From positions 558,001-622,000 of the forward strand of contig NZ_FZPD01000001.1 of the NCBI RefSeq assembly GCF_900188325.1: 64,000 bases of DNA, read 5' to 3'. The position numbers were made by a program, and so were the translations under genes. Below, in pieces: positions 1 through 64,000 of this stretch. Source of the stretch: Ekhidna lutea (lineage in GTDB: Bacteria > Bacteroidota > Bacteroidia > Cytophagales > Cyclobacteriaceae). The stretch's first letter is position 1. Each line of letters starts with the position of its first letter. Below the pieces are notes generated by a model. It made no database searches and was not told the DNA's origin. It worked only from the letters and a program-made list of their open reading frames with translations.

Positions 1-393
1 AAAACCAACTGTAATTGCACTCGTGACCATCCTGGAGTACATTCTGGTCCGTCTCATAATACTCGAGTTCTTGGAAATCGAATATAGTATTTGAGTGATT
101 CCATGTCCAAGGCTTTCTTTGAATAGATACTTAGCTACAAAAACGGTAAGAAGAATCCCGACAAGCGGATAGCCCAGGTATAGATAGTTAAAGCCGAAGA
201 GGTTTAAATTGAGTTCCAGGTAGTGAATGATAGCATGTACTGCGCTTTTAAGAATAACTGCTGCAAGACCTGAAAAAAGACCTATCAGGCCGGCGGTAAT
301 GAGCAAAAAGTTATTATCACTGATATGCTTAATACGCCATACCAGAAACTTCATCATTACAGTACTGAAGGTGCCTTTACTTTGGTTAGCCAT
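1..393 (-). CDS. ClC-family chloride channel, N-terminal part (runs off the window)
   Basis: Only the first 131 codons are present; the gene continues beyond base 1. The ATG is at 393 and reads MANQSKGTFSTVMMKF. A hydrophobic segment follows (residues about 24-45, LITAGLIGLFSGLAAVIL), then a second one, then GHGITQILYSISKNSS, which matches the region just before the selectivity-filter helices of ClC channels and exchangers (the GHGI stretch). Bacteroidota ClC proteins often carry C-terminal CBS domains, but that part is outside the window. It would move chloride, or exchange chloride and protons, across the inner membrane. The gene lies upstream of map on the same strand with 48 bases between this start and the end of map. 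Confidence 0.8.
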   Translation of the reverse strand, partial: MANQSKGTFSTVMMKFLVWRIKHISDNNFLLITAGLIGLFSGLAAVILKSAVHAIIHYLELNLNLFGFNYLYLGYPLVGILLTVFVAKYLFKESLGHGITQILYSISKNSSIMRRTRMYSRMVTSAITVGF

Positions 394-441
394 TATTAAT
401 TTGAAGCAAAGGTATACCTAAGATCCAGCCTGCAAAAAGCA

Positions 442-1233
442 TCAGACGATCACAGCGTTTTTCTTTTCCAGCGCCTCTTCTACGTACTTAAATGTAGATA
501 ACACCTCCGGTTTGCCATCAACAACTGCTACATCATGCTCAAAATGTGCAGAAGGCTTTTTGTCTGCTGTTATAATCGTCCAGCCGTCATTAAGCTGAAT
601 AACCCTTCTGGTACCCATGTTTATCATTGGTTCAATTGCGACTACAAGACCTTCTTGAATTTTACTGCCACGTCCTCTTTTACCAAAATTCGGTACCTCA
701 GGAGATTCGTGCATTTTTCTTCCTAGCCCATGCCCAACCAACTCTCTTACAACTCCATATCCATGATTTTCTGCATGCTGCTGGATTGCAAAACTCAGGT
801 CACCGATTCTATTGCCAACGACAAGTTGTTCAATGCCCTTATCCAAACATTCTTTGGTGACACGCAACAATTTTTTCACATCGTCAGCTATCTCACCTAC
901 AGCAAATGTGTAGGCATGATCTCCATAATATTCATTTTTTAGCACCCCAATATCCACACCTACAACATCACCTTCTTCTAGTGGCCTATCTGTTGGGATT
1001 CCATGAACCACTTGCTCATTTACCGAGGTGATTATTGATTTGGGGTAGTCATATAATCCAAGAAAAGCGGGCACTCCTCCATGATCCCTAATAAACTCAT
1101 CTGCAATTTTATCCAATTCCAGAGGAGTAACACCTGGCTCTATTTTTTCAGCCATCACTCCAAGAGTTTTGGATACAATGAGGGCGCTCTCCCTCATTAT
1201 TTCTATCTCTTCTCTAGTCTTATACTTTATCAT
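442..1233 (-). CDS. map: type I methionine aminopeptidase
   Basis: Cytosolic metalloprotease that removes the initiator methionine from new proteins. The 263-residue length is normal for type I MetAP. Visible family motifs are the metal-ligand stretch VGVDIGVLKNEYYGDHA with its two aspartates, GHGLGRKMHESPEVPNFG with the metal-ligand and substrate histidines, and near the end EPMINMG and FEHDVAVV carrying the glutamate ligands. I start it at the ATG at 1233 (MIKYKTREEIEIM), which aligns with other MetAPs; 12 further codons upstream stay open but add only a non-homologous stretch. It is a single gene between the ClC gene and a SPOR-like protein on the same strand. Confidence 0.95.
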   Translation of the reverse strand: MIKYKTREEIEIMRESALIVSKTLGVMAEKIEPGVTPLELDKIADEFIRDHGGVPAFLGLYDYPKSIITSVNEQVVHGIPTDRPLEEGDVVGVDIGVLKNEYYGDHAYTFAVGEIADDVKKLLRVTKECLDKGIEQLVVGNRIGDLSFAIQQHAENHGYGVVRELVGHGLGRKMHESPEVPNFGKRGRGSKIQEGLVVAIEPMINMGTRRVIQLNDGWTIITADKKPSAHFEHDVAVVDGKPEVLSTFKYVEEALEKKNAVIV

Positions 1234-1315
1234 GCTTCCGCAAAAATACAAACAAAAAACCCTGGTCAAGGCTTAGCTTTGACCAGGGTTATATTTTTTA
1301 ACTTAATTGGATTTT

Positions 1316-1933
1316 TTACGACTTTTTAGTCACTCCTTCAAGTACTTCTTTGATTGGTACTCGGACACCATCTTTATATGATACAACCCAAGCGTCTTTC
1401 ACACCCATTGCTCTCAAGTGTTTCTTGAATGTGTCAGCTTCCCAATAATCTCTGAATACGCCGATGGTAAATTTTTGCAAGCCGTCTTTATTTTCAGCTC
1501 CAAAATTTGCTGAGTTGTCATACTTAGATAGATCTTCCTTCTTGCCATAAGCTCCAAGTTGTACCTTGAAGACTACACCCTTATTCTCCTCAATATTTCC
1601 ACCCGTATTATTACTTGCAATATTCTCAGCAGGTTTTGCGCTCTGCAATCTTGAGAGCTCCTCCCTTAAATCTCCAATTTGAGATTGATAAGTGAGTATT
1701 TGCTCATCTTTATCTGCAATCCTGTCATCTATATTACCAAGCTCAGTTTTTAAACTTGTAACCTGACCTTTCAAAGATTTATTCTCATCCAGAAGCTGCT
1801 TGTACTGCTCCGGCTCTAATTTTTTAATTCTTTTCTTCCACTCTTTCTTTTCTTTTTTATCCATTTGAGCATTTGCTTCAAAAGCAAACACACAGCAGAG
1901 TGCCAGTGCGATAAGTGATATTGATTTTTTCAT
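1316..1933 (-). CDS. secreted coiled-coil protein with SPOR-like C-terminus
   Basis: A 205-residue exported protein. It begins MKKSISLIALALCCVFAFEANAQ, a clear signal peptide cut after NAQ. A Lys/Glu-rich coiled coil follows (about residues 28-105), then a low-complexity linker, then a C-terminal domain starting VVFKVQLGAYGKKEDL with the pattern of SPOR domains (KVQLGAY, FRDYWEAD, LRAMGVKDAWVV). SPOR domains bind denuded glycan strands of peptidoglycan, so a periplasmic, wall-associated role is likely. The start at 1933 is chosen because it opens the signal peptide; 17 upstream codons are also open. It could be structural or part of a division or envelope complex; nothing nearby settles this. 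Confidence 0.7.
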   Translation of the reverse strand: MKKSISLIALALCCVFAFEANAQMDKKEKKEWKKRIKKLEPEQYKQLLDENKSLKGQVTSLKTELGNIDDRIADKDEQILTYQSQIGDLREELSRLQSAKPAENIASNNTGGNIEENKGVVFKVQLGAYGKKEDLSKYDNSANFGAENKDGLQKFTIGVFRDYWEADTFKKHLRAMGVKDAWVVSYKDGVRVPIKEVLEGVTKKS

Positions 1934-2009
1934 CTTCCTGTGAAATTGGTTTTTTCTGCAATCATTAATGTTACTAAAGTACAAAAATCTCTTGATAATG
2001 GATAATGAA

Positions 2010-3413
2010 TCACTTTTTTAACGACCCAATCATATCTTCAGGCTTAACCCAATCCGTGAACTGTTCATCCGTAACAAGTCCTAATTCAATAGCTGCTTTT
2101 CGGAGAGTTGTACCTTCTTTGTGAGCCTTTTTGGCAATTTTAGCTGCATTTTCGTAACCGATGTGAGTATTGAGAGCAGTTACCAGCATCAATGAATTTT
2201 CGAGTTTTTCTTTGATTACCTCATGATTTGGCTCGATTCCTATTGCACAATTATCATTGAATGATTCGCATGCATCGCCCAATAATCTGGCAGAATTGAG
2301 TAGGTTGAACACCATCATCGGCTTGAATACATTCAATTCAAAGTGGCCGGTCATTCCACCGGCAGAGATGGCTACATCGTTTCCAATCACTTGAGCACAC
2401 ACCATGGTGAGAGCTTCACACTGAGTAGGATTCACTTTACCGGGCATGATTGAGGAGCCGGGTTCATTCTCAGGAATAATTATTTCTCCAATACCACTTC
2501 TTGGTCCGGAGCAAAGCATTCGAATGTCATTTCCAATTTTCATTAGGCTTACTGCGAGTTGCTTCAGCGCACCATGTGTTTCCACTATAGCATCATGAGC
2601 GGCTAACGCTTCGAATTTATTTTCTGCCGTTCGCATTGGCATACCGGAATACTTGGCAATTTTTTCAGCTACAAGGACATCATATCCTTCTGGGGTGTTT
2701 AGTCCTGTTCCTACAGCCGTTCCACCCAGTGCTAATTCAGAAAGGTGATCTAGTGTATTATTAAGTGCCTTCAGGGCATGATCCAACTGAGAAACATAAC
2801 CTGAAAACTCTTGTCCAAGGCTAAGTGGAGTTGCATCCATGAAATGCGTACGTCCAATTTTAACACAAGACTCAAATGATTTAGATTTTTTGTCTAACGT
2901 TTCCCGCAGATTTTTAACTTTTGGAATTGTGTTTTCCACAACCATTTTATAGCTGGCAATGTGCATGGCAGTTGGAAAAGTGTCATTTGAACTCTGGCTC
3001 TTATTTACATCATCATTCGGATGAATGACTTTTTTATCATCAGAAAGTGAGCCACCATTCAATACGTGAGCACGATTGGCGATTACCTCGTTCGAGTTCA
3101 TGTTTGATTGAGTACCCGAACCTGTTTGCCAAACAACAAGCGGAAACTGATCATCCAGCTTACCTTCAAGAATTTCATCACAAACTTTCCCAATCAACTC
3201 AGCTTTTTCCTTTGAAAGAACACCTAGCTCTGCATTAGTTTCAGCAGCAGATTTTTTGAGGATGGCAAAGGCCCTGGTGATTTCAATAGGCATCTGATTT
3301 TTTTCTCCACCGATTTTGAAATTATCTCTGGATCGTTGCGTCTGTGCTCCCCAGTATTTATCGGCAGGTACTTTTACTTCACCCATCGTATCATGTTCTA
3401 TTCGGTATTCCAT
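2010..3413 (-). CDS. fumC: class II fumarate hydratase (fumarase C)
   Basis: Converts fumarate to L-malate in the TCA cycle in the cytosol, without an iron-sulfur cluster. At 467 residues it has the standard length of this homotetrameric superfamily. The superfamily signature [15 protein letters not shown] is intact near residue 318, including the mobile catalytic serine loop, and [10 protein letters not shown]-type substrate contacts are seen as [13 protein letters not shown] near residue 97. Other conserved stretches are [18 protein letters not shown] and [15 protein letters not shown]. The ATG at 3413 is directly upstream of [28 protein letters not shown], the normal N-terminus. Divergent from the response-regulator gene at 3549. 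Confidence 0.97.
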
Positions 3414-3489
3414 CTTGTTTTTAATTTATTCTGATTTACATCTACAAAATTAACACCTGAGGACTCTTTTCAATTTCAAATGAAATGAA

Positions 3490-3522
3490 TTTTGCGTAAT
3501 CAAATTTCTCGGGATACTTTTG
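3490..3522 (+). promoter_or_regulatory. Bacteroidota-type promoter of the response-regulator gene
   Basis: TTTG at 3491-3494 and TACTTTTG at 3515-3522 are separated by 20 bases, a full match to the known Bacteroides -33 (TTTG) and -7 (TAnnTTTG) consensus. The -7 element ends one base before the palindrome at 3523, so transcription should begin inside that palindrome. The leader to the TTG start at 3549 would be about 20 bases. Confidence 0.65.
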
Positions 3523-3539
3523 TTTAGAATCATTCTAAA
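3523..3539. promoter_or_regulatory. 17-bp palindromic operator, Fur-family-like (box A)
   Basis: TTTAGAATCATTCTAAA is a perfect 8-1-8 palindrome. It resembles boxes bound by Fur-superfamily iron regulators, such as the ICE/Irr type TTTAGAAnnnTTCTAAA. It overlaps the predicted transcription start of the gene at 3549. Near-identical copies lie at 5857, 12718, 12758 and 12818, all before genes tied to iron. Confidence 0.65.
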
Positions 3540-3548
3540 TAATAGCAT

Positions 3549-4184
3549 TTGGCAACTTCTGTTCTTTTAGCAGACTTTCAATATTTAACCCGCCAGGGAA
3601 TTGCGTCATTGATCAAAGCAATGCCTGGATTTGAGCTTATAAAGATGGTTGATACACAAAATCAATTGATTGAACAAGCTGAATCAATCAATCCTGACCT
3701 GATTATAATTGATATTACAGATAAGGATAAAGAGCTCATTCCCAAATTAAGATTACTGAAAGATTCCCTGTCCAGTCATTTCCTGGTTATCTCCAATAGC
3801 CAGACAAAAGATTCGATTCAGGAGTTGTTAACAATGGGTATTAAAGGCATTCTGACTAAAAACTGCAGTGAGGAGGAAATTATTAGTGGATTGCGGGCAG
3901 TAGCTCTGGGCAACCGCTTCTTTTGCAATAATATTCTGGATTTGGTAGTGGAGCATCCTTCCGAAGAAGACAATTGTGAGCCGACTACATTAAGCCCCAG
4001 GGAATTTGAAGTGCTTGAATTGATTACCAAAGGGCTCACGACTGCTCAAATAGCAGATCACCTACATTTGAGTATCCACACCATTAATTCACACAGGAAA
4101 AACACACTAAAAAAATTAAATCTCAATTCACCTACTGAGCTGGTTGTCTACGCTTTAGAGACAGGATTAGTTAAAAATTCCTAA
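3549..4184 (+). CDS. LuxR/NarL-family response regulator
   Basis: A 211-residue protein with an N-terminal receiver domain (residues about 4-120) and a C-terminal LuxR-type helix-turn-helix (about 148-209: LSPREFEVLELITKGLT, then IADHLHLSIHTINSHRKN). The phosphoacceptor is probably Asp55 in LIIIDIT. The acidic pocket is reduced: LLADFQ has one aspartate where LADDH is usual. The start is TTG at 3549. The upstream frame is closed by a TAG at 3543, and no later start would keep the receiver's first strand. No kinase gene is adjacent. The operator at 3523 lies over its start region, suggesting iron-responsive transcription. Its targets are unknown. Confidence 0.8.
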   Translation: MATSVLLADFQYLTRQGIASLIKAMPGFELIKMVDTQNQLIEQAESINPDLIIIDITDKDKELIPKLRLLKDSLSSHFLVISNSQTKDSIQELLTMGIKGILTKNCSEEEIISGLRAVALGNRFFCNNILDLVVEHPSEEDNCEPTTLSPREFEVLELITKGLTTAQIADHLHLSIHTINSHRKNTLKKLNLNSPTELVVYALETGLVKNS

Positions 4185-4241
4185 TATCACCTCTTACATT
4201 TCGTTATCTTTCAATTTTAAAACCAATAAAATTTTAACGTT

Positions 4242-4403
4242 ATGAAAAGAGCACTATGGACAGTAGGAGCAATTGTTATTCTAGGAATGGCAACTATCTC
4301 ATGTGAAACAACCTCAAACCTTGAAGATGTAGTAGTGGAAGATACAAGGATGGATCCGGATGGCGATAAGGATGATGTAAAAGAAAAGCCCGGTTCAAAT
4401 TGA
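4242..4403 (+). CDS. small acidic lipoprotein
   Basis: A 53-codon gene. It begins MKRALWTVGAIVILGMATISC, a lipoprotein signal with the lipobox ATISC, followed by a short acidic tail rich in Asp and Glu (MDPDGDKDDVKE). After lipidation only about 33 residues remain. It follows the response regulator by 57 bases and is closed by a good terminator at 4431-4460, so it is probably a separately counted small transcript or the end of that unit. No function is recognised; the DPDGDKDD stretch could bind calcium or be a spacer. Confidence 0.55.
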   Translation: MKRALWTVGAIVILGMATISCETTSNLEDVVVEDTRMDPDGDKDDVKEKPGSN

Positions 4404-4430
4404 ACTTGCGTTATCAGTAATTTTTCAGGA

Positions 4431-4460
4431 AAGGCAGATGATTTTAATCTGTCTTTTTTT
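4431..4460 (+). terminator. Rho-independent terminator
   Basis: A 9-bp stem, AAGGCAGAT (4431-4439) with ATCTGTCTT (4447-4455), contains one G-T pair and is followed by a T run. It ends the response-regulator/small-lipoprotein unit. Confidence 0.7.
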
Positions 4461-4471
4461 ATGTTTGAAAG

Positions 4472-5719
4472 GTGTATGCTTTCGTGACGTATTTATTTTT
4501 TGGCCTTTTCTCCATCATTTTTGGTTTTGGAGAGAAAGAAGTGGACGAATTACATGAGAGTGCTTATGAGTTTCTTGAGACAAATCCAAGTCTTGCAATG
4601 TCTCTAGCTGATTCGGCACTGGAAATGTCGAATCAGATTTCATACGCAAAGGGTGTCGCAAATTCTTTTTTCATAAAGGCTTATCTGTACGACGAAAAGA
4701 ATGAATTAGATGAAGCGCTTTTGTTTTATCTGAAAGCTTCGAATGAATACGATAAATTGAAAGATCATGATGCCGTAAAAAGCAATATGATGGTTATTGT
4801 AAACATAGGAAGCATCTTAAGACGAAATAATAAATATGATGAATCAATAAAGTATTATCAAAAAGGATTGCAGCTGGCAACAGAAAATTCATACCCAAAA
4901 CGTAGGATGAATTTATACTACAATATTGCCTCAGCATTGCATGATAAAGGGGATTTAGCACTTGCCTCTTCCTACCTTTTAAAGTCCATTGAGTTGGCTA
5001 AAACTCATGAATACGACTGGATGCTAGTTAAATCCTGGAACTTATTGGGTTGGATTCTAAAGGACAATGGAGACTTTGATCAGTCCAGATTTTATTACAA
5101 TAAAATAATCAAATTCCCACAAGCGCAAAGTGAAATGATAGCCAAGGCATATCATAATAAAGCGGTCACTTATTTTCTAGAGAATAATTATGACGAAGCA
5201 GGCAATCTTTACCACAAATCGCTTTCACTTAAACAAGAGAATGAGAATCCAGAGTCCACATTTCGAACTACCAAAGAGTTGGCCAGACTTTATATTTACA
5301 CAGAAGATTGGAGCCAGGCTGAAATCTTTGCTTTAAGGAGTGAAAAACTGTATAAACATATTGTCAATCAACCTGATGCCTTTGAAGTTTTCCATTTATT
5401 GGATACCATTTACTACTCTAAAGGGGATTACCAGAAAGCTCAGCAATATTCAAGCAAGTACGTTCAGGAATCTAAGTTATTTTTTGATAAGCAGAACACA
5501 CTGATAAGACTAAAAGACCAATTTAAAACAGATTTGATCGTGGCGGGTTTTGAGCAGGAATTGCGAGCAGAAGAGCAGAGAGCTGCTATGCTTACCTGGA
5601 TTTATGCATTGTTGGTTATGAGTTTGTTTACGGTATCTCTTCTTTATATCCGCAGAATCATGCTAAAGCGGACAATCAGACAAGCAATGAGTGCTCTCGA
5701 AGGAGAACTTAATATATAG
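4472..5719 (+). CDS. TPR-repeat protein with C-terminal membrane helix
   Basis: A 415-residue protein: a short hydrophobic N-terminus (likely signal, FVTYLFFGLFSIIFGFG), then tetratricopeptide repeats over about residues 25-350 (for example DESIKYYQKGLQLATE, DEAGNLYHKSLSLK, AQQYSSKYVQE), a charged coil, and one transmembrane helix near 370-392 (MLTWIYALLVMSLFTVSLLYI). It ends about 20 residues after the helix, with no kinase or DNA-binding domain. In Bacteroidota this TPR-helix arrangement usually belongs to periplasmic sensors with a cytoplasmic histidine kinase or LuxR output. The start is GTG at 4472, because a TGA closes the frame at 4466. It could pair with the response regulator next door. 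Confidence 0.65.
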   Translation: MYAFVTYLFFGLFSIIFGFGEKEVDELHESAYEFLETNPSLAMSLADSALEMSNQISYAKGVANSFFIKAYLYDEKNELDEALLFYLKASNEYDKLKDHDAVKSNMMVIVNIGSILRRNNKYDESIKYYQKGLQLATENSYPKRRMNLYYNIASALHDKGDLALASSYLLKSIELAKTHEYDWMLVKSWNLLGWILKDNGDFDQSRFYYNKIIKFPQAQSEMIAKAYHNKAVTYFLENNYDEAGNLYHKSLSLKQENENPESTFRTTKELARLYIYTEDWSQAEIFALRSEKLYKHIVNQPDAFEVFHLLDTIYYSKGDYQKAQQYSSKYVQESKLFFDKQNTLIRLKDQFKTDLIVAGFEQELRAEEQRAAMLTWIYALLVMSLFTVSLLYIRRIMLKRTIRQAMSALEGELNI

Positions 5720-5847
5720 ATTTATACATTCCTCTAATCACTAGTAGTAATGAACCCCTCACTATAAGTAGTGATTATACTCGCCAATTTTAGTGAGTAA
5801 AAATTCCCCATCTATAGCGATTGTCTGAAATCGCCACTACAACCACA

Positions 5848-5881
5848 TTTGCATTGTTTAGAATCGTTCTAAATAGAATTG
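5848..5881 (+). promoter_or_regulatory. possible promoter of the DUF4856-imelysin unit
   Basis: TTTG at 5848-5851 and TAGAATTG at 5874-5881 (one mismatch to TAnnTTTG) are 22 bases apart, a slightly long spacing. The Fur-like box at 5857 would fill the spacer, a good position for repression. Confidence 0.35.
5857..5873. promoter_or_regulatory. 17-bp palindromic operator, Fur-family-like (box B)
   Basis: TTTAGAATCGTTCTAAA, one mismatch from a perfect palindrome and one base different from box A at 3523. It lies 36 bases before the ATG at 5909 of the DUF4856 lipoprotein gene. Confidence 0.65.
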
Positions 5882-5908
5882 ACTAACATATTTTTGCAAA
5901 CTCAAATA

Positions 5909-7129
5909 ATGATGAACATTACTACAATAAAAAACTGGGCGGTGGCCCTTTTTTCAATTACAATATTAACTAGCTGTGGGGATGATGATCCGGGTATCGT
6001 CATCAATGAGCCTGCGACTTATGTCTTTGAGAGAAATGGTGAATCAACAGTTTCTTTTAGTGGGCAAACAACAAGAACTTTAATGGCAGAAGAGATTTTG
6101 TCTGCATTCAAGGATCCAACCAAGTCTCAGCAGACAATTGATGCAATGTTTGCTCATACGGAAGGAAGCGCTGACTTTACCAATGCTGACCTTAATGTCT
6201 CAGATAAAAGCGTTCGCAGCAAAACAGCTGCATCTAGTGACTTGTTTTCTTCAAACACAGCATTATCAGCTGAAATAAAGTCTGATTTTGATAGCTGGAT
6301 TGCAGAGCAAGTAGATACAGTTTTTCCCAACTGGGAACTTGAAGCAAGTGTCGGGGTGGCCGGACAAATTCAAGAGGCTGGCGGGGGTTCTATTCGATAT
6401 GTGAACGGAAAGGGGCTTGAGCTAAATCAGGCTTTTAACAAAGGATTGATCGGTGCATTGTTCGTAGATCAGATTGTCAACAATTATGTGAGTACTTCGG
6501 TACTTGATGCAGGTAACAATGTTCCTGAGAATAACGCTGGAGTCTTGTCCGAAGGAAAATCGTACACCAACATGGAGCACAAGTGGGATGAAGCCTATGG
6601 TTATGCCTATGCGAAAGCCGCGGACGAAACAGATCCAAATGCTACTCTTGGTGAGAATGACAGCTTCCTGTACAAATACATTGGAAGAGTTGAAGGAGAC
6701 GAAGATTTTACAGGAATTGCGGACGAAATCTACAATGCCTTCAAGCTCGGTCGAGCGGCAATTGTTGCCGGTGACTATGAGGTAAGAGATGTCCAGGCTG
6801 AAATAATCCGGGAAAAAATATCAACTGTGATTGCTGTTCGAGCGGTTTACTACCTGCAGCAAGGAAAAGCTGGACTGGAACAGGAAACGGTTGATTACGC
6901 TTCTGTTTTTCACAGTTTGTCAGAAGGTCTTGGGTTTGTATACGGTCTTCAGTTTACCCGTCAGCCAAATAGCGAATCGCCCTACTTCACCAATGCGGAA
7001 GTAAATGCAATGATGGACGATTTGATGACAAGAAATGGATTCTGGGACGTGTCAACAACCACACTCGATGATATTTCAAACGACATTGCTGCTAAATTTT
7101 CCTTCACTGTGGAGGAAGCCGGGAGCTAA
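5909..7129 (+). CDS. DUF4856-type lipoprotein
   Basis: A 406-residue lipoprotein starting MMNITTIKNWAVALFSITILTSCGDDD, with lipobox LTSC. The body begins TYVFERNGESTVSFSGQTTR and continues MAEEILSAF, the hallmark opening of DUF4856 proteins. These are found in Bacteroidota next to imelysin genes and TonB receptors, as here. The role is not established; context points to surface handling of iron or heme. The ATG at 5909 (or the adjacent one at 5912) is preferred over a TTG at 5879, because 5879 would overlap the promoter. It is the first gene of a run to 12709: 59 bases to the imelysin gene, with no terminator seen between. Confidence 0.75.
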   Translation: MMNITTIKNWAVALFSITILTSCGDDDPGIVINEPATYVFERNGESTVSFSGQTTRTLMAEEILSAFKDPTKSQQTIDAMFAHTEGSADFTNADLNVSDKSVRSKTAASSDLFSSNTALSAEIKSDFDSWIAEQVDTVFPNWELEASVGVAGQIQEAGGGSIRYVNGKGLELNQAFNKGLIGALFVDQIVNNYVSTSVLDAGNNVPENNAGVLSEGKSYTNMEHKWDEAYGYAYAKAADETDPNATLGENDSFLYKYIGRVEGDEDFTGIADEIYNAFKLGRAAIVAGDYEVRDVQAEIIREKISTVIAVRAVYYLQQGKAGLEQETVDYASVFHSLSEGLGFVYGLQFTRQPNSESPYFTNAEVNAMMDDLMTRNGFWDVSTTTLDDISNDIAAKFSFTVEEAGS

Positions 7130-7188
7130 AAAAAGAATGATAGGGGGGTTGAAAGACTCCCTTTAAGTGTTTTAGAAAATTGGGAAGA

Positions 7189-8310
7189 ATGAAGAAAACA
7201 TATGTGATTTTTAAACTGATTGCTCTTGCAGGCATGATACTAATCGGATGCTCCGAAGATGAAAATGGGCCGGCAACAGACAATTTTGATCGCAAGGCCA
7301 TGTTGGAAAACTGGGCAGATCATATCATTGTCCCGGGCTATGAATCGTATGTTTCATCTTTAGGGGAGCTGAATGCAAAGGCTGAAACCTTCACCACTAC
7401 TCCAACACTTGAAAATTTGACATCTTTAAAAGGTGCATGGCTTAACTCAAATCTTGCTTGGCAAAAGGTAGCTATGTTCGAGATCGGGAAGGCAGAGGCA
7501 ATCACGTTGATCAATTTCACCAATATTTATCCGACTAACACTGAAGACCTACTTAAAACCATAGAATCAGGGGATTACGACCTGACATCCATCAGCAAGC
7601 AGGATGAACAAGGATTTCCAGCCATTGAGTATTTGATTTATGGAGTTCGTGATACTGATCAGGCCATAGTGGATTTGTATGCTCAGGAAATGGTCAATCA
7701 TCCGTATAAGATCTTTTTACTTGATCTCACTAATCGGTTAGAGACACTTGCCCAATCAGTATTGGATGACTGGAAAAATGGCTACAGAGACACCTTCGTT
7801 AACAATAGTGGTTCAGAAGCAACCTCTTCGGTCAACAAGCTGGTAAACGATTACATCTTCTATTACGAGAAACATCTAAGAGCAGGTAAAATCGGAATTC
7901 CGGCTGGTGTTTTCACTGGAACTGTTGCTCCAGAAAAAGTGGAAGGTTATTACAGTGGGAAATCAAAAGAGCTTTTCATGGCCGGATTGGATGCAATGAG
8001 TGCATTTTTTAATGGAAAGTCGCCGGATTCTAACCTTGCAGTAGAAGGAGAAGGGCTAAAAACGTATCTGGATTTTGTACAGGGCATAAATGAAGGAGAG
8101 GATATTGGAGAATTGATTAACGCGCAATTTGATTTGGCAAAAACCAAAGCTGAAGCATTGAATGATGATTTTGCTCAGCAGATTGAGAGTGACAACATGC
8201 TCATGTTGGAAGCATACGATGAGCTCCAAAAGAATGTCATTAACATGAAGGTGGACATGCTGCAAGCACTCAATATTCGGGTGGACTATGTGGATGCCGA
8301 TGGTGATTAA
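7189..8310 (+). CDS. imelysin-like (peptidase M75 family) lipoprotein
   Basis: A 373-residue lipoprotein, MKKTYVIFKLIALAGMILIGCSEDE, with lipobox LIGC. The imelysin core is visible in AWLNSNLAWQKVAMFEIG and in GFPAIEYLIYG near residues 142-152. The latter occupies the place of the family GxHxxE motif, with Pro where His is usual, so metal binding there may differ. A second half-repeat continues in YYEKHLRAGKIGIPAGVFTG. Imelysin-like proteins are envelope proteins of bacterial iron uptake (EfeO, IrpA); true peptidase activity is not established. The ATG at 7189 is chosen over a TTG at 7180. It lies between DUF4856 and HTTM genes, consistent with an iron locus. Confidence 0.82.
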   Translation: MKKTYVIFKLIALAGMILIGCSEDENGPATDNFDRKAMLENWADHIIVPGYESYVSSLGELNAKAETFTTTPTLENLTSLKGAWLNSNLAWQKVAMFEIGKAEAITLINFTNIYPTNTEDLLKTIESGDYDLTSISKQDEQGFPAIEYLIYGVRDTDQAIVDLYAQEMVNHPYKIFLLDLTNRLETLAQSVLDDWKNGYRDTFVNNSGSEATSSVNKLVNDYIFYYEKHLRAGKIGIPAGVFTGTVAPEKVEGYYSGKSKELFMAGLDAMSAFFNGKSPDSNLAVEGEGLKTYLDFVQGINEGEDIGELINAQFDLAKTKAEALNDDFAQQIESDNMLMLEAYDELQKNVINMKVDMLQALNIRVDYVDADGD

Positions 8311-8374
8311 CTCATCACATTATTGCAAGGTATTCGGAAGATGCCGGAACAAGTCCGACAATTGGCCCTAACAA

Positions 8375-9802
8375 ATGACATCAATTCAAACATATATCAA
8401 CCAAACAACAAAGGCTGCCCCACTGGCAGTCTTTCGCATTTTCTTTGGCTTGATGATGTTCATCAGTATCATTCGATTTTGGGCGAATGGATGGATTGAA
8501 AAACTATACATAGAACCGACCTTCTTCTTTTCCTATTACGGTTTTGAGTGGGTGAAGCCACTGGGTGATTTCACTTATGTACTGTTCACCTTATGCGGCA
8601 TATCTGCATTGGCGGTTGCGGTTGGTTTTCGCTATAGAATAGCCATTGTGATCTTCTTCCTCAGCTTCACCTACATCGAGCTGATGGATAAAACCACCTA
8701 TCTCAATCACTATTATTTTGTAAGTGTGCTTAGCTTCCTGATGATCTTTTTGCCCGCAGAAAAATACTTTTCATGGGATGCTAAAAAAGGTGGAGCATCA
8801 GAATTAGTTCCGAAATGGAGTATCGATAGCGTCAAACTACTGTTAGGAATTGTATACTTCTATGCAGGCTTAGCCAAATTGAACTCAGACTGGTTATTTC
8901 GAGCCATGCCATTGAAGATATGGTTGCCCGGACGATACGACATACCTATACTGGGAGACTTTCTCCATCAGGAATGGGTCATCTATGCATTTAGCTGGGG
9001 AGGAGCTCTATATGATCTAACCATTCCATTCTTATTGCTTTGGAAGCGGTCGAGACTCTTTGCATTTGTTTTAGTGGTTGTCTTTCATGTTCTCACCCGA
9101 GTGCTGTTCCCAATCGGCATGTTCCCATATATTATGATCGTTAGCGCACTCATCTTCTTTGATGCGAGCGTGCATGAGTGGATTATTAGAAAGATCAGTG
9201 TTGTTTTTAACGTCATTTCTCACCTGACCAGCCGTCAGGCTGGTCAGGTGAGAAATCCCATTCCATTGGAAAAACATTATCAATCCCAAGAAAGATTTCT
9301 CCCTTCGGTCGAAATGACGGTTGAAAAAGAAAAGGAGTCTCCAAAATGGAAACTGACCATCCTCGCTATTTTCTTCACCATCCAACTCCTCCTTCCCTGG
9401 CGATACCTTATGTATCCGGGAGAGCTATTCTGGACCGAAGAAGGCTTTCGGTTTTCATGGCGAGTGATGCTGATGGAAAAGGCAGGCTATGCCAACTTCA
9501 AAATAGTAGATCGGACAAACAATGAAACTTTTTACATTGACAACAGTGACTTTTTGACCTCTTTTCAGGAGAAACAAATGTCATTTCAGCCGGATTTTAT
9601 CCTGGATTATGCGCACTATCTTCGCGATCATTTTGCTGCGCAGGGAAAGGAAGTGGAGGTCTATGTGGAAAGCTATGTTGCATTAAATGGACGTAGGAGC
9701 CAACCATATATCGACCCTTCAGTTGATTTGGCAAACCAAAAAAAATCTTTCAAACACAAAAACTGGATACTTCCATTCAAGGATGAGATTAAAGGGATTT
9801 AA
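8375..9802 (+). CDS. HTTM-domain membrane protein (vitamin K-dependent carboxylase-like)
   Basis: A 475-residue polytopic membrane protein. It opens VFRIFFGLMMFISIIRFW, typical of the HTTM/gamma-carboxylase-like family, with repeated hydrophobic segments to about residue 275 and another near 327-345 (ILAIFFTIQLLLPWRYL), then GELFWTEEGFRFSWRVMLMEKAG, a well conserved family stretch. Bacterial members in iron loci have no proven reaction. Residues about 279-315 are encoded by a 109-bp palindromic element (9211-9319) that looks inserted into a variable loop while keeping the frame open. The gene starts 64 bases after the imelysin gene and its 3' end overlaps the TonB receptor gene by 20 bases. 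Confidence 0.8.
   Translation: MTSIQTYINQTTKAAPLAVFRIFFGLMMFISIIRFWANGWIEKLYIEPTFFFSYYGFEWVKPLGDFTYVLFTLCGISALAVAVGFRYRIAIVIFFLSFTYIELMDKTTYLNHYYFVSVLSFLMIFLPAEKYFSWDAKKGGASELVPKWSIDSVKLLLGIVYFYAGLAKLNSDWLFRAMPLKIWLPGRYDIPILGDFLHQEWVIYAFSWGGALYDLTIPFLLLWKRSRLFAFVLVVVFHVLTRVLFPIGMFPYIMIVSALIFFDASVHEWIIRKISVVFNVISHLTSRQAGQVRNPIPLEKHYQSQERFLPSVEMTVEKEKESPKWKLTILAIFFTIQLLLPWRYLMYPGELFWTEEGFRFSWRVMLMEKAGYANFKIVDRTNNETFYIDNSDFLTSFQEKQMSFQPDFILDYAHYLRDHFAAQGKEVEVYVESYVALNGRRSQPYIDPSVDLANQKKSFKHKNWILPFKDEIKGI
9211..9319. repeat. 109-bp palindromic repeat element inside the HTTM gene
   Basis: The element is bounded by 9-bp inverted ends, CGTCATTTC (9211-9219) and GAAATGACG (9311-9319). Inside is a perfect 19-bp stem (9215-9233 with 9238-9256) with a four-base loop. 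The right half contains AGATTTCTCCCTTCGGTCG, a sequence type I recall as common in intergenic repeats of Bacteroidota. It is read through in frame. Confidence 0.65.
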
Positions 9803-12260
9803 GCTGGCATTTGTATGGACTTTGATGACTGGCCCACTTATGGCTCAGTTTACTTTGTCAGGAACCATCGTAGATGCGGAGAGCGGAAATCCAATAAGCA
9901 AAGCGGAGGTTTATGATCGCAACTCCAGCCAGCTGACCAGCACCAGCAGATCCGGATATTTTGAGATTCACAATCTCGAGCCGGGGAATCATCAGATAGT
10001 AGTGATGTCTCTGGAATATCAAACACTGGAAAGTGAAATTGTCCTAAATGGAGATCGTGAAATCACTATTCCGATGGAAGTCTTTCAGCAAGAACTTTCC
10101 GAGGTGGTGATCAGTCGAAAGCGGGAAGAAATTTTTGCATTGAATCGACTTCAGCCTGTAGAAGGAACGGCCATTTATGCAGGAAAGAAATCGGAAGTTG
10201 TGCTGCTTGATCAGATGGTAGGAAATGCAGCAACTAACAACGCCCGACAAATTTATTCGCAGGTGGTTGGGCTGAACATTTACGAAAGTATCGACGCGGG
10301 ATTACAATTGAATGTTGGAGGGCGGGGGCTGGATCCAAACCGAACATCCAATTTCAATACCAGGCAAAATGGATATGACATCAGTGCAGATGTGCTGGGA
10401 TATCCCGAAAGCTACTACACTCCACCGGCCGAAGCACTTAGTGAAATTCAAGTGGTAAGAGGGGCTGCATCCTTACAGTATGGAACCCAATTTGGTGGCC
10501 TGATCAACTTCAAAATGAAGCAACCGGCCGACAAGCCAATTGAGTTGGTATCACGGCAATCGGTAGGTTCATTCGGACTGTTCAATTCGTTTAATTCACT
10601 GAGCGGTACTATGGGTAACTTCTCCTATTACACTTATTTCAACTACAAGACCGGGGATGGATTCAGGTCCAACGCAGGATTCGATTCTAAAAATTATTTT
10701 GGAAGCTTTGGTTATGCGTTTTCGGAGCGTACATCTGCCACCTTGGAATTTACCTCACTGAATTACCTTGCTCAGCAGCCTGGCGGACTTACTGATCCGT
10801 GGTTTCAGTCAGATTCTGCCTATACGGTCAGTAACCGATCCCGAAACTGGTTTGAGGTAAACTGGAAGCTTTACGCGCTAAAGCTTGAACACAAACTGAC
10901 AACTAGAACCGATTTGAGTCTCACCTTATTTGGTTTGGATGCCGAGCGTAATGCGGTTGGATTCAGAGGCGATCCACGTGAACTCAATGCGAACCCCATC
11001 ACTCAGGAAGATGAACAAGAGCCCAATGGAAGCTATGTGTATTCCAGAGATCTGATCCGGGGACAATTTCAAAATTGGGGTGCAGAAGCGCGCTTTCTCA
11101 CCCGTTACGCCCTAGGAAGAAAAGATGCGGTTTTGCTTTTAGGTTCCAAGTATTATCATGCAAATAACACGAGTCGACAGGGGCCGGGAAGCAGAGGCAC
11201 TGGCGCAGATTTTGATTTTACTCTCGAGGAGAATCCAAATTATGTTAACCAATCAGATTTTGAGTTTCCAAATAGAAACCTGGCCATTTTCGGAGAAAAT
11301 ATACTCTTCATCAACGACCGTCTTTCAATCACACCAGGTTTTCGATATGAGTTCATTAGAACGGCTAGCAAGGGAACCTACAATGTAGAGGATATAGACC
11401 TGGCTCGTAATGTGACACCTTTAGGAGATAGTACGGATAATCGCACATTTGAACGATCTTTTGTATTACTGGGAATAGGACTTAGCTACTCACCTTCTGA
11501 TAATTTTGAATTGTACGCAAACGTGTCTGAGAACTATCGATCCGTGACATTTTCCGATATCAGAATCACAAATCCTACCTTCTCGATTGACCCTAATATC
11601 AGCGATGAGGAGGGCTACACATTTGATATGGGTATTCGTGGAAAATGGCATGAATTAATTTCCTATGATGTGGGTCTTTTCAGCATGCTCTACAAAAATC
11701 GAATAGGAGTAATTTTTGATGATCGGGCTAAAAGAGTTCGGGGAAATATTGGAGATGCACTGATTATAGGCCTGGAATTTTTTGCTGACGTAAACCTGGC
11801 TAAACCGATTAAACTTCCGACAGACACTTATAAATTGAACTTGTTTGTGAATGCTGCGGCAACAGAATCAGAATACCTGCAATCTGACGACAACAATGTG
11901 GCTGGCAAGAAAGTGGAATTCATTCCACAGGTCAATATGAAAACAGGTTTGAGATTTGGCTACAGGAATTTGTTAGGTAGTTTTCAGTTTACTTACTTGT
12001 CTGAGCAATACACGGATGTAGAAAATTCACCGATTCCTGATGGGAGCAATAATCGGAATGGACTGATTGGAGAAATTCCGGCTTACAGCATAATGGACCT
12101 ATCACTTTCCTATGTCATTGATCGTTTCAAGATCGAAACAGGAGTAAACAATTTATTGGACGAGAAGTATTTTACTCGGAGAGCGACAGGTTATCCGGGC
12201 CCGGGGATTATCCCATCTGAACCAAGAAATTATTACTTAACGCTGCAATTGAAGTTATGA
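9783..12260 (+). CDS. FecA-like TonB-dependent outer-membrane receptor
   Basis: An 825-residue receptor. Signal peptide MRLKGFKLAFVWTLMTGPLMAQ, then a carboxypeptidase-like regulatory domain (FTLSGTIVDAESGNPISKAEV, about 23-105), then a plug with [20 protein letters not shown] and EIQVVRGAASLQYGTQFGG, then the 22-strand barrel ending in NYYLTLQLKL. The GGRGLDPNR plug type is that of ferric-citrate/siderophore receptors (FecA group). It would import an iron chelate or heme using TonB energy. The ATG at 9783 starts the signal peptide and overlaps the HTTM gene by 20 bases; the stop overlaps the next start (ATGA), indicating translational coupling through 12709. Confidence 0.88.
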   Translation: MRLKGFKLAFVWTLMTGPLMAQFTLSGTIVDAESGNPISKAEVYDRNSSQLTSTSRSGYFEIHNLEPGNHQIVVMSLEYQTLESEIVLNGDREITIPMEVFQQELSEVVISRKREEIFALNRLQPVEGTAIYAGKKSEVVLLDQMVGNAATNNARQIYSQVVGLNIYESIDAGLQLNVGGRGLDPNRTSNFNTRQNGYDISADVLGYPESYYTPPAEALSEIQVVRGAASLQYGTQFGGLINFKMKQPADKPIELVSRQSVGSFGLFNSFNSLSGTMGNFSYYTYFNYKTGDGFRSNAGFDSKNYFGSFGYAFSERTSATLEFTSLNYLAQQPGGLTDPWFQSDSAYTVSNRSRNWFEVNWKLYALKLEHKLTTRTDLSLTLFGLDAERNAVGFRGDPRELNANPITQEDEQEPNGSYVYSRDLIRGQFQNWGAEARFLTRYALGRKDAVLLLGSKYYHANNTSRQGPGSRGTGADFDFTLEENPNYVNQSDFEFPNRNLAIFGENILFINDRLSITPGFRYEFIRTASKGTYNVEDIDLARNVTPLGDSTDNRTFERSFVLLGIGLSYSPSDNFELYANVSENYRSVTFSDIRITNPTFSIDPNISDEEGYTFDMGIRGKWHELISYDVGLFSMLYKNRIGVIFDDRAKRVRGNIGDALIIGLEFFADVNLAKPIKLPTDTYKLNLFVNAAATESEYLQSDDNNVAGKKVEFIPQVNMKTGLRFGYRNLLGSFQFTYLSEQYTDVENSPIPDGSNNRNGLIGEIPAYSIMDLSLSYVIDRFKIETGVNNLLDEKYFTRRATGYPGPGIIPSEPRNYYLTLQLKL

Positions 12261-12709
12261 AATATGCAAGTCTCTTGTTTCTGGTAGTATCCCTGTTTTC
12301 CTGTTCTCAAAAAAAGAAGAAAAAGGAAGTGGAGGCATATCCTGTCCTCGAAACCATGGGATATTATCAGCGTTTTTCTCAAAAGCTTTGGCTTGCAGGC
12401 ATCAATAAAAACTGGGAATTGGCTGACTTTTATACCCATGAACTGGAGGAGGTGACGGAGCATTTAATTGAGGGAGATGTAATTCACGATGACTACAATC
12501 TCAGCAATCTCACAGTACAAATGTTGCTACCAAAAATTGAGAAAGTAGAGGAGGCCATTCGACAAAAAGACGAAGTACTCTTTTTAGACAATTACAAGCT
12601 AATGATCAGCTCCTGTAACCTGTGCCACAATACCACAAAGCACAATTTCATCAAAATCACCACGCCCAATGATTCCTCGATTTGGAATCAGAATTTTTCA
12701 CTTGACTAA
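12257..12709 (+). CDS. small lipoprotein with a CxxCH heme-attachment motif
   Basis: 150 residues. MKYASLLFLVVSLFSC gives a lipobox at LFSC (Cys16). After a Lys-rich stretch the rest looks helical, and Cys120-Asn-Leu-Cys123-His124 is a c-type heme attachment motif near the C-terminus, as in cytochrome c' -like four-helix proteins. It overlaps the TonB receptor by ATGA, so the two are probably co-translated. A heme lipoprotein here could carry electrons to reduce imported ferric iron or simply bind heme; this is inference. Without a cytochrome c maturation system in view I cannot confirm that heme is attached. Confidence 0.7.
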   Translation: MKYASLLFLVVSLFSCSQKKKKKEVEAYPVLETMGYYQRFSQKLWLAGINKNWELADFYTHELEEVTEHLIEGDVIHDDYNLSNLTVQMLLPKIEKVEEAIRQKDEVLFLDNYKLMISSCNLCHNTTKHNFIKITTPNDSSIWNQNFSLD

Positions 12710-12717
12710 ATGTATTT

Positions 12718-12734
12718 TTTAGAAATGTTCTAAT
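12718..12734. promoter_or_regulatory. Fur-family-like box C (imperfect)
   Basis: TTTAGAAATGTTCTAAT matches the box A pattern with mismatches in the right arm. It lies 9 bases after the CxxCH lipoprotein stop and is the first of three boxes before the ferritin unit. Confidence 0.5.
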
Positions 12735-12742
12735 AAGTGCCT

Positions 12743-12757
12743 GTCGCCGCTGGCGAC
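12743..12757. terminator. short hairpin between boxes, possible weak terminator
   Basis: GTCGCC-GCT-GGCGAC is a perfect 6-bp GC-rich stem followed by TTT. It could end the receptor operon, but the T run is short and overlaps box D. Confidence 0.4.
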
Positions 12758-12774
12758 TTTAGAATAATTCTAAA
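12758..12774. promoter_or_regulatory. Fur-family-like box D (perfect palindrome)
   Basis: TTTAGAATAATTCTAAA, a perfect 17-bp palindrome. It sits just upstream of the predicted -33 element (CTTG at 12779-12782) of the ferritin unit. Confidence 0.62.
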
Positions 12775-12778
12775 TAAG

Positions 12779-12810
12779 CTTGGAACATTGGTGAACTGGA
12801 TTTACGTTTG
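12779..12810 (+). promoter_or_regulatory. promoter of the Cys-rich protein/ferritin unit
   Basis: TACGTTTG at 12803-12810 is a full match to TAnnTTTG; CTTG at 12779-12782 is one base off the -33 TTTG with the ideal 20-base spacing. Box E begins 8 bases after the -7 element and so covers the transcription start. Confidence 0.55.
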
Positions 12811-12817
12811 CGTTGTA

Positions 12818-12834
12818 TTTAGATAGATTCTAAA
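12818..12834. promoter_or_regulatory. Fur-family-like box E
   Basis: TTTAGATAGATTCTAAA, a near-palindrome at the predicted transcription start and 14 bases before the ATG at 12849. Confidence 0.58.
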
Positions 12835-12848
12835 TAAGGATTAATTGA

Positions 12849-13034
12849 ATGAGTAGTATCCCTTTACAGCTTCCGGTTTCCAAGCTCTATGAAGAGCACC
12901 TTCAAAAGAATAAAAAGAAGGGTAAAAAGTTGAAAGCTGAGTGCTGTTTCAAGTACATGAAAAAGAAAGGAAAATACTGCAAGTCATGTCCAACATTACA
13001 CGCAATGTGCAAGAATGCAGGAAGAGATATATAA
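12849..13034 (+). CDS. Cys-rich basic mini-protein, possible metal binder
   Basis: 61 residues: a Lys-rich middle and five cysteines at 32, 33, 44, 47 and 54 (ECCFKYMKKKGKYCKSCP, then HAMC). The CxxC pair plus the other cysteines suggests binding of a metal or an Fe-S cluster; no family is recognised with confidence. It is the first gene after three Fur-like boxes, overlaps the next gene by 20 bases and precedes ferritin, so a role in iron handling is a reasonable inference. Confidence 0.6.
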   Translation: MSSIPLQLPVSKLYEEHLQKNKKKGKKLKAECCFKYMKKKGKYCKSCPTLHAMCKNAGRDI

Positions 13035-13350
13035 AACGAAAAGCGCTTCAATCGCGCAATGCGAGCATACAGACTCGTTTTTGCTGATGTACGATCAGGA
13101 AGAGATCGCATTTAAGCTGTGTGATTTGTATGTTTTCCGCAAGAGCATCATGGGTTTTGATATTATGGAATTGCTGGAAAGTTCTGCTCCTGATGTAGAG
13201 ATTGTGCACCTTCCTCACTGTGATCGTTTTTTGGTTCTTTCTCTTCGTGAGATACTGGAATTTAGAGAGCTTCTAAACGGAACGTTCGATACCTTAGCAC
13301 TTAATAGTGCTGTTCAGAGGATTCTACGAAAGAACGTATTCAACTTTTGA
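13015..13350 (+). CDS. small protein of the ferritin unit, possibly DUF6686-like
   Basis: 111 residues, cytosolic, no signal peptide or membrane helix. It reads MQEEIYKTKSASIAQCEHTD, then LLMYDQEEIAFKLCDLYVF, and ends in helices. The length, the early cysteine and the LxFxxxxLxF layout recall short Bacteroidota proteins annotated DUF6686, but I cannot confirm this by eye. It overlaps the Cys-rich gene by 20 bases and lies 44 bases before the ferritin start, so the three are probably one transcript under the iron boxes. Confidence 0.6.
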   Translation: MQEEIYKTKSASIAQCEHTDSFLLMYDQEEIAFKLCDLYVFRKSIMGFDIMELLESSAPDVEIVHLPHCDRFLVLSLREILEFRELLNGTFDTLALNSAVQRILRKNVFNF

Positions 13351-13394
13351 TCAGTTGTATTAAAGGAAGTCAAAAACCGAAAAAGACAATTCAC

Positions 13395-13922
13395 ATGAAA
13401 GATATCTTAAGAAGACATCACGTATTGAAAGACGAGATTGTTGATGTGCTTAACAGACAAATAAAAATGGAAGCACACTCATCCGCAGCTTATCTGGCAA
13501 TGGCGGCATGGTGTGATGTGAGAGGGTATGATAATAGCGCTGACTTCTTCTTCCAGCAATCAGATGAAGAGCGGAAGCATCAGATGAAATTGTTTCATTA
13601 CTTATGCGACATGGAGTGCGATGCTGTTTCTCCAACGGTTGGTGAAAGCCAGCATGACTTTGGTTCGTTGAGAGAAGTTTTCGAAAAAGCATTGGAGCAC
13701 GAGATCGCAGTTTCTGACGCGATCCATGAGATTGTAGGCGAATGCAGAAAATACAATGACATTGCAACGGAAGAATTCATGCGCTGGTTCGTACAGGAGC
13801 AGATTGAAGAAGAGTATGTAGCCAGACGTGCACTCGAATTATTTGATGTGCTTGGCGAAGACAAAATTGCTCTTGGCATGTTCGAGGAAAGAATCCTTGA
13901 GATCAAGTACGACGAGGGATAA
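13395..13922 (+). CDS. ferritin (non-heme, bacterial type)
   Basis: A 175-residue iron-storage protein that oxidises Fe(II) at a di-iron centre and stores it as a mineral in a 24-subunit shell. Ferritin motifs: EAHSSAAYLAMAAWCDVRGY with the first Glu ligand region, QQSDEERKHQMKLFHYL with the ExxH ligand pair, and WFVQEQIEEEYVARR in helix D. The ATG at 13395 begins MKDILRRHHVLKDEIVDVL, a normal ferritin start; the frame is open further upstream but without homology. It ends the iron-box-controlled unit and is followed by two hairpins. Confidence 0.92.
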   Translation: MKDILRRHHVLKDEIVDVLNRQIKMEAHSSAAYLAMAAWCDVRGYDNSADFFFQQSDEERKHQMKLFHYLCDMECDAVSPTVGESQHDFGSLREVFEKALEHEIAVSDAIHEIVGECRKYNDIATEEFMRWFVQEQIEEEYVARRALELFDVLGEDKIALGMFEERILEIKYDEG

Positions 13923-13934
13923 CCCCTTAGTCAA

Positions 13935-14006
13935 AACGCTGTTAGGGGTTCCAAACCCTAACAGCGTTGATAGCTTGAAGCTTCCTATTTAGGAAGCTTT
14001 TTTTGT
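13935..14006. terminator. double hairpin, bidirectional terminator
   Basis: First hairpin: a 13-bp stem, AACGCTGTTAGGG (13935-13947) with its complement ending at 13968. Second: AAGCTTCCT (13978-13986) with AGGAAGCTT (13991-13999), followed by seven T. It separates ferritin from the convergent peptidase gene ending at 14009. Confidence 0.8.
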
Positions 14007-14008
14007 AG

Positions 14009-14920
14009 CTACCACCTTGCCTTGCTACCCCTCACGTCTACATGAATAAAGCCACTGTGACGGCTGTTTTTACGATAGAAACCAAGACCCCCAACAAAGT
14101 AGCTGTAACGATCTTTCGAGTATTCACTCTCAACAATGTTATAGAATATCCGAACATCTTTTTCATCGACAGTTCCATCTTTGTTTAAATCATCCATCCT
14201 ACCATCTTTATTCTGATCTATAAAGATATCTGCAGCGCCACCGTAAACGTGACGGCTATACTGAACATTTCCTATTGATTTGTTGTAGAAAGGCGTTCGG
14301 TATCCGCTGATAAACCCAAATGTTTCAACTTCATACCCTTTCTCATTTACTCGTTCCAGAATGAATTCGAGTTTGAGCAGAAGCCGCTCTCTGACCATTA
14401 CATATTTTGGGAAGTCGCCTGCTTGTTTACAAAGGAATTGACTCAGGGTAAAATGTGGCGTCAGCTTTAAATGTAGGTTTTTTTGAGTTACCTCAAACAG
14501 TCCTTTTGGAGGGTTATATATTTGATTACCTCTTAACGGTTGAGAAGGGTAACTTCCTATCCTGTATTTATTTAAATATTCACCACTCATTTGACTGAGC
14601 GGAGTAAGCACCAAAACATTTACCGTGATCACGTTTCCGCTTTTATTGGTAACATTAGCTACATATACCCCGGGTGTAATGGGAGCCGATAACTTCCAGC
14701 GAGTGTTAAAAGCAGTAGCATTTACAGTGACCTCTGAGCTTTTTACAGTGATTGCTTCAGTGCTACTTATCACGATCTCTGCCCCTGGCATGATGAAAGT
14801 TGAAAAAAGCTTATATGGATTTATTTCGCCATTGACTGTGACCGAAAATCCAGCCCTTTGTGAGTCAAAGGCATGCACTGAAAGCCATGAAATGCAGATG
14901 AGAAGTAATAATTTTTTCAT
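14009..14920 (-). CDS. secreted M15/DUF882-type peptidoglycan peptidase
   Basis: 303 residues with a signal peptide (MKKLLLLICISWLSVHA). An N-terminal beta-rich region (about 20-110) precedes an M15-like zinc peptidase domain (about 155-303): SGYRTPFYNKSIG, then YSRHVYGGAADIFID with the SRHxxGxAxD zinc motif (His224, Asp231), and HVD near the C-terminus (His293, Asp295). Between them is DQNKDGRMDDLNKDGTVDEKD (235-255, written here in outline), two calcium-loop-like DxNxDGxxD units. It would cut peptide cross-links or release D-amino acids in the periplasm. It lies 4 bases after the L,D-transpeptidase gene, so the two are one operon. Confidence 0.78.
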   Translation of the reverse strand: MKKLLLLICISWLSVHAFDSQRAGFSVTVNGEINPYKLFSTFIMPGAEIVISSTEAITVKSSEVTVNATAFNTRWKLSAPITPGVYVANVTNKSGNVITVNVLVLTPLSQMSGEYLNKYRIGSYPSQPLRGNQIYNPPKGLFEVTQKNLHLKLTPHFTLSQFLCKQAGDFPKYVMVRERLLLKLEFILERVNEKGYEVETFGFISGYRTPFYNKSIGNVQYSRHVYGGAADIFIDQNKDGRMDDLNKDGTVDEKDVRIFYNIVESEYSKDRYSYFVGGLGFYRKNSRHSGFIHVDVRGSKARW

Positions 14921-14924
14921 CGAT

Positions 14925-16523
14925 TTAGATACTAGGAGGTGTTGAGTTTAAGGATTTTATTACTGCGGCATCACGATCGTACAGATCATTTCTAAAGTGT
15001 ACTTGCCCCTCACTTGCCCAGGATGTCAAATACAAAATGTGAACCGGAAAAGGCTGTTTAAGAATTACGGATTGTTCCTTGCCATCTTTAATAGTCTGAT
15101 CAATTTTGTCTTTATTCCACCCTTGCTGTTCTTTTAAAATGTACTCAGCGAGCTTTAATGGGTTATTAACTCGGATACATCCAGAACTAAATGCTCGATC
15201 TGTTTTGTTAAACAGCTCCTTGCTTGGCGTGTCGTGGATATAAACGTTGTATTTGTTTGGAAACATGAATTTCACAATTCCAAGAGCATTGGGGGGGCCT
15301 GAATCTTGACGAAGCGTATATGGAAAGTTCGTCTTTGATAATGATGACCAATCCAAAACGTATGGATCGACCTCTACCGCATTACTCCCCTGACCCTGAA
15401 GTACGCGGATATTTTTTGATTTAGCATAACCCGGATCTTTCTTCAGCTCAGGAAGCATGTCGTTGAAAAGTATGGTAGGAGGCACTGTCCATGTGGGGTT
15501 GAATACCAGATATGACATTTTACTGCTAAAAACAGGAGTTTTTCTAAATGGCTTTCCGACAATTACTTTTTCCTCAAATGTTTTCTTTCGGTTGTTGTAA
15601 ACCTGTAATTGATAATCTGCGATGTTGACAATCACATAGTGATCTCCCATCTCTTCTGCCGCCCAGCGGTAGCGTTCCATGTTTGTAATTATTTGCTCAA
15701 CCCTTTTTTCTGCTGTGATATTGAGTGATGCAGTGGTTAGTTTGCCGAGGTTTCCGTCGGATTCCAGTCCATTTCTGACTTGATACTTTCTCACAGCTTC
15801 AGCGAGTTGATCCGAATACGAATAACTTTTTGAAAAGTTTTTATTTAGGTCAAAAGTTTTTTGGAGTCGGTTAATCAAAAGAGGAACCCTGACACTATCC
15901 GTCATCCCTGGTTTCAATGTTTCACCTGATGGAATCTCTTCCCATCCTCCATTTTTAACAATATTCCGGTATTCTTTAAGAGCGTTTTTTAAACCCTTGT
16001 ATCCTACGTGATCAGGAGCCAGATCCTTAAGTGCGTCACTTATATCATTTGATTTCAGTGCTTCAATCAGTACTGCCTTTGCGTCACCTTCTCTGCGTAT
16101 GGCCTGCCATTCACTATCTACAGTTTCCGGATTCACTTTACCATTGAGTAAATGACTCGAATAGAGAAGAAAGGCATCAGTAAGCAACAGATCTAATTCG
16201 GCTTCTTCTATTGAATCTTTATTTCTTATCCGTAAATCTTTAATGACACTTAAGTGATAGTTAGCAGAATTTAACCCCTCGTCATCAGCATTTTCCAATA
16301 CTGAAATTAGTTGCTTAGTATTTTGTTCATTCCAAGCCTTTAGAAATTGATTCTCTTGATAGAAGGCCGGAAGTGTTGTCTTACAATAGATAGCTTCTCC
16401 CTGTATGGTTACTGGTATTCCGGATGAGATCATTTCCACTTTCTGTCTCAAGAATTCGTCCTGAGGAGGAGAATTCAAAAAAGGTAATAAGAAGAAGAGA
16501 AAGGATTTGAGAAATAGATTCAT
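14925..16523 (-). CDS. YcbB-type L,D-transpeptidase
   Basis: 532 residues. A signal peptide (MNLFLKSFLFFLLPFLNSPP) is followed by the scaffold region of YcbB-type enzymes (LLLTDAFLLYSSHLLNGKVNP), a peptidoglycan-binding segment (AVRKYQVRNGLESDGNLGKLT) and the YkuD catalytic domain, in which YVIVNIADYQLQVYNN opens the fold. The active-site block HDTPSKELFNKTDRAFSSGC has its Cys near residue 448, followed by IRV. It forms 3-3 cross-links in peptidoglycan in the periplasm. The gene is immediately upstream of the M15-like peptidase (4 bases), pairing a cross-linking with a hydrolytic enzyme. The ATG at 16523 opens the signal peptide. Confidence 0.88.
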   Translation of the reverse strand: MNLFLKSFLFFLLPFLNSPPQDEFLRQKVEMISSGIPVTIQGEAIYCKTTLPAFYQENQFLKAWNEQNTKQLISVLENADDEGLNSANYHLSVIKDLRIRNKDSIEEAELDLLLTDAFLLYSSHLLNGKVNPETVDSEWQAIRREGDAKAVLIEALKSNDISDALKDLAPDHVGYKGLKNALKEYRNIVKNGGWEEIPSGETLKPGMTDSVRVPLLINRLQKTFDLNKNFSKSYSYSDQLAEAVRKYQVRNGLESDGNLGKLTTASLNITAEKRVEQIITNMERYRWAAEEMGDHYVIVNIADYQLQVYNNRKKTFEEKVIVGKPFRKTPVFSSKMSYLVFNPTWTVPPTILFNDMLPELKKDPGYAKSKNIRVLQGQGSNAVEVDPYVLDWSSLSKTNFPYTLRQDSGPPNALGIVKFMFPNKYNVYIHDTPSKELFNKTDRAFSSGCIRVNNPLKLAEYILKEQQGWNKDKIDQTIKDGKEQSVILKQPFPVHILYLTSWASEGQVHFRNDLYDRDAAVIKSLNSTPPSI

Positions 16524-16571
16524 ACCTCTAAAGGTAGAGATCTAAGATATTCTTTTGATTGGAGAATAAGT

Positions 16572-17102
16572 TTACTTTTTATACTTACTCACAAAATCCC
16601 AAAGCACAACCCCGATACTTACCGAGATATTCAGCGAATGCTTGGTGCCATACTGCGGTATTTCCAAGACGGTATCAGCAATTTCCACTACCGTATCATT
16701 CACCCCAAAAACTTCATTGCCAAACACAAATGCATACTTTGCATCACTCTCAACCTGAAAGTCGAGAAGTGAAGTGCTTTCATCAGCCTGCTCAACGGCG
16801 ACAATCTGATAGCCTCCTTTTTTCAAATCATCAATGCATTCGATAATGGTTTCTTTGTGCTCCCATTCGACCGAATCCTGAGCGCCAAGGGCCGTCTTGT
16901 TAATCTCCCGATGTGGTGGCTGAGCCGTAATCCCACAGAGATAAATTTTCTCCAAGCGAAAAGCATCAGAAGTACGAAAAGCCGAGCCTACATTCATAGC
17001 GCTGCGCACATCATCCAGTACCAAAACAGCCGGTATTTTTTCTGCTTCCTTAAATTCCTCCGGAGATAGACGGTTAAGCTCTTCGTTCTTAATTTTTCGC
17101 AT
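16572..17102 (-). CDS. SpoU/TrmH-family RNA 2'-O-methyltransferase
   Basis: 176 residues, the short form without an N-terminal RNA-binding extension. The three SpoU motifs are visible: VLDDVRSAMNVGSAFRTSDA (motif 1), FVFGNEVFGVND (motif 2) and LNISVSIGVVLWDF (motif 3), which build the knotted SAM-binding site. It methylates a ribose 2'-OH in tRNA or rRNA; the exact nucleoside cannot be told from sequence. The ATG at 17102 is preferred to the TTG one codon upstream. Divergent from mutS, with 56 bases between the starts. Confidence 0.88.
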   Translation of the reverse strand: MRKIKNEELNRLSPEEFKEAEKIPAVLVLDDVRSAMNVGSAFRTSDAFRLEKIYLCGITAQPPHREINKTALGAQDSVEWEHKETIIECIDDLKKGGYQIVAVEQADESTSLLDFQVESDAKYAFVFGNEVFGVNDTVVEIADTVLEIPQYGTKHSLNISVSIGVVLWDFVSKYKK

Positions 17103-17158
17103 CAATTATTCAAGTTAATATTGCAAACTAAACCTCAAAATTAAACCGAACGATCTGC

Positions 17159-19780
17159 ATGGCAGGCACCAAGACGAAAGCGAAAGAAACCCCTTTGATG
17201 AAGCAGTACAATGCCATCAAAACCAAATACCCGGGCGCATTGCTTTTGTTCAGAGTGGGTGACTTTTATGAGACCTTCGGTGAAGATGCAGTCAAGGCCA
17301 GTAAAACACTGGATATCGTGCTAACCAAGCGGGCGAATGGTTCGCAAAAAGAAATGGAGCTGGCAGGATTTCCACACCATGCCATGGACAATTACCTGCC
17401 CAAGCTGGTACGTGCCGGCTATCGGGTAGCCATTTGCGATCAGCTGGAAGACCCGAAATCTGTTAAAGGAATTGTAAAACGGGGGGTGACCGAACTGGTA
17501 ACTCCCGGGCTCTCGCTCAACGACAATGTACTGGATCAGCGGAAAAATAATTTCCTTGCTTCGGTCTATTATCACAAGGAAAAATGTGGGGTAGCTTTTC
17601 TAGATCTGTCTACCGGGGAGTTCATGGTTTCGGCCGGTGCGGAAGACTATGTAGACAAACTCATTCGTGGGTTTCAACCTTCGGAGATCATCTACCCCAA
17701 ACCAAACCGGGATTGGTATGGAGAAAGATACGGTACCAGTTTCTCCTCATTTGCACTTGAAGACTGGATCTTCAGCAAGGATTATGGCTATGAAAAGCTA
17801 ACTACCCATTTCAATGTACCCAACCTGAAGGGTTATGGAATTGAAGAGTTAACGGAGGGGATTCTGGCAGCAGGTGCCATCCTATATTACCTCGACGAAA
17901 CCGAGCACAAGGAAACCAACCACATCAAATCCATCTCGCGGATTGATGAAAATAAATACGTCTGGCTTGATCGCTTTACCATTCGGAACCTGGAGCTGAT
18001 CCAGTCAGCGCAACCGGATGGCATCTCGCTCATCGACACCATCAATCAGACGCTTACCCCAATGGGCGGGCGATTGCTTAGAAAATGGATGGTGCTGCCA
18101 CTGAAAAGCAAGCCGGAAATAGATCAGCGGCTGGATGTGGTGGAGACGCTAACCACCGAAGACGAACTGCAGTCATCCCTTCGGGATCACCTGGAAAAAA
18201 TCGGAGATCTGGAACGATTGGTGGGGAAAGTAGCTACCAGTCGCGTAAATCCAAGGGAGCTGTTACAACTCAAGAAAAGTTTATCTCAGGTTCAGCCGGT
18301 TCGGGATTTACTGAATGGACAAAAGTCATTCAATGCCTTTCATGATTTGTTAAATCCGTGCGAAAAGCTCATTGAAAAGCTAACGGAAGAACTAAAAGAG
18401 GATGCGCCGCTACAACTGCATCAGGGCAATGTCATTCAAACAGGCGTAAATGCCGATCTGGATGATTTAAGAGCCATTTCCACCTCCGGAAAAGATTTTC
18501 TTTCCGGCATCCGGGATCGTGAAGTAGAGCGAACAGGAATTAGTTCCTTGAAAATCGCTTACAACAAGGTCTTTGGCTACTATCTGGAAGTATCCAATGC
18601 TCACAAAGACAAAGTGCCGGAAGAGTGGATTAGGAAACAGACGCTCGTCAATGCAGAGCGGTACATCACCGAGGAGCTAAAGCAGTACGAAGAAAAAATC
18701 CTGGGAGCCGAGTCCAAGATTCAGGTGCTGGAGCAAAAACTCTACACCGAACTGGTAGCCTTTGCACATTCCTACATCGATGCGATTCAGCAAAATGCAC
18801 GCGTGATCGCGCAGCTCGATTGCTTATCGTGCTTCGCAGAGCAGGCGCAATCGTATCAGTATTGCCGACCGAATATTTCGGAAGAAAAAATCATTGACAT
18901 CAAAGAAGGTAGGCATCCGGTCATCGAACGAAACCTGCCGGACGGTGAGGATTACATTACCAATGACCTTTACCTCGACAATGAATCGCAGCAGGTGATG
19001 ATCATCACCGGACCAAATATGGCCGGTAAATCGGCATTGCTAAGACAAACAGCCCTTATCACATTGATGGCACAGATGGGCTCTTTTGTTCCTGCCGGTT
19101 ATGCCAAGATCGGGTTGGTGGATAAAGTATTTACACGCGTTGGAGCTTCGGATAACCTTTCACGAGGGGAGTCCACATTCATGGTGGAGATGACCGAGAC
19201 TGCCAGTATTTTGAACAACCTCAGCGACCGTTCGCTGGTACTGATGGATGAGATTGGTCGAGGGACAAGCACATACGATGGTATCTCCATCGCCTGGTCC
19301 ATTGTGGAGCATTTGCACAATCACCCGAAGGCCAAAGCCAAGACCTTGTTTGCGACACACTATCACGAGTTGAATGAGCTGGCGAAAGATTTACCAAGGG
19401 TGAAGAACTTCAATGTTTCAGTTAAAGAACTGGAAAACAAGGTGATCTTTATGCGGAAGCTGGTGGAAGGCGGGAGTGAGCATAGCTTTGGAATTCATGT
19501 GGCACAGATGGCCGGAATGCCGAATGAAATTGTGATCCGGGCAAATGAGATATTAAAGCATCTGGAAAAAGAAAAGCTAACGGACTCAGACCGTCAGAAA
19601 CTAGAAGAACTGCCTCCCGATAGTTATCGGGACAAGCAGTTCCAGATGAATTTGTTTGAAGCGGATCCTCGCATGGAGCGCATGCTGGATATCCTTCGGA
19701 ATATTGATGTGAACACCACCTCGCCTGTGGAGGCGTTACTCAAGCTAAATGAGTTAAAAGATGTGTTAAAAGGATCTTAA
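17159..19780 (+). CDS. mutS: DNA mismatch repair protein MutS
   Basis: 873 residues, full length. The N-terminal mismatch-binding domain has GDFYETFGEDA (FxE mismatch contact family: the loop LLFRVGDFYETFG). The C-terminal ATPase has Walker A GPNMAGKSALLRQ near residue 620, the signature ESTFMVEMTETASIL, Walker B LVLMDEIGRGTSTYDG, and THYHEL. It recognises base mismatches and small loops and recruits MutL. The C-terminal tail (SPVEALLKLNELKDVL) matches the oligomerisation/beta-clamp end. Codon use is GC-richer than in neighbours. Convergent with the mini-gene at 19780. Confidence 0.97.
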   Translation: MAGTKTKAKETPLMKQYNAIKTKYPGALLLFRVGDFYETFGEDAVKASKTLDIVLTKRANGSQKEMELAGFPHHAMDNYLPKLVRAGYRVAICDQLEDPKSVKGIVKRGVTELVTPGLSLNDNVLDQRKNNFLASVYYHKEKCGVAFLDLSTGEFMVSAGAEDYVDKLIRGFQPSEIIYPKPNRDWYGERYGTSFSSFALEDWIFSKDYGYEKLTTHFNVPNLKGYGIEELTEGILAAGAILYYLDETEHKETNHIKSISRIDENKYVWLDRFTIRNLELIQSAQPDGISLIDTINQTLTPMGGRLLRKWMVLPLKSKPEIDQRLDVVETLTTEDELQSSLRDHLEKIGDLERLVGKVATSRVNPRELLQLKKSLSQVQPVRDLLNGQKSFNAFHDLLNPCEKLIEKLTEELKEDAPLQLHQGNVIQTGVNADLDDLRAISTSGKDFLSGIRDREVERTGISSLKIAYNKVFGYYLEVSNAHKDKVPEEWIRKQTLVNAERYITEELKQYEEKILGAESKIQVLEQKLYTELVAFAHSYIDAIQQNARVIAQLDCLSCFAEQAQSYQYCRPNISEEKIIDIKEGRHPVIERNLPDGEDYITNDLYLDNESQQVMIITGPNMAGKSALLRQTALITLMAQMGSFVPAGYAKIGLVDKVFTRVGASDNLSRGESTFMVEMTETASILNNLSDRSLVLMDEIGRGTSTYDGISIAWSIVEHLHNHPKAKAKTLFATHYHELNELAKDLPRVKNFNVSVKELENKVIFMRKLVEGGSEHSFGIHVAQMAGMPNEIVIRANEILKHLEKEKLTDSDRQKLEELPPDSYRDKQFQMNLFEADPRMERMLDILRNIDVNTTSPVEALLKLNELKDVLKGS

Positions 19781-19950
19781 GCTACCGCTAGCATTTTGTT
19801 TTGCATGGAGTCAGCTTGCATGATTAAACTGTTTACATACTGTAGCTTAGCTTCCAACCTTGCATCATTTCTGTTTTCAAGAATTCTCACTAAGTGTTTT
19901 CTCACTTTAACTGCGCATTCCAGGGTCATTTCAATCTCCTCGTTAAACAT
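19780..19950 (-). CDS. 57-residue helical protein, unknown
   Basis: Starts at the ATG at 19950 (MFNEEIEMTLECAVKVRKHL), after an A-rich leader that could serve as ribosome binding site. The protein looks entirely helical and amphipathic, with regular charge spacing, no signal peptide and no cysteine motif beyond one Cys. It ends one base into the mutS stop region (convergent). Its leader and codon use look like those of a real gene, but there is no recognised family and the case rests on these features alone. Confidence 0.45.
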
Positions 19951-20253
19951 AATCTTTCTTTTTTTTTGGGGTTTGTAATTTTTTGCCTTTTCAGGACAAT
20001 ACAAAGTTGATAAAAAGGATGAGCTGTAAATCCTGTATAAATATCAATATTCACCTAGTCAAAATAACTAGTTTGTTTTTCGCTGATTTTGTATCTCTAA
20101 TCAAGAGGATGTTTTGTCGAAAGATTATGTCTGATTGATCGAAAGAAGTTGCGGTTTGTTTGAAATTAAATTAATGTCCTTAAAGAGGATTTCAGCCAAT
20201 GAGCTTGTCGAAGGGTGTGGCAGGTGGTGAGGGTATAAGTCCCTGTAAGAAAA

Positions 20254-20286
20254 AGTCGTCCAACCACTCTAAGTGGTGGGACGACT
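20254..20286 (-). terminator. long hairpin with T run on the minus strand
   Basis: AGTCGTCC (20254-20261) pairs with GGACGACT (20279-20286), and ACCACT inside pairs with AGTGGT. On the minus strand it is followed by TTTTTC, so it can terminate minus-strand transcripts. Confidence 0.5.
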
Positions 20287-20298
20287 GATCGCAAAAAA

Positions 20299-20328
20299 AA
20301 GCCTGACAATCAATCGATTATCAGGCTT
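20299..20328 (-). terminator. displaced tRNA-Leu terminator
   Basis: AAGCCTGA (20299-20306) pairs with TCAGGCTT (20321-20328); on the minus strand a run of eight T follows. It lies next to the 16-bp tRNA remnant at 20331-20346, so it was probably the original tRNA-Leu terminator before the element integrated. Confidence 0.6.
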
Positions 20329-20330
20329 AT

Positions 20331-20346
20331 AAGTACCTCGGGCGGG
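20331..20346 (-). repeat. attachment-site direct repeat, left (tRNA-Leu 3' remnant)
   Basis: AAGTACCTCGGGCGGG, identical to 25021-25036, where it forms the 3' end of tRNA-Leu(UAA). It marks the left end of the integrated element. Confidence 0.85.
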
Positions 20347-20458
20347 TACAACACCCTGAAAATATCAGAAATCATTTATAGATATAATGCTTCTAAATAG
20401 CCTATAATCATGTTTTAGCACTTCGATACTTTCTGATAGCTTCCTATATTATCTGTAT

Positions 20459-20487
20459 TTTTGTAACTCCTATGTAACCCTTAAAAA
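20459..20487. repeat. subterminal repeat, left copy (possible integrase arm site)
   Basis: A 29-base stretch holding GTAACTCC and GTAACCC, directly before the integrase ATG. It matches 24954-24982 at about 25 of 29 positions in the same orientation. Placement near both ends suggests arm-type binding sites for the recombinase. Confidence 0.5.
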
Positions 20488-20489
20488 TT

Positions 20490-21548
20490 ATGGGAGTCAA
20501 ACTAAGACTTAAAGAGTATAAAAGTGGAACTAAGACTTTCTACTTAGATATTTATCACAACAATCAAAGAACCTTTGAATTTCTTGAAATTCGAATAGAT
20601 AAAAATGCTACAAGCAATGACAGAAAGGAGAAAAAGGAACTTGCTGAAAGAGTAAGAGCAAAAAGGGAATTAGAGCTTGAAAACTATGTTCATGGAACAA
20701 TACCAAAACATAGAAAAAAGGCAAACTTCAATGACTACTACCAAGAATTTCTTAATTCATACACTAAGAAGGATAAAAGGATGTTTCGCTATGCCTATGA
20801 AAAATTCTTGGACTATTCTGGACATAAATCAATAGCAGCTTATCAAATTGATTTTCAGCTTATCGAAGGGTATAGAGATTATCTAAAGGAGAAAGCTGGC
20901 TTAACTGGAGAAACACCCTATGATTATTTTGCTAGGTTCAAAAGAGTGCTAAAAAAGGCTTTTAAAGATGGACTAATAGATCAAAACAGATACCTAGCTA
21001 TTTCAGAATTATCTATTAAAAGAATTGGCAATCAACTTAAGAAACAAGTATTATCAATTGATGAAATCAGGTCTTTAAATAATACTGAATGTGGAAATGA
21101 GGAGGTAAAAAGAGCATTCCTTTTTTCATGTTTTTCAGGCCTTGGAGAAGCTGAAATTAGAAAGCTGACTTGGAGCAGAATATTGAAGGAAGATAAAATC
21201 ATGATTTTTAGAGAAAAGTCTAAGGAGCAAATCATTAATGATATTCCTAAATCTGCAATTCAATTTCTAGGTGATAGGGGCAAAAATGAGGATCTAATCT
21301 TCAAGCTACCTAGCAATGTAGCAGTAAGCAAAAATTTGAAAAACTGGACTAAGAAAGCAGGTATAACAAAGAATATAAGCTTCTATTGCGCAAGGCATAC
21401 ATTCGCAACTCAATTGCTACTATCAGGCGCTGATGTTTTGACTGTATCCAATTGCATGGGACATTCTTCAACTAAGCATACTACCATGTATCTCAATTAT
21501 GTAGATGGCCTAAAGACTAAAGCAATAGCAGATCTCCCTTCTTTATGA
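20490..21548 (+). CDS. tyrosine recombinase/integrase of the element
   Basis: 352 residues: an N-terminal arm-binding region (1-75), a SAM-like core-binding domain (about 78-170) and a catalytic domain (about 185-345). Catalytic elements: CARHTFAT with Arg302, GHSS with His325, and a tyrosine in TTMYLNYVD (Tyr334 or Tyr337). Two canonical residues are replaced. The first Arg, normally in a TGLR motif, is Gly219 (FSGLGEAEIRKLTW), and the His of HxxR is Tyr299. The CTnDOT integrase of Bacteroides is known to lack the first Arg, so the enzyme may still be active. It integrates and excises the element at tRNA-Leu. Its 3' end overlaps the next gene (ATGA). Confidence 0.88.
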   Translation: MGVKLRLKEYKSGTKTFYLDIYHNNQRTFEFLEIRIDKNATSNDRKEKKELAERVRAKRELELENYVHGTIPKHRKKANFNDYYQEFLNSYTKKDKRMFRYAYEKFLDYSGHKSIAAYQIDFQLIEGYRDYLKEKAGLTGETPYDYFARFKRVLKKAFKDGLIDQNRYLAISELSIKRIGNQLKKQVLSIDEIRSLNNTECGNEEVKRAFLFSCFSGLGEAEIRKLTWSRILKEDKIMIFREKSKEQIINDIPKSAIQFLGDRGKNEDLIFKLPSNVAVSKNLKNWTKKAGITKNISFYCARHTFATQLLLSGADVLTVSNCMGHSSTKHTTMYLNYVDGLKTKAIADLPSL

Positions 21549-22681
21549 ATACTTCTCAAAAAATCAGAAGAATCAATCAGCTATTTCTAGAATTGAATAA
21601 AGCATTTGTAACAGCATATGATGAAGATTCCTTCTTTGCTGAAAAGCTGGAAGAATCAAACCATAGCATAATTTGGGAAGGGATTATTGAATCCCTTGAA
21701 ACCCTACTTAAAGGTTTTAAAAATGAAATAGAAGATTGGCTTACAGAATACCCAGCTAGTCGAAAAACAGTTCTATTTAATTGGATTAGACACTATGAAA
21801 ATGAAGTTCAAATTGAGCTAGATATTTCCTGGTCTAAGTGCTGGTTTGATTACTTAAATAGCATAAGAAAAAACAAAGATGACACAAGGGATTTAGATAG
21901 ATTTTTCTATATCTGGGGAGAAGATTTGCGAGGAAGAAATGAAAACTACTTAAGTGATCTAAGACTAGCATATTTTGATAATTGTTTTGAAAATCAAGAT
22001 GATTGGTTGCGGAGATATGTAATCCAAAGTGAATATCCATTCAATTTCGATATTGAACAATTAAAGTCAAGGCTTGAACCTATAATTATTGCAGGAAGTT
22101 TTGATGATGCTAAGTTTCTATTCAATCACTTCAAAAGAAGATGGGATTATGAATGTCAAATTTGTGAGATTAGAGAGACCCACCCACTATTAAAGGAAAT
22201 TGAAGCCTTGTCTCCTAGGTTTCACTTTGGAGAAAGTGTAAAGCACCTGAATGAAAAGACCGAAGCTATCCAAAAGATAGGCAACCGAATAAATGAAATA
22301 GAAGCTAGATCAAAAGGGATAATACCGAAGGAGGGAAAAAAAGAAAATTTCATACCCCGCTTCACTGAAACTCAAATAAGAAAGCATTCAAGTGAGCTTT
22401 TGAATTATTTCAAAGATGCAACTGAGGATGATTTAGTCAACATCATTGTTAAAGGGTCTTCATCCAAAAGGATTACTTGGGCAAAAGAAGATGTTCAATT
22501 ATCCTGCTTTATAAATGAGATATTCATAAATCATCCTTCTAAGTGGGAACACTCTATTCCAATATTCTTAAATAAAAAAGGGAAGAAAATTAGAAATTTG
22601 AAAAATGATTACTACAGAGGTAATCAAACCAAAACAGATAAATGGATAGAATTGGTGAAACTAATCTCTTCTATTCAGTAG
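21545..22681 (+). CDS. unknown 378-residue protein of the element
   Basis: The start ATG overlaps the integrase stop region by four bases (ATGA), so the two are translationally coupled. The protein is hydrophilic and mostly helical, without a signal peptide or membrane segment. It is rich in Trp and acidic residues in the first half (for example WIRHYENEVQIELDISWSKC). CECQICEIRE-like spacing is seen as YECQICEI near residue 203, but there is no obvious zinc finger. The C-terminal third is basic. No family is recognised. The coupling suggests a recombination or regulatory accessory protein. Confidence 0.6.
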   Translation: MNTSQKIRRINQLFLELNKAFVTAYDEDSFFAEKLEESNHSIIWEGIIESLETLLKGFKNEIEDWLTEYPASRKTVLFNWIRHYENEVQIELDISWSKCWFDYLNSIRKNKDDTRDLDRFFYIWGEDLRGRNENYLSDLRLAYFDNCFENQDDWLRRYVIQSEYPFNFDIEQLKSRLEPIIIAGSFDDAKFLFNHFKRRWDYECQICEIRETHPLLKEIEALSPRFHFGESVKHLNEKTEAIQKIGNRINEIEARSKGIIPKEGKKENFIPRFTETQIRKHSSELLNYFKDATEDDLVNIIVKGSSSKRITWAKEDVQLSCFINEIFINHPSKWEHSIPIFLNKKGKKIRNLKNDYYRGNQTKTDKWIELVKLISSIQ

Positions 22682-22809
22682 ATAAAATGTGGACTGCTTA
22701 AATCCTACAAAGTCCATTTTTATACTTTCCCATACTTCTCACTTTTGTGATACTATAGTACAATAAAAGGGTAGCAGCTATCCATTTTTTTAATTCAATA
22801 ATTAAGATA

Positions 22810-23091
22810 ATGGAAATAGTATTAGAGAAGCTGGAGGCAATAGAAGACCTCCTCAAATCACAAAAAACAGTTCTTACTATTGATGACCTAACAACTTTAT
22901 CAGGTCTCAGTAAAAGCACTATTTACAAGTTTACATGCACAAATAAAATCCCTCACTATAAGAGGGCAAAGCACCTCTATTTTGATAGAGTTGAGATTGA
23001 GAATTGGCTAAAGTCCAAAAGAATAAAAACTACTGAGGAGCTAGATTCTGAGGCTGGAAATTATGTAACTCTAAATTCTATCAAGTCATGA
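22810..23091 (+). CDS. helix-turn-helix protein, excisionase/AlpA-like
   Basis: 93 residues. A short N-terminal coil (LEKLEAIEDLLKSQK) is followed by a MerR-type winged HTH: LTIDDLTTLSGLSKSTIYKF, then KIPHYKRAKHLYFDRVEIENWL. This is the HTH_17 layout common in mobile elements of Bacteroidota. Such proteins act as excisionases (Xis) or as regulators of the replication genes. It overlaps the next gene by four bases (ATGA). Confidence 0.75.
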   Translation: MEIVLEKLEAIEDLLKSQKTVLTIDDLTTLSGLSKSTIYKFTCTNKIPHYKRAKHLYFDRVEIENWLKSKRIKTTEELDSEAGNYVTLNSIKS

Positions 23092-23642
23092 GTAATTGGA
23101 GTTATTTCAACTTTGTAGAGCTTCCAGAGGAGGTAAAACAAGCATATAAGATAAGATCAAAAAATAGACTGGATTGCATATCATACTTTAGTCCAGATGA
23201 GACATTGAGAGGGTATACATTTTTTGTCAATTTTAAAGGAATGCTCTACATGAATAAGAGTCAACCTAGATCGTTTGTTAATGCTGACATTAAAAGGCAA
23301 ACGGATCTTGCATTGATAAATTCTGTTAAGGGTAATTCATACAATATCTCAAGCATCTATATTGATATACCTGATAGGATAGATATTGGATATGGTTGGC
23401 CTTCGAATAAGAAAATGTTAGGTTCAAAAGGGGAAAAGCCCAACCCTTTATTTGCCTTTAAAAATGACCTCTACATTTTTATAATGAATCAAGAAAGGAG
23501 TCAAATAGAATTGATTGTCATTCCAGAAATGAGACATCTATGGTTATCGTTCTACCAAAGGTTTTTGAATGACGATTTCTGTATAGAACTGGATGAGCTT
23601 AGAGAAAGGGCAACAGCATTATTCTCTTATAGTAATAGGTAA
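23088..23642 (+). CDS. unknown 184-residue protein of the element
   Basis: Overlaps the HTH gene by ATGA and precedes the Rep gene by 22 bases. It has no signal peptide or membrane helix. It mixes strands and helices, with a Tyr/Phe-rich start (MSNWSYFNFVELPEEVKQAY) and a helical end. No known family is recognised. Position between HTH and Rep suggests a role in replication or its control. Confidence 0.6.
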   Translation: MSNWSYFNFVELPEEVKQAYKIRSKNRLDCISYFSPDETLRGYTFFVNFKGMLYMNKSQPRSFVNADIKRQTDLALINSVKGNSYNISSIYIDIPDRIDIGYGWPSNKKMLGSKGEKPNPLFAFKNDLYIFIMNQERSQIELIVIPEMRHLWLSFYQRFLNDDFCIELDELRERATALFSYSNR

Positions 23643-23664
23643 TCATTGACATTATTAATCAATA

Positions 23665-24585
23665 ATGGTTGACACTATACACCTTTGGTTAAGTGAAGAG
23701 GCGGTTGGGAACTATAACCCGACTGCCATTCTTCCCTTATTAGAACATGGAGCAGAACACAAAAGAAACTCTATTGTGTCATTCTCAGGTAGCATTCAAA
23801 ACTTGAAAGTTTCACTATTGAAGGAAGGTGTATCTGTAAAGGGGAGTTTACCCAAATATCTATTCAGTGATAATATTCAAACCCTATCAAGATCAAGTTT
23901 AGAGCAATCTTGTGAAAAGCTTAGTGATGAACTTAAAATGCCATTCAGCAAAGCGACAATTAGTAGACTTGATATTGCTCAAACCTTCTTAATGAATCAT
24001 GCTCCAGAGACTTATTTTAATTGCTTGGGTGAGAGTAAATATTTTGAAAGATTAACACAACCCTCAAGCCTCTATTATCAAAATACTCAAAAGCAAATTG
24101 TCTTCTATAACAAGATAAAAGAGATTCAAAAGAAAGGCATTAAGGTGCCTTCTGTATGGCTAAATCAAAACACCTTAAGGTATGAGTATCGAATTACAAA
24201 AAGAGTTTCTAAAAGCCTTAAATGGGCTCATAGTAATTTTGATGATCTCTTTACTGAAAAGAATTACATGGATCTTATAGATACTTACTTGATGCAATAT
24301 GATGCAATCAAAAAGAATAGATCTGTGACATTTAATCTAGAACACATGAATAGCCCTAAAGACTTTCACAATCAAATACTCTCAATGGCTTACAATCAAT
24401 TAGGTGATGAAGCTTTTCAAATGATAAAGGAGCTTAAGCATAGAAAAGCATTTAAGAATAAGGAGTATTACAGTAGACTTAAAAAAGAAATTAGAAATCT
24501 AACTACAAGCAAATGTTCTGAGGAATCAGAGCTAATCAAAGAGCTAGATTTAAAAGTTCTGTCACTTAAAAATAACTACAGGTAA
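23665..24585 (+). CDS. filamentous-phage-type replication initiator (gene II/X family-like)
   Basis: 306 residues. The pattern fits phage/plasmid replication proteins of the gene II/X group: VSVKGSLPKYLFSDNIQTLS, ISRLDIAQTFLMNHAPETYF, SLYYQNTQKQIVFYNKIKEI, and LRYEYRITKRVSKSL. These initiate rolling-circle replication by nicking one strand at a double-strand origin through a tyrosine. Here it would let the element replicate after excision. A candidate origin lies directly downstream (24625-24763). Confidence 0.68.
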   Translation: MVDTIHLWLSEEAVGNYNPTAILPLLEHGAEHKRNSIVSFSGSIQNLKVSLLKEGVSVKGSLPKYLFSDNIQTLSRSSLEQSCEKLSDELKMPFSKATISRLDIAQTFLMNHAPETYFNCLGESKYFERLTQPSSLYYQNTQKQIVFYNKIKEIQKKGIKVPSVWLNQNTLRYEYRITKRVSKSLKWAHSNFDDLFTEKNYMDLIDTYLMQYDAIKKNRSVTFNLEHMNSPKDFHNQILSMAYNQLGDEAFQMIKELKHRKAFKNKEYYSRLKKEIRNLTTSKCSEESELIKELDLKVLSLKNNYR

Positions 24586-24624
24586 GGGGAAGCCTTAATT
24601 GTTTTCATAAAATCGCTTTTTCAT

Positions 24625-24763
24625 ACCCTATCCCCATCTACTTTTTTAGGGGATGAATTTTTGAAAACCATTTATTACAATAATTCAATTTTGATTGGGA
24701 GGGGGGTAAGTCAAATGTTAGGAAACTATCACCCCACTTAACCCTATCCCCATCTACTTTTTT
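24625..24763. repeat. 23-base direct repeats with hairpin
   Basis: Exact copies at 24625-24647 and 24741-24763 (116 bases apart), each with CCCTATCCCCATCTAC and a T6 run. The left copy forms a 6-bp stem with the GGGGAT that follows it. Confidence 0.7.
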
Positions 24764-24953
24764 GCGCAACAGATTTCCATGAGGGGGGTCTTAGGATAAG
24801 ACAATTCAATCTACTTGTTTCTCCATCTATTTTTTCTATGAGAATCATATTTTGAATAAAGCCACATTGAACCTACCCAAATAGCAATCAAAGCTATTAT
24901 TTCATACCATTTTAGATCCATAACTTCAAGTAAGTCAAAAAAATCGAAATCAC

Positions 24954-24982
24954 TTTTGTTACTCCATTGTAACCCTAAAAAA
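24954..24982. repeat. subterminal repeat, right copy (possible integrase arm site)
   Basis: Matches the left copy at 20459-20487 at about 25 of 29 positions and lies 38 bases inside the right attachment repeat. Confidence 0.5.
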
Positions 24983-24985
24983 CAA

Positions 24986-25019
24986 AAACCCCTGAAAATC
25001 AACTGATTAACAGGGGTTT
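24986..25019 (-). terminator. terminator now serving tRNA-Leu
   Basis: AAACCCCTG (24986-24994) pairs with CAGGGGTTT (25011-25019); on the minus strand TTTTTGTT follows. Its loop shares AATCAA and GATTA with the displaced terminator at 20299, as expected if the element once captured a tRNA-Leu 3' region. Confidence 0.75.
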
Positions 25020-25023
25020 GAAG

Positions 25024-25108
25024 TACCTCGGGCGGGACTTGAACCCGCACGACCGCAATGGTCACAGGATTTTAAGTCCTGCGTGTCTACCAATTCCACC
25101 ACCGAGGC
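25024..25108 (-). tRNA. tRNA-Leu (anticodon UAA)
   Basis: 85 nt with a long variable arm, as expected for leucine. The acceptor GCCTCGG pairs with CCGAGGT (one G-U), the anticodon stem CAGGA/TCCTG encloses CTTAAAA with anticodon TAA, and the T arm GCGGGTTCAAGTCCCGC is standard. The CCA end is not encoded. Its 3' end is the attachment site of the integrative element. Its 5' end is 3 bases from the stop of the GIY-YIG gene. It appears intact and functional. Confidence 0.95.
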
Positions 25109-25111
25109 ATT

Positions 25112-25345
25112 TTATAGACTTCTAAGAAAGTCCCTGCCAATGCCAGATTTAAGATACTTTTCTCGCTTTCTGGCTTCAATTCTTGTTTCGAAGGTTTCTG
25201 AATGAATTAGAACAAAAGGCCGATATGGCTTTGTAGTCTTATTCTTTCCTTCATTATGTTCTTTTAACCTCCTTTCGAGATTATTTGAAAGACCTACATA
25301 AATGTAGTTTCTATCCTCACTTTTTATTGCGTAAACGTAAAACAT
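25112..25345 (-). CDS. GIY-YIG nuclease, small single-domain
   Basis: 77 residues, essentially a bare GIY-YIG domain: FYVYAIKS (GIY position), NYIYVGLSNNLERRLKEHN (YIG position as YVG, with Arg and His), and ETRIEARKREKYLKSG with the catalytic Glu. Such URI-type domains cut DNA, and related ones act as homing nucleases. The gene fits almost exactly between two copies of tRNA-Leu(UAA) sequence: the start codon is 4 bases after a truncated 5' half, and the stop is 3 bases before the intact tRNA. This suggests a tRNA-targeting mobile gene rather than a housekeeping enzyme. Confidence 0.85.
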   Translation of the reverse strand: MFYVYAIKSEDRNYIYVGLSNNLERRLKEHNEGKNKTTKPYRPFVLIHSETFETRIEARKREKYLKSGIGRDFLRSL

Positions 25346-25349
25346 ATCG

Positions 25350-25430
25350 TTTTAAGTCCTGCGTGTCTACCAACTTACCTTCGGTAGGCAGGCTTGCCTG
25401 CCGCAGGCAGGTTCCACCACCGAGGCATTT
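25350..25430 (-). pseudogene. truncated 5' half of tRNA-Leu(UAA), interrupted by a 38-bp insert
   Basis: On the minus strand it begins like the intact tRNA (GCCTCGGTGGTGGAA), is broken by 38 foreign bases, resumes TTGGTAGACACGCAGG and ACTTAAAA, and stops in the anticodon loop. 43 bases match the intact tRNA exactly (25412-25430 with 25094-25112; 25350-25373 with 25070-25093). It lacks the 3' half and cannot be functional. Confidence 0.85.
25374..25411. repeat. 38-bp palindromic insert in the tRNA fragment
   Basis: Contains GCAGGCTTGCCTGC and CCTGCCGCAGGCAGG, overlapping inverted repeats of the short REP-like kind. It is absent from the intact tRNA copy, where the flanking bases are contiguous. 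Confidence 0.75.
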
Positions 25431-25439
25431 GGTTGGTAC

Positions 25440-25468
25440 CAAAAAAGAAGCCGCATCTAGTGCGGCTC
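25440..25468 (-). terminator. terminator after tRNA-Gly
   Basis: GCCGCA (25450-25455) pairs with TGCGGC (25461-25466) around CTAG; on the minus strand a TTCTTTTTT run follows. Located just after the tRNA-Gly 3' end. Confidence 0.75.
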
Positions 25469-25471
25469 TTG

Positions 25472-25544
25472 AGCGGGAGACGGGATTCGAACCCGCGACC
25501 CCAACCTTGGCAAGGTTGTGCTCTACCAGCTGAGCTACTCTCGC
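25472..25544 (-). tRNA. tRNA-Gly (anticodon GCC)
   Basis: 73 nt: GCGAGAG-TAGCTCAGCTGGTAGAGCA, anticodon stem CAACC/GGTTG with loop TTGCCAA (anticodon GCC), T arm GCGGGTTCGAATCCCGT, discriminator T. One mismatch (A4-C69) occurs in the acceptor stem. CCA is not encoded. Confidence 0.95.
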
Positions 25545-25891
25545 TTATCCTACTTCCTTTGAAAAGGACTGCAAATTTATATGAACCATTTAAAATTACA
25601 ATAAGAATACCAGGCTCTTTTTGCCTAACTATTTTTTAAAGATTATTTGCTCCACTCAGGACGCACCGTGGATGTTGTGAAGGAACGGACACTTGAGAGT
25701 TGTTTTGAGTATAGATTTCAAGTTTCGATCATGGAAAACGTAAATAATAGTTCAAGCCCTAATGAGAAATGCAATTAAATTGTAACAAGACAGCAAACCA
25801 CGTGTTCATTAGGTAGAAGGAACACTAATTAAAATTCAAAAAGTTTTAAGCGGAGGATCAGACGATTGCACGTGAATAAATAAAAATTGAA
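25545..25891. other. intergenic region
   Basis: 347 bases between tRNA-Gly and the next operon. It should hold the tRNA-Gly promoter (minus) and the promoter of the gene at 25892 (plus). I see no gene or strong repeat; CACGTG occurs at 25799 and 25870. Confidence 0.4.
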
Positions 25892-26332
25892 ATGGAGAAG
25901 AAAGAGAATAATGAAAACGAAAACAATCCTGTAGCATCAAAAATCAGCACATTCTTTAAGGGGGTTAAAGAAAATCTCAGTGAGGGGGCCAGAGTTTTAG
26001 CTACTATTTCTACTGAAGTTTTTGAGGAAGCCAAAGAGAAAGCAGAAGAACTTTATGAAAAAGGCTCAGACAAATTTGAACAAGCTTCCGGGGTGGTAGA
26101 AAGCTATGTCGAGAAATTTCAGGGGGAGAAAGAGATCAAACAGCTGTCAAAGGAAAAAGAAGAACTCTGTTCCATTCTGGGTGACGCTGTTTATCATGAG
26201 TTCAGAAAGAATGGCACAGTTTCCAAGCGATTCCTCACTACTAAAAAGTCCGAGAAATTGATTTTGAGCATCAAAGAAGTCGACAAAAGGATTTTAAGAA
26301 TTGGTAAACAATTAGATAAAAATTCCCTTTAA
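25892..26332 (+). CDS. small charged helical protein of the MscS operon
   Basis: 146 residues, no signal peptide. A polar N-terminus (MEKKENNENENN) leads to amphipathic helices (FFKGVKENLSEGARVLATIS, then EVFEEAKEKAEELYEKG) and a coiled coil with many Lys and Glu. The C-terminal part is basic. No family is recognised. Helices of this type can lie on membranes. It precedes the large ATPase-like gene by 124 bases on the same strand and may be the first gene of its operon. Confidence 0.6.
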   Translation: MEKKENNENENNPVASKISTFFKGVKENLSEGARVLATISTEVFEEAKEKAEELYEKGSDKFEQASGVVESYVEKFQGEKEIKQLSKEKEELCSILGDAVYHEFRKNGTVSKRFLTTKKSEKLILSIKEVDKRILRIGKQLDKNSL

Positions 26333-26456
26333 ATAGCATTGTGAAATCTATCTTCACTCAATTTGTTAATTCATAAAATGGTCAATCGAATTCCAACCAC
26401 ATATTTTGTTGAGTATATTGTCCAACTTCCCTCGGTCTAATTAGTCGGATCTTTCA

Positions 26457-29417
26457 ATGAAAAAAAGAAAATATACTGCCTTAGAAGTCACCGCCATTAG
26501 ACAGCAGGTGGAGTCTGTCCTCAAGGATCAATTCATTACTGTATTAAAGGAAGACCTCAAGAGGGAGAGCTCACAAATGAAAGAAATTCTGGGCTTGGCG
26601 GACGCATTTCAAGCTCTACCAATAGGGGAGCGGACACAACCGGAAGTGATCTCTCGCACCAAGGAAGAAGTTTATGATGCGTTGAGCAAATCATGGGATT
26701 CACCAGAAAAGGAGGATTCAGAAGAACCATATAAGAAGTTTAAAGAGGCTTTGGTGGCTACTTTTGATCAATTGCCCGAAGTGATTCATGAGCCACAATC
26801 TAGTGAGCGGTTTAATCCACAGGATGATGATAATTTCTTCTGGAGGAATGTTAAAAAAGTAAAACTTTTAGCCTTCAAGCTATCTACTATTGGGAGAAAA
26901 AGCACTAAAAAGAAAGGGACAGCACCGGTTTACTGGGACCATTCAATCCCTTTAAAAAACCTGGCCAGTTATTATTTTGGAGGTAGCCTGCTGAGGGACC
27001 TAACCCCGGTCACAGATCAGTTTTATATCGGACTTTGTAAGCAATACCTGATGATCAAACAATTTGAAGAAGAGGTGTTAGAAGGCGATGCGCAAAAAAC
27101 TACCACCCAAATCAAATCCTCGATTACCAGGAGTTCAAAGTCTATTCTTGCCGAGGTTGAAAAAGGGATAGATGCAGTACTCGATTCTAAAACTTCAGAA
27201 TTTCAGCGTGCTGCGGAACGAGTGGGAACCATCGAGCTTTCAGCCCGAAAGTACTCTGATATTTCGATAAAGAGCTACAATAGTATATCGAGTAAAAAGT
27301 GGGCCAGAAATAATCAAGAATGGCAAAATACTGTTTTTGCTTTATTTGAGGAATGGCGACTTGACCTTGACATTCACATTTTAAAGAATAAAGCACATGC
27401 GCTTCTGGCGGAATTTCAAAGTTCACAATTAAAAAAATTAGATGAGCAGATAAGTCCAGAAATTGCCTTCATACATAATTTCATCTCTGATGCAGAAAAA
27501 TCAATTGTTGCTAAGGAGGATGGGAGTCTTTCTAAGACACTTAAGAATGTCAACTACCAGGCAGGCAAAAAGCTGGGACAAGATCTGGTTCCAAAGCTAT
27601 GTGATAAACTCACCAGTCAAAATATAGTCAACCTAATTAACAAACTTGAAGTTGAGGTTAGTCAATATGTTGAAGAGCTGGATAATGAGCATGTAATTGT
27701 TCCGTCAAATAATTACGCGGTGGCGCTGAAGTCTGACGAGTTGAAGAAGATTTCTCCTTATGAATTGATCTCTTTCGAGACATTGAATCGCTTACAGGAA
27801 GATTTAGAAATAGTAAAAAAAGAACTCTTCCAGTCTTTGGAAGATACAGTGAGTAGCATTTCTGATCTGGATAATATCATCACCTTCAATATGGGAGCGG
27901 CTATTGCGACGTTGGAAGAAGAAGGGAAAACCGAGGAGGAAGTTGAAGAACTGGCCGTCGAAGGTCTCAAAAGAGCATTGACCCGATTAACAACTTCTAA
28001 AGATCAGCTTACCAGCAGTCTTGAAAAGACGGCTGATCAGGTTGAAGCGATCATCAATACGTTCTGTGAGAGTATATTGGAATTGACAGACAATGAAAAT
28101 GTCATTCAATTGCGTCTAAGGATTGCCAAGGCAAAAGCAGCACAGCAGGCTGCAGAACTGAAGGAGGGGATAAAAGATAAAATAGTCGCCCAAAAAGATA
28201 AGTTGGTGATTTTTTGGAAGGATGCACAGGAGCGGATAAAAACACTCTTGAGTAAAATAAGCAACAGCTTCATCCTTACAGCATCAAAACCTGAGATTAC
28301 AAAAGAGGTATCCGATTTTCTACTTTCCTCACAAAGTGCGATTAACAGTCTCCCCCTGATTTACAGGCGTCTCTATCGCATAGAACCATTGGAAGATCTT
28401 GAGTTGTTCGAAGGACGTGAAAATGAGCTGAAGAAGCTGGATGAGGCCTTTGAGAACTGGAACAAGGGACGCTATGCCGGAACGGTGGTTTTGGGTGAAA
28501 AATGGGGTGGACTTACTTCGTTTGTGAATTTTGCGATCAGCCGTTCAAAGTACCCTTTTAGCATCACAAGATTTTCTGCCACAGATAACATCACGACAAA
28601 GAGCAGTTTGATCGATTTCATGAAGATCATTCTGAAAAACGATTCTTTCCAAAACCTGGAAGAAATCATCCAATTTCTAAATGAAGGTCCAAAAAGGATC
28701 ATTGTACTGGAAGATTTGCAAAGTCTCTATCTCCGAAAGATCGACGGGTTTGTAGCATTAAGACTATTGTTCGAATTAATGGCACGAACCTATGGGCGTG
28801 TTTTTTGGATTACAACCTGCACAATCTATGCCTGGAAGTATCTCAGTAAAGCAATCAATATAGATGAGTATTTCAGTTATGCCATTGAAATGGGCGAGCT
28901 GTCTAACGATGAAATTGTGAACATTGTATGGAAAAGAAATCGCATTAGTGGGTTTAATATTCAATTCGAGCCATCAGAGAAACTGGCTGTAGAAAAGAAA
29001 TTCCTCAAACTTTCAGCGCGGGATCAGCAAAGCTTACTGAAGAAAGAATACTTCGATGCGCTTAATGCTTTTGCTAAAAGCAATGTTAGTCTGGCACTTA
29101 TTTTCTGGCTCTTATCTACCAAAGAGGTAGATGAAAGCACGATCACGATTAGTCACTTTAAAAACCCGGACCTCAATTTCATCAATGTGCTATCTATGGA
29201 TAAGGTGTATACCCTTCATGCACTCATTTTGCATGACGGCCTCACAGAAAAGCAATTGGCTGAAGTACTCAATATCTCAGAATCAATGAGCCAGCTTAAC
29301 CTTTTGGCACTGCTCGAAGATGGTATCGTTATGAAAGAGGAGACTGTTTTCCTGGTGAACCCAATAGTGTATAGAAACACAGTATTGATGCTTAGATCAA
29401 AAAATTTAATTCATTGA
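26457..29417 (+). CDS. large coiled-coil protein with a degenerate STAND/AAA-type ATPase domain
   Basis: 986 residues. Residues 1-600 are mostly helical and coiled coil. The ATPase-like core begins FEGRENELKKLDEAF near residue 650. The P-loop position reads GEKWGGLTS (about 680-688), so the Lys of GxxxxGK[ST] is missing. Walker B is intact (RIIVLEDLQSLY, about 747-758), and WITTCTIYAW may be a sensor strand. The C-terminus has a winged-helix-like region (LTEKQLAEVLNISESMSQLN). Nucleotide binding may be weak or lost. No signal peptide, so cytosolic. The next gene, an MscS channel, starts two bases after its stop, so a link to envelope or osmotic stress is plausible. I do not recognise a characterised homologue. 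Confidence 0.7.
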   Translation: MKKRKYTALEVTAIRQQVESVLKDQFITVLKEDLKRESSQMKEILGLADAFQALPIGERTQPEVISRTKEEVYDALSKSWDSPEKEDSEEPYKKFKEALVATFDQLPEVIHEPQSSERFNPQDDDNFFWRNVKKVKLLAFKLSTIGRKSTKKKGTAPVYWDHSIPLKNLASYYFGGSLLRDLTPVTDQFYIGLCKQYLMIKQFEEEVLEGDAQKTTTQIKSSITRSSKSILAEVEKGIDAVLDSKTSEFQRAAERVGTIELSARKYSDISIKSYNSISSKKWARNNQEWQNTVFALFEEWRLDLDIHILKNKAHALLAEFQSSQLKKLDEQISPEIAFIHNFISDAEKSIVAKEDGSLSKTLKNVNYQAGKKLGQDLVPKLCDKLTSQNIVNLINKLEVEVSQYVEELDNEHVIVPSNNYAVALKSDELKKISPYELISFETLNRLQEDLEIVKKELFQSLEDTVSSISDLDNIITFNMGAAIATLEEEGKTEEEVEELAVEGLKRALTRLTTSKDQLTSSLEKTADQVEAIINTFCESILELTDNENVIQLRLRIAKAKAAQQAAELKEGIKDKIVAQKDKLVIFWKDAQERIKTLLSKISNSFILTASKPEITKEVSDFLLSSQSAINSLPLIYRRLYRIEPLEDLELFEGRENELKKLDEAFENWNKGRYAGTVVLGEKWGGLTSFVNFAISRSKYPFSITRFSATDNITTKSSLIDFMKIILKNDSFQNLEEIIQFLNEGPKRIIVLEDLQSLYLRKIDGFVALRLLFELMARTYGRVFWITTCTIYAWKYLSKAINIDEYFSYAIEMGELSNDEIVNIVWKRNRISGFNIQFEPSEKLAVEKKFLKLSARDQQSLLKKEYFDALNAFAKSNVSLALIFWLLSTKEVDESTITISHFKNPDLNFINVLSMDKVYTLHALILHDGLTEKQLAEVLNISESMSQLNLLALLEDGIVMKEETVFLVNPIVYRNTVLMLRSKNLIH

Positions 29418-29419
29418 AG

Positions 29420-30355
29420 ATGAGAATTATCGCAATGCTATGCTTTTGGATGATGACCTTCGGACTGTTTGCACAGTCCGATTCAACCAATGCTGCTCAA
29501 GTGAAGCTGCCAGGAGATTCGACCATTCAGCTTGCCACTCAGACAGATTCACCCAATGAAACACTGGAGGATTTAGGACCTCCACCGATTGGGGAAATAT
29601 TTTCGATTTCTAAAATTATTTGGGCCATCATTTTCCTTGTAGGCGGATACATCTTCATACGGGTAACCTCGAAAATTCTGGAGGTGTTTGCTGAGCGTAG
29701 CACCAACTACCGGATCACCATCAAAAGCTACATTCCGGTTGTCAAAATCATGGGCTGGATCGGGCTTATTTTCATTGTGGTAGTGGGTATTTTTCAGCCC
29801 CCAGCTGCTACTGTGTTGGCGTTTTCTGCTTCAGTGGGAGTGGCCATAGGCTTTGCTTCACAGGACATCCTCAAAAATATTTTTGGAGGCGTAATGATCT
29901 TGTTCGACAGGCCTTTTATGGTTGGAGATAAGATTGATGTTGGCGGGTATTATGGAGAAGTCGTTGAGATTGGATTGCGGTCCACCAGGGTGGTAACACC
30001 CGACGATAACCTTGTATCCATTCCCAATAGTGAGATCATGAATAATTCGGTCTCCAATGCCAATGCAGGTGAATCCAATTGTCAGGTTGTTTCTGAAATT
30101 TACCTGCCGATTGATGCCAACACGGTAGTTGCCCGGGAAATTGCCAGCCAGGCAGCCAAGGTCTCCAAATATGTGTATATGAACAAACCGATCACCATTG
30201 TATTTAGCAATGAATTCAAAGACAGACAATCAGTTTTGTTGATGAAAATCAAAGCTTACGTCCTGGATATCCGGGATGAATTTAAATTCAAAAGCGAGGT
30301 GACGGAAGTGGTCATTAAGCGACTACTGGAGGAGAAAATTTTGAAGACTAGTTGA
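29420..30355 (+). CDS. MscS-family mechanosensitive channel
   Basis: 311 residues. A signal-like N-terminus (MRIIAMLCFWMMTFGLFAQ) leads to a short periplasmic stretch and then membrane helices near 55-75 and 100-125 (WIGLIFIVVVGIFQPPAA). The pore helix TM3 region ATVLAFSASVGVAIGFASQDILKNIFGG is typical of MscS, followed by the beta domain (FDRPFMVGDKIDVGGYYGEV, then STRVVTPDDNLVSIPNSEIM). It releases solutes when membrane tension rises. The ATG at 29420 is used rather than a TTG at 29414. It follows the ATPase-like gene after 2 bases and is probably co-translated. Confidence 0.9.
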   Translation: MRIIAMLCFWMMTFGLFAQSDSTNAAQVKLPGDSTIQLATQTDSPNETLEDLGPPPIGEIFSISKIIWAIIFLVGGYIFIRVTSKILEVFAERSTNYRITIKSYIPVVKIMGWIGLIFIVVVGIFQPPAATVLAFSASVGVAIGFASQDILKNIFGGVMILFDRPFMVGDKIDVGGYYGEVVEIGLRSTRVVTPDDNLVSIPNSEIMNNSVSNANAGESNCQVVSEIYLPIDANTVVAREIASQAAKVSKYVYMNKPITIVFSNEFKDRQSVLLMKIKAYVLDIRDEFKFKSEVTEVVIKRLLEEKILKTS

Positions 30356-30527
30356 TAGGCTTGATACGAAAGTTGTCAGATTTTCGATTCTTGAGAGTCT
30401 TCTGCGAGTGACTTTGAGTGGGAGTAAAACTAGGCCCTTTTGATGAAAATTTAATCTAGCAGCCAATATTTTAATGGAACAAAACGGTAGATATTTTTGA
30501 GTAGTGTAAATGATTTGCCATTTTTAA

Positions 30528-32048
30528 GTGGTGAACCTGCATCATAGCTTTAAAGATTTAACGGAGTTCTTTACTCGAACAACTGACCTAAGAAATGTAA
30601 AGGCTTATAAATACTTTCTTTTTAAGGGCGAAAGATTAAACCTTTCTAAGAAAGGTGTTGAAATGATTGATGTTGAGTTTTGCCAATTTGACGACAAGGT
30701 AATTCTCACAAATAAGGAAAATGTCAAATTCAGAAATTGTGTTTTTAGTAAGGGAATAGATTTGATCCATGTAAAAGCTGGAGTTACTTTCTATAAATGC
30801 TATTTTCTTGGTGATATCGCATTCCCAGAAAAAGGGGATTATTCATTTACAATTATAAATAGCTATAATCTTAGCAACAAAACCCTTGGGTTAACCTCTG
30901 GTAATATTAGGATAGTTAATACCAAGGTTAATAGAATAACGTGTGAACGAGATATAAAGTCATTGGAGGTGAAGTCTTCAAAAATTTATCGTTTAGAGGT
31001 TTTGTGGGCTTCATCTTTCACCAATCTTTCGATAACAGATGAATCAAATGTTCATGTGTTTGAAGTTGTTGGCAAGCATTATGAAGGAGATATTTCAATT
31101 GTAAACTCAGAAGTAAAATATTCAAGTGTACTTCAGGATATTAGAGCTATTTATGTTTGGCAATCTAGATTGAAAGAAATATTTATTGATGGAACCAACG
31201 GAGTGACTGAACCCTCTATCACTTTTAGAAAATCAAAGGTTAGTAAGGTGATATCAATCACTGATTTTGCATTATCAAGTTTAACTGTAACCGATTGTGA
31301 ACTCAATGAATTTAGAATTTCTTACGTTTTTGGATCGAATGAAAGTTCTAGACTGGAAGTCAACAAAATCAAAGAGCTTCAAACGCTATCTCTTCATAGG
31401 ATAGAATCAGCACTTGTATTAAGTCAATTGAAAATTGAAAATTTGAGTGTTATAGATTGCTCAATAAGTATGTGGGATATTAAATACATAGAATGGTCTA
31501 AGAAATTCACATTATTCTACGATAGAAGCTTCGATGACGAAGAGTTAGAGCTTATTAATATTAATAAGGAACTGATCAATACATGCAGAAATTTCAAGCA
31601 GTTTTTTATTGAAAAAAGTAATGCAATTGATGCTGAAGTATTCAGAGTTGGCGAATTGGAGTGCTATTATAGATATCTATTCAATAGGATTCAAAATAAA
31701 GACATTTCATTTTCAAATCTCATGGATTTTATAGTTCTGTGGACTAATAAATGGTTTTCTGGATTTGGTAAATGGGTTTTTATACCATTGGCCTTGCTAT
31801 TCGGTTTTCATACAATATGGTTTTACATTCTAGTTTCTGGGACAGACAGTCTTGGTCGGGAAATTTGCTTTTCCTTAAGTGGAGAGTGTAATCCTTCCTA
31901 CTTTCTTTACTTAATAAACCCAGCTCATTATCTGGTCAACTCAAGCGGAGAGATTGTTTATTCTGTAGTGGACTTCCTAATGAGAGTATCATCTGGGTAT
32001 TTTATTTATTATTTTCTTAGAGCAACAAGAAAGTTTTCTAAAAACTAA
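30528..32048 (+). CDS. beta-helix-like protein with C-terminal membrane segments
   Basis: 506 residues, AT-rich. After an N-terminal helix the protein reads as short beta repeats over about 45-310, reminiscent of pentapeptide or right-handed beta-helix proteins (VEFCQFDD, VKFRNCVFSKGI, VTFYKCYFLGDI, LTVTDCELNEFRI). C-terminal hydrophobic segments follow (about 410-430, WVFIPLALLFGFHTIWFYIL; and about 480-497, SSGYFIYYFLRA), giving a layout seen in pentapeptide proteins with ion-channel-like tails. The start is GTG at 30528, because TAA closes the frame at 30525. It stands alone after the MscS gene. Base composition suggests recent transfer. No function is assigned. Confidence 0.6.
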   Translation: MVNLHHSFKDLTEFFTRTTDLRNVKAYKYFLFKGERLNLSKKGVEMIDVEFCQFDDKVILTNKENVKFRNCVFSKGIDLIHVKAGVTFYKCYFLGDIAFPEKGDYSFTIINSYNLSNKTLGLTSGNIRIVNTKVNRITCERDIKSLEVKSSKIYRLEVLWASSFTNLSITDESNVHVFEVVGKHYEGDISIVNSEVKYSSVLQDIRAIYVWQSRLKEIFIDGTNGVTEPSITFRKSKVSKVISITDFALSSLTVTDCELNEFRISYVFGSNESSRLEVNKIKELQTLSLHRIESALVLSQLKIENLSVIDCSISMWDIKYIEWSKKFTLFYDRSFDDEELELININKELINTCRNFKQFFIEKSNAIDAEVFRVGELECYYRYLFNRIQNKDISFSNLMDFIVLWTNKWFSGFGKWVFIPLALLFGFHTIWFYILVSGTDSLGREICFSLSGECNPSYFLYLINPAHYLVNSSGEIVYSVVDFLMRVSSGYFIYYFLRATRKFSKN

Positions 32049-32056
32049 AGAGATGT

Positions 32057-32986
32057 CTAATAATTCACATGCCGATCAATCACTTCAGGATGGATGTCTG
32101 CAATCGTAACCAGAATAGCGGTCTCTTCCACATCCCCAAAATCAGGATTTTGGGCTGTTCCAAACGTCATCATGGTATCGGATAGGCTCATGTAGATATT
32201 GATCAGTGGAGGCACAAATTCACCTCGTTCTTTCAGCAGTTTATGTAGCAGTTTGAATCCGTCCTGGTAGTTCATTTCAGTAGCGAAATGTTCTTTGAAC
32301 AACGAGTCATTAAACCCGGCTTTCAGTTCCGACTTGGGTTCACACAAACTCATGCGGTTGGGGAAGTAGTGGGCCATAAACGAAAGTAGAATGTCCCGTG
32401 CTTCTTTATTGTAGCTGGTGTACATCGTCACCTTCCCAAAGAAGTATTTAATTTCAGGGTAATTGGTCACCAGGCAGCCAAGCCCATCCCAAATGTTCAT
32501 GAGTGCAAACAATCCTTTCCGTGGGTTGATGCCCGGCTGATAGTTGGGCTGTACCCACGATCTTCCCAACTCAATGGAGTAGGGAAGAAAGTCTTTTTTC
32601 ATCGGATCTGAAAAGTCAAAGTAATGAGCGGTGGAAAGTTCAAAATCACCAGAGCTCGGATTTTCAGCTCGTTCACCCGTAATAAACCGATAGCCTCCGA
32701 TAATCTCCCGATCCTCCGGACTGTAGACCACCAGCTGTTCGTAACATCGTTCGCGGGTATCTGCTTCATCAATATCTACCTCTTCTCCGGTTCCACCTCC
32801 GGCATAGCGAAAGGAAACCTCGCGCAAGCGCCCAATTTCCCGCATGGTGTTAGGAGAGTTGTGATGATTGACAATGTAAATTTTATTTCCACCCTTGTTC
32901 GTATCCCTGACAAACCGCTCTTCATTGAGCTCTTTCTCTAACAGGTCACGATCTACAGGCGGTATGATGTCTTTCTCTTTTTGCAT
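32057..32986 (-). CDS. glsB: GlsB/OlsB-like N-acyltransferase (GNAT fold)
   Basis: 309 residues. The pattern IGRLREVSFRYAGGGTGEEVDIDEAD, then REIIGGYRFITGE and SIELGRSWVQPNYQP, is that of the OlsB/hemolysin-type acyltransferases that join a 3-hydroxyacyl group to an amino acid. In Bacteroides, GlsB makes N-acyl glycine (commendamide) and GlsA adds the second acyl group to give glycine lipids. The downstream partner on the minus strand is upstream here: the acyltransferase gene at 33101-33913 lies 114 bases before it. The amino acid used (glycine or ornithine) cannot be read from sequence. Confidence 0.72.
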   Translation of the reverse strand: MQKEKDIIPPVDRDLLEKELNEERFVRDTNKGGNKIYIVNHHNSPNTMREIGRLREVSFRYAGGGTGEEVDIDEADTRERCYEQLVVYSPEDREIIGGYRFITGERAENPSSGDFELSTAHYFDFSDPMKKDFLPYSIELGRSWVQPNYQPGINPRKGLFALMNIWDGLGCLVTNYPEIKYFFGKVTMYTSYNKEARDILLSFMAHYFPNRMSLCEPKSELKAGFNDSLFKEHFATEMNYQDGFKLLHKLLKERGEFVPPLINIYMSLSDTMMTFGTAQNPDFGDVEETAILVTIADIHPEVIDRHVNY

Positions 32987-32999
32987 TTTTTAAAATTTT

Positions 33000-33075
33000 C
33001 CCCTTGAGGGGATGAAAGGGGTGACCTAGTAGGTAATTACAATGTCACCCTCCTAACCTCAAAACGTTTGTCCGA
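33000..33075. repeat. CCCCTTGAGGGG-type intergenic repeat
   Basis: CCCCTTGAGGGG (33001-33012) is palindromic and followed by AAAGGGGTGACC. Similar CCCTCC/GGAGGGG modules occur at 36778. This is a repeat type often found between genes in this phylum. Confidence 0.35.
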
Positions 33076-33100
33076 CCTCAAGGGAGGAATCGTAAAATAT

Positions 33101-33913
33101 TCACTCCTTTAATTTATATACTTCTCCCTTCATCCACTGTGCCCATTCCAAATCCGTCTTGTCCCGGGTGAAGGTATTTGGTAAAACAGGAGCTCCAATG
33201 ACAATGTTCACCTCCTTGTCTTCCTGCTTAAAGAGCTCGTCCACCAGAAAGAACATTTCAATATTCAATTTAATGCCTAAAAACTTTCGGATGCTGGCCA
33301 GTCGGTAAAAACGATTCGTCAGCCTGCCGTCTATGTGCACGGGCAACACAGGTTTGCCGTATTTTTTGGCTTTAGTCACAAACGTCTTCTTCCACTCCAG
33401 ATCCATGATTTCTCCGTCAATCTTTCGGCTCACTAAGCCGGCAGGAAACAAAAAAGTTGCAGAATCTGACGCAAACTGATCTTCTACTTTTTGCAGGGAT
33501 TCCGCGGCACTCTTTCCCACTTTGTTCACCCCCACAAATTTTTCTTTCAGATTTCTAACGGCCATCAACAGGTCGTTTACGATAAATTTGATGTCCGGAC
33601 GCACGTCTTTTAGCAGGTGGATAATCGTGATGGCGTCCATGCCGCCAAACGGGTGATTGGCGACAAAAATGCAGCTCTGTGGAGGTTGAGGGATGTTCTC
33701 AAGTCCTTTGATGCTCAGTTTTTGTTTGAGCAGTTTAACAGTAGCTTCAGAAAATTCAAATGCGTCCGCATCTTTGTTGGCAGCCATGAATGCGTTCACC
33801 TGATCCTGATGAATGATTCGCTCCACCCAACGGATCACAAAGCCCGGCAACCATTTCAATAAGGTTGGATTCTTTTCAGCAATCAGCTTCCGTACTTCTA
33901 CAAATTTCTCCAT
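33101..33913 (-). CDS. glsA: GlsA/PlsC-like O-acyltransferase
   Basis: 270 residues. It has the acyltransferase block VANHPFGGMDAITIIHLLKD, where the usual HX4D box appears as HPFGGMD, as in the OlsA/hemolysin-type branch, then FPAGLVSRKIDG and KTFVTKAKKYGKPVLPVHIDG. It would esterify the hydroxyl of the acyl-amino acid made by the partner enzyme, giving a diacylated aminolipid of the membrane. The ATG at 33913 is chosen; a TTG at 33928 gives five more residues. It precedes the N-acyltransferase gene on the same strand. Confidence 0.7.
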   Translation of the reverse strand: MEKFVEVRKLIAEKNPTLLKWLPGFVIRWVERIIHQDQVNAFMAANKDADAFEFSEATVKLLKQKLSIKGLENIPQPPQSCIFVANHPFGGMDAITIIHLLKDVRPDIKFIVNDLLMAVRNLKEKFVGVNKVGKSAAESLQKVEDQFASDSATFLFPAGLVSRKIDGEIMDLEWKKTFVTKAKKYGKPVLPVHIDGRLTNRFYRLASIRKFLGIKLNIEMFFLVDELFKQEDKEVNIVIGAPVLPNTFTRDKTDLEWAQWMKGEVYKLKE

Positions 33914-34141
33914 CAGGGGTGCCTTCAAACTAGTGTATCAGCAATGATAAATTGCTTTGAGTGTTTGGGCAAAAGAAGTTCATTATGTTAGTAGTTATTC
34001 TTGAATGATCCCAATTACTTGTCTTTTCGACCGATAGAGAGAAATATTTTATCCAAAAAATACGGTTTTTGTTTAATTCAGGAATCACAACCAATGAGAT
34101 ATCTCATGTTCATTCGATATGACAAGTATGGGATCATTGGA

Positions 34142-34792
34142 TTAATTATCATCAATGATGATTGGCTCATCCAGTTCAAAACTCAATATGATTGTTTTGT
34201 CAGAAATGCTCTCCAGCATAGGTCGCAAAACGGAATGGGCATTTTCCTTGGTCTGTTCTAGGATGCCGGATTCCAACGCAGATTTTTGTATTTGTTCTTC
34301 AGCCACCTTGTATAGTTCCTGTACGAAATTCTTTCGATCCTCATCGCGCATGTAATCAATCTGCAGATCATAGAGCCTGGATTTTTCCAGATCAATTTTG
34401 AAATAGCAGATTTCAGGTTTGGGAAGCGAGATATAGAGGGTGTCACCTTCGGACTGGATGTCAGCTGATTTGATCCGGGTTAGGTCGATGCACCCTGCCG
34501 CACTCCCCTGACTGATCAGCACGCCTTTCGAGTCAGGAAGAGGTTTGTATTTGAAGAGTTTGAAATCAATGGAGTTGGTAATTTTTTTAATTTCGGTAAC
34601 CTCCTGAAAATTATATTTCACCAGTTCCATCTTACCAAGTTGCTCCACTTTGGTCAGGATGGTGTTGGTCTCAATTTCAGTGATTCGCTCCTTAGAAAAG
34701 CTCATTTTCTCCTGAATCAGCATCCAGCTCAGCAACCCCACCACCAAAAGCCACGGAAGAATTTTCAGAATCAGTTTTACCAGATTGATCAT
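34142..34792 (-). CDS. DUF4230-domain membrane-anchored protein
   Basis: 216 residues. One N-terminal membrane helix (MINLVKLILKILPWLLVVGLL) and an outside domain starting ETNTILTKVEQLGKMELVKYNFQEV, the typical DUF4230 opening. GVLISQGSAAGCIDLTRI and DTLYISLPKPEI are also family-like. Function is unknown. The ATG at 34792 opens the membrane helix. It is divergent from acr3, with 66 bases between the starts. Confidence 0.75.
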   Translation of the reverse strand: MINLVKLILKILPWLLVVGLLSWMLIQEKMSFSKERITEIETNTILTKVEQLGKMELVKYNFQEVTEIKKITNSIDFKLFKYKPLPDSKGVLISQGSAAGCIDLTRIKSADIQSEGDTLYISLPKPEICYFKIDLEKSRLYDLQIDYMRDEDRKNFVQELYKVAEEQIQKSALESGILEQTKENAHSVLRPMLESISDKTIILSFELDEPIIIDDN

Positions 34793-34809
34793 GACATTAA
34801 GATACAACT

Positions 34810-34844
34810 TTTGATCTTTAATCTATTCATTGTAATATTGCGAT
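34810..34844 (+). promoter_or_regulatory. ars promoter with ArsR-type operator 1
   Basis: TTTG (34810-34813), a 19-base spacer and TAATATTG (34833-34840, one mismatch to TAnnTTTG). The palindrome ATTGTAATATTGCGAT (34829-34844) covers the -7 element, so ArsR would block initiation until arsenite binds. Confidence 0.6.
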
Positions 34845-34858
34845 GAATAAATAGAGAT

Positions 34859-35896
34859 ATGAAAAAATTAAGCTTCTTGGATAGGAATTTGACGCTGTGG
34901 ATTTTCACAGCCATGCTGGTAGGTGTTGGAGTCGGTTATTTTTTTCCGGGTGTCGCAGATTCAGTTAACTCCATGAGTTCCGGCAGCACCAATGTGCCAA
35001 TTGCAATCGGACTGATATTGATGATGTATCCTCCATTGGCCAAAGTGAACTACGCTTTGCTTCCAAAAGTTTTCCGGAATGTAAAAATTCTGAGCCTGTC
35101 TTTATTGCTCAACTGGATCATAGGACCTATGCTGATGTTCATCCTGGCCATCACGTTTCTTCAGGATTACCCGGAATACATGATTGGTTTGATTCTGATT
35201 GGACTAGCACGATGTATAGCCATGGTATTAGTTTGGAATGATTTGGCAGAAGGCAGTAGTGAATATGGAGCCGGACTGGTAGCATTGAATAGCATTTTCC
35301 AGGTCTTCGGATATAGTTTTTATGCATGGTTGTTCATCACCATACTACCACCTTATTTCGGATTTGATGGAGCGATCGTTGATATCTCCATTGCCACGAT
35401 AGCGGAGAGTGTGGCGATCTATCTCGGAATTCCTTTTGTAGCAGGAATGCTGAGTCGTTGGGTTTTGGTGAGACTAAAAGGAGAAGACTGGTACAAAAAC
35501 ACCTTTGTTCCAACTATTTCACCCATCACATTGATAGCTCTGCTATTCACAATTGTCGTGATGTTTTCTCTGAAAGGGCAATTGATTGTAGAGATTCCAT
35601 TGGATGTGTTGCGCATCGCCCTTCCACTGCTGGTCTATTTTATTCTTATGTTCCTGATTGGCTTTTTTATAAGTAAAGCTGTGGGGGCGGAATATGACAA
35701 AAATGCATCGGTGGCTTTTACAGCCGCAGGAAACAATTTCGAATTGGCGATTGCCGTTGCGATCGCTGTGTTTGGCCTAAACTCAGGACAGGCTTTTGCC
35801 GGGGTGATTGGTCCGTTGGTTGAAGTTCCTGCACTTATTTTACTGGTGAGGGTAGCCTTCTGGCTAAGAAAAAAATATTATTTCACAACCAAATAA
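34859..35896 (+). CDS. acr3: Acr3-type arsenite efflux permease
   Basis: 345 residues with about ten membrane segments. [21 protein letters not shown] opens the protein. ACR3 features are [21 protein letters not shown], which carries the essential Cys of the family, and [37 protein letters not shown] and [21 protein letters not shown] are also typical. It exports arsenite using the proton gradient across the inner membrane. It is the first gene of the ars operon, under the ArsR-type operator at 34829. Confidence 0.93.
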
Positions 35897-35903
35897 TTTA
35901 TTC

Positions 35904-35919
35904 ATCGTAATATTACGAT
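35904..35919. promoter_or_regulatory. ArsR-type operator 2
   Basis: ATCGTAATATTACGAT, a perfect 16-bp palindrome ending one base before the arsR ATG at 35920. Related copies at 34829 and 36262 make an ars operator family. Confidence 0.65.
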
Positions 35920-36243
35920 ATGGGAGTTAGTCGAACCGATTTATTTACTTCTGAACAAAACGAGCTGGCGCTGGTAGCCAAAGCATTTGCCCACCCAGCT
36001 CGCGTTGCGATCATTGAGTACTTGATTAAAGCCAATCAGTGCATCAACAGTGATTTGGTAGAGGAATTGGGTTTGGCACAAGCGACCATCTCGCAACACC
36101 TGAAAGAACTGAAAAGTGTGGGATTGATTGCAGGTACGGTAGAGGGTACATCGATGTGCTACTGCATCAATGCAGAAGTTTGGAACAAAGTAAAAAACCG
36201 ACTTCAGGGACTGATGGATAGTTACGATCCTAACTGTTGTTAA
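35920..36243 (+). CDS. arsR: ArsR/SmtB-family repressor
   Basis: 107 residues with a winged HTH: ALVAKAFAHPARVAIIEYLIK, then LVEELGLAQATISQHLKELKSVGLI. Candidate arsenite ligands are the Cys in NQCINSD and CYC after EGTSM, plus a terminal PNCC. It should bind the ATCGTA-n4-TACGAT palindromes and release them on binding arsenite. The ATG at 35920 directly follows operator 2, so any transcript starting at a promoter there would have almost no leader; read-through from the acr3 promoter is also possible. Confidence 0.9.
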   Translation: MGVSRTDLFTSEQNELALVAKAFAHPARVAIIEYLIKANQCINSDLVEELGLAQATISQHLKELKSVGLIAGTVEGTSMCYCINAEVWNKVKNRLQGLMDSYDPNCC

Positions 36244-36261
36244 AAAAATTTGAATTAATTA

Positions 36262-36277
36262 ATCGTAATAATACGAT
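36262..36277. promoter_or_regulatory. ArsR-type operator 3
   Basis: ATCGTAATAATACGAT, a palindrome with ATCGTA/TACGAT arms, 33 bases before the ATG of the gene at 36311. It gives this gene its own arsenic control point. Confidence 0.6.
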
Positions 36278-36310
36278 ATATAAATGTTTAATAATTAAAT
36301 TGTTAATACA

Positions 36311-36772
36311 ATGGAACAGAAAACAGTATTTCCGCGAACACACATCTCTTTATTTGTCAGTGACATTGGTGAGACGGTGGCGTTCTATGATAAATTTTTT
36401 AACGAAAGTGCGGCCAAAGTGAAGGACGACTATGCCAAATATGAGCTGGATGCTCCGGCACTTACCATTTCGTTTATTCAAAATCCTGAGAAGGTGAATA
36501 CCTCCGGCCACTACGGCATTCAGGTAAAGACCAAAGAGGAGCTTAATGAAAAGCTGAATTTGGCCAGAGGTCACAAGCTGGTAGAGCTGGAAGAAGCTGA
36601 AACAGCTTGCTGCTATGCCATTCAGGATAAATTCTGGGTCAATGATCCGGACGGATACGAATGGGAAGTGTATCACTTCCTTGGTGATGATGAAAATTTT
36701 GGTTCTCGTGAAGATGTTGAAGGGGAGCCTTGCTGCGAAAAAGCTGAGAAAGTTGGCGCAGCTTGCTGCTAA
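36311..36772 (+). CDS. arsI: ArsI/CadI-family glyoxalase-fold metalloenzyme
   Basis: 153 residues of the vicinal-oxygen-chelate fold. It opens PRTHISLFVSDIGETVAFYD. The vicinal cysteine pair is seen in EAETACCYAIQDKFWVNDPDG, with WEVYHF following, the layout of ArsI C-As lyases and CadI. The C-terminal tail has more cysteines (EPCCEKAEKVGAACC). ArsI removes methyl groups from organic arsenicals with Fe(II) and oxygen; whether this one does so or simply binds metal is not certain. It lies under its own ArsR-type operator. Confidence 0.78.
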   Translation: MEQKTVFPRTHISLFVSDIGETVAFYDKFFNESAAKVKDDYAKYELDAPALTISFIQNPEKVNTSGHYGIQVKTKEELNEKLNLARGHKLVELEEAETACCYAIQDKFWVNDPDGYEWEVYHFLGDDENFGSREDVEGEPCCEKAEKVGAACC

Positions 36773-36777
36773 AAATT

Positions 36778-36803
36778 CCCCTCCCTGGAGGGGCTAGGGG
36801 TGG
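36778..36803. repeat. CCCCTCC/GGAGGGG intergenic repeat
   Basis: CCCCTCC (36778-36784) pairs with GGAGGGG (36787-36793), followed by CTAGGGGTGGG. It starts 5 bases after the ArsI stop, and such modules are widespread between genes in this phylum. Confidence 0.4.
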
Positions 36804-36864
36804 GTTCTTCAATCCACTCCTATTTTCATTTAAATTTTAAGAGTCTATTTATTTTTAACCTTCC

Positions 36865-37461
36865 ATGATCTACCCATCAATTAAATCCTACCTCGATCAA
36901 GTTACGTCACTCACCATCACCGATGAGCGAAAATCCATCCTGAATGAAATTGTCGAATATATAAAGTCAGCAAAAGAGCCTAAGCTCAACTTCATCTGCA
37001 CACATAATTCACGAAGAAGTCATCTAAGTCAGATATGGGCTCAGACGATGGCCTACCATTTTGGAGTGAAGGTACAAACGTATTCCGGAGGCACGGAAGC
37101 CACAGCTTTCCACCCAAATGCAGTTGCCGCCATCGAGCGGGCTGGTTTCAAAATTCAAAAAGGTGAAGGAAAGAACCCCTCATACAAAGTTGGGTTTTCA
37201 GATCAGGCCGAACCATTGACTTGCTATTCTAAAACATATGATGATTCTGCCAATCCCAGCTCTGGCTTTGCCGCCATCATGACTTGCTCAGAAGCAGATG
37301 CTGAATGCCCGATTGTCTTTGGGGCAGACGCTCGGATCAAACTCATTTACGAAGACCCAAAAGTGTCGGATGGAACCGGAAATGAGGAAAAGATTTACGG
37401 TGAAAGGTCTGCTCAAATAGCTGCCGAAATGCATTATGTTTTTTCTCAAATAAAAAGCTGA
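36865..37461 (+). CDS. arsenate reductase-like low-molecular-weight phosphatase
   Basis: 198 residues. The catalytic loop is CTHNSRRSHLSQIW near residue 46, the CX5R signature of low-molecular-weight phosphatases and thioredoxin-type arsenate reductases. Downstream Cys-containing segments (LTCYSKTYDD, MTCSEADAECP) could supply the resolving cysteines. It would reduce arsenate to arsenite for export by Acr3. It is longer than the roughly 130-140 residues of classical ArsC, with an N-terminal helical extension. It lies 92 bases after the arsI-like gene, with a repeat between them. Confidence 0.8.
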   Translation: MIYPSIKSYLDQVTSLTITDERKSILNEIVEYIKSAKEPKLNFICTHNSRRSHLSQIWAQTMAYHFGVKVQTYSGGTEATAFHPNAVAAIERAGFKIQKGEGKNPSYKVGFSDQAEPLTCYSKTYDDSANPSSGFAAIMTCSEADAECPIVFGADARIKLIYEDPKVSDGTGNEEKIYGERSAQIAAEMHYVFSQIKS

Positions 37462-37512
37462 TTTCCAGAATTTATTAAAGGGTGTCGGTGTTGTTTAACA
37501 AACAAAATATTC

Positions 37513-38832
37513 ATGGCGATACCCACCCATCTCAAGCTCAGTGTTCCGGAAACCGAACACCCCAGAATTGTTATCATTGGAGGCGGATTTGGAGGCCTTA
37601 AACTAGCCAAAGCACTCAAAAAAGTAAAAGCCCAAGTGGTCATGTTGGATCGGAATAATTTCCATACGTTCCAGCCACTACTTTATCAGGTAGCTACCGC
37701 AGGATTGGAACCTGATTCCATTGCGGGTCCTTTACGAAAATCATTTGAAGGCCACTTCAATTACATCTTCCGGATGGTGAAAGTGACCGGAGTGGATTTT
37801 GAAAAGCAGGAAGTACAAACCAAAATTGGAAATCTTACTTACGACTATCTGGTCATCGCCAGTGGGTCGGTCACGAATTACTTTGGAAATGAAGAGCTTC
37901 AGAAGAAGGTCCTTCCACTGAAGCGAGTCGTTCATGCACTTGATTTGAGAAGCCATATCCTTCAAACCTTCGAACAGGCAGAGTTAACAGAGGATTATGA
38001 TAAGCGAGATCGAATGATGAATTTCACAGTAGTTGGTGGAGGCCCTACGGGTGTGGAAGTAAGTGGCGCATTAGCCGAATTGCGCAATCACATTTTACCA
38101 TCAGATTATCCCGACCTGAATTTTGGCATGATGCAGATTAATCTGGTAGAAGGTTCCGATAGGTTACTAAATGGGATGAGCGAAAAGTCAGGCAAAGAAT
38201 CCCTAAAAGCGTTGGAAAAATTAGGTGTGAAGGTCAGATTAAATTCCATGGTAGAATCATTCAACGATGGGATTATTAAGCTGAATGATGGAACGCTGGA
38301 GAGCGATTCGGTGATCTGGGCAGCAGGCGTGAAGGGAAATATCATCAATGGGATAAATGCCGAAAGTCTTACCAAGGGAAGGATTTTAGTGGATGAATTC
38401 AATCGTGCAAAAGGTCAGGAACGGGTATTCGCAATAGGTGATGTAGCCATGATGCAAACCGAAGATTATCCCGATGGTCACCCCATGATGGCACCAGTGG
38501 CCATGCAGCAGGGCACACATTTAGCTAAAAATTTCAAACGGTTGTTTTCAGGTAAGGACCTGGAACCATTCGAGTATTTCGATAAAGGCTCAATGGCAAC
38601 CATCGGTCGAAATAAGGCTGTGGTGGATATGCCGGGTGGACTTCACTTCAAGGGGTTTTTTGCCTGGCTGATCTGGATGTTTGTGCATATTCTCTATTTA
38701 ATTGGTTTCAGAAATAAACTCATCACACTAAACAACTGGATTTGGAGTTACTTTACCTATGATAAGGGAACAAGATTGATCATTCGAACATTTTCAGCTG
38801 AACAGCGTAGGAAAGTTTCGCAGTATGAATAA
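37513..38832 (+). CDS. ndh: type II NADH dehydrogenase (FAD-dependent)
   Basis: 439 residues. Two Rossmann folds: IVIIGGGFGGLKLAKALKK for FAD near residue 17, and FTVVGGGPTGVEVSGALAE for NADH near residue 174. VFAIGDVA binds the FAD tail, and QQGTHLAKNF follows. The C-terminal region is amphipathic and hydrophobic (GFFAWLIWMFVHILYLIGF), for membrane attachment. It passes electrons from NADH to menaquinone without pumping protons. It starts 51 bases after the ars operon but is probably separate. Confidence 0.88.
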   Translation: MAIPTHLKLSVPETEHPRIVIIGGGFGGLKLAKALKKVKAQVVMLDRNNFHTFQPLLYQVATAGLEPDSIAGPLRKSFEGHFNYIFRMVKVTGVDFEKQEVQTKIGNLTYDYLVIASGSVTNYFGNEELQKKVLPLKRVVHALDLRSHILQTFEQAELTEDYDKRDRMMNFTVVGGGPTGVEVSGALAELRNHILPSDYPDLNFGMMQINLVEGSDRLLNGMSEKSGKESLKALEKLGVKVRLNSMVESFNDGIIKLNDGTLESDSVIWAAGVKGNIINGINAESLTKGRILVDEFNRAKGQERVFAIGDVAMMQTEDYPDGHPMMAPVAMQQGTHLAKNFKRLFSGKDLEPFEYFDKGSMATIGRNKAVVDMPGGLHFKGFFAWLIWMFVHILYLIGFRNKLITLNNWIWSYFTYDKGTRLIIRTFSAEQRRKVSQYE

Positions 38833-38925
38833 GACCATAAATCCGGCAATTCATCCTTAATTCAAATGGTTCTTTTCTAATTCAAATCAAATAATATTTT
38901 TGCACCCAAATTCAAATGAATAAAC

Positions 38926-39918
38926 ATGGAAGCGCAGGCACTCGATAAGGATCTTCAAAAAGAACATCAGGAGAAAATCCGGAAAGTTATTTCTGAGGTA
39001 GGGAAGGTAGTGATTGGCCAGGAGTACATGGTCAATCGATTGTTGGTTGGTCTATTCACGCAGGGTCACATTCTGTTGGAAGGAGTACCGGGTCTGGCAA
39101 AGACTTTGACAGTAAATGCACTTGCGGATGTCCTGAAATTGGACTTTCAACGAATCCAGTTTACACCGGATTTATTACCTGCCGACTTGGTGGGTACCAT
39201 GATTTACAATCAGCAAAAGGCTGAATTTGAGGTTAAAAAAGGACCAATCTTCGCCAATCTGATTCTGGCAGATGAGGTAAACCGTTCCCCAGCCAAAGTG
39301 CAATCTGCTTTGCTTGAGGCCATGCAGGAAAAAACAGTTTCTATCGGTGATACTACCTACAAACTGGACCGTCCATTTCTTGTTCTTGCAACCCAAAACC
39401 CGATCGATCAGGAAGGTACGTACCCATTGCCGGAAGCCCAAGTTGACCGATTCATGCTAAAGGTGCATGTAGATTATTTGAGTAAAGATGATGAGCTGGA
39501 GGTGATGAGAAGAATCTCAAATATGAGCTTTAATCCTCAGCTGGAAACGATCCTTACAAAAGAGGATATCTTCTCCATTCGAAATGAAATCAATCAGGTT
39601 ACGGTCTCAGAATCCATCGAGAAGTACATCATTGAATTGGTATTTGCTACCAGAAACCCGCTTGAATATAAGCTTAATGATGAGGCGCAGTATATCCAAT
39701 TTGGAGCTTCACCAAGAGCATCCATTAACCTGAATCTGGCGGCAAAGGCAATGGCCTTCTTCAATGAGCGAGATTATGTCTTACCTGAAGACGTGAAAGA
39801 GATCGCAGATGATGTGCTAAATCACAGGATCCTGCTCAATTATGAAGCAGAAGCTGATGAGGTAACTACCCATGATATTATCAAGACTATCCTGTCTAAG
39901 ATTAATATCGCTAAATAA
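38926..39918 (+). CDS. MoxR-family AAA ATPase
   Basis: 330 residues: Walker A GVPGLAKT, Walker B LILADEVNRSPAK, sensor FLVLATQNPIDQEGTYPLPEAQVDRF and a C-terminal lid, all intact. MoxR ATPases act as chaperones for assembling or activating proteins, often with VWA-domain or BatA-E genes. Here no such partner follows; a terminator comes directly after, and the next gene is a lipoprotein. The substrate is therefore not indicated. Confidence 0.92.
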   Translation: MEAQALDKDLQKEHQEKIRKVISEVGKVVIGQEYMVNRLLVGLFTQGHILLEGVPGLAKTLTVNALADVLKLDFQRIQFTPDLLPADLVGTMIYNQQKAEFEVKKGPIFANLILADEVNRSPAKVQSALLEAMQEKTVSIGDTTYKLDRPFLVLATQNPIDQEGTYPLPEAQVDRFMLKVHVDYLSKDDELEVMRRISNMSFNPQLETILTKEDIFSIRNEINQVTVSESIEKYIIELVFATRNPLEYKLNDEAQYIQFGASPRASINLNLAAKAMAFFNERDYVLPEDVKEIADDVLNHRILLNYEAEADEVTTHDIIKTILSKINIAK

Positions 39919-39934
39919 ATAATAGACATTATGT

Positions 39935-39970
39935 AAAAAGCCTGTCAGAATAGCTCTGACAGGCTTTTTT
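39935..39970. terminator. bidirectional-type terminator
   Basis: AAAAAGCCTGTCAGA (39935-39949) pairs with its complement at 39955-39969, followed by T. It ends the MoxR gene. Confidence 0.85.
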
Positions 39971-40141
39971 GTTTTCAGCAAATGGCTATGTTAACAAATT
40001 GGTAATATTCCTAATACACTTTTAACAAAACAGGCCATTCTTTAACCCTTTCATAATAGCCAGAACGACCACAAGTAACATCTGAAATCCAGTTTTGCAA
40101 GTACAAATTGATCTATCAAAATATTTAATCGCAAAATTGAA

Positions 40142-41329
40142 ATGAAAAAATTATTTGCAATCGCAATGTTGATCACAGGAGGCCTAATGATGGTTTCATG
40201 TGGAGAAGACGACACTACTACTATAGAGGTGCCGGTAAATGAATTAGAAGGTGGTTTGGGTGTATTAGTTGAAAACAACATTACAGCAAACACCACATGG
40301 TCTGCTGATTCTGTATATGTATTGACTGGAAGAATTGCTGTTGAAGCAGGATCTACACTTACGATCGAAGCTGGTACTATCATAAAAGGACAAGCTGGGA
40401 CTGGCGCAAATGCGACCGCTCTTATTATTGCAAGAGGAGCAACCATTAACGCTCAGGGTACTTCTAGCGCTCCTATCATTATGACTTCCGTTGCTGATGA
40501 AATTGAGCCAGGACAAATTGACAGCCCTAATCTTTCTGATGATGTTGACGGTCTTTGGGGCGGTCTTATCGTCTTAGGAAATGCGACAATCTCTGTTTCT
40601 GGAGACGCTGAGTCTACCAACATTGAAGGAATTCCTGCAACAGATGCAAATGGCCTGTACGGTGGAACTGCAAATAATGACAACTCTGGAGTAATCACTT
40701 ATGTATCAGTAAGACACGGTGGTTCGAACATCGGAGAAGGAAACGAAATAAATGGAATCACTTTCGGCGGTGTTGGTTCTGGCACTACAGTTAATCACAT
40801 CGAAGTAGTTGCAAATCAGGATGATGGAGTAGAGTTCTTCGGAGGTGCGGTTAATGTAAATCACGTGCTTGTTTGGAATAACGGTGACGATGCAATTGAT
40901 ACTGATCAGGGGTATGTTGGAACAATCAACAATGGATTGATCATCAACCCTGGCGACAAAGCATTTGAGCTTGATGGTGGTGAAGGAACAGAAGAGCCTG
41001 CACACACAATTACCAACTTCTCTGTAATGTTAGGAGGAGCCGGTGGTTCTATCGATACAGATTCTGACACTAATGTTGATATCACAGGAGTATACTTCTA
41101 CGGAATGAATGAAGATACTGGTAGCTCTTATGATTTTGATGCTACTACCAGCACATTCACAAGCATAGAGGTAGCTGACACATGGGATGATGATGGATCT
41201 GCTAGATCTGTAACTGCTGGTCAGTTTGCAGATGCTGCTTTTGAAACATTAGTGTCAAACCCAACAGTTGGGGCTAACACTTCAGAGTTTAACTCCTGGA
41301 CAATGGCTTCACTAAGGAGTGCATTTTAA
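40142..41329 (+). CDS. beta-helix lipoprotein paired with a TonB receptor
   Basis: 395 residues. MKKLFAIAMLITGGLMMVSC gives lipobox MVSC, followed by acidic GEDD. The body is rich in Gly, Asn, Asp and Thr with a parallel beta-helix pattern: EAGSTLTIEAGTIIKGQAG, VNHIEVVANQDDGVEFFGG, VNHVLVWNNGDDAIDTDQG. Many Asp residues could bind calcium. It looks surface-exposed. It precedes a large TonB-dependent receptor with a terminator between, so it may be a surface partner of that receptor. The substrate is unknown. Confidence 0.72.
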   Translation: MKKLFAIAMLITGGLMMVSCGEDDTTTIEVPVNELEGGLGVLVENNITANTTWSADSVYVLTGRIAVEAGSTLTIEAGTIIKGQAGTGANATALIIARGATINAQGTSSAPIIMTSVADEIEPGQIDSPNLSDDVDGLWGGLIVLGNATISVSGDAESTNIEGIPATDANGLYGGTANNDNSGVITYVSVRHGGSNIGEGNEINGITFGGVGSGTTVNHIEVVANQDDGVEFFGGAVNVNHVLVWNNGDDAIDTDQGYVGTINNGLIINPGDKAFELDGGEGTEEPAHTITNFSVMLGGAGGSIDTDSDTNVDITGVYFYGMNEDTGSSYDFDATTSTFTSIEVADTWDDDGSARSVTAGQFADAAFETLVSNPTVGANTSEFNSWTMASLRSAF

Positions 41330-41348
41330 GAGATAAAAAATATTGCAA

Positions 41349-41380
41349 AAAAGGCTCGGTGTGCGATCACCGGGCCTTTT
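41349..41380 (+). terminator. terminator between lipoprotein and receptor genes
   Basis: AAAAGGCTCGGTG (41349-41361) pairs with CACCGGGCCTTTT (41368-41380) with one G-T pair, followed by GT. It stands 32 bases before the receptor ATG, so most transcripts could stop after the lipoprotein gene. Confidence 0.7.
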
Positions 41381-41411
41381 GTACATTTTGATAGAGAAAT
41401 TTTTAAGATTT

Positions 41412-44273
41412 ATGAGATACATTTTACTTGCCTTTTTGCTTATTTCAATCAATGCGTTTGGACAAAAAGGGATTATTAGAGGGACAGTAATTGAGGATGC
41501 CAACGGCGAACCTCTTTTTGGTGTGACGGTGCAAATTAAAGGGACTACCAATGGCGCTATCACTGATTTTGACGGAAAATTTGAAATTCAAACTACCCCG
41601 GGAAAGTATGACTTACAAGCTTCATTCGTTTCCTTTCAGACAGTAACAATAAGTGGACTTGAAGTTTCGGCAGATGAGACAACACTCATTGATCAAATTA
41701 GCTTAAAAGAAGACGTAGAGCTATTGGATGAAGTGGTTGTAACAGCGGAAGTAATCAAAACAACCGAAGCTGCAATGATTACAGTAAAGCGTAAATCAGC
41801 AAACCTTATCGATGGAATTTCTGCAGCTAGCTTTAGAAAAATAGGTGATAGTGATGCAGCCTCTGCGGCCAAAAGAATCACGGGTGTTTCTATCGAAGGA
41901 GGTAAATATGTTTATGTAAGAGGGCTCGGAGATCGATATACTAAGACCCTTTTAAATGGAATGGAAATTCCAGGTTTGGATCCGGACAGAAACACGTTGC
42001 AGATGGATATCTTTCCTACCAATGTGCTTTCGAATATTGTGGTTGCAAAAACCTTTACAGCAGATCTTCCTGCTGATTTCACGGGAGGTTTGGTAAACAT
42101 CGAAACACAGGATGTGCCGGATATTAAAACCACTACAGCTCAGGTAGGATTTGGCTTCAACCCTAGAATGCACTTCAATAGTGATTTCCTAACCTATAAT
42201 GGTGGAAAAACAGATTGGTTAGGCTTTGATGATGGCACAAGAAAGCTGCACATTTCGGATGCGCAAGTAACTGATGTTCAGAACGCTTACATTTTGAATC
42301 CTTCGTCAGAAAAAGGGATGACCTATAAAAGACAGCTTGATAGCTTCAATAAGCAGTTAGGAGCTTCACAGAAGTCCAATTTCATGAACTATAATCTTGG
42401 ATTCTCGACTGGAAATCAAAAAGAAATTGGTCTTGGTACGCTGGGATACAACCTTGCATTTACCTATAGAAGCACTTCCGAATTTTATGATGATGCGCTA
42501 TTCAGCAGGTATTTAATTGATCAAAATGAGTCAGAATTGGTGCTGGCTGAAGAGCAAATTGGTTCTTATAGTGTAAGCAATGTTTTGCTAGGTGGTATGG
42601 CTGGTTTTGCTCTAAAAAGAGACAACTCGAAATATCGTTTCAATATTCTAAAACTTCAGAATGGTGAGTCAAAGACTGGCTTCTTCAACTCTGAGACCAC
42701 AGAAGCGATTGGAACAGATGTAAATGGTATCCAATCCAACCTCGAATATTCTCAGAAGTCAATGACGAACCTATTGCTATCAGGCGAATACTTTTTAGAT
42801 AAATGGATTTTGAACTGGAGGGTTTCACCAACAATTTCGTCAATAGACGATCCTGATATTCGATTCACAAAATATGAGGTGCTTCCAAATGATGGTGGTT
42901 TTGAGATTGGAACAGGTAACTCTGGTCTTCCTCAGCGAATTTGGAGAGAGCTAAATGAGACTAACCTCTCAAACAGATTGGATGCAAAAAGAGAATATGA
43001 AATTTCAGGTAGAGATGCCAGCATAAAATTTGGAGTAGGCGCTACTTTCAAAAAGAGGGACTTTATTATCCGACAGTTTGATTTGGATGTGAATCAAAAT
43101 GATTTTGACGGCAGCTTCGATGAGCTGATGGAGGATGAAAACCTTTGGCCAAATGAGGATGCAAACTTCCATGTGGCGCAATATGTGGGTGGAAATGTGA
43201 ATCAATTTGATGCATCTACCAGTAACTACTCCATTTATGCTTCGAATGAATTTGCTCCATTGGAGAACCTGAAGGCGATAGTCGGGCTAAGAGCAGAAGC
43301 ATATTCTCAGTTTTATACGGGTCAAAACCAAAGCGGTGTAGTATTGAATAATGAAGAAGTAATCAATGAGTTAAACCTATTCCCTACTGGTAACTTCACT
43401 TATTCATTGAGCCAGAATCAAAATGTACGATTCGCATACACAAAAACAATCGCACGTTACTCGTTCAAAGAGGCCTCTTTTATTGAGTATTATGATCCGC
43501 TTACTGGAAGAACATTCCTTGGCTCTTTGAGCCCAATTGAGGATAATCAAGGAAATCAAATTTGGGATGGAGACATCAGGTCTACGTTGATCAATAACTT
43601 CGATTTAAGGTGGGAGCGATTTAGCGATAGAGGACAGATTTTCTCAATCTCTGGTTTCTATAAGCAGTTCAATGATCCTATAGAAGTAGTTCAAATTTCT
43701 GGTGCTGACAACAACTTCCAGCCTCAAAACGTGGGAGATGCAACTGTATACGGAGCTGAACTAGAAGTAAGACAAAATCTGGGTATTGTAAGTCCTGCTC
43801 TTTCAGACTTCTTTTTAAGCGGAAACACCACTTTGTCTGTGTCAGAAATCACAATGACTGATCAGGAGTTTGAAGCGAGACAGAGATCGGCAAGAGCTGG
43901 CGAGAATATCTCCAGAGAGCGGGAACTTCAGGGACAGGCGCCATTCATCATCAATACTGGATTGTCCTATGATGGAGTTTCAAACGGCCTGGAAGTAGGG
44001 TTATATTACAATGTGCAAGGCCCAACACTTACTTACACAGGCGGTGTAAATGGTATTCCAGATGTGTATAGCGTGCCATTCTCCAGTGTTAACTTAAGTG
44101 CTAATAAGACGTTTGGTCAGAATGAAAAAATGAGATTAACGCTGAAGGTTAATAATCTTCTAAACGATAAGCGAGAGTGGGAATACCAAAGTTTTGGTGC
44201 AGAAGATAGACCATTTGAAGCGCGATCATTAGGAACCACCGTAAATGTAGGATTCCGATATTCATTCAATTAA
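41412..44273 (+). CDS. TonB-dependent receptor with carboxypeptidase-like N-domain
   Basis: 953 residues. Signal peptide MRYILLAFLLISINAFGQ, then a carboxypeptidase-like regulatory domain (IIRGTVIEDANGEPLFGVTV, about 20-100). The plug has ISAASFRKIGDSDAASAAKR, VYVRGLGDRYTKTLLNGMEI and a barrel follows, ending in TTVNVGFRYSFN with a terminal aromatic residue. It imports an unknown large or chelated substrate across the outer membrane with TonB energy. The ATG at 41412 opens the signal peptide. It is probably expressed with the beta-helix lipoprotein, through or past the terminator at 41349. Confidence 0.88.
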   Translation: MRYILLAFLLISINAFGQKGIIRGTVIEDANGEPLFGVTVQIKGTTNGAITDFDGKFEIQTTPGKYDLQASFVSFQTVTISGLEVSADETTLIDQISLKEDVELLDEVVVTAEVIKTTEAAMITVKRKSANLIDGISAASFRKIGDSDAASAAKRITGVSIEGGKYVYVRGLGDRYTKTLLNGMEIPGLDPDRNTLQMDIFPTNVLSNIVVAKTFTADLPADFTGGLVNIETQDVPDIKTTTAQVGFGFNPRMHFNSDFLTYNGGKTDWLGFDDGTRKLHISDAQVTDVQNAYILNPSSEKGMTYKRQLDSFNKQLGASQKSNFMNYNLGFSTGNQKEIGLGTLGYNLAFTYRSTSEFYDDALFSRYLIDQNESELVLAEEQIGSYSVSNVLLGGMAGFALKRDNSKYRFNILKLQNGESKTGFFNSETTEAIGTDVNGIQSNLEYSQKSMTNLLLSGEYFLDKWILNWRVSPTISSIDDPDIRFTKYEVLPNDGGFEIGTGNSGLPQRIWRELNETNLSNRLDAKREYEISGRDASIKFGVGATFKKRDFIIRQFDLDVNQNDFDGSFDELMEDENLWPNEDANFHVAQYVGGNVNQFDASTSNYSIYASNEFAPLENLKAIVGLRAEAYSQFYTGQNQSGVVLNNEEVINELNLFPTGNFTYSLSQNQNVRFAYTKTIARYSFKEASFIEYYDPLTGRTFLGSLSPIEDNQGNQIWDGDIRSTLINNFDLRWERFSDRGQIFSISGFYKQFNDPIEVVQISGADNNFQPQNVGDATVYGAELEVRQNLGIVSPALSDFFLSGNTTLSVSEITMTDQEFEARQRSARAGENISRERELQGQAPFIINTGLSYDGVSNGLEVGLYYNVQGPTLTYTGGVNGIPDVYSVPFSSVNLSANKTFGQNEKMRLTLKVNNLLNDKREWEYQSFGAEDRPFEARSLGTTVNVGFRYSFN

Positions 44274-44294
44274 GGTTGTTCAGATTATAAAGTC

Positions 44295-44326
44295 AAGGGG
44301 GTGCAAAATTTGTATCCCCTTTTTTA
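44295..44326 (+). terminator. terminator after the TonB receptor
   Basis: AAGGGG (44295-44300) pairs with CCCCTT (44316-44321), followed by T's. It overlaps the stop of the convergent gene at 44324. Confidence 0.6.
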
Positions 44327-44719
44327 TTCACTCCACAAACTGGGACATTCCTCCTGCCCTTTTGGACCATTCGTAAGCCAAAGCTCTAATTCCTCTATCC
44401 GACTTTTAGTGAATCGGATCATTTCCTTGCACTTACATGGGTTGAACACCTCTTTACTATGTAGTTCTCTGTAATGTCTGTTCCAATCTTCCGGGTAAAT
44501 ACTCTTGAGGTGGTGGTCCCGATATTGAACCCAGTAAACCTGCTCCATATTAAAACTGCTGAGAAACTTTTTGTTTCCAGCATGCTTGGTTTTGATCTGA
44601 TCGATCAGGTTGAGCATTTCTAAATCAACAGCATCGAATTCACTACACGCATCTTTTGGTTGGTTTTCGTCACAAGAATATAGTGTCAGAGCTATAAATA
44701 GGAAGAATAGGTATTTCAT
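44324..44719 (-). CDS. lipoprotein, possibly LprI/DUF1311-like
   Basis: 131 residues with lipobox YSC (MKYLFFLFIALTLYSC). The mature part reads FLSSFNMEQVYWVQYRDHHL, then CKCKEMIRFTKSRIEELELWL, a pattern similar to small secreted DUF1311/LprI-type proteins (Q-x2-W-x2-YRD, then T-x2-RI-x-EL). Four cysteines besides the lipobox one could form disulfides. LprI-type proteins are sometimes lysozyme inhibitors; no role is assigned here. Confidence 0.6.
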   Translation of the reverse strand: MKYLFFLFIALTLYSCDENQPKDACSEFDAVDLEMLNLIDQIKTKHAGNKKFLSSFNMEQVYWVQYRDHHLKSIYPEDWNRHYRELHSKEVFNPCKCKEMIRFTKSRIEELELWLTNGPKGQEECPSLWSE

Positions 44720-44788
44720 GGAATGTTTTCAGGCAAAATAATGAGATCAAAGCGTACTTATCATACGTAGTGAATTATCAAATTGTAA

Positions 44789-45367
44789 TTAATTTGATTT
44801 CTCTATTGTCTTAATTTTGTTCTTTAACCACTCCACCTCTTCTTCGAGCTGATTGATTTGCTTCAGTATTTCAGCTCGTTTTCTTTCAAGCTCCTCATCT
44901 CTATATTGCTTTCCCAGGTCGTCTGATTTATCAATCCGGAAGGTTATCAACTCAATATAATAGTCGATGTAGATATTCTTTTTGAAATCCAGAATCATAG
45001 ACTTAGCCTGCTCATCATACTTTTTGTTTGCTACTCCCAGAAAAAAAGAGGATCCCCCTTTGATCTCAGTGGTTTGAGTGAAAATTTCTAAATCAACATT
45101 GCCATCTGTTGTTTCTGATGGGATGGTAATCTTGTAATAGGTCTTCATATTTAGTGGGCTACCAAATTCTCTGGCATACTCCCACCAGCCTTTTCTCACA
45201 TCCTCTCTATCAAAATCAAATTGAGTAGAATAACCACTTAATGATTTTCCTTCGAGGTTTAGTCGAGCTGATTTTATTTCAGTGTTATAAGTTTTCTGGG
45301 CAAAAACCAGATTCAAACTGAACAAAAGCAAACATCCGATAGTATGTTTATAAAGAATTACTCTCAT
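44789..45367 (-). CDS. secreted protein with C-terminal coiled coil, unknown
   Basis: 192 residues from the ATG at 45367: MRVILYKHTIGCLLLFSLNLVFAQ is a signal peptide. The mature part has a beta-rich domain (YNTEIKSARLNLEGKSLSGY) and a C-terminal coiled coil (EELERKRAEILKQINQLEEE). No family is recognised. Its start codon overlaps, by two bases, the start of the divergent gene at 45366. The frame is open upstream, but only this ATG opens the signal peptide. Confidence 0.65.
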   Translation of the reverse strand: MRVILYKHTIGCLLLFSLNLVFAQKTYNTEIKSARLNLEGKSLSGYSTQFDFDREDVRKGWWEYAREFGSPLNMKTYYKITIPSETTDGNVDLEIFTQTTEIKGGSSFFLGVANKKYDEQAKSMILDFKKNIYIDYYIELITFRIDKSDDLGKQYRDEELERKRAEILKQINQLEEEVEWLKNKIKTIEKSN

Positions 45368-46292
45368 GTCTTCAACAAATCTAAACGACCCAATTAAAAC
45401 GGTACTCATTGCTGGTGGAACCGGACTGCTTGGTACAGAGCTCAGCAAGCTACTCACCAACAAGGGATACACCGTTACACACCTGTCTCGCAACCCAACG
45501 CAAAAAAGCTACCAGACATTCTATTGGGATGTAAAAAAACAAGAAATAGATGATGAAGCGATAAAATCTGCTGATGCTATCATCCATTTAGCTGGAGCTG
45601 GAGTTGCAGATAAACGCTGGTCTACTTCATGGAAAAAGGAAATTTACAACAGTAGGATCAACTCCACCAAGCTATTAAAGCAACGTGTAGAAAAGCTCAA
45701 TCCCAGATTGAAGCATTACATCTCCGCTTCAGCTGTTGGATATTATGGGTGGGATTCAGGAAATCGACTGATGCATGAAGAAGACCCTAAAGGAAGTGGC
45801 TTCTTAGCAGATGTTGTAAATGACTGGGAGGCGGAAGCTGATTCCTTTACGGACCTTAATGTCAAAGTATCAAAAGTAAGAATCGGCATAGTGCTGAGTG
45901 AGAAAGGTGGGGCACTGGAGGAAATAGCTAAGCCGGTAAAGTATGGTTTCGGAGCTCCGCTGGGGAATGGCAAACAATATATGAGCTGGATTCATATCCA
46001 GGATCTATGTGGAATTTTCTCTCATATACTTGAAAAAGGACAGGAAGGCACCTTCAATGGAGTAGCGTCAGACCCCAAAACTAACAAGGAATTTACGGGT
46101 GCATTAGCAAAATCACTCAATCGACCACTTTGGCTGCCGAATGTTCCTAAATTTGCGCTCCGATTATTGGTAGGCGAAATGGCTGATATACTTATTGGAG
46201 GAAATAGGGTCTCTTCTAAAAAAATTGAAGAGGCGGGATTTAATTTCCAGTTTCGGGCGTTAGACCATGCGCTGAAAGACTTACTACATTAA
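45366..46292 (+). CDS. TIGR01777-family NAD-dependent epimerase-like protein (YfcH/SulA type)
   Basis: 308 residues. Rossmann motif TVLIAGGTGLLGTELSKLL, then DAIIHLAGAGVADKRWSTSW, ISASAVGYYGW and PLGNGKQYMSWIHIQDLC, all typical of this extended SDR-like family. No substrate is established for the family. The only possible start is the ATG at 45366, whose bases overlap the start codon of the divergent gene. It lies 4 bases before the LOG gene, and uvrA follows, so these three form an operon. Confidence 0.88.
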   Translation: MSSTNLNDPIKTVLIAGGTGLLGTELSKLLTNKGYTVTHLSRNPTQKSYQTFYWDVKKQEIDDEAIKSADAIIHLAGAGVADKRWSTSWKKEIYNSRINSTKLLKQRVEKLNPRLKHYISASAVGYYGWDSGNRLMHEEDPKGSGFLADVVNDWEAEADSFTDLNVKVSKVRIGIVLSEKGGALEEIAKPVKYGFGAPLGNGKQYMSWIHIQDLCGIFSHILEKGQEGTFNGVASDPKTNKEFTGALAKSLNRPLWLPNVPKFALRLLVGEMADILIGGNRVSSKKIEEAGFNFQFRALDHALKDLLH

Positions 46293-46296
46293 CAAC

Positions 46297-47028
46297 ATGG
46301 AAGAAAAGAAAGAGATAACAAGAGAGGAAGAAGCACGCATATTAGAAGCATTCAAAGAAAAAGACTGGAATGAAATCAAGAGTGCAGACTCCTGGGCCAT
46401 ATTCAAGGTCATGGGCGAATTTGTGCAGGGATTTGAAAAAATGGCCAAAATAGGCCCATGTGTTTCCATTTTTGGCTCTGCGAGAACTAAGCCGGATAAT
46501 AAATACTATAAGACTGCAGAGGAGATAGCGGCGAAAGTAGTACGACACGGATATGGAGTGATTACAGGCGGTGGACCCGGTATCATGGAAGCGGGTAACA
46601 AAGGAGCCAACGCGCAGGGAGGAAAATCAGTAGGTCTAAACATCGATTTGCCTTTTGAACAAAACAACAATATTTACATAGATATGGACAAGAGTATCGA
46701 TTTCGATTACTTCTTTGTCCGAAAGGTAATGTTCGTGAAGTATTCACAGGGATTTATCGTGCTTCCCGGTGGTTTCGGAACTATGGACGAGCTTTTTGAA
46801 GCATTGACGTTGATTCAAACAAAAAAGATTGGCGCATTTCCGATCGTCCTGGTCGGCAGGGAATACTGGACGGGCCTGGTGGATTGGCTAAAAGACACCA
46901 TGCTTCAGCAAGAATCTAATATTAGCCCAACTGACCTGGATTTGTTTAATGTTGTTGATACAGCAGATGAAGCAGTTGCTGTAATTGATGATTTCTATAG
47001 TAAATACAACCTAAGCCCGAACTTCTAA
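46297..47028 (+). CDS. LOG-family nucleotide phosphoribohydrolase-like protein
   Basis: 243 residues with the LOG motifs GGGPGIMEAGNKGA and PGGFGTMDELFEALT. The latter carries the PGGxGTxxE active-site signature. LOG proteins release cytokinin-type or other bases from nucleoside monophosphates. A short charged N-terminal extension (EEKKEITREEEARILEAF) precedes the Rossmann fold. It lies between the epimerase-like gene and uvrA, 3 bases before the latter. Confidence 0.88.
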   Translation: MEEKKEITREEEARILEAFKEKDWNEIKSADSWAIFKVMGEFVQGFEKMAKIGPCVSIFGSARTKPDNKYYKTAEEIAAKVVRHGYGVITGGGPGIMEAGNKGANAQGGKSVGLNIDLPFEQNNNIYIDMDKSIDFDYFFVRKVMFVKYSQGFIVLPGGFGTMDELFEALTLIQTKKIGAFPIVLVGREYWTGLVDWLKDTMLQQESNISPTDLDLFNVVDTADEAVAVIDDFYSKYNLSPNF

Positions 47029-47031
47029 TCA

Positions 47032-49854
47032 TTGAAGAAGCGAGAAGAAGTCATCGAGATCATTGGGGCCAGAGAGCACAATCTTAAAAATATAGATGTA
47101 ACCCTGCCAAGAAACAAGCTGATCGTTATCACAGGCATCAGCGGAAGCGGTAAGTCATCTTTGGCCTTTGATACCATCTATGCCGAAGGGCAAAGAAGGT
47201 ACATGGAGAGCTTCAGTGCGTATGCACGAGCTTTCATCGGTGATATGGAGCGTCCCGATGTGGACAAAATCAATGGTTTGAGCCCGGTTATTTCTATCGA
47301 GCAAAAAACCACTTCCAGAAACCCAAGATCTACTGTCGGTACTGTTACTGAGATTTACGATTTTTTCCGATTACTATATGCACGAGCCGGTGAGGCCTAT
47401 TCCTATCTGACCGGCAAGAAAATGACTCGTCAGTCGGAGGATCAGATCATCGACATGATTCTAAAGAATTATGGCGGTCAAAAACTGATACTTCTTGCTC
47501 CGGTTGTAAAGGGCCGTAAAGGTCATTATCGTGAATTATTTGTCCAAATCAGAAAGCTAGGATTTACGAAAGTACGAGTGAATGGTGAGGTGCAGGATCT
47601 GGTTCCCAAAATGCAAGTTGATAGGTACAAAACCCACGATATTGAAATTGTGATAGACCGCATCAAGGTTGCCGAGAAGGATAAAAAGCGAATTCGGGAA
47701 TCTGTTAGTTCAGCATTGCGACATGGAGATGGTGTGATGATGATCCAAAAGGAAGATGGAGCGATTTCTCACTTCTCAAAAAACCTCATGGATCCGGAAA
47801 CAGGTCTGGCCTATGATGAGCCGGCTCCAAACACATTCTCTTTTAACTCTCCTTACGGAGCGTGTCAGGAGTGTAATGGTCTTGGAGTCATTGAGGAAAT
47901 CTCAAAAGAATCTGTGATACCAGACCCATCCTTGAGTATCAGCAGGGGAGGAATAGCACCATTAGGTGAGTATCGTGACATTTGGATTTTTAAGAAGATT
48001 GAAGCAATTCTGAAACGTCACAAAGTCAACTTATCTACTCCCCTTAAGAAAATTCCTGAAGATGTCATCGAGGTATTACTCTATGGCGATAGCGTGCCTG
48101 TTGCAGTTAGTTCGGTCAAATATCCGGGTACGGACTGGCATACAAAATTTGAGGGTATTATCAATTTTCTCGAAAAGCAGAAAGACGGGGGTACGGAGAA
48201 ATTGCAGTCCTGGGTAAAGGAATTTACTGACTCAAAAACCTGTCCTAATTGCAAAGGATATCGATTAAAAAAAGAGGCACTCCACTATAAAATTGCTGAT
48301 AAGCACATTGGTGAACTGGCGGAGATGGACATTAAAGCCCTTACTAGCTGGATTACCGGAATTGAAGAGAAATTAAATGAACGGCAGCTTGTCATTGCCA
48401 CAGAGGTACTGAAAGAACTTCGAAAACGGATTGGCTTTTTAATGGACGTTGGATTAGAGTATCTCAACCTCAATCGCCCGCTGAGAACCTTGTCCGGTGG
48501 AGAAGCGCAGCGAATACGCCTGGCCACCCAGATTGGAACACAACTTGTAAATGTGCTTTACATTTTGGATGAGCCAAGCATTGGATTGCATCAGCGAGAT
48601 AATGTAAAGTTGATTCAGGCACTTAAAGACCTCAGAGATTTAGGGAATACGGTCATTGTGGTGGAGCACGACAAAGACATGATGATGGCCTCCGACGAAG
48701 TTGTGGATATAGGACCCGGTGCGGGCAGGCATGGTGGACAGATTGTAGCCAAAGGCACCCCGAAAGAGTTTCTTAAGTTGGGCAGCTCTACAGCGGATTA
48801 CCTGAAAGGCTTGAGAAAGATTGAAATCCCGAGTGAGCGTCGAAGCAGTAACGGTAAGTGGTTGGAGCTTTATGGGGCTACTGGTCATAACCTAAAGGGT
48901 GTAGACCTTAAACTTCCTCTTGGAAATCTGATTCTGGTTACCGGAGTTTCAGGAAGCGGAAAATCTACGTTGATTCATGAGACCCTTTACCCACTCCTGA
49001 AAAAGCATTTATATAAAAGTCGTAAAGACCCATTACCATATAAGAAGGTGAAGGGCGTGGATCATCTGGATAAAATCATTGAGGTAGATCAGTCCCCTAT
49101 TGGGCGAACACCAAGATCCAATCCGGCTACTTATACCGGGGTGTTTTCAGAAATCAGAAGCCTTTTTGCCCAGCTACCTGAAGCCAAGATCAGAGGATAT
49201 AAGCCCGGCCGATTTTCTTTCAATGTAAAAGGCGGTCGTTGCGAGACATGTGGAGGAGGAGGCATGCGTCTGATTGAAATGGATTTCTTGCCAGACGTGC
49301 ATGTGCCATGCGAGACCTGTAAAGGCAAGCGATACAATCGGGAAACATTGGAGGTTCGATTCAAAGGAAAGTCTATTTCTGATGTTCTCGATATGACTGT
49401 CTCACAGTCCGTCGGGTTTTTTGAAAAGCAACCCAGAATTGTAAGAAAGCTCAAGACCCTGGATGAAGTTGGGCTCGGATATATCTCGTTGGGTCAACAT
49501 GCAACAACCCTGTCCGGAGGGGAAGCTCAGCGCGTGAAACTGGCTACTGAACTGTCCAAAAAGGATACAGGCAAAACTTTCTACATCCTGGATGAGCCTA
49601 CGACAGGTCTGCACTTTCAGGATATTGAACACCTGCTTGATGTGTTACAACGCTTGGTAGATAAAGGCAATACCGTCCTCATTATCGAGCATAACATGGA
49701 CGTGATTAAAGTGGCCGATCACATCATAGATCTGGGCCCTGAAGGTGGCTTTGCCGGTGGAGAAATCATCGCTCAGGGGACTCCCGAAGAAATCACCAAA
49801 GTCAAGGGTAGTTATACGGCCAAGTTCCTTAAAGAAGAGCTGGAGAGCAGTTAA
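47032..49854 (+). CDS. uvrA: excinuclease ABC subunit A
   Basis: 940 residues, full length. Two ABC ATPase modules: Walker A GISGSGKSS near residue 35 and GVSGSGKST near 640, signature LSGGEAQRIRLA and LSGGEAQRVKLA, Walker B LDEPSIGLHQRD and LDEPTTGLHFQD. Zinc motifs CQECNGLG and CETCGGGG are intact. It finds bulky DNA lesions with UvrB in nucleotide excision repair. The start is TTG at 47032; a TAA closes the frame at 47026, and this gives the normal N-terminus (VIEIIGAREHNLKNIDVTLP). The 3' end of uvrC is in the same window at 63830. Confidence 0.97.
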   Translation: MKKREEVIEIIGAREHNLKNIDVTLPRNKLIVITGISGSGKSSLAFDTIYAEGQRRYMESFSAYARAFIGDMERPDVDKINGLSPVISIEQKTTSRNPRSTVGTVTEIYDFFRLLYARAGEAYSYLTGKKMTRQSEDQIIDMILKNYGGQKLILLAPVVKGRKGHYRELFVQIRKLGFTKVRVNGEVQDLVPKMQVDRYKTHDIEIVIDRIKVAEKDKKRIRESVSSALRHGDGVMMIQKEDGAISHFSKNLMDPETGLAYDEPAPNTFSFNSPYGACQECNGLGVIEEISKESVIPDPSLSISRGGIAPLGEYRDIWIFKKIEAILKRHKVNLSTPLKKIPEDVIEVLLYGDSVPVAVSSVKYPGTDWHTKFEGIINFLEKQKDGGTEKLQSWVKEFTDSKTCPNCKGYRLKKEALHYKIADKHIGELAEMDIKALTSWITGIEEKLNERQLVIATEVLKELRKRIGFLMDVGLEYLNLNRPLRTLSGGEAQRIRLATQIGTQLVNVLYILDEPSIGLHQRDNVKLIQALKDLRDLGNTVIVVEHDKDMMMASDEVVDIGPGAGRHGGQIVAKGTPKEFLKLGSSTADYLKGLRKIEIPSERRSSNGKWLELYGATGHNLKGVDLKLPLGNLILVTGVSGSGKSTLIHETLYPLLKKHLYKSRKDPLPYKKVKGVDHLDKIIEVDQSPIGRTPRSNPATYTGVFSEIRSLFAQLPEAKIRGYKPGRFSFNVKGGRCETCGGGGMRLIEMDFLPDVHVPCETCKGKRYNRETLEVRFKGKSISDVLDMTVSQSVGFFEKQPRIVRKLKTLDEVGLGYISLGQHATTLSGGEAQRVKLATELSKKDTGKTFYILDEPTTGLHFQDIEHLLDVLQRLVDKGNTVLIIEHNMDVIKVADHIIDLGPEGGFAGGEIIAQGTPEEITKVKGSYTAKFLKEELESS

Positions 49855-49909
49855 TCAATTCAATTTGCTTCTTTCAGTATTCCCTTGGGAGAGCAGCCCT
49901 TAGGATGCT

Positions 49910-49926
49910 CGAGTCATGGGAATCTC
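49910..49926. repeat. 17-base intergenic repeat, copy 1
   Basis: CGAGTCATGGGAATCTC, identical to 52355-52371. Near it, GTGCCTCAC (49969-49977) is the complement of GTGAGGCAC, which sits beside the other copy. Both lie between genes, suggesting a longer mobile repeat family. Confidence 0.55.
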
Positions 49927-50042
49927 TTGATGAAGAAGGATTTTTCTTCTAAGATTCCCAAGTGGCCCGTGCCTCACTAGCAAAAGGAATAGTCAAATTC
50001 CATTGCAAGAAACTCAGGAATTTTCAGCAAGCCTAGTCTGCC

Positions 50043-50345
50043 TCAATTCACTATTGATTGAATATTATTTAACTCCCTGAAATAGTAATAATCACCATGG
50101 AAATCAAAAGCAAAGTCGCTTTCCTGAAGGATCATGTGATCTTCCATACTGATCTGATTGTTCGCAACCTCTGTTAATGGAAATTCTCGAATGAATGATC
50201 CATCGTATCCATAAACCTTTACCATTTTTTGGAACACAAGATCAGTGTCAAGTTGCATACTCAATCCTTGATTGGTTTGCATTGGTGCTTCGGCGCTGAC
50301 AAAAGCAGATGCCGTGAGCAGAAATAGTAGAAAAAGTGATTTCAT
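50043..50345 (-). CDS. small secreted protein, unknown
   Basis: 100 residues with a signal peptide (MKSLFLLFLLTASAFVSAEA). The mature part reads VFQKMVKVYGYDGSFIREFPL and ends in an acidic, aromatic stretch (FAFDFHGDYYYF). No family is recognised. It stands alone after uvrA. Confidence 0.6.
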   Translation of the reverse strand: MKSLFLLFLLTASAFVSAEAPMQTNQGLSMQLDTDLVFQKMVKVYGYDGSFIREFPLTEVANNQISMEDHMILQESDFAFDFHGDYYYFRELNNIQSIVN

Positions 50346-50534
50346 TTTTAGTCTTTAATTGAGTTTTTAGTCCGTTGTATCTAACGACGAATTAATGACC
50401 GGGTTTGTTAATTATCATTAACGGTGAAGTTGATTTAGTTAAAGATTTGTTAAAAACCACTCATCCGTTCATGCATTCATCCATGAAATTTTGTCTGGTT
50501 AAAATCGTTGCTGCTTGATTAGCTTTAGACCCGA

Positions 50535-51566
50535 ATGACCAAGAATAAAATATACTGGCTGTGTCAGATCCTGGGGTGGGGGATTTATGGGTTTATACAG
50601 ATTTTCCTGTACACCATAGCTGAGCGGTTTGATGTGACACAGGCACTGGGTGTACTCTACCAGGTTCTTTACTTCATCGCCACCACACACTTACTTCGAA
50701 ATCTCATCATCCGGTTTGGGTGGCTAAACCTGAGGTTAAGTCATTTGATACCGCGGATACTGGCAGTTACGCTGATACTAAGTGCATTGAATTATGGGTA
50801 TTTGCTTAGCATCGAGTACTTCACAGGCACCATTTCAAAAATGGATCTGATGTTCCTTACGGTGCTAATAAACACCTTGGGTTATTGGGCGATCTATTTC
50901 ATTTGGACCATTTTCTACTTTGCTTTTCACTACGTGGAGAGGTACAATAAATCATTGAAAGCAGAAACTGCGGCCAGAGAGGTAGAATTGAACAATCTTA
51001 AAGCCCAGCTCAACCCTCATTTCATTTTTAATGCACTCAATAGTATTCGGGCATTGGTAGATGAAAACCCGAGAAAGTCTAAGGAGTCTATCACCCAGCT
51101 TTCCCATATTCTAAGAAATTCACTTATAAGTGACAGGAAAAAAATGATTCCCTTTATGGAAGAATTGAAGACGGTAATGGACTATCTGGCACTAGAGACC
51201 ATTCGGTATGAAGAACGGCTGACTACCAAGTTTGATATTGATAGAAATTCTGGAAAGTATATGATTCCACCGCTAATGTTACAGACTTTAGTTGAAAATG
51301 GAATTAAACATGGAATTTCGAACTTAAAACATGGTGGGGAAATTAGTATTAGTACGACAGTTCGCCGAAAACAACTCCATCTGCAAATACGTAATACGGG
51401 ACAGCTATCTTCCAGCATCAAGGTGGAAGAAGGCTTTGGCCTGATCAATACGCGTAAACGATTGGCTTTGATTTTTGGCGAAGACGCAAAGTTTGAAATT
51501 AAAAATGAAGATAAAACCACAGTTTTGACGACCATAGTTCTTCCTTCTACAGAGAGAATTATCTGA
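50535..51566 (+). CDS. LytS/YehU-type sensor histidine kinase
   Basis: 343 residues. Four or so N-terminal membrane helices (about 5-135) are followed by the His_kinase domain: LKAQLNPHFIFNALNSIRAL, with the phospho-His in LNPHFIFN. A GHKL-type ATPase part follows (TLVENGIKHGISNLKHGG, then GFGLINTRKRLALIFG). It phosphorylates the response regulator encoded 44 bases downstream. The stimulus is unknown. Confidence 0.9.
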   Translation: MTKNKIYWLCQILGWGIYGFIQIFLYTIAERFDVTQALGVLYQVLYFIATTHLLRNLIIRFGWLNLRLSHLIPRILAVTLILSALNYGYLLSIEYFTGTISKMDLMFLTVLINTLGYWAIYFIWTIFYFAFHYVERYNKSLKAETAAREVELNNLKAQLNPHFIFNALNSIRALVDENPRKSKESITQLSHILRNSLISDRKKMIPFMEELKTVMDYLALETIRYEERLTTKFDIDRNSGKYMIPPLMLQTLVENGIKHGISNLKHGGEISISTTVRRKQLHLQIRNTGQLSSSIKVEEGFGLINTRKRLALIFGEDAKFEIKNEDKTTVLTTIVLPSTERII

Positions 51567-51610
51567 GATTAGTGTAAATTATTTCACAAAACCTGACCAA
51601 CAGAGTAAGT

Positions 51611-52321
51611 ATGAAAGCGATTATTGTTGACGATGAAAGACTAGCTAGAAAAGAATTAGCATCTCTTCTAGCTAGCCATCCGGAAATTGAAATTGTAGAT
51701 GAAGCAGCAAATCCGGATGAGGCTGTTGAGAAAATTGAAAAACACGATCCGGATGTGGTATTTCTGGATATTCAAATGCCTGGCAAGACGGGTTTTGAAA
51801 TGCTGGAAGAAATGGAGCGCGTGCCACAGGTCATCTTCACTACCGCGTACGATGAGTTTGCATTAAAGGCTTTTGATTACAATGCACTTGATTATTTGTT
51901 AAAGCCGATTCAGCCGGAACGCTTGACAGAGAGTTTAAATAAGGTCACAATTAAGTCAGCCAAATCGGAAGGTAAAGACCAAAAATTGAGTAGCAAGGAT
52001 CAGGTTTTTGTAAAAGACGGGGACAAATGCTGGTTTGTAAAGCTGGAGGAGGTTCGCTTGTTCGAATCAGATGGCAACTATATCAAGGTCTATTTTGATA
52101 AATTCAAGCCGATGATACATAAGTCCTTAAATGCACTTGATGAGCGATTGGATGATCGCCATTTCTTCCGGGCCAGCAGAAAACACATCATTAACCTGGG
52201 CTGGGTTGAGTCCATAGATACCTGGTTCAACGGCGGTCTACTTGTGCAACTCAAAGGCGGTGAAAAAATCGAAGTAAGCCGAAGACAATCAGCAAGGTTT
52301 AGAGAGATGATGAGTTTGTAG
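51611..52321 (+). CDS. LytTR-family response regulator
   Basis: 236 residues: a receiver domain with VFLDIQMPGKTGFEMLEEM (Asp near residue 54) and the DD pair in IIVDDERLARKE. A LytTR DNA-binding domain follows (VFVKDGDKCWFVKLEEVRLF, then FFRASRKHIINLGWVESID). It is the partner of the LytS-type kinase next door; such pairs control envelope or nutrient-uptake genes. Confidence 0.92.
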   Translation: MKAIIVDDERLARKELASLLASHPEIEIVDEAANPDEAVEKIEKHDPDVVFLDIQMPGKTGFEMLEEMERVPQVIFTTAYDEFALKAFDYNALDYLLKPIQPERLTESLNKVTIKSAKSEGKDQKLSSKDQVFVKDGDKCWFVKLEEVRLFESDGNYIKVYFDKFKPMIHKSLNALDERLDDRHFFRASRKHIINLGWVESIDTWFNGGLLVQLKGGEKIEVSRRQSARFREMMSL

Positions 52322-52354
52322 ATGAATAATTTCCCTTGCGAAGTGAGGCACAAA

Positions 52355-52371
52355 CGAGTCATGGGAATCTC
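52355..52371. repeat. 17-base intergenic repeat, copy 2
   Basis: CGAGTCATGGGAATCTC, the same as at 49910-49926, preceded by GTGAGGCAC (52343-52351). Confidence 0.55.
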
Positions 52372-52452
52372 AGCATTCTATTCTTATTTTAAAACAGAAG
52401 ATGCCCAAGTCTCCAACCTTTTTAAAGGTTTCCGCAAGGGCATACGGATGAA

Positions 52453-52818
52453 TTAATCCTTAACCCTTTCCAAAAACTTCTTCTCCACCTGCCAGTCTTT
52501 GGAAAGTGTCAGGATAGCTGTAGTTTCCATTTCGGTTACATAGCCTTTCTTGTGGGTCTCTTCCCAAACTTCCATCAGGTATTTGACCCGGTCAGATTCA
52601 TTCATCCGAATAAAAACTTTGGAAAGAAACTGCCTGGATCGCTTAAACGCAGAGAGGTAATCTTCCGCTATGAAATTGTTGGCCCATTCCATCTCATCCT
52701 TTGCCTGAATTGAGTCTGCTGTTTTCTCAAGCATTTCACGCTCTTCTTCATCTAATCCATGGTAGTGAAAGATGAGAGATTTTAGAAGAAGAAGCGCTTT
52801 TTTAGTCGTTGAATCCAT
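52453..52818 (-). CDS. small helical cytosolic protein, unknown
   Basis: 121 residues, all helical by eye, without a signal peptide: KALLLLKSLIFHYHGLDEEE, then VKYLMEVWEETHKKGYVTEM. The layout slightly recalls TerB-like helical domains, but this is weak. It lies 58 bases after hemW on the same strand. Confidence 0.6.
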   Translation of the reverse strand: MDSTTKKALLLLKSLIFHYHGLDEEEREMLEKTADSIQAKDEMEWANNFIAEDYLSAFKRSRQFLSKVFIRMNESDRVKYLMEVWEETHKKGYVTEMETTAILTLSKDWQVEKKFLERVKD

Positions 52819-52876
52819 TGGTGACTCAAAAGTATTAGTTATCTGGCATTATCCCTAAGTAATTTGGTAAGTGTGA

Positions 52877-54004
52877 TTACTCAGGAAAAAATAGTCTCAG
52901 GGCAATTTCGTCTGCAACCAAAAATCCTCTGGACTTAAGCCTTAGGTAATTCCCCTCGGTCGCTACTAAATCTTTTTCCCGAAGTTCATCGATAAATCCT
53001 GAATGAAGTTTGAGAAGTGATTCACCAGCTCGTTCCTCAATGGCGATTAAGTCCAGTCCTTTAGCTGTTCTAAGCTGGGTTAAAATTTGCTCGTTGAGTC
53101 GTTGGGTATCTGATAGCTGCTCTGTTTCTGAATAGGAAAGGCCTTCTTTTATAGCCTTGATGTATTTTGGGTTGTTTCGGACATTAAAACTTCGTGTCGT
53201 TCCATTAAATGAGTGTGCTCCGGGACCAACACCCAGATATGGCACACCCGACCAGTAAGCATTGTTATGTCTGGAGTAAAAACCTTCTTTTCCAAAATTT
53301 GAAACTTCATATTGCACGAAACCAGCCCTTTTTAGAAAGTCAATCGCAAGTAAATATTGAGCAGCCGCTTCATCTTCCGGTACCTGTATGAGCCTGTTCT
53401 CTTTTTCCCACTTCCCGAAAACCGTTTTGTCTTCAATCGTCAATCCATACAGCGAGATATGCTCTGGATCCAATTGCACAATGGTGCTCAAGTCCTTCTC
53501 CCAGTCCGATCGATCATGATCCGGAATCGCATAAATGAGATCTAATGATATATTGTCAAAACCCACAGCTCTGGCATTCTCATAAGCAGTTTTGGCTTCA
53601 GTTGATGAATGAACCCGATTCATCCAGGTCAGTTTTTCTTCATTAAATGTTTGTACACCGACACTCAGGCGATTGATGCCCTGCTTATACATTGCAGAAG
53701 CTTTTTCAGGTGTAAGATCTTCGGGATTTGCTTCCAGAGTTATTTCTGGTGAATCTCCCAGCCGGAAGTTTTCTTTTATGCTTGTCAGCAGGTGCTCAAA
53801 CTGAGTTTTAGTCAGCAATGAGGGAGTGCCACCTCCAAAGTATATGGTTTCAATGGTCTCGTTTATATAGTCTCTTCGCGACCGAATTTCCTGACCGATT
53901 GCATTCACCATTTCACTTTGAGTTTTTAGGTTCGTGCTGAAATGGAAGTCGCAGTAATGACACGCCTGCCTGCAAAAAGGAATATGAATGTATATGCCAG
54001 CCAT
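52877..54004 (-). CDS. hemW: radical-SAM heme chaperone HemW
   Basis: 375 residues. It opens AGIYIHIPFCRQACHYCDFH, with the CxxxCxxC [4Fe-4S] motif of radical-SAM proteins. ETIYFGGGTPSLL and LSVGVQTFNEEKL are typical of the HemN/HemW group, and the C-terminal winged-helix-like HemW domain is present (LNEQILTQLRTAKGLDL). HemW lacks coproporphyrinogen oxidase activity in most species and inserts heme into respiratory enzymes. Its length and lack of the longer N-terminus fit HemW rather than HemN. Confidence 0.9.
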   Translation of the reverse strand: MAGIYIHIPFCRQACHYCDFHFSTNLKTQSEMVNAIGQEIRSRRDYINETIETIYFGGGTPSLLTKTQFEHLLTSIKENFRLGDSPEITLEANPEDLTPEKASAMYKQGINRLSVGVQTFNEEKLTWMNRVHSSTEAKTAYENARAVGFDNISLDLIYAIPDHDRSDWEKDLSTIVQLDPEHISLYGLTIEDKTVFGKWEKENRLIQVPEDEAAAQYLLAIDFLKRAGFVQYEVSNFGKEGFYSRHNNAYWSGVPYLGVGPGAHSFNGTTRSFNVRNNPKYIKAIKEGLSYSETEQLSDTQRLNEQILTQLRTAKGLDLIAIEERAGESLLKLHSGFIDELREKDLVATEGNYLRLKSRGFLVADEIALRLFFPE

Positions 54005-54030
54005 GATTTCAGGCTAAATTGCAAAGACCC

Positions 54031-55638
54031 ATGCAAAGAATCTTCATTCTGTTGTTTTTTATAAATGGGATAGGACTACACGCCCAGGTACCTTCGCAAA
54101 TTTTTGTAGATAATGAGCGAAAGGAAAATCGATCTTTTAAAGACACGCTTGACCTGGTGACTCACATTAGAAAGTATCAAATAGATTGGCTAGACCGGGG
54201 TTATTTTTTTACCGGTGTTGATTCAGTTAATTCAGGCGATACGGTTAATATCTATTTACATAAAGGAGATAAATACACCTATAAAAGCTCTGAGCTTGGA
54301 CGATCAAGACTGCATGGGAAATTAAAAAATGTTCTTATTGATCATATCAACAATGGGTATCCTTTTGCATCCATTCGGCTAGATTCAATTCAAATGGTTG
54401 AATCTACTTTGATGCCTAAAGTGTCCATAAACACTGGACCTCTCATTAGATACGACTCAGCTTTTCTATTTAAGGATATCACAACAGACCGAGGCTATAT
54501 GTACAAGCTTCTTGACATTGTTCCCGAAGATCGATTTAGTGAACGTAACTACAGGTCGATTCAAAAAAAAATGAGAAGAACTTCAATTTTGCATCTGGAC
54601 AGACCAACAGATATTTCATTCAAAAACGAAAAAGCAACCGTTTTTCTTGACATATCAGAGAATGAATCTAATTCTTTTCAAGGTGTGCTAGGTCTCCAGC
54701 AGGTAGATGCGGGCAATACGGTCTTCGTTGGAAATTTGGCACTCGATATTCAAAACCTTTTTAAATCAGGAAAGCAATTCCAGTTTACCTGGGAACGTTT
54801 TTCAGCAGAATCACAGCAATTGGATATTTATTATAAACATCCATTTATACTTGAATCTTCGATTTCTCCATCTTTCAATCTGAACATTCTAAAACAAGAC
54901 ACCACTTTTCTGACTAGAACTTTGGCCCTTGGCCTATACACCTATATATCCCCATCATCGGAATTACACCTTGAATATGAGCAAACCAACGGCACGCTGC
55001 TTTCTACCGACCTGTCAACCATTGCAAACGCTGGATTAGCTGACTTTACTCGTACCACTTATGGGGCAAGAATTAGTTCTGGAAATATTCGAACACTTCA
55101 AAAGCTCAATGAGAATGTTGTTTGGAATGCAGGAATGTCTTTAGGTAATAAAAAAGTCAATAGAAACCTCAACCTACCTGATGTGTATTATGATTCCATT
55201 GATATTGAAACTGAGTTTTATCGATTGAATGCACAGATTGCCTATCAGGTTAGGATTTTACGAAAGCAAGCATTTTATAACGACATTGATGTTGGTATGT
55301 TGATAAACGACCAGCTTTTGACAAACGAAATGTATAGAAGAGGAGGTTTGCAATCTCTTAGAGGGTTTAACGAGAGGTCAATCTTCGCAGAAAAGTACCT
55401 TTTGAGTCGCAGTGAGTTCAGGTCATTCTTTGAGGAAGAAAGCTACTTGCAGGTTTTTTATGACCAAATGCTTGTGACTGGTAAAGTGCATGCCAATTAT
55501 CTTTTTGGTTTTGGACTTGGATTTGCACTTGCTACATCGTCTGGCCAGTTTAGTTTTGCCCTGGCAGTTGGCAACTCCGGTGGTCAAACCTCATTTTCAG
55601 AAATAAAAGTTCATTTTGGATATATCTCCAGATTTTAA
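54031..55638 (+). CDS. Omp85/BamA-like outer-membrane barrel protein
   Basis: 535 residues. Signal peptide MQRIFILLFFINGIGLHAQ, then two or three POTRA-like segments (about 25-190), then a 16-strand barrel with GLQSLRGFNERSIFAEKYLL. The latter contains the conserved LRGF motif of Omp85 proteins. It may help insert or export outer-membrane proteins; the partner is unknown. The ATG at 54031 opens the signal peptide (a TTG lies at 54019). The stop overlaps the next start by one base (TAATG). Confidence 0.75.
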   Translation: MQRIFILLFFINGIGLHAQVPSQIFVDNERKENRSFKDTLDLVTHIRKYQIDWLDRGYFFTGVDSVNSGDTVNIYLHKGDKYTYKSSELGRSRLHGKLKNVLIDHINNGYPFASIRLDSIQMVESTLMPKVSINTGPLIRYDSAFLFKDITTDRGYMYKLLDIVPEDRFSERNYRSIQKKMRRTSILHLDRPTDISFKNEKATVFLDISENESNSFQGVLGLQQVDAGNTVFVGNLALDIQNLFKSGKQFQFTWERFSAESQQLDIYYKHPFILESSISPSFNLNILKQDTTFLTRTLALGLYTYISPSSELHLEYEQTNGTLLSTDLSTIANAGLADFTRTTYGARISSGNIRTLQKLNENVVWNAGMSLGNKKVNRNLNLPDVYYDSIDIETEFYRLNAQIAYQVRILRKQAFYNDIDVGMLINDQLLTNEMYRRGGLQSLRGFNERSIFAEKYLLSRSEFRSFFEEESYLQVFYDQMLVTGKVHANYLFGFGLGFALATSSGQFSFALAVGNSGGQTSFSEIKVHFGYISRF

Positions 55639-56720
55639 TGAAAAATATAGTTAGCCTGATTTTCATCGTCCAAACACTCTTGGCTTTTTGCCAACAAGAT
55701 ACGGTGGTGGTAACCGATTACACCAAAGTTATGGTTGGCACGGATGTGAATGGAGAGCTTTTTCCTATTACATCACTTGAAAATGTAAATCAAGCTGGAG
55801 TTTTTATCAATGGCGTGCCAAACGGAAGAATACGGATTTGTAATCCGGCGAATCTTTCAATTTGGGTGAATGGAAGGCTTCAGGATTTAATTATAGGTTG
55901 TGAGTATTATACATCGAAAGACTTATTTCTTTCTTCAAAAACCGATACATTATTTCTCTCATTCAGCAGTCCCCATACGCTTGAAAATCTAAAATGTGAA
56001 TTGGTTGTTTTTGAGGACCTGCTTGTTATTAAAGATGAGATTTCTATTCAACGGGAGGTTAGAAATACCATGAGTGAGTTTGTCATTAGCTCACTAATTA
56101 TTTTGACAGCTTTTCTGGGTTTTATTTTATTGAAATTTCCGGGACGAGTCTCTTACCTGCTGGAAAAAGCTTTCACATTTAAAGTCAGCGCATATGAATT
56201 TATAAACACTAGTTTTTTTGGAAGCTCAAGCATGAGCCTGGTAGCGTTCTATTCATTGTCATTGTCATTTGTTGCGGTTTATGTTAATAGTTTACTTGGA
56301 TTAAACTTCTTCATATATCCCACAAGCTTCACAGAATTTATTTGGAGCTGGTTAAAAATTGCTTGTGGTGTGTTTGGTTTGTTCATTATAAAGTGGCTTG
56401 TGATTTCTGCCGTTGCAGCACTATTTCGTTTTCGTGGGCTTAAAAATTTCCAGCTATTTGACTTTATTAATTTCCACACGATCCTTCTTTTACCAATAAT
56501 GTTTTTTCTGGTCACAGATTTTATAATTAACACAGCAGCAGAGAGTTGGATTACAGATCGCATGATCACCCTATTCCCAGTTGGGATTATACTTTTTGTG
56601 GTTTGGTTTACTTTAAAGTTTGTTAATAATTCTCCACGTAAAAAACTTATGATTATTTCCTACCTTTGTGCCACGGAAATCATCCCTGTCATAATTTTTC
56701 TGGGATGGTTCTATAAATAA
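55638..56720 (+). CDS. DUF4271 membrane protein
   Basis: 360 residues. A signal peptide and an N-terminal beta-rich domain (to about 145) are followed by about six membrane helices (for example SSLIILTAFLGFILL, SMSLVAFYSLSLSFVAVYV). DUF4271 proteins typically precede hemD in this phylum, as here, and some are linked to gliding and type IX secretion. It overlaps the Omp85-like gene by one base. Confidence 0.75.
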   Translation: MKNIVSLIFIVQTLLAFCQQDTVVVTDYTKVMVGTDVNGELFPITSLENVNQAGVFINGVPNGRIRICNPANLSIWVNGRLQDLIIGCEYYTSKDLFLSSKTDTLFLSFSSPHTLENLKCELVVFEDLLVIKDEISIQREVRNTMSEFVISSLIILTAFLGFILLKFPGRVSYLLEKAFTFKVSAYEFINTSFFGSSSMSLVAFYSLSLSFVAVYVNSLLGLNFFIYPTSFTEFIWSWLKIACGVFGLFIIKWLVISAVAALFRFRGLKNFQLFDFINFHTILLLPIMFFLVTDFIINTAAESWITDRMITLFPVGIILFVVWFTLKFVNNSPRKKLMIISYLCATEIIPVIIFLGWFYK

Positions 56721-56741
56721 TCATAAAAACCAGAGACTTAC

Positions 56742-57533
56742 ATGAGTGCCACTGATGACCGTTTGGTAATGGATAAAGAGCGTTTGAGAGAGGTGAAAAG
56801 CATTTTAGTTTCACAACCTGAGCCGTCTGATCCTAATTCCCCTTATCATAAATTAGCGGAAAAGTACAATTTGAAAATTGACTTCCGCCAGTTTATCGAA
56901 ATCGATCCTGTTGACATAAAAGAGTTTAGAAAGCAAAAAGTAAATATCTTGGATCATACTGCAGTGATCTTCACTAGCAGAAATGCCATTGATCACTTTT
57001 TCAGACTCGCGACAGAGAGCAAGATTGAGATACCAACCGATATGAAGTACTTCTGTATTTCTGAAACTACGGCTAATTATCTACAGAAATATATCGTAAT
57101 AAGAAAGCGAAAAATTTTCACAGGAGAGCGGACAGCCGCAGACTTGCTAAATGTCATAAAAAAGCATAAAGATGAGAAATTCATTTTTCCATGCTCTAAT
57201 ATAAGAACAGAACATATCCCGGATTTCTTAACAGAGAATGGCTATGAGTGGTCTGAAGCAACTATCTATCGAACGGTGGCTTCAGATTTATCTGATTTGG
57301 ATGATGTAACCTATGATGTAATTGCATTTTTCAGCCCATCTGGAATTGAATCATTGCTACATAATTTCCCTGATTTTAAGCAAAAAAATACCCGAATTGC
57401 AGCATTTGGTCCGACCACAGCAAAGGCGGTAAATGAGGCTAATTTGATATTAGATATTCAGGCGCCATTACCGAATGCCCCGTCTATGACAGGTGCGCTT
57501 GAGGTTTACATTAAAGAAGCGAACAACATTTAA
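56742..57533 (+). CDS. hemD: uroporphyrinogen-III synthase
   Basis: 263 residues of the two-domain HemD fold: ILVSQPEPSDPNSPYHKLAE, VIFTSRNAIDHFFRL, and YDVIAFFSPSGIESLLHNF with IAAFGPTTAKAVNEA. The latter pairs carry the conserved SxxxI/V and GxxTA elements. It closes and inverts hydroxymethylbilane to uroporphyrinogen III, a step to heme. In this phylum hemD often sits between DUF4271 and the porP/gldK cluster, as here. Confidence 0.85.
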   Translation: MSATDDRLVMDKERLREVKSILVSQPEPSDPNSPYHKLAEKYNLKIDFRQFIEIDPVDIKEFRKQKVNILDHTAVIFTSRNAIDHFFRLATESKIEIPTDMKYFCISETTANYLQKYIVIRKRKIFTGERTAADLLNVIKKHKDEKFIFPCSNIRTEHIPDFLTENGYEWSEATIYRTVASDLSDLDDVTYDVIAFFSPSGIESLLHNFPDFKQKNTRIAAFGPTTAKAVNEANLILDIQAPLPNAPSMTGALEVYIKEANNI

Positions 57534-57654
57534 TTATAATAAGGGTATATTATTTGTAAGCGTTATACTTACACGTGTAATAGACATAGTGATTTAAGAA
57601 TAGTCATCTACAGGTGATTTAAATGTTAAGATTGCTATAAATTTAACTGCCCTT

Positions 57655-58608
57655 ATGAAAAGTTGCCTTCAGGTTTCTTTGGTGTTTCTCTTGATGGTTG
57701 TGGCACAGTTCAGCTTTGCACAAAATGAATTTTTCTTCAACCATTACATGTTTAATCCTTCCTACTACAATCCGGCATGGGTTGGATCAGAGGATCAGGC
57801 ATTTGCTGCGGCACATCACCGCACGCAATGGGCAGGGTATGATGCATCATATGATCCTGAAGGGGCACCCACTACACAATTACTATCCCTGGTAATTCCT
57901 GTTCAGGGACAATTTTCCGGGTTTGGCCTGTCTGTTTCCAATGACAAGACCGGTCCGCTTAATTCTGTTCAGGCCAGAATTTCAGCATCGCTAAAAAAAG
58001 AGTTTAGGTTCGGCCAGTTATCACTTGGGGTAATGCCTGCGCTGAATGTGGCTTCAATCAACGCAAACTATAGATTCGTTGATCAGGGGGATGTTTTGAT
58101 TCCGAGCGGAAGTGAATCGCAATTTCAACCAAATCTTCATGCAGGGCTATACTTCAAGTCTAATCGCGATTATTTCGTTGGTGCTTCTGTGGAAAACCTT
58201 CTGCAACCAGGATTTGATTTTGGAACTGATGCTAAAAATATAATTCCGACCAATTACTTATTAATGGGAGGAACAACGTTTGGACTAATGAGGGATTTAA
58301 TTCTGAATCCTACAATTCTTATAAGGTCAGACTTAAAGACCTACACCTACGACATCAGTGCTGTTGCGGTATATCAGGAACGGATGTGGGGAGGTCTTGC
58401 TTTTCGTAGAGGTGAATCACTAAGCTTACTTTTAGGATATTCATTTATGGAAAACAATCGGTTGAAGGCTGGCTATTCATTTGACTATGTAGTGAAAGAT
58501 CAGGATGCAAAGCAGCCCACATCTCATGAGGTCTTTATAAGGTACGATTTACCTGATTTAATCTTCGGTGGAAGAAAGGCTGTGAAAACCCCTCGGTTCA
58601 CTTTTTAG
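57655..58608 (+). CDS. PorP/SprF-family type IX secretion outer-membrane protein
   Basis: 317 residues. Signal peptide MKSCLQVSLVFLLMVVAQFSFA, then the family opening FFFNHYMFNPSYYNPAWVGS, then a beta barrel with GYSF and RAGYSFDY-like strands (LKAGYSFDYVV). PorP/SprF proteins sit in the outer membrane and take part in type IX secretion and, for SprF, in SprB adhesin surface display. It stands 145 bases before gldK. Confidence 0.9.
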   Translation: MKSCLQVSLVFLLMVVAQFSFAQNEFFFNHYMFNPSYYNPAWVGSEDQAFAAAHHRTQWAGYDASYDPEGAPTTQLLSLVIPVQGQFSGFGLSVSNDKTGPLNSVQARISASLKKEFRFGQLSLGVMPALNVASINANYRFVDQGDVLIPSGSESQFQPNLHAGLYFKSNRDYFVGASVENLLQPGFDFGTDAKNIIPTNYLLMGGTTFGLMRDLILNPTILIRSDLKTYTYDISAVAVYQERMWGGLAFRRGESLSLLLGYSFMENNRLKAGYSFDYVVKDQDAKQPTSHEVFIRYDLPDLIFGGRKAVKTPRFTF

Positions 58609-58753
58609 TCATACTGAGAAAAGGCTTCATCCAAAATTGAAAGCAAAACTTGTCCTAAATCGATTTATGATTATATATTTAGGCAGAATATCGTGCAATA
58701 ATTCTTGCTAAAGTTTGTTTATTTTACATACTTGCATGTTCAATAAAGGTGTT

Positions 58754-59788
58754 ATGAATAAAATGCGTGTTTTAACAATATCAAATTGTGTTGTCATTTG
58801 CTGCGCCATAATTCTTTCAGGTTGTGGACTTTTTGGCGGAGATCAAGGAGACAGAGGGGAGCTAATAGGTGCTCCTGACAGACTAGGATGGGAGATGACC
58901 CGGCCTTATGGCATGGTTTCAGTTCCTTCTGGTACGTTTCATATGGGTCAAGCCGATGAAGACGTAGCAGCGACTCAAATTAATTTTAATAAACAGGTGA
59001 CTATCGGTGCGTTTTTTATGGATGACACTGAAATCACCAACAATGAGTACAGACAGTTTACTCAAAATCTTCAGGAAAGCTCTGAAATAGACTTGCCTAC
59101 TGGCTATTCTATTGCGGACTTGATGCCTGACACCACTGTCTGGACAAGAGACTACACTCATCACATGGGAGATCCTTTAGTGGTTTACTATTGGTCTCAC
59201 CCGGCATTTGATGATTATCCCGTGGTTGGGGTTGACTGGAATGCCGCTAAGTATTTTAGTGAGTGGAGAACAAACTACTTAAATGACTACCGTCAAAGTG
59301 TAGGGCTTCCAATTATGCCTAACTTTAGATTACCTTCTGAAGCCGAATGGGAGTATGCTTCAAGGGGAGGAAGAGACATGGCGAAATATCCATGGGGAAA
59401 TCCATACATCAGAAATGCGAAAGGTTGTCTGTTAGCCAACTTTAAGCCAGGTAGAGGTAACTACTTTGATGATGGCTATGCTTATACATCACCGATTGGA
59501 ACTTACTTCGCTAATGAGTACGGACTGTACGATATGGCAGGAAATGTAGCCGAATGGTGTGAAGATGCGTATAATCCTTCAGCAATGCCACTTACGTGGG
59601 ATTTGAACCCAACTTATTTTGATGATAACATTCCTTTTAAGGTAATAAGAGGCGGTTCATGGAAAGATATCGCGTACTACCTGGAAACAGGAACAAGATC
59701 ATATGAGCATCAGGACACCACTAGAGCTTCTATTGGATTCAGATGTGCAATGACCTATCTTGGTAGATCATCAGGATATGAATTTTAA
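58754..59788 (+). CDS. gldK: gliding/type IX secretion lipoprotein GldK
   Basis: 344 residues. Lipoprotein signal MNKMRVLTISNCVVICCAII with lipobox LSGC, then a formylglycine-generating-enzyme (sulfatase-modifying) fold: MVSVPSGTFHMGQADED, FRLPSEAEWEYASRGGRD, GLYDMAGNVAEWCEDAYN and GGSWKDIAYYLE. In T9SS, GldK (PorK) forms a periplasmic ring with GldN under the outer membrane. The ATG at 58754 is chosen, with AAAGG 5 bases upstream; starts at 58736 and 58763 are possible. Confidence 0.95.
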   Translation: MNKMRVLTISNCVVICCAIILSGCGLFGGDQGDRGELIGAPDRLGWEMTRPYGMVSVPSGTFHMGQADEDVAATQINFNKQVTIGAFFMDDTEITNNEYRQFTQNLQESSEIDLPTGYSIADLMPDTTVWTRDYTHHMGDPLVVYYWSHPAFDDYPVVGVDWNAAKYFSEWRTNYLNDYRQSVGLPIMPNFRLPSEAEWEYASRGGRDMAKYPWGNPYIRNAKGCLLANFKPGRGNYFDDGYAYTSPIGTYFANEYGLYDMAGNVAEWCEDAYNPSAMPLTWDLNPTYFDDNIPFKVIRGGSWKDIAYYLETGTRSYEHQDTTRASIGFRCAMTYLGRSSGYEF

Positions 59789-59832
59789 TAAAAATCAATT
59801 TCGAATAAATTACTAACCTAAATATTATCACA

Positions 59833-60648
59833 ATGAGCAAAAAAGGCGGATTTCAGGAGCTACTCTATTCCACTATAATGCCAAAAATTTATGGAATAGG
59901 TGCTGCAGTTGTAATCGTGGGAGCGATGTTTAAAATTCTTCACATGCCGGGTGCGGCCCTAATGCTGGGGGTTGGTCTAACCACCGAGGCTGTTATTTTC
60001 TTTTTGAGTGCTTTTGAACCAAAGCACGCTGAGCCGGATTGGGCAAAAGTGTATCCGGAGCTAGCTGACGATTATGATGGACCATCAGCTGCACCAAGAA
60101 AAGCAGTGCCACAAGCAACTGGTGCATCAGCACAGATGGATAAAATGCTTGCAGATGCCAAAGTTGGACCAGAATTGATCAAAAGTTTGGGTGACGGCAT
60201 GAGAAACATGGCGGAATCAGCAAAAAAGATGTCAAACCTTAGTGATGCGGCAGTTGCAACAAACGAATATGCAACAAACGTAAAGTCTGCATCTAAGTCG
60301 CTTTCAGAAATGAATAAGTCCTACGCTAGTGCGATGGAAGCAATGTCTGGAATGGCAGATGCGACAAAAGACACGAAAGAATATCATAGTCAGGTTCAAA
60401 ATGTAACCAAGAGTTTGGGTGCGTTGAATGCTGTTTATGAAATGGAATTGAAGGATGCTCAAAGTCATACGAAAGCATTGAATAAGTTCTATTCAAATAT
60501 TAGCGGTGCGCTTGAAAGTATGGCTGATGCTGGTAAGGAAACTTCCGCATTCCAGGCAGAACTAAATAAGTTAACATCGAACATTTCTGCTTTAAATAAA
60601 GTATACGGTAATATGCTTACCGCAATGCGAGGAAGTAATCAACAATAA
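59833..60648 (+). CDS. gldL: gliding motor membrane protein GldL
   Basis: 271 residues. Two N-terminal membrane helices (MPKIYGIGAAVVIVGAMF, then ALMLGVGLTTEAVIFFLSAF) with the conserved Glu in the second, and a long helical cytoplasmic tail with alanine/serine repeats (ASKSLSEMNKSYASAMEAMS). GldL and GldM form the proton-driven motor that powers T9SS and gliding. It lies 44 bases after gldK and 19 before gldM. Confidence 0.95.
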   Translation: MSKKGGFQELLYSTIMPKIYGIGAAVVIVGAMFKILHMPGAALMLGVGLTTEAVIFFLSAFEPKHAEPDWAKVYPELADDYDGPSAAPRKAVPQATGASAQMDKMLADAKVGPELIKSLGDGMRNMAESAKKMSNLSDAAVATNEYATNVKSASKSLSEMNKSYASAMEAMSGMADATKDTKEYHSQVQNVTKSLGALNAVYEMELKDAQSHTKALNKFYSNISGALESMADAGKETSAFQAELNKLTSNISALNKVYGNMLTAMRGSNQQ

Positions 60649-60667
60649 TCCTTAAAACAAATTAATT

Positions 60668-62299
60668 ATGGCAGGAGGAAAAGAAACCCCACGGCAGAAA
60701 ATGATTGGCATGATGTATTTGGTGCTAACAGCATTGTTAGCATTGAATGTGAGTTCCACTGTACTTGACAAATTCGCCTTTATCAATGAAAGTTTGGAGC
60801 GAGCAAATGCCGAAACATCGCAGCGAAATGCTAGAACAATCACGGGAATGAAATCTGCCGCTAAGGATAAAGGAAATCGCGCTGATGATTTGAAGGTTGT
60901 GGCTGATGCTGAAGCTCTCAGAGCTGAAACCACCAAAATCATGGCCGAGATGGAAGAGTACAAAGAAAAATTTGTAGAGATAACCGGCGGTTATATGGAA
61001 GGCCATAAAGGGGATAGAAGATTCATCATGGGCAAAACTGATTATGATAAGGTTGGTAATTACATGATGCCTGTTGAAGAAGGTGGAGATGGAAATGGCG
61101 CAGAAATGAGAGAAATGCTAAATGGATATGCCGAATACATTCAAGGCCTTTTAAAGAAAAATGGCGCTGATGAATCTAAACTTAAGCAATACCATAAAAT
61201 TGCATTAGATGCTGATGAAGATCCTATTTATCAGAAAGATGAAAATCAGAAAGGTAAAAAATGGTCGCAACTTGCTTTTGAGAATTCACCAACCCATGCT
61301 GGACTAGCAACAGTTAGTGAGTTTCAGGCAAACGTGCTTTCATTCGAAACTTCTGCGTTAGATTTTCTTGTAAAAAGAGTGGGATTGAAAGACATCACTT
61401 TTGATCAGATTAAACCTGTGATCATGCCAGAATCACAGTATGTAGCTGCAGGTACTAAGTATAAAGCAGATATGTTTATTGCTGCTTCAGCTTCTGGTTT
61501 GAACGACAAGCTAGTCATGACTTATAATGGTGAAGAAGCTCCGGTTGTTGGTGGAGTTGGTAAAGTCGAGTTCACAGCTACTCCTGGGAATTACGATAAA
61601 GAAGGAAATGCTAAGAAGCAGATTGTAGCTTCCATTACAGTGCCTCAGGGAGGTGGAACAGATACCACATTTGTGGATACAATTGATTATTATGTTGTAA
61701 GGCCAGTTATTCAAATTCAATCACAGTCTGTAAACGCGCTTTATTACAACTGTGGAAACGCATTGGATGTACAAGTGCCGGCTCTTGGAACTCAGTACAA
61801 TCCATCTTTTTCAGCACGTGGTGGTGATGCAATAAAAGGGTCTCAAAAAGGTCAGGTAACAGTAGTGCCAAAATCGCAGAAGGTTACGTTAACCGTTTCC
61901 AGTGGGGGCAATGTGATCGGATCCAGAGAATTTGGTGTACGTGCCATCCCAGCTCCGGACATCAAAGTGTACACTGATGCAGGAGAAGTGAATATGAAAG
62001 AAGGTATCCCTGCCAGAACTCCTAAACTATATTTAAGAGCTATTCCTGATGAGAGTTTCGCTCAGTTTTTGCCAAACGATGCGAAATTTCAAGTAGCTGA
62101 AGCTGAAATAACATTAGTTAGTGGTGGGCTAGGACGGGGCTCAATTCGAGCAGGTCAAGAGGTTAACCTTCGAGGTATGTCTGGGAGAAAAGGTGATCAA
62201 TTGGTTATAGAAATTAAAAAAGTACAAAGACAAAACTTTAGAAAGCAAGTGGAAACATTTCCAAAACACACTCGCTTTATCAACATATCGTTGAAATAG
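60668..62299 (+). CDS. gldM: gliding motor protein GldM
   Basis: 543 residues. It opens MAGGKETPRQKMIGMMYLVL and the membrane helix TALLALNVSSTVLDKF, followed by a long periplasmic part of four domains. The proton-driven GldLM motor couples the inner membrane to GldK/GldN. The length fits the family (about 510-550). Confidence 0.95.
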   Translation: MAGGKETPRQKMIGMMYLVLTALLALNVSSTVLDKFAFINESLERANAETSQRNARTITGMKSAAKDKGNRADDLKVVADAEALRAETTKIMAEMEEYKEKFVEITGGYMEGHKGDRRFIMGKTDYDKVGNYMMPVEEGGDGNGAEMREMLNGYAEYIQGLLKKNGADESKLKQYHKIALDADEDPIYQKDENQKGKKWSQLAFENSPTHAGLATVSEFQANVLSFETSALDFLVKRVGLKDITFDQIKPVIMPESQYVAAGTKYKADMFIAASASGLNDKLVMTYNGEEAPVVGGVGKVEFTATPGNYDKEGNAKKQIVASITVPQGGGTDTTFVDTIDYYVVRPVIQIQSQSVNALYYNCGNALDVQVPALGTQYNPSFSARGGDAIKGSQKGQVTVVPKSQKVTLTVSSGGNVIGSREFGVRAIPAPDIKVYTDAGEVNMKEGIPARTPKLYLRAIPDESFAQFLPNDAKFQVAEAEITLVSGGLGRGSIRAGQEVNLRGMSGRKGDQLVIEIKKVQRQNFRKQVETFPKHTRFINISLK

Positions 62300-62321
62300 A
62301 ATTGTCAGATAAAACAGAGAT

Positions 62322-63179
62322 ATGAAAAATTTAGGTTATGTAATCGTTTTTGGTCTCTCCCTCTCCTTTGGTTATGCACAGGAGGAGTTGGCACCATTGG
62401 TAAAGCCGGAGGTGGATGAGACTCAAGTGATGTTCCGGAAGACCGTTTGGCGGAGAATGAACATGAAGCAGAAGCAAAACAGACCGTTCTTTTCTTTGAA
62501 TGGTGAGGTATCTAGATTACTCATTGAAGCCGTCGATGAGGGATTGTTAACACCTTACCGATCAGATTCTTGCATCAACTTCATGCCGGATATTATTTTT
62601 GTTTCAAACATTTCTGTTGAAAGAGAAGAAAATCCATTTGTAGGAGGAGGTTTTAATTCCGGAGGATTTGATTCTTTTGGAGATGATTCAGCGGATCAAG
62701 CAAGCGAAGAGCAATCGGATGAACCCAGGCAGGAATCAATCCCAGAAGATTTATTTTCTGTTTTGTATCTTAAGGAAGATGTAATTTTTGATAGAAACAG
62801 ATCTCGCATGTACAATTACATTAGATCTTTAACCCTTGCTTTGCCTAGAGATGCTGGCTCCCTTTACAATCCTGCTGGGTTTGAAAAACCAATTGCACAC
62901 TTTAGATATGATGATGTAATTGCGTTATTCAGAGGGCCATATGCGGACAAAGCAATATACTATAACAACCAAAATCCAGGACAGCATATGAACATGAGTG
63001 ATGCATTTGAGCTTAGGTTGTTCAATGCACCAATTATAAAAGTATCTAATGCTCAGGATTTGGATATACGACAAATTTACGCTGATGAAATGGCTAAAGA
63101 CCCTATGAGTGTAATCGTGATTCAACAAAAGTATGAGTACGACTTGATGGAGTATGAATCAGAACTCTGGGAATATTAA
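62322..63179 (+). CDS. gldN: type IX secretion protein GldN
   Basis: 285 residues with a signal peptide (MKNLGYVIVFGLSLSFGYAQ). RKTVWRRMNMKQKQNRPFF and ISVEREENPFVGGGFN are characteristic. The acidic middle (ADQASEEQSDEPRQESIPED) is a variable insert. GldN (PorN) joins GldK in the periplasmic ring. It follows gldM by 22 bases. Confidence 0.93.
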   Translation: MKNLGYVIVFGLSLSFGYAQEELAPLVKPEVDETQVMFRKTVWRRMNMKQKQNRPFFSLNGEVSRLLIEAVDEGLLTPYRSDSCINFMPDIIFVSNISVEREENPFVGGGFNSGGFDSFGDDSADQASEEQSDEPRQESIPEDLFSVLYLKEDVIFDRNRSRMYNYIRSLTLALPRDAGSLYNPAGFEKPIAHFRYDDVIALFRGPYADKAIYYNNQNPGQHMNMSDAFELRLFNAPIIKVSNAQDLDIRQIYADEMAKDPMSVIVIQQKYEYDLMEYESELWEY

Positions 63180-63212
63180 TTTGAATAGAACCTAACCCTA
63201 ATCCACCGGAAA

Positions 63213-63797
63213 ATGAATATTAGAAATTTACTCTCCATTATAACTGTAGTCGGTTGCCTGTTTGCAACTGCACAAGAATCTGGAGAACTGACAGATCCAA
63301 GAGATGGTAAAACTTATAAAACAGTAACTATTGATATAGAGCTTGAAGGAGGAGTAACTGTCAAAAGAACATGGATGGCTCAAAACCTTGCTTATGAAGT
63401 TCCAGATTCATTCTGTTACAAAAATGAGCCAGCTTACTGTGAGGCTTTTGGTAGATTATATACTTTCAAGGCAGCAAGAGAGGCATGCCCTGAAGGATGG
63501 CACATCCCTACCATTGGGGAATGGAATTTACTATTCCAAACCTTTGGTGGAATACGTGACGCGGGAGTTGCTTTACAAAAAGGTGGTGAAAGTGGATTAG
63601 ATCTGGCCTTAGGAGGATTTGGTGATCCGGGAAGGGTATTCAAAAACATTGGAATTAGCGGAAACTATTGGGATGCTGAAAAGAAGTCCGACAATACATC
63701 CGGTTTAATTTCTGTGCAAAAAGGATCTAAAGAAATATATCATAGTGTAATAGGTGACTGGCACAGAAATAGCTGTCGTTGCGTTAAAGACTATTAA
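63213..63797 (+). CDS. secreted FISUMP-domain protein
   Basis: 194 residues. A signal peptide (MNIRNLLSIITVVGCLFATA) and a FISUMP domain (Fibrobacter succinogenes major paralogous domain): DPRDGKTYKTVTI, RTWMAQNLAYEVPDSFCY, GRLYTFKAAREACPEGWHIP and RNSCRCVKDY. Function unknown; it is a cell-surface type of domain. It lies 33 bases after gldN and so may be co-transcribed with the gld operon, with a terminator after it. Confidence 0.78.
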   Translation: MNIRNLLSIITVVGCLFATAQESGELTDPRDGKTYKTVTIDIELEGGVTVKRTWMAQNLAYEVPDSFCYKNEPAYCEAFGRLYTFKAAREACPEGWHIPTIGEWNLLFQTFGGIRDAGVALQKGGESGLDLALGGFGDPGRVFKNIGISGNYWDAEKKSDNTSGLISVQKGSKEIYHSVIGDWHRNSCRCVKDY

Positions 63798-63821
63798 TTA
63801 ATATTTCTTTGTTAATTCTAA

Positions 63822-63847
63822 AGGAGTCCTTATAGGACTCCTTTTTT
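63822..63847. terminator. terminator shared by the gld operon and uvrC
   Basis: AGGAGTCC (63822-63829) pairs with GGACTCCT (63835-63842) around TTATA, followed by seven T on the plus strand. The uvrC stop (63830-63832) is in the loop. Confidence 0.8.
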
Positions 63848-64000
63848 TATTGCCCGTTGAATAATCTTGGCTTTCGATTGTCCAACTAAATCAATTAAGT
63901 CTTTTTCTGAAGATTGCTTTAAGCGAGCTACGCTTCCAAACTCACGCATTATTTTTTCGCGCGTACTAGCTCCTATCCCTTTAATTGAATCTAACGATGA
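63830..64000 (-). CDS. uvrC: excinuclease ABC subunit C, C-terminal end (runs off the window)
   Basis: The last 56 codons of a minus-strand gene: SSLDSIKGIGASTREKIMRE, then FGSVARLKQSSEKDLIDLVG, ending KKGVL. This is the helix-hairpin-helix pair (KGIGxxTxxxIM, then LxxLVG) that ends UvrC and binds DNA at the 5' incision. The rest lies beyond base 64000. Convergent with the gld operon. Confidence 0.85.
   Translation of the reverse strand, partial: SSLDSIKGIGASTREKIMREFGSVARLKQSSEKDLIDLVGQSKAKIIQRAIKKGVL

Follow-up and report, generated by a model that had tools for sequence, protein, structure and literature searches.

Free-standing GIY-YIG nucleases encoded beside tRNA genes have an experimental precedent in SegB, a homing endonuclease of T4/T6-type phages that cuts within phage tRNA genes and is required for the tandem amplification of the tRNA plus segB (PMC13096335). 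The available sections of that report give no favoured isotype and mention neither a broken tRNA copy nor a palindrome, and we read the SegB motif stated there, RAWTSGAAC, as the T-loop of the opposite strand. SegB is phage-borne, whereas the family described here resides in bacterial chromosomes, consists of proteins of 77-85 aa in the aligned examples and is isotype-faithful. In fungal mitochondria, mobile ORFs (atp6 of Allomyces; atp6, atp9, cox2, and nad3 of Glomus) insert an endonuclease ORF along with a second copy of one end of the target gene, which stays whole; in the cases covered by the available part of the source, the targets are protein genes, the duplicated end is the 3' end and the inserted part is foreign (PMC3630166). 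The present element instead occupies tRNA genes, at either end, with a duplicated part that is host-like rather than foreign, and with palindromes in addition. The insertion mode proposed in a first-pass annotation of the locus, which knew of no description of it, nevertheless has this precedent, in that endonuclease ORFs bringing a replacement gene end are described in the same part of the fungal source. Short palindromes, single or double, are known as repetitive or double hairpin elements of mitochondrial DNA, also within rRNA genes, and have no attached nuclease gene in the portion of the report available (PMC2800124), whereas the present palindromes lie in broken copies of bacterial tRNA genes, mostly at loops. 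The tRNA passages in the accessible text of a GIY-YIG superfamily paper (PMC1564403) are unrelated to tRNA-gene association, and no paper on the present family appeared among the titles and abstract openings listed by an open-licence library, which mostly excludes subscription papers.

Tyrosine-integrase elements at tRNA 3' ends likewise insert at a tRNA and leave one copy whole; they depend on an integrase, and their 3' att repeat is short, whereas no integrase gene lies inside the GIY-YIG element. Group I introns target the anticodon loop of tRNA-Leu(UAA), the same target tRNA as here, where the tRNA is however kept by duplication and not by splicing. Here, we describe a GIY-YIG gene of Ekhidna lutea that lies between a broken and a whole copy of tRNA-Leu(UAA), along with its relatives in other genomes. 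The arrangement is real, recurrent, and biologically meaningful.

The locus in Ekhidna lutea and its congeners

The window, the whole stretch of 64,000 nucleotides that was analyzed, holds on its minus strand, in this order, tRNA-Gly, a 5' piece of tRNA-Leu, the GIY-YIG gene, and the intact tRNA-Leu(UAA) (Table 1). ARAGORN, PF01541, and the sequence itself bore out the order, the 4- and 3-base gaps and the gene length given by the first-pass annotation. Its total of 43 bases shared exactly by the two tRNA copies was also right; these do not form one block, however, and are split into 19 and 24 around a 38-base insert in the D-loop, which had been overlooked and which holds CCTGCC/GGCAGG-type palindromes. 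At the whole copy, the GIY-YIG stop codon overlaps the 4 leader bases by one, its last base serving as the first of them. Native upstream sequence adjoins the broken copy, and the terminator comes after the whole one.

Table 1. Features of the GIY-YIG locus, in window positions
Feature	Position	Strand	Basis
Intact tRNA-Leu(UAA), 3' side of the element	25023..25108	-	ARAGORN; Rfam tRNA 60.2 bits
3-base spacer AAT, GIY-YIG stop codon to tRNA-Leu	25109..25111	-	Sequence
GIY-YIG nuclease gene, 77 aa + stop = 234 bp	25112..25345	-	PF01541 E 4.4e-20
4-base linker CGAT, tRNA piece (CTTAAAA end) to ATG	25346..25349	-	Sequence
Broken tRNA-Leu copy, second part, tRNA positions 16-39	25350..25373	-	24/24 identical to 25070-25093
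Palindrome-containing D-loop insert of broken copy, 38 bases	25374..25411	-	Exactly between tRNA positions 15/16
Broken tRNA-Leu copy, first part, 4 leader bases + tRNA positions 1-15	25412..25430	-	19/19 identical to 25094-25112
tRNA-Gly(GCC), upstream neighbour, common to empty sites	25471..25544	-	ARAGORN; Rfam tRNA 65.7 bits

A group I intron was considered and rejected, an Rfam scan of 24700-25700 giving no intron match up to E 1. No tRNA lies at the other six PF01541 loci of the Ekhidna lutea genome.

A stretch of about 4.7 kb (20324-25036) encodes a tyrosine integrase (20490-21548, PF00589), an HTH_17 protein (22810-23091), and a G2P-type replication protein (23665-24585, PF05144), and ends in a repeat of the tRNA-Leu 3' end (20324-20346 vs 25014-25036, 87%); a 23-bp exact direct repeat (24625-24647 and 24741-24763) lies between the replication gene and tRNA-Leu. 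Since the 3'-end repeat bounds the integrase stretch, two different types of mobile element seem to have struck this tRNA-Leu gene, one on each side, with a tyrosine-integrase element apparently seated at its other end.

tRNA-Leu was searched in ten genomes of the genus, and nine loci were inspected. The site is occupied in G000, G005, and G007 (with the gene frame-broken in G007), and recurrence of the window arrangement in the congeners G005 and G007, and at other tRNAs in most of the relatives retrieved, shows that it is not due to chance; G005 and G007 both carry simple 19-bp palindromes at the same D-loop point (loci L011 and L012). Empty sites, which the first-pass annotation had proposed looking for, are present in G002, G003, G004, and G006, with tRNA-Gly, the terminator, and tRNA-Leu and nothing inserted. 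The contig of G004 stops at tRNA-Leu, that of G001 stops shortly upstream of it, and G008 gave no match; in G009, the GIY-YIG gene is decayed and the 5' tRNA piece is absent. The occupied and empty sites, together with the native flank beside the broken copy, uphold the proposed insertion into a tRNA gene with one tRNA left whole. An ancestral tandem pair of tRNA-Leu, named earlier as one finding that would count against insertion, was encountered at the site in none of the congeners read, although G002 has a separate 3' piece elsewhere: on another contig (L153), 62 nt of tRNA-Leu stand alone with a terminator, perhaps as an integrase scar. Between the nuclease genes of G000 and G005, dN/dS is 0.096, with a median of 0.113 over 16 pairs that include this one; these ratios indicate that the gene is under purifying selection, its function presumably being kept.

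A family of nucleases beside tRNA genes

With the window protein as query, 22 of 39 genomes, the own genome included, were matched at E ≤ 0.001. A profile built from a 14-row alignment matched 119 of 148 genomes of the same bacterial family at E ≤ 1e-10, a looser count because this cut-off admits some UPF0213-type genes, and 90/148 (our own count among the matches listed) reached E ≤ 1e-20; across the phylum, 121/247 genomes matched at E ≤ 1e-15. Both profile scans list the best of a larger number of matches. The window protein was also run against named genomes, where the 80 best of 170 loci were kept, and 28 new loci were taken from the phylum scan; from the same-family scan, 6 matches near contig ends were left out. 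Cultured carriers among the named genomes include strains of Flagellimonas (L232, 5' layout) and Algoriphagus (L218, 3' layout). After removal of near-identical proteins, 231 loci were reduced to 220; 8 duplicate loci were skipped, and the decayed locus L031 enters no count. The set is no census and is biased to the best scores and to Leu-type relatives, because it consists of best-scoring loci and draws on the 80-of-170 scan with the window protein.

The association with tRNA genes was counted at the 186 of 220 loci with at least 500 bp on both sides, the other 34 being dropped. A tRNA gene on the same strand lies within 400 bp of the nuclease gene at 169/186 of these non-redundant relatives. 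Comparing the flanks of the relatives with the adjacent tRNA, a check suggested by the first-pass annotation, revealed a tRNA piece on the far side of the nuclease gene at 153/186. In a search configured slightly differently from that piece count, the locus's own tRNA found a far-side piece in 135/169 at E ≤ 1e-5 and 154/169 at E ≤ 0.05, compared with 0/169 and 23/169, respectively, for a tRNA of another isotype taken from another locus. As a control, 30 of 51 listed UPF0213-type GIY-YIG loci from the same bacterial family were taken; among the 26 with room, none has a tRNA within 400 bp (L280 has one 424 bp away, beyond the limit). Relatives far from tRNA genes, which had been named as evidence against insertion, account for only 17/186 loci with room; 7 of these hold tRNA remnants, and the other 10 have neither tRNA nor remnant, two of them (L027 and L030) being UPF0213-type. 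In a search for other RNA genes beside tRNA-less loci, Rfam models run on 18 loci (15 tRNA-less ones plus L016, L186, and L191) returned tRNAs only.

The family was also sought among mobile carriers. All 21 records from the phage collection and all 7 from plasmids are below 60% identity, and phage or plasmid cargo was rejected since neither collection yielded a close carrier.

The tRNA isotype can largely be predicted from the nuclease lineage, and for Leu this holds across phyla. For 158/188 nucleases, the nearest neighbour sits at the same isotype (shuffled mean 46, maximum 71), with agreement in 146/156 at 60% protein identity or more and in 12/32 below 60%. In a tree of 183 proteins, built on 80 columns and with 96 of 180 inner branches unresolved, 23 isotype changes suffice compared with a shuffled mean of 95, a number as low being reached in 0/200 shuffles; the Met elements form one clade (SH-aLRT 98). 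Among the 80 named relatives (best 80 of 170; 58-88% identity), 65 adjoin tRNA-Leu and 5 tRNA-Arg, and at the remaining 10 an intact tRNA is missing from the nearby sequence: 8 of them lie at contig ends, and the other 2 show tRNA-Leu remnants. The 83 Leu loci include Bacteroidota, Ignavibacteriota, Nitrospirota, Omnitrophota, and several lineages of Patescibacteria (33/83 carry no taxon name there), and their anticodons are CAA, UAA, GAG, CAG, and UAG. Because the anticodon is weakly conserved within Leu (nearest neighbours agree in 38/83 cases vs 24), the feature matched is something common to Leu tRNAs. The fidelity could stem from homologous recombination at conserved tRNA genes and not from the enzyme.

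Two layouts occur. In the 5' layout, that of the window, it is the 5' part that is broken, with the whole tRNA downstream of the gene; in the 3' layout, the whole tRNA lies upstream and a broken 3' part downstream. Of 188 non-redundant loci with a tRNA, 71 have the 5' and 97 the 3' layout, with 7 and 13 more, respectively, lacking a detected piece. An empty and an occupied site are also paired for the 3' layout (G132 and G166), with two palindromes in the broken copy of G166. The family does not support a single, constant entry site in the anticodon loop, as first suggested for the window: the inner end of the broken copy ranges from about position 26 to almost the entire tRNA, many relatives have a broken 3' part, and layouts are mixed within a lineage. 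Layout as a lineage trait found no support within Leu (nearest neighbours alike in 48/83, P 0.11), and it looks like an outcome rather than a trait. Tandem arrays of up to 14 copies occur; in L084 (G118), 14 units of a GIY-YIG gene and a pseudo-tRNA-Asp are arrayed with a period of 345-346 bp.

Proposed break and repair at the tRNA gene

We consider it probable, though well short of certain, that this is an isotype-specific, tRNA-targeting, homing-like element with one stand-alone GIY-YIG gene that leaves one tRNA whole. The nuclease would break a tRNA gene of the isotype to which it is matched (tRNA-Leu in this case), and repair of the break would insert the nuclease gene and duplicate the tRNA locally, partly or entirely. 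The result would be a whole tRNA gene on one side and a redundant copy on the other, usually shortened and often carrying palindromes, mostly at loops. Further rounds, or unequal exchange, may then give rise to tandem arrays, new rounds being expected because the whole tRNA copy is again a target. A nuclease break with repair by local duplication would account for the location, the isotype fidelity, both layouts, the empty sites, and the arrays. The palindromes and the escape of the whole copy are outside what such a mechanism explains, and it looks like a point against the homing-like reading that the whole tRNA copy beside the gene should stay cleavable.

The family shares with free-standing homing endonucleases a GIY-YIG domain (Table 1) without an intron, cognate sites both occupied and empty, and a target matched to the lineage, whether through the enzyme or through recombination. 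Against solved structures, the family profile scores best with UPF0213 proteins (1zg2, E 3.5e-15; 1ywl, E 9.7e-15), followed by Slx1 (E 3.7e-8) and, far behind, I-TevI (E 0.0026) of the I-TevI/Seg branch. By sequence, the enzyme is nearer to UPF0213/Slx1 than to I-TevI. The likeness to UPF0213 (YhbQ-like) proteins does not extend to the locus, given the tRNA association of the present family (169/186) and its absence from UPF0213-type genes (0/26). Slx1 is a structure-specific nuclease and the 77-aa enzyme is without an obvious separate DNA-binding part, so that sequence-specific homing is not a given; the closeness of the profile to UPF0213/Slx1 keeps alive a structure-directed mechanism with the palindrome as partner DNA.

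Palindromes, broken copies, and competing explanations

Such a mechanism is the core of a two-component explanation, in which the palindrome of about 20 bp is the mobile or recognized DNA, the Slx1-like GIY-YIG protein acts on hairpins or cruciforms (tRNA arms and palindromes), and palindrome insertion leaves the tRNA duplication as its scar, with the nuclease gene in a helper role. We judge this combination unlikely, although several properties of the palindromes speak for it, as does the presence of Slx1 among the nearest solved structures. In the broken copies, 72 clean insertions were mapped at 66 loci (excluding L094, L117, and L090, pseudo-tRNAs that had been called as tRNAs). The D-, anticodon-, or T-loop intervals hold 54/72 of them (expected 0.33, binomial P 3e-13, with related loci non-independent and stem/loop boundaries scored as loop), and 44/72 are 19-22 in length. 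Perfect stems of at least 9 occur in 44/162 broken copies, compared with 2/810 shuffles, 7/159 flanks, and 0/162 intact tRNAs; for stems of at least 7, the respective counts are 91/162, 56/810, 23/159, and 20/162. The same CCTGCCTGCCGGCAGGCAGG palindrome is found in Leu and Arg lineages of different phyla, many Met elements have TCCGCC..GGCGGA and many Asp elements TCCCGA..TCGGGA. Palindrome class tracks isotype or lineage (91/166 vs a free-shuffle mean of 52, maximum 74).

Palindromes also occur apart from the nuclease gene. Among 22 palindrome loci outside GIY-YIG loci, for which 20 places were chosen by us from those listed and not at random, 7 adjoin tRNAs, and in 6 of these 7 the palindrome abuts a 5' piece of the tRNA in question, at positions 15, 18, 22, 22, 24, and about 26-30, and a GIY-YIG gene is absent. 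At these six loci (L308, L313, L314, L315, L318, and L319), the 5' piece and a CCTGCCTGC palindrome are followed by an intact tRNA, of isotype Leu, Arg, Arg, Leu, Gln, and Val, respectively; L308 has two 5' pieces, and L318 also has 3' pieces of tRNA-Gln downstream. They are relics or non-autonomous copies, and because such pieces occur without a GIY-YIG gene, the gene need not accompany a palindrome-bearing tRNA piece. At the seventh, L040 (C10 of the own genome), only a few bases separate the same palindrome from an intact tRNA-Ser(UGA) downstream, with neither a nuclease gene nor a detectable tRNA piece. In three genomes (L041, L316, and L312), the palindrome sits in similar surroundings without a tRNA (..ACCTGCC..GGCAGGTTCTG..).

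Other observations weigh against the palindrome as the moving part. No tRNA is nearby at 15 of the 22 palindrome loci outside GIY-YIG loci, and 71/162 broken copies are without a perfect stem of at least 7. Within isotypes, the agreement of palindrome class with nuclease (91 vs a mean of 75, maximum 99, with crude classes) is not clearly above shuffles. Many element-bearing genomes do not have the Leu-type palindrome. Its abundance was rejected as a trivial cause, the palindrome being rare in genomes (50/148 genomes; reversed control 0 among the matches listed). Y1 transposases act on REP sequences, which offers an analogy for a palindrome with a helper; in comparison with such a REP/RAYT-type system, the link between nuclease and palindrome is an association.

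The palindrome may nonetheless be the truly new part, one that could make the system a new kind. The boldest reading, which taken as a whole we hold only tentatively and think unlikely, is a new transposition system in which a minimal, Slx1-like, structure-directed GIY-YIG nuclease and a cognate palindrome of about 20 bp as its cis element would spread by breaking the arms of the tRNA cloverleaf at the loops, each insertion being accompanied by local duplication of the tRNA, which would leave the host a functional gene; nuclease lineage, palindrome type, and isotype would travel together between phyla, with the nuclease-less pieces as non-autonomous offspring.

The original interpretation of the window was that the element carries the nuclease gene together with a tRNA half, homes into the anticodon loop, and replaces the half that is lost. 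It fits the layout of the window and follows a mode known from fungal mitochondria, and yet we regard it as improbable, since the inner boundary is variable, 5' and 3' layouts are mixed, no palindrome is predicted, and the broken pieces resemble the tRNA of their own host. At 154 loci (excluding L094, L117, L090, and L020), the pieces match their own tRNA at 0.958, compared with a mean of 0.629 for other hosts with the same anticodon and 0.829 for the best other host. The own tRNA equals or exceeds the best other host in 152/154 loci, a count biased by the pieces having been found with the own tRNA, and the match is perfect in 96; the Asp elements are weakest (0.806 vs 0.740). These matches suggest local duplication and not an imported half, while gene conversion after import of the tRNA half is possible. 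At L094, L117, and L090, ARAGORN calls tRNA-Ser(CGA) or tRNA-SeC; our reading is that these are pseudo-tRNAs with hairpins, belonging to Asp and Met elements.

Very improbable, in our estimate, is a toxin-antitoxin-like unit whose protein cuts the tRNA-Leu RNA and whose hairpin-bearing piece serves as a decoy RNA: the piece does mimic the cognate tRNA with altered loops, and at L023, one locus judged by eye, T-stem pairing is kept despite changes, but neither the position of the gene beside its cognate tRNA gene in 169/186 loci nor the short-stub pieces would be accounted for. That an old tandem tRNA pair simply decayed and the nuclease gene is there by chance as a passenger, to which the apparent non-functionality of the broken copies would conform, is hardly credible in view of empty sites without a tandem pair, the isotype fidelity, and the control family (0/26).

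For genome annotation, the locus is a caution that hairpin-bearing pseudo-tRNAs can be reported as odd isotypes, and it turns a short GIY-YIG protein, a frequent and overlooked annotation, into a probable family of mobile elements. Two questions become testable: by what means a 77-aa nuclease locates a single tRNA gene, and what places palindromes at the loops of tRNAs. The family provides a natural system in which a selfish nuclease resides inside essential genes and the host survives, with lineages largely faithful to single isotypes.
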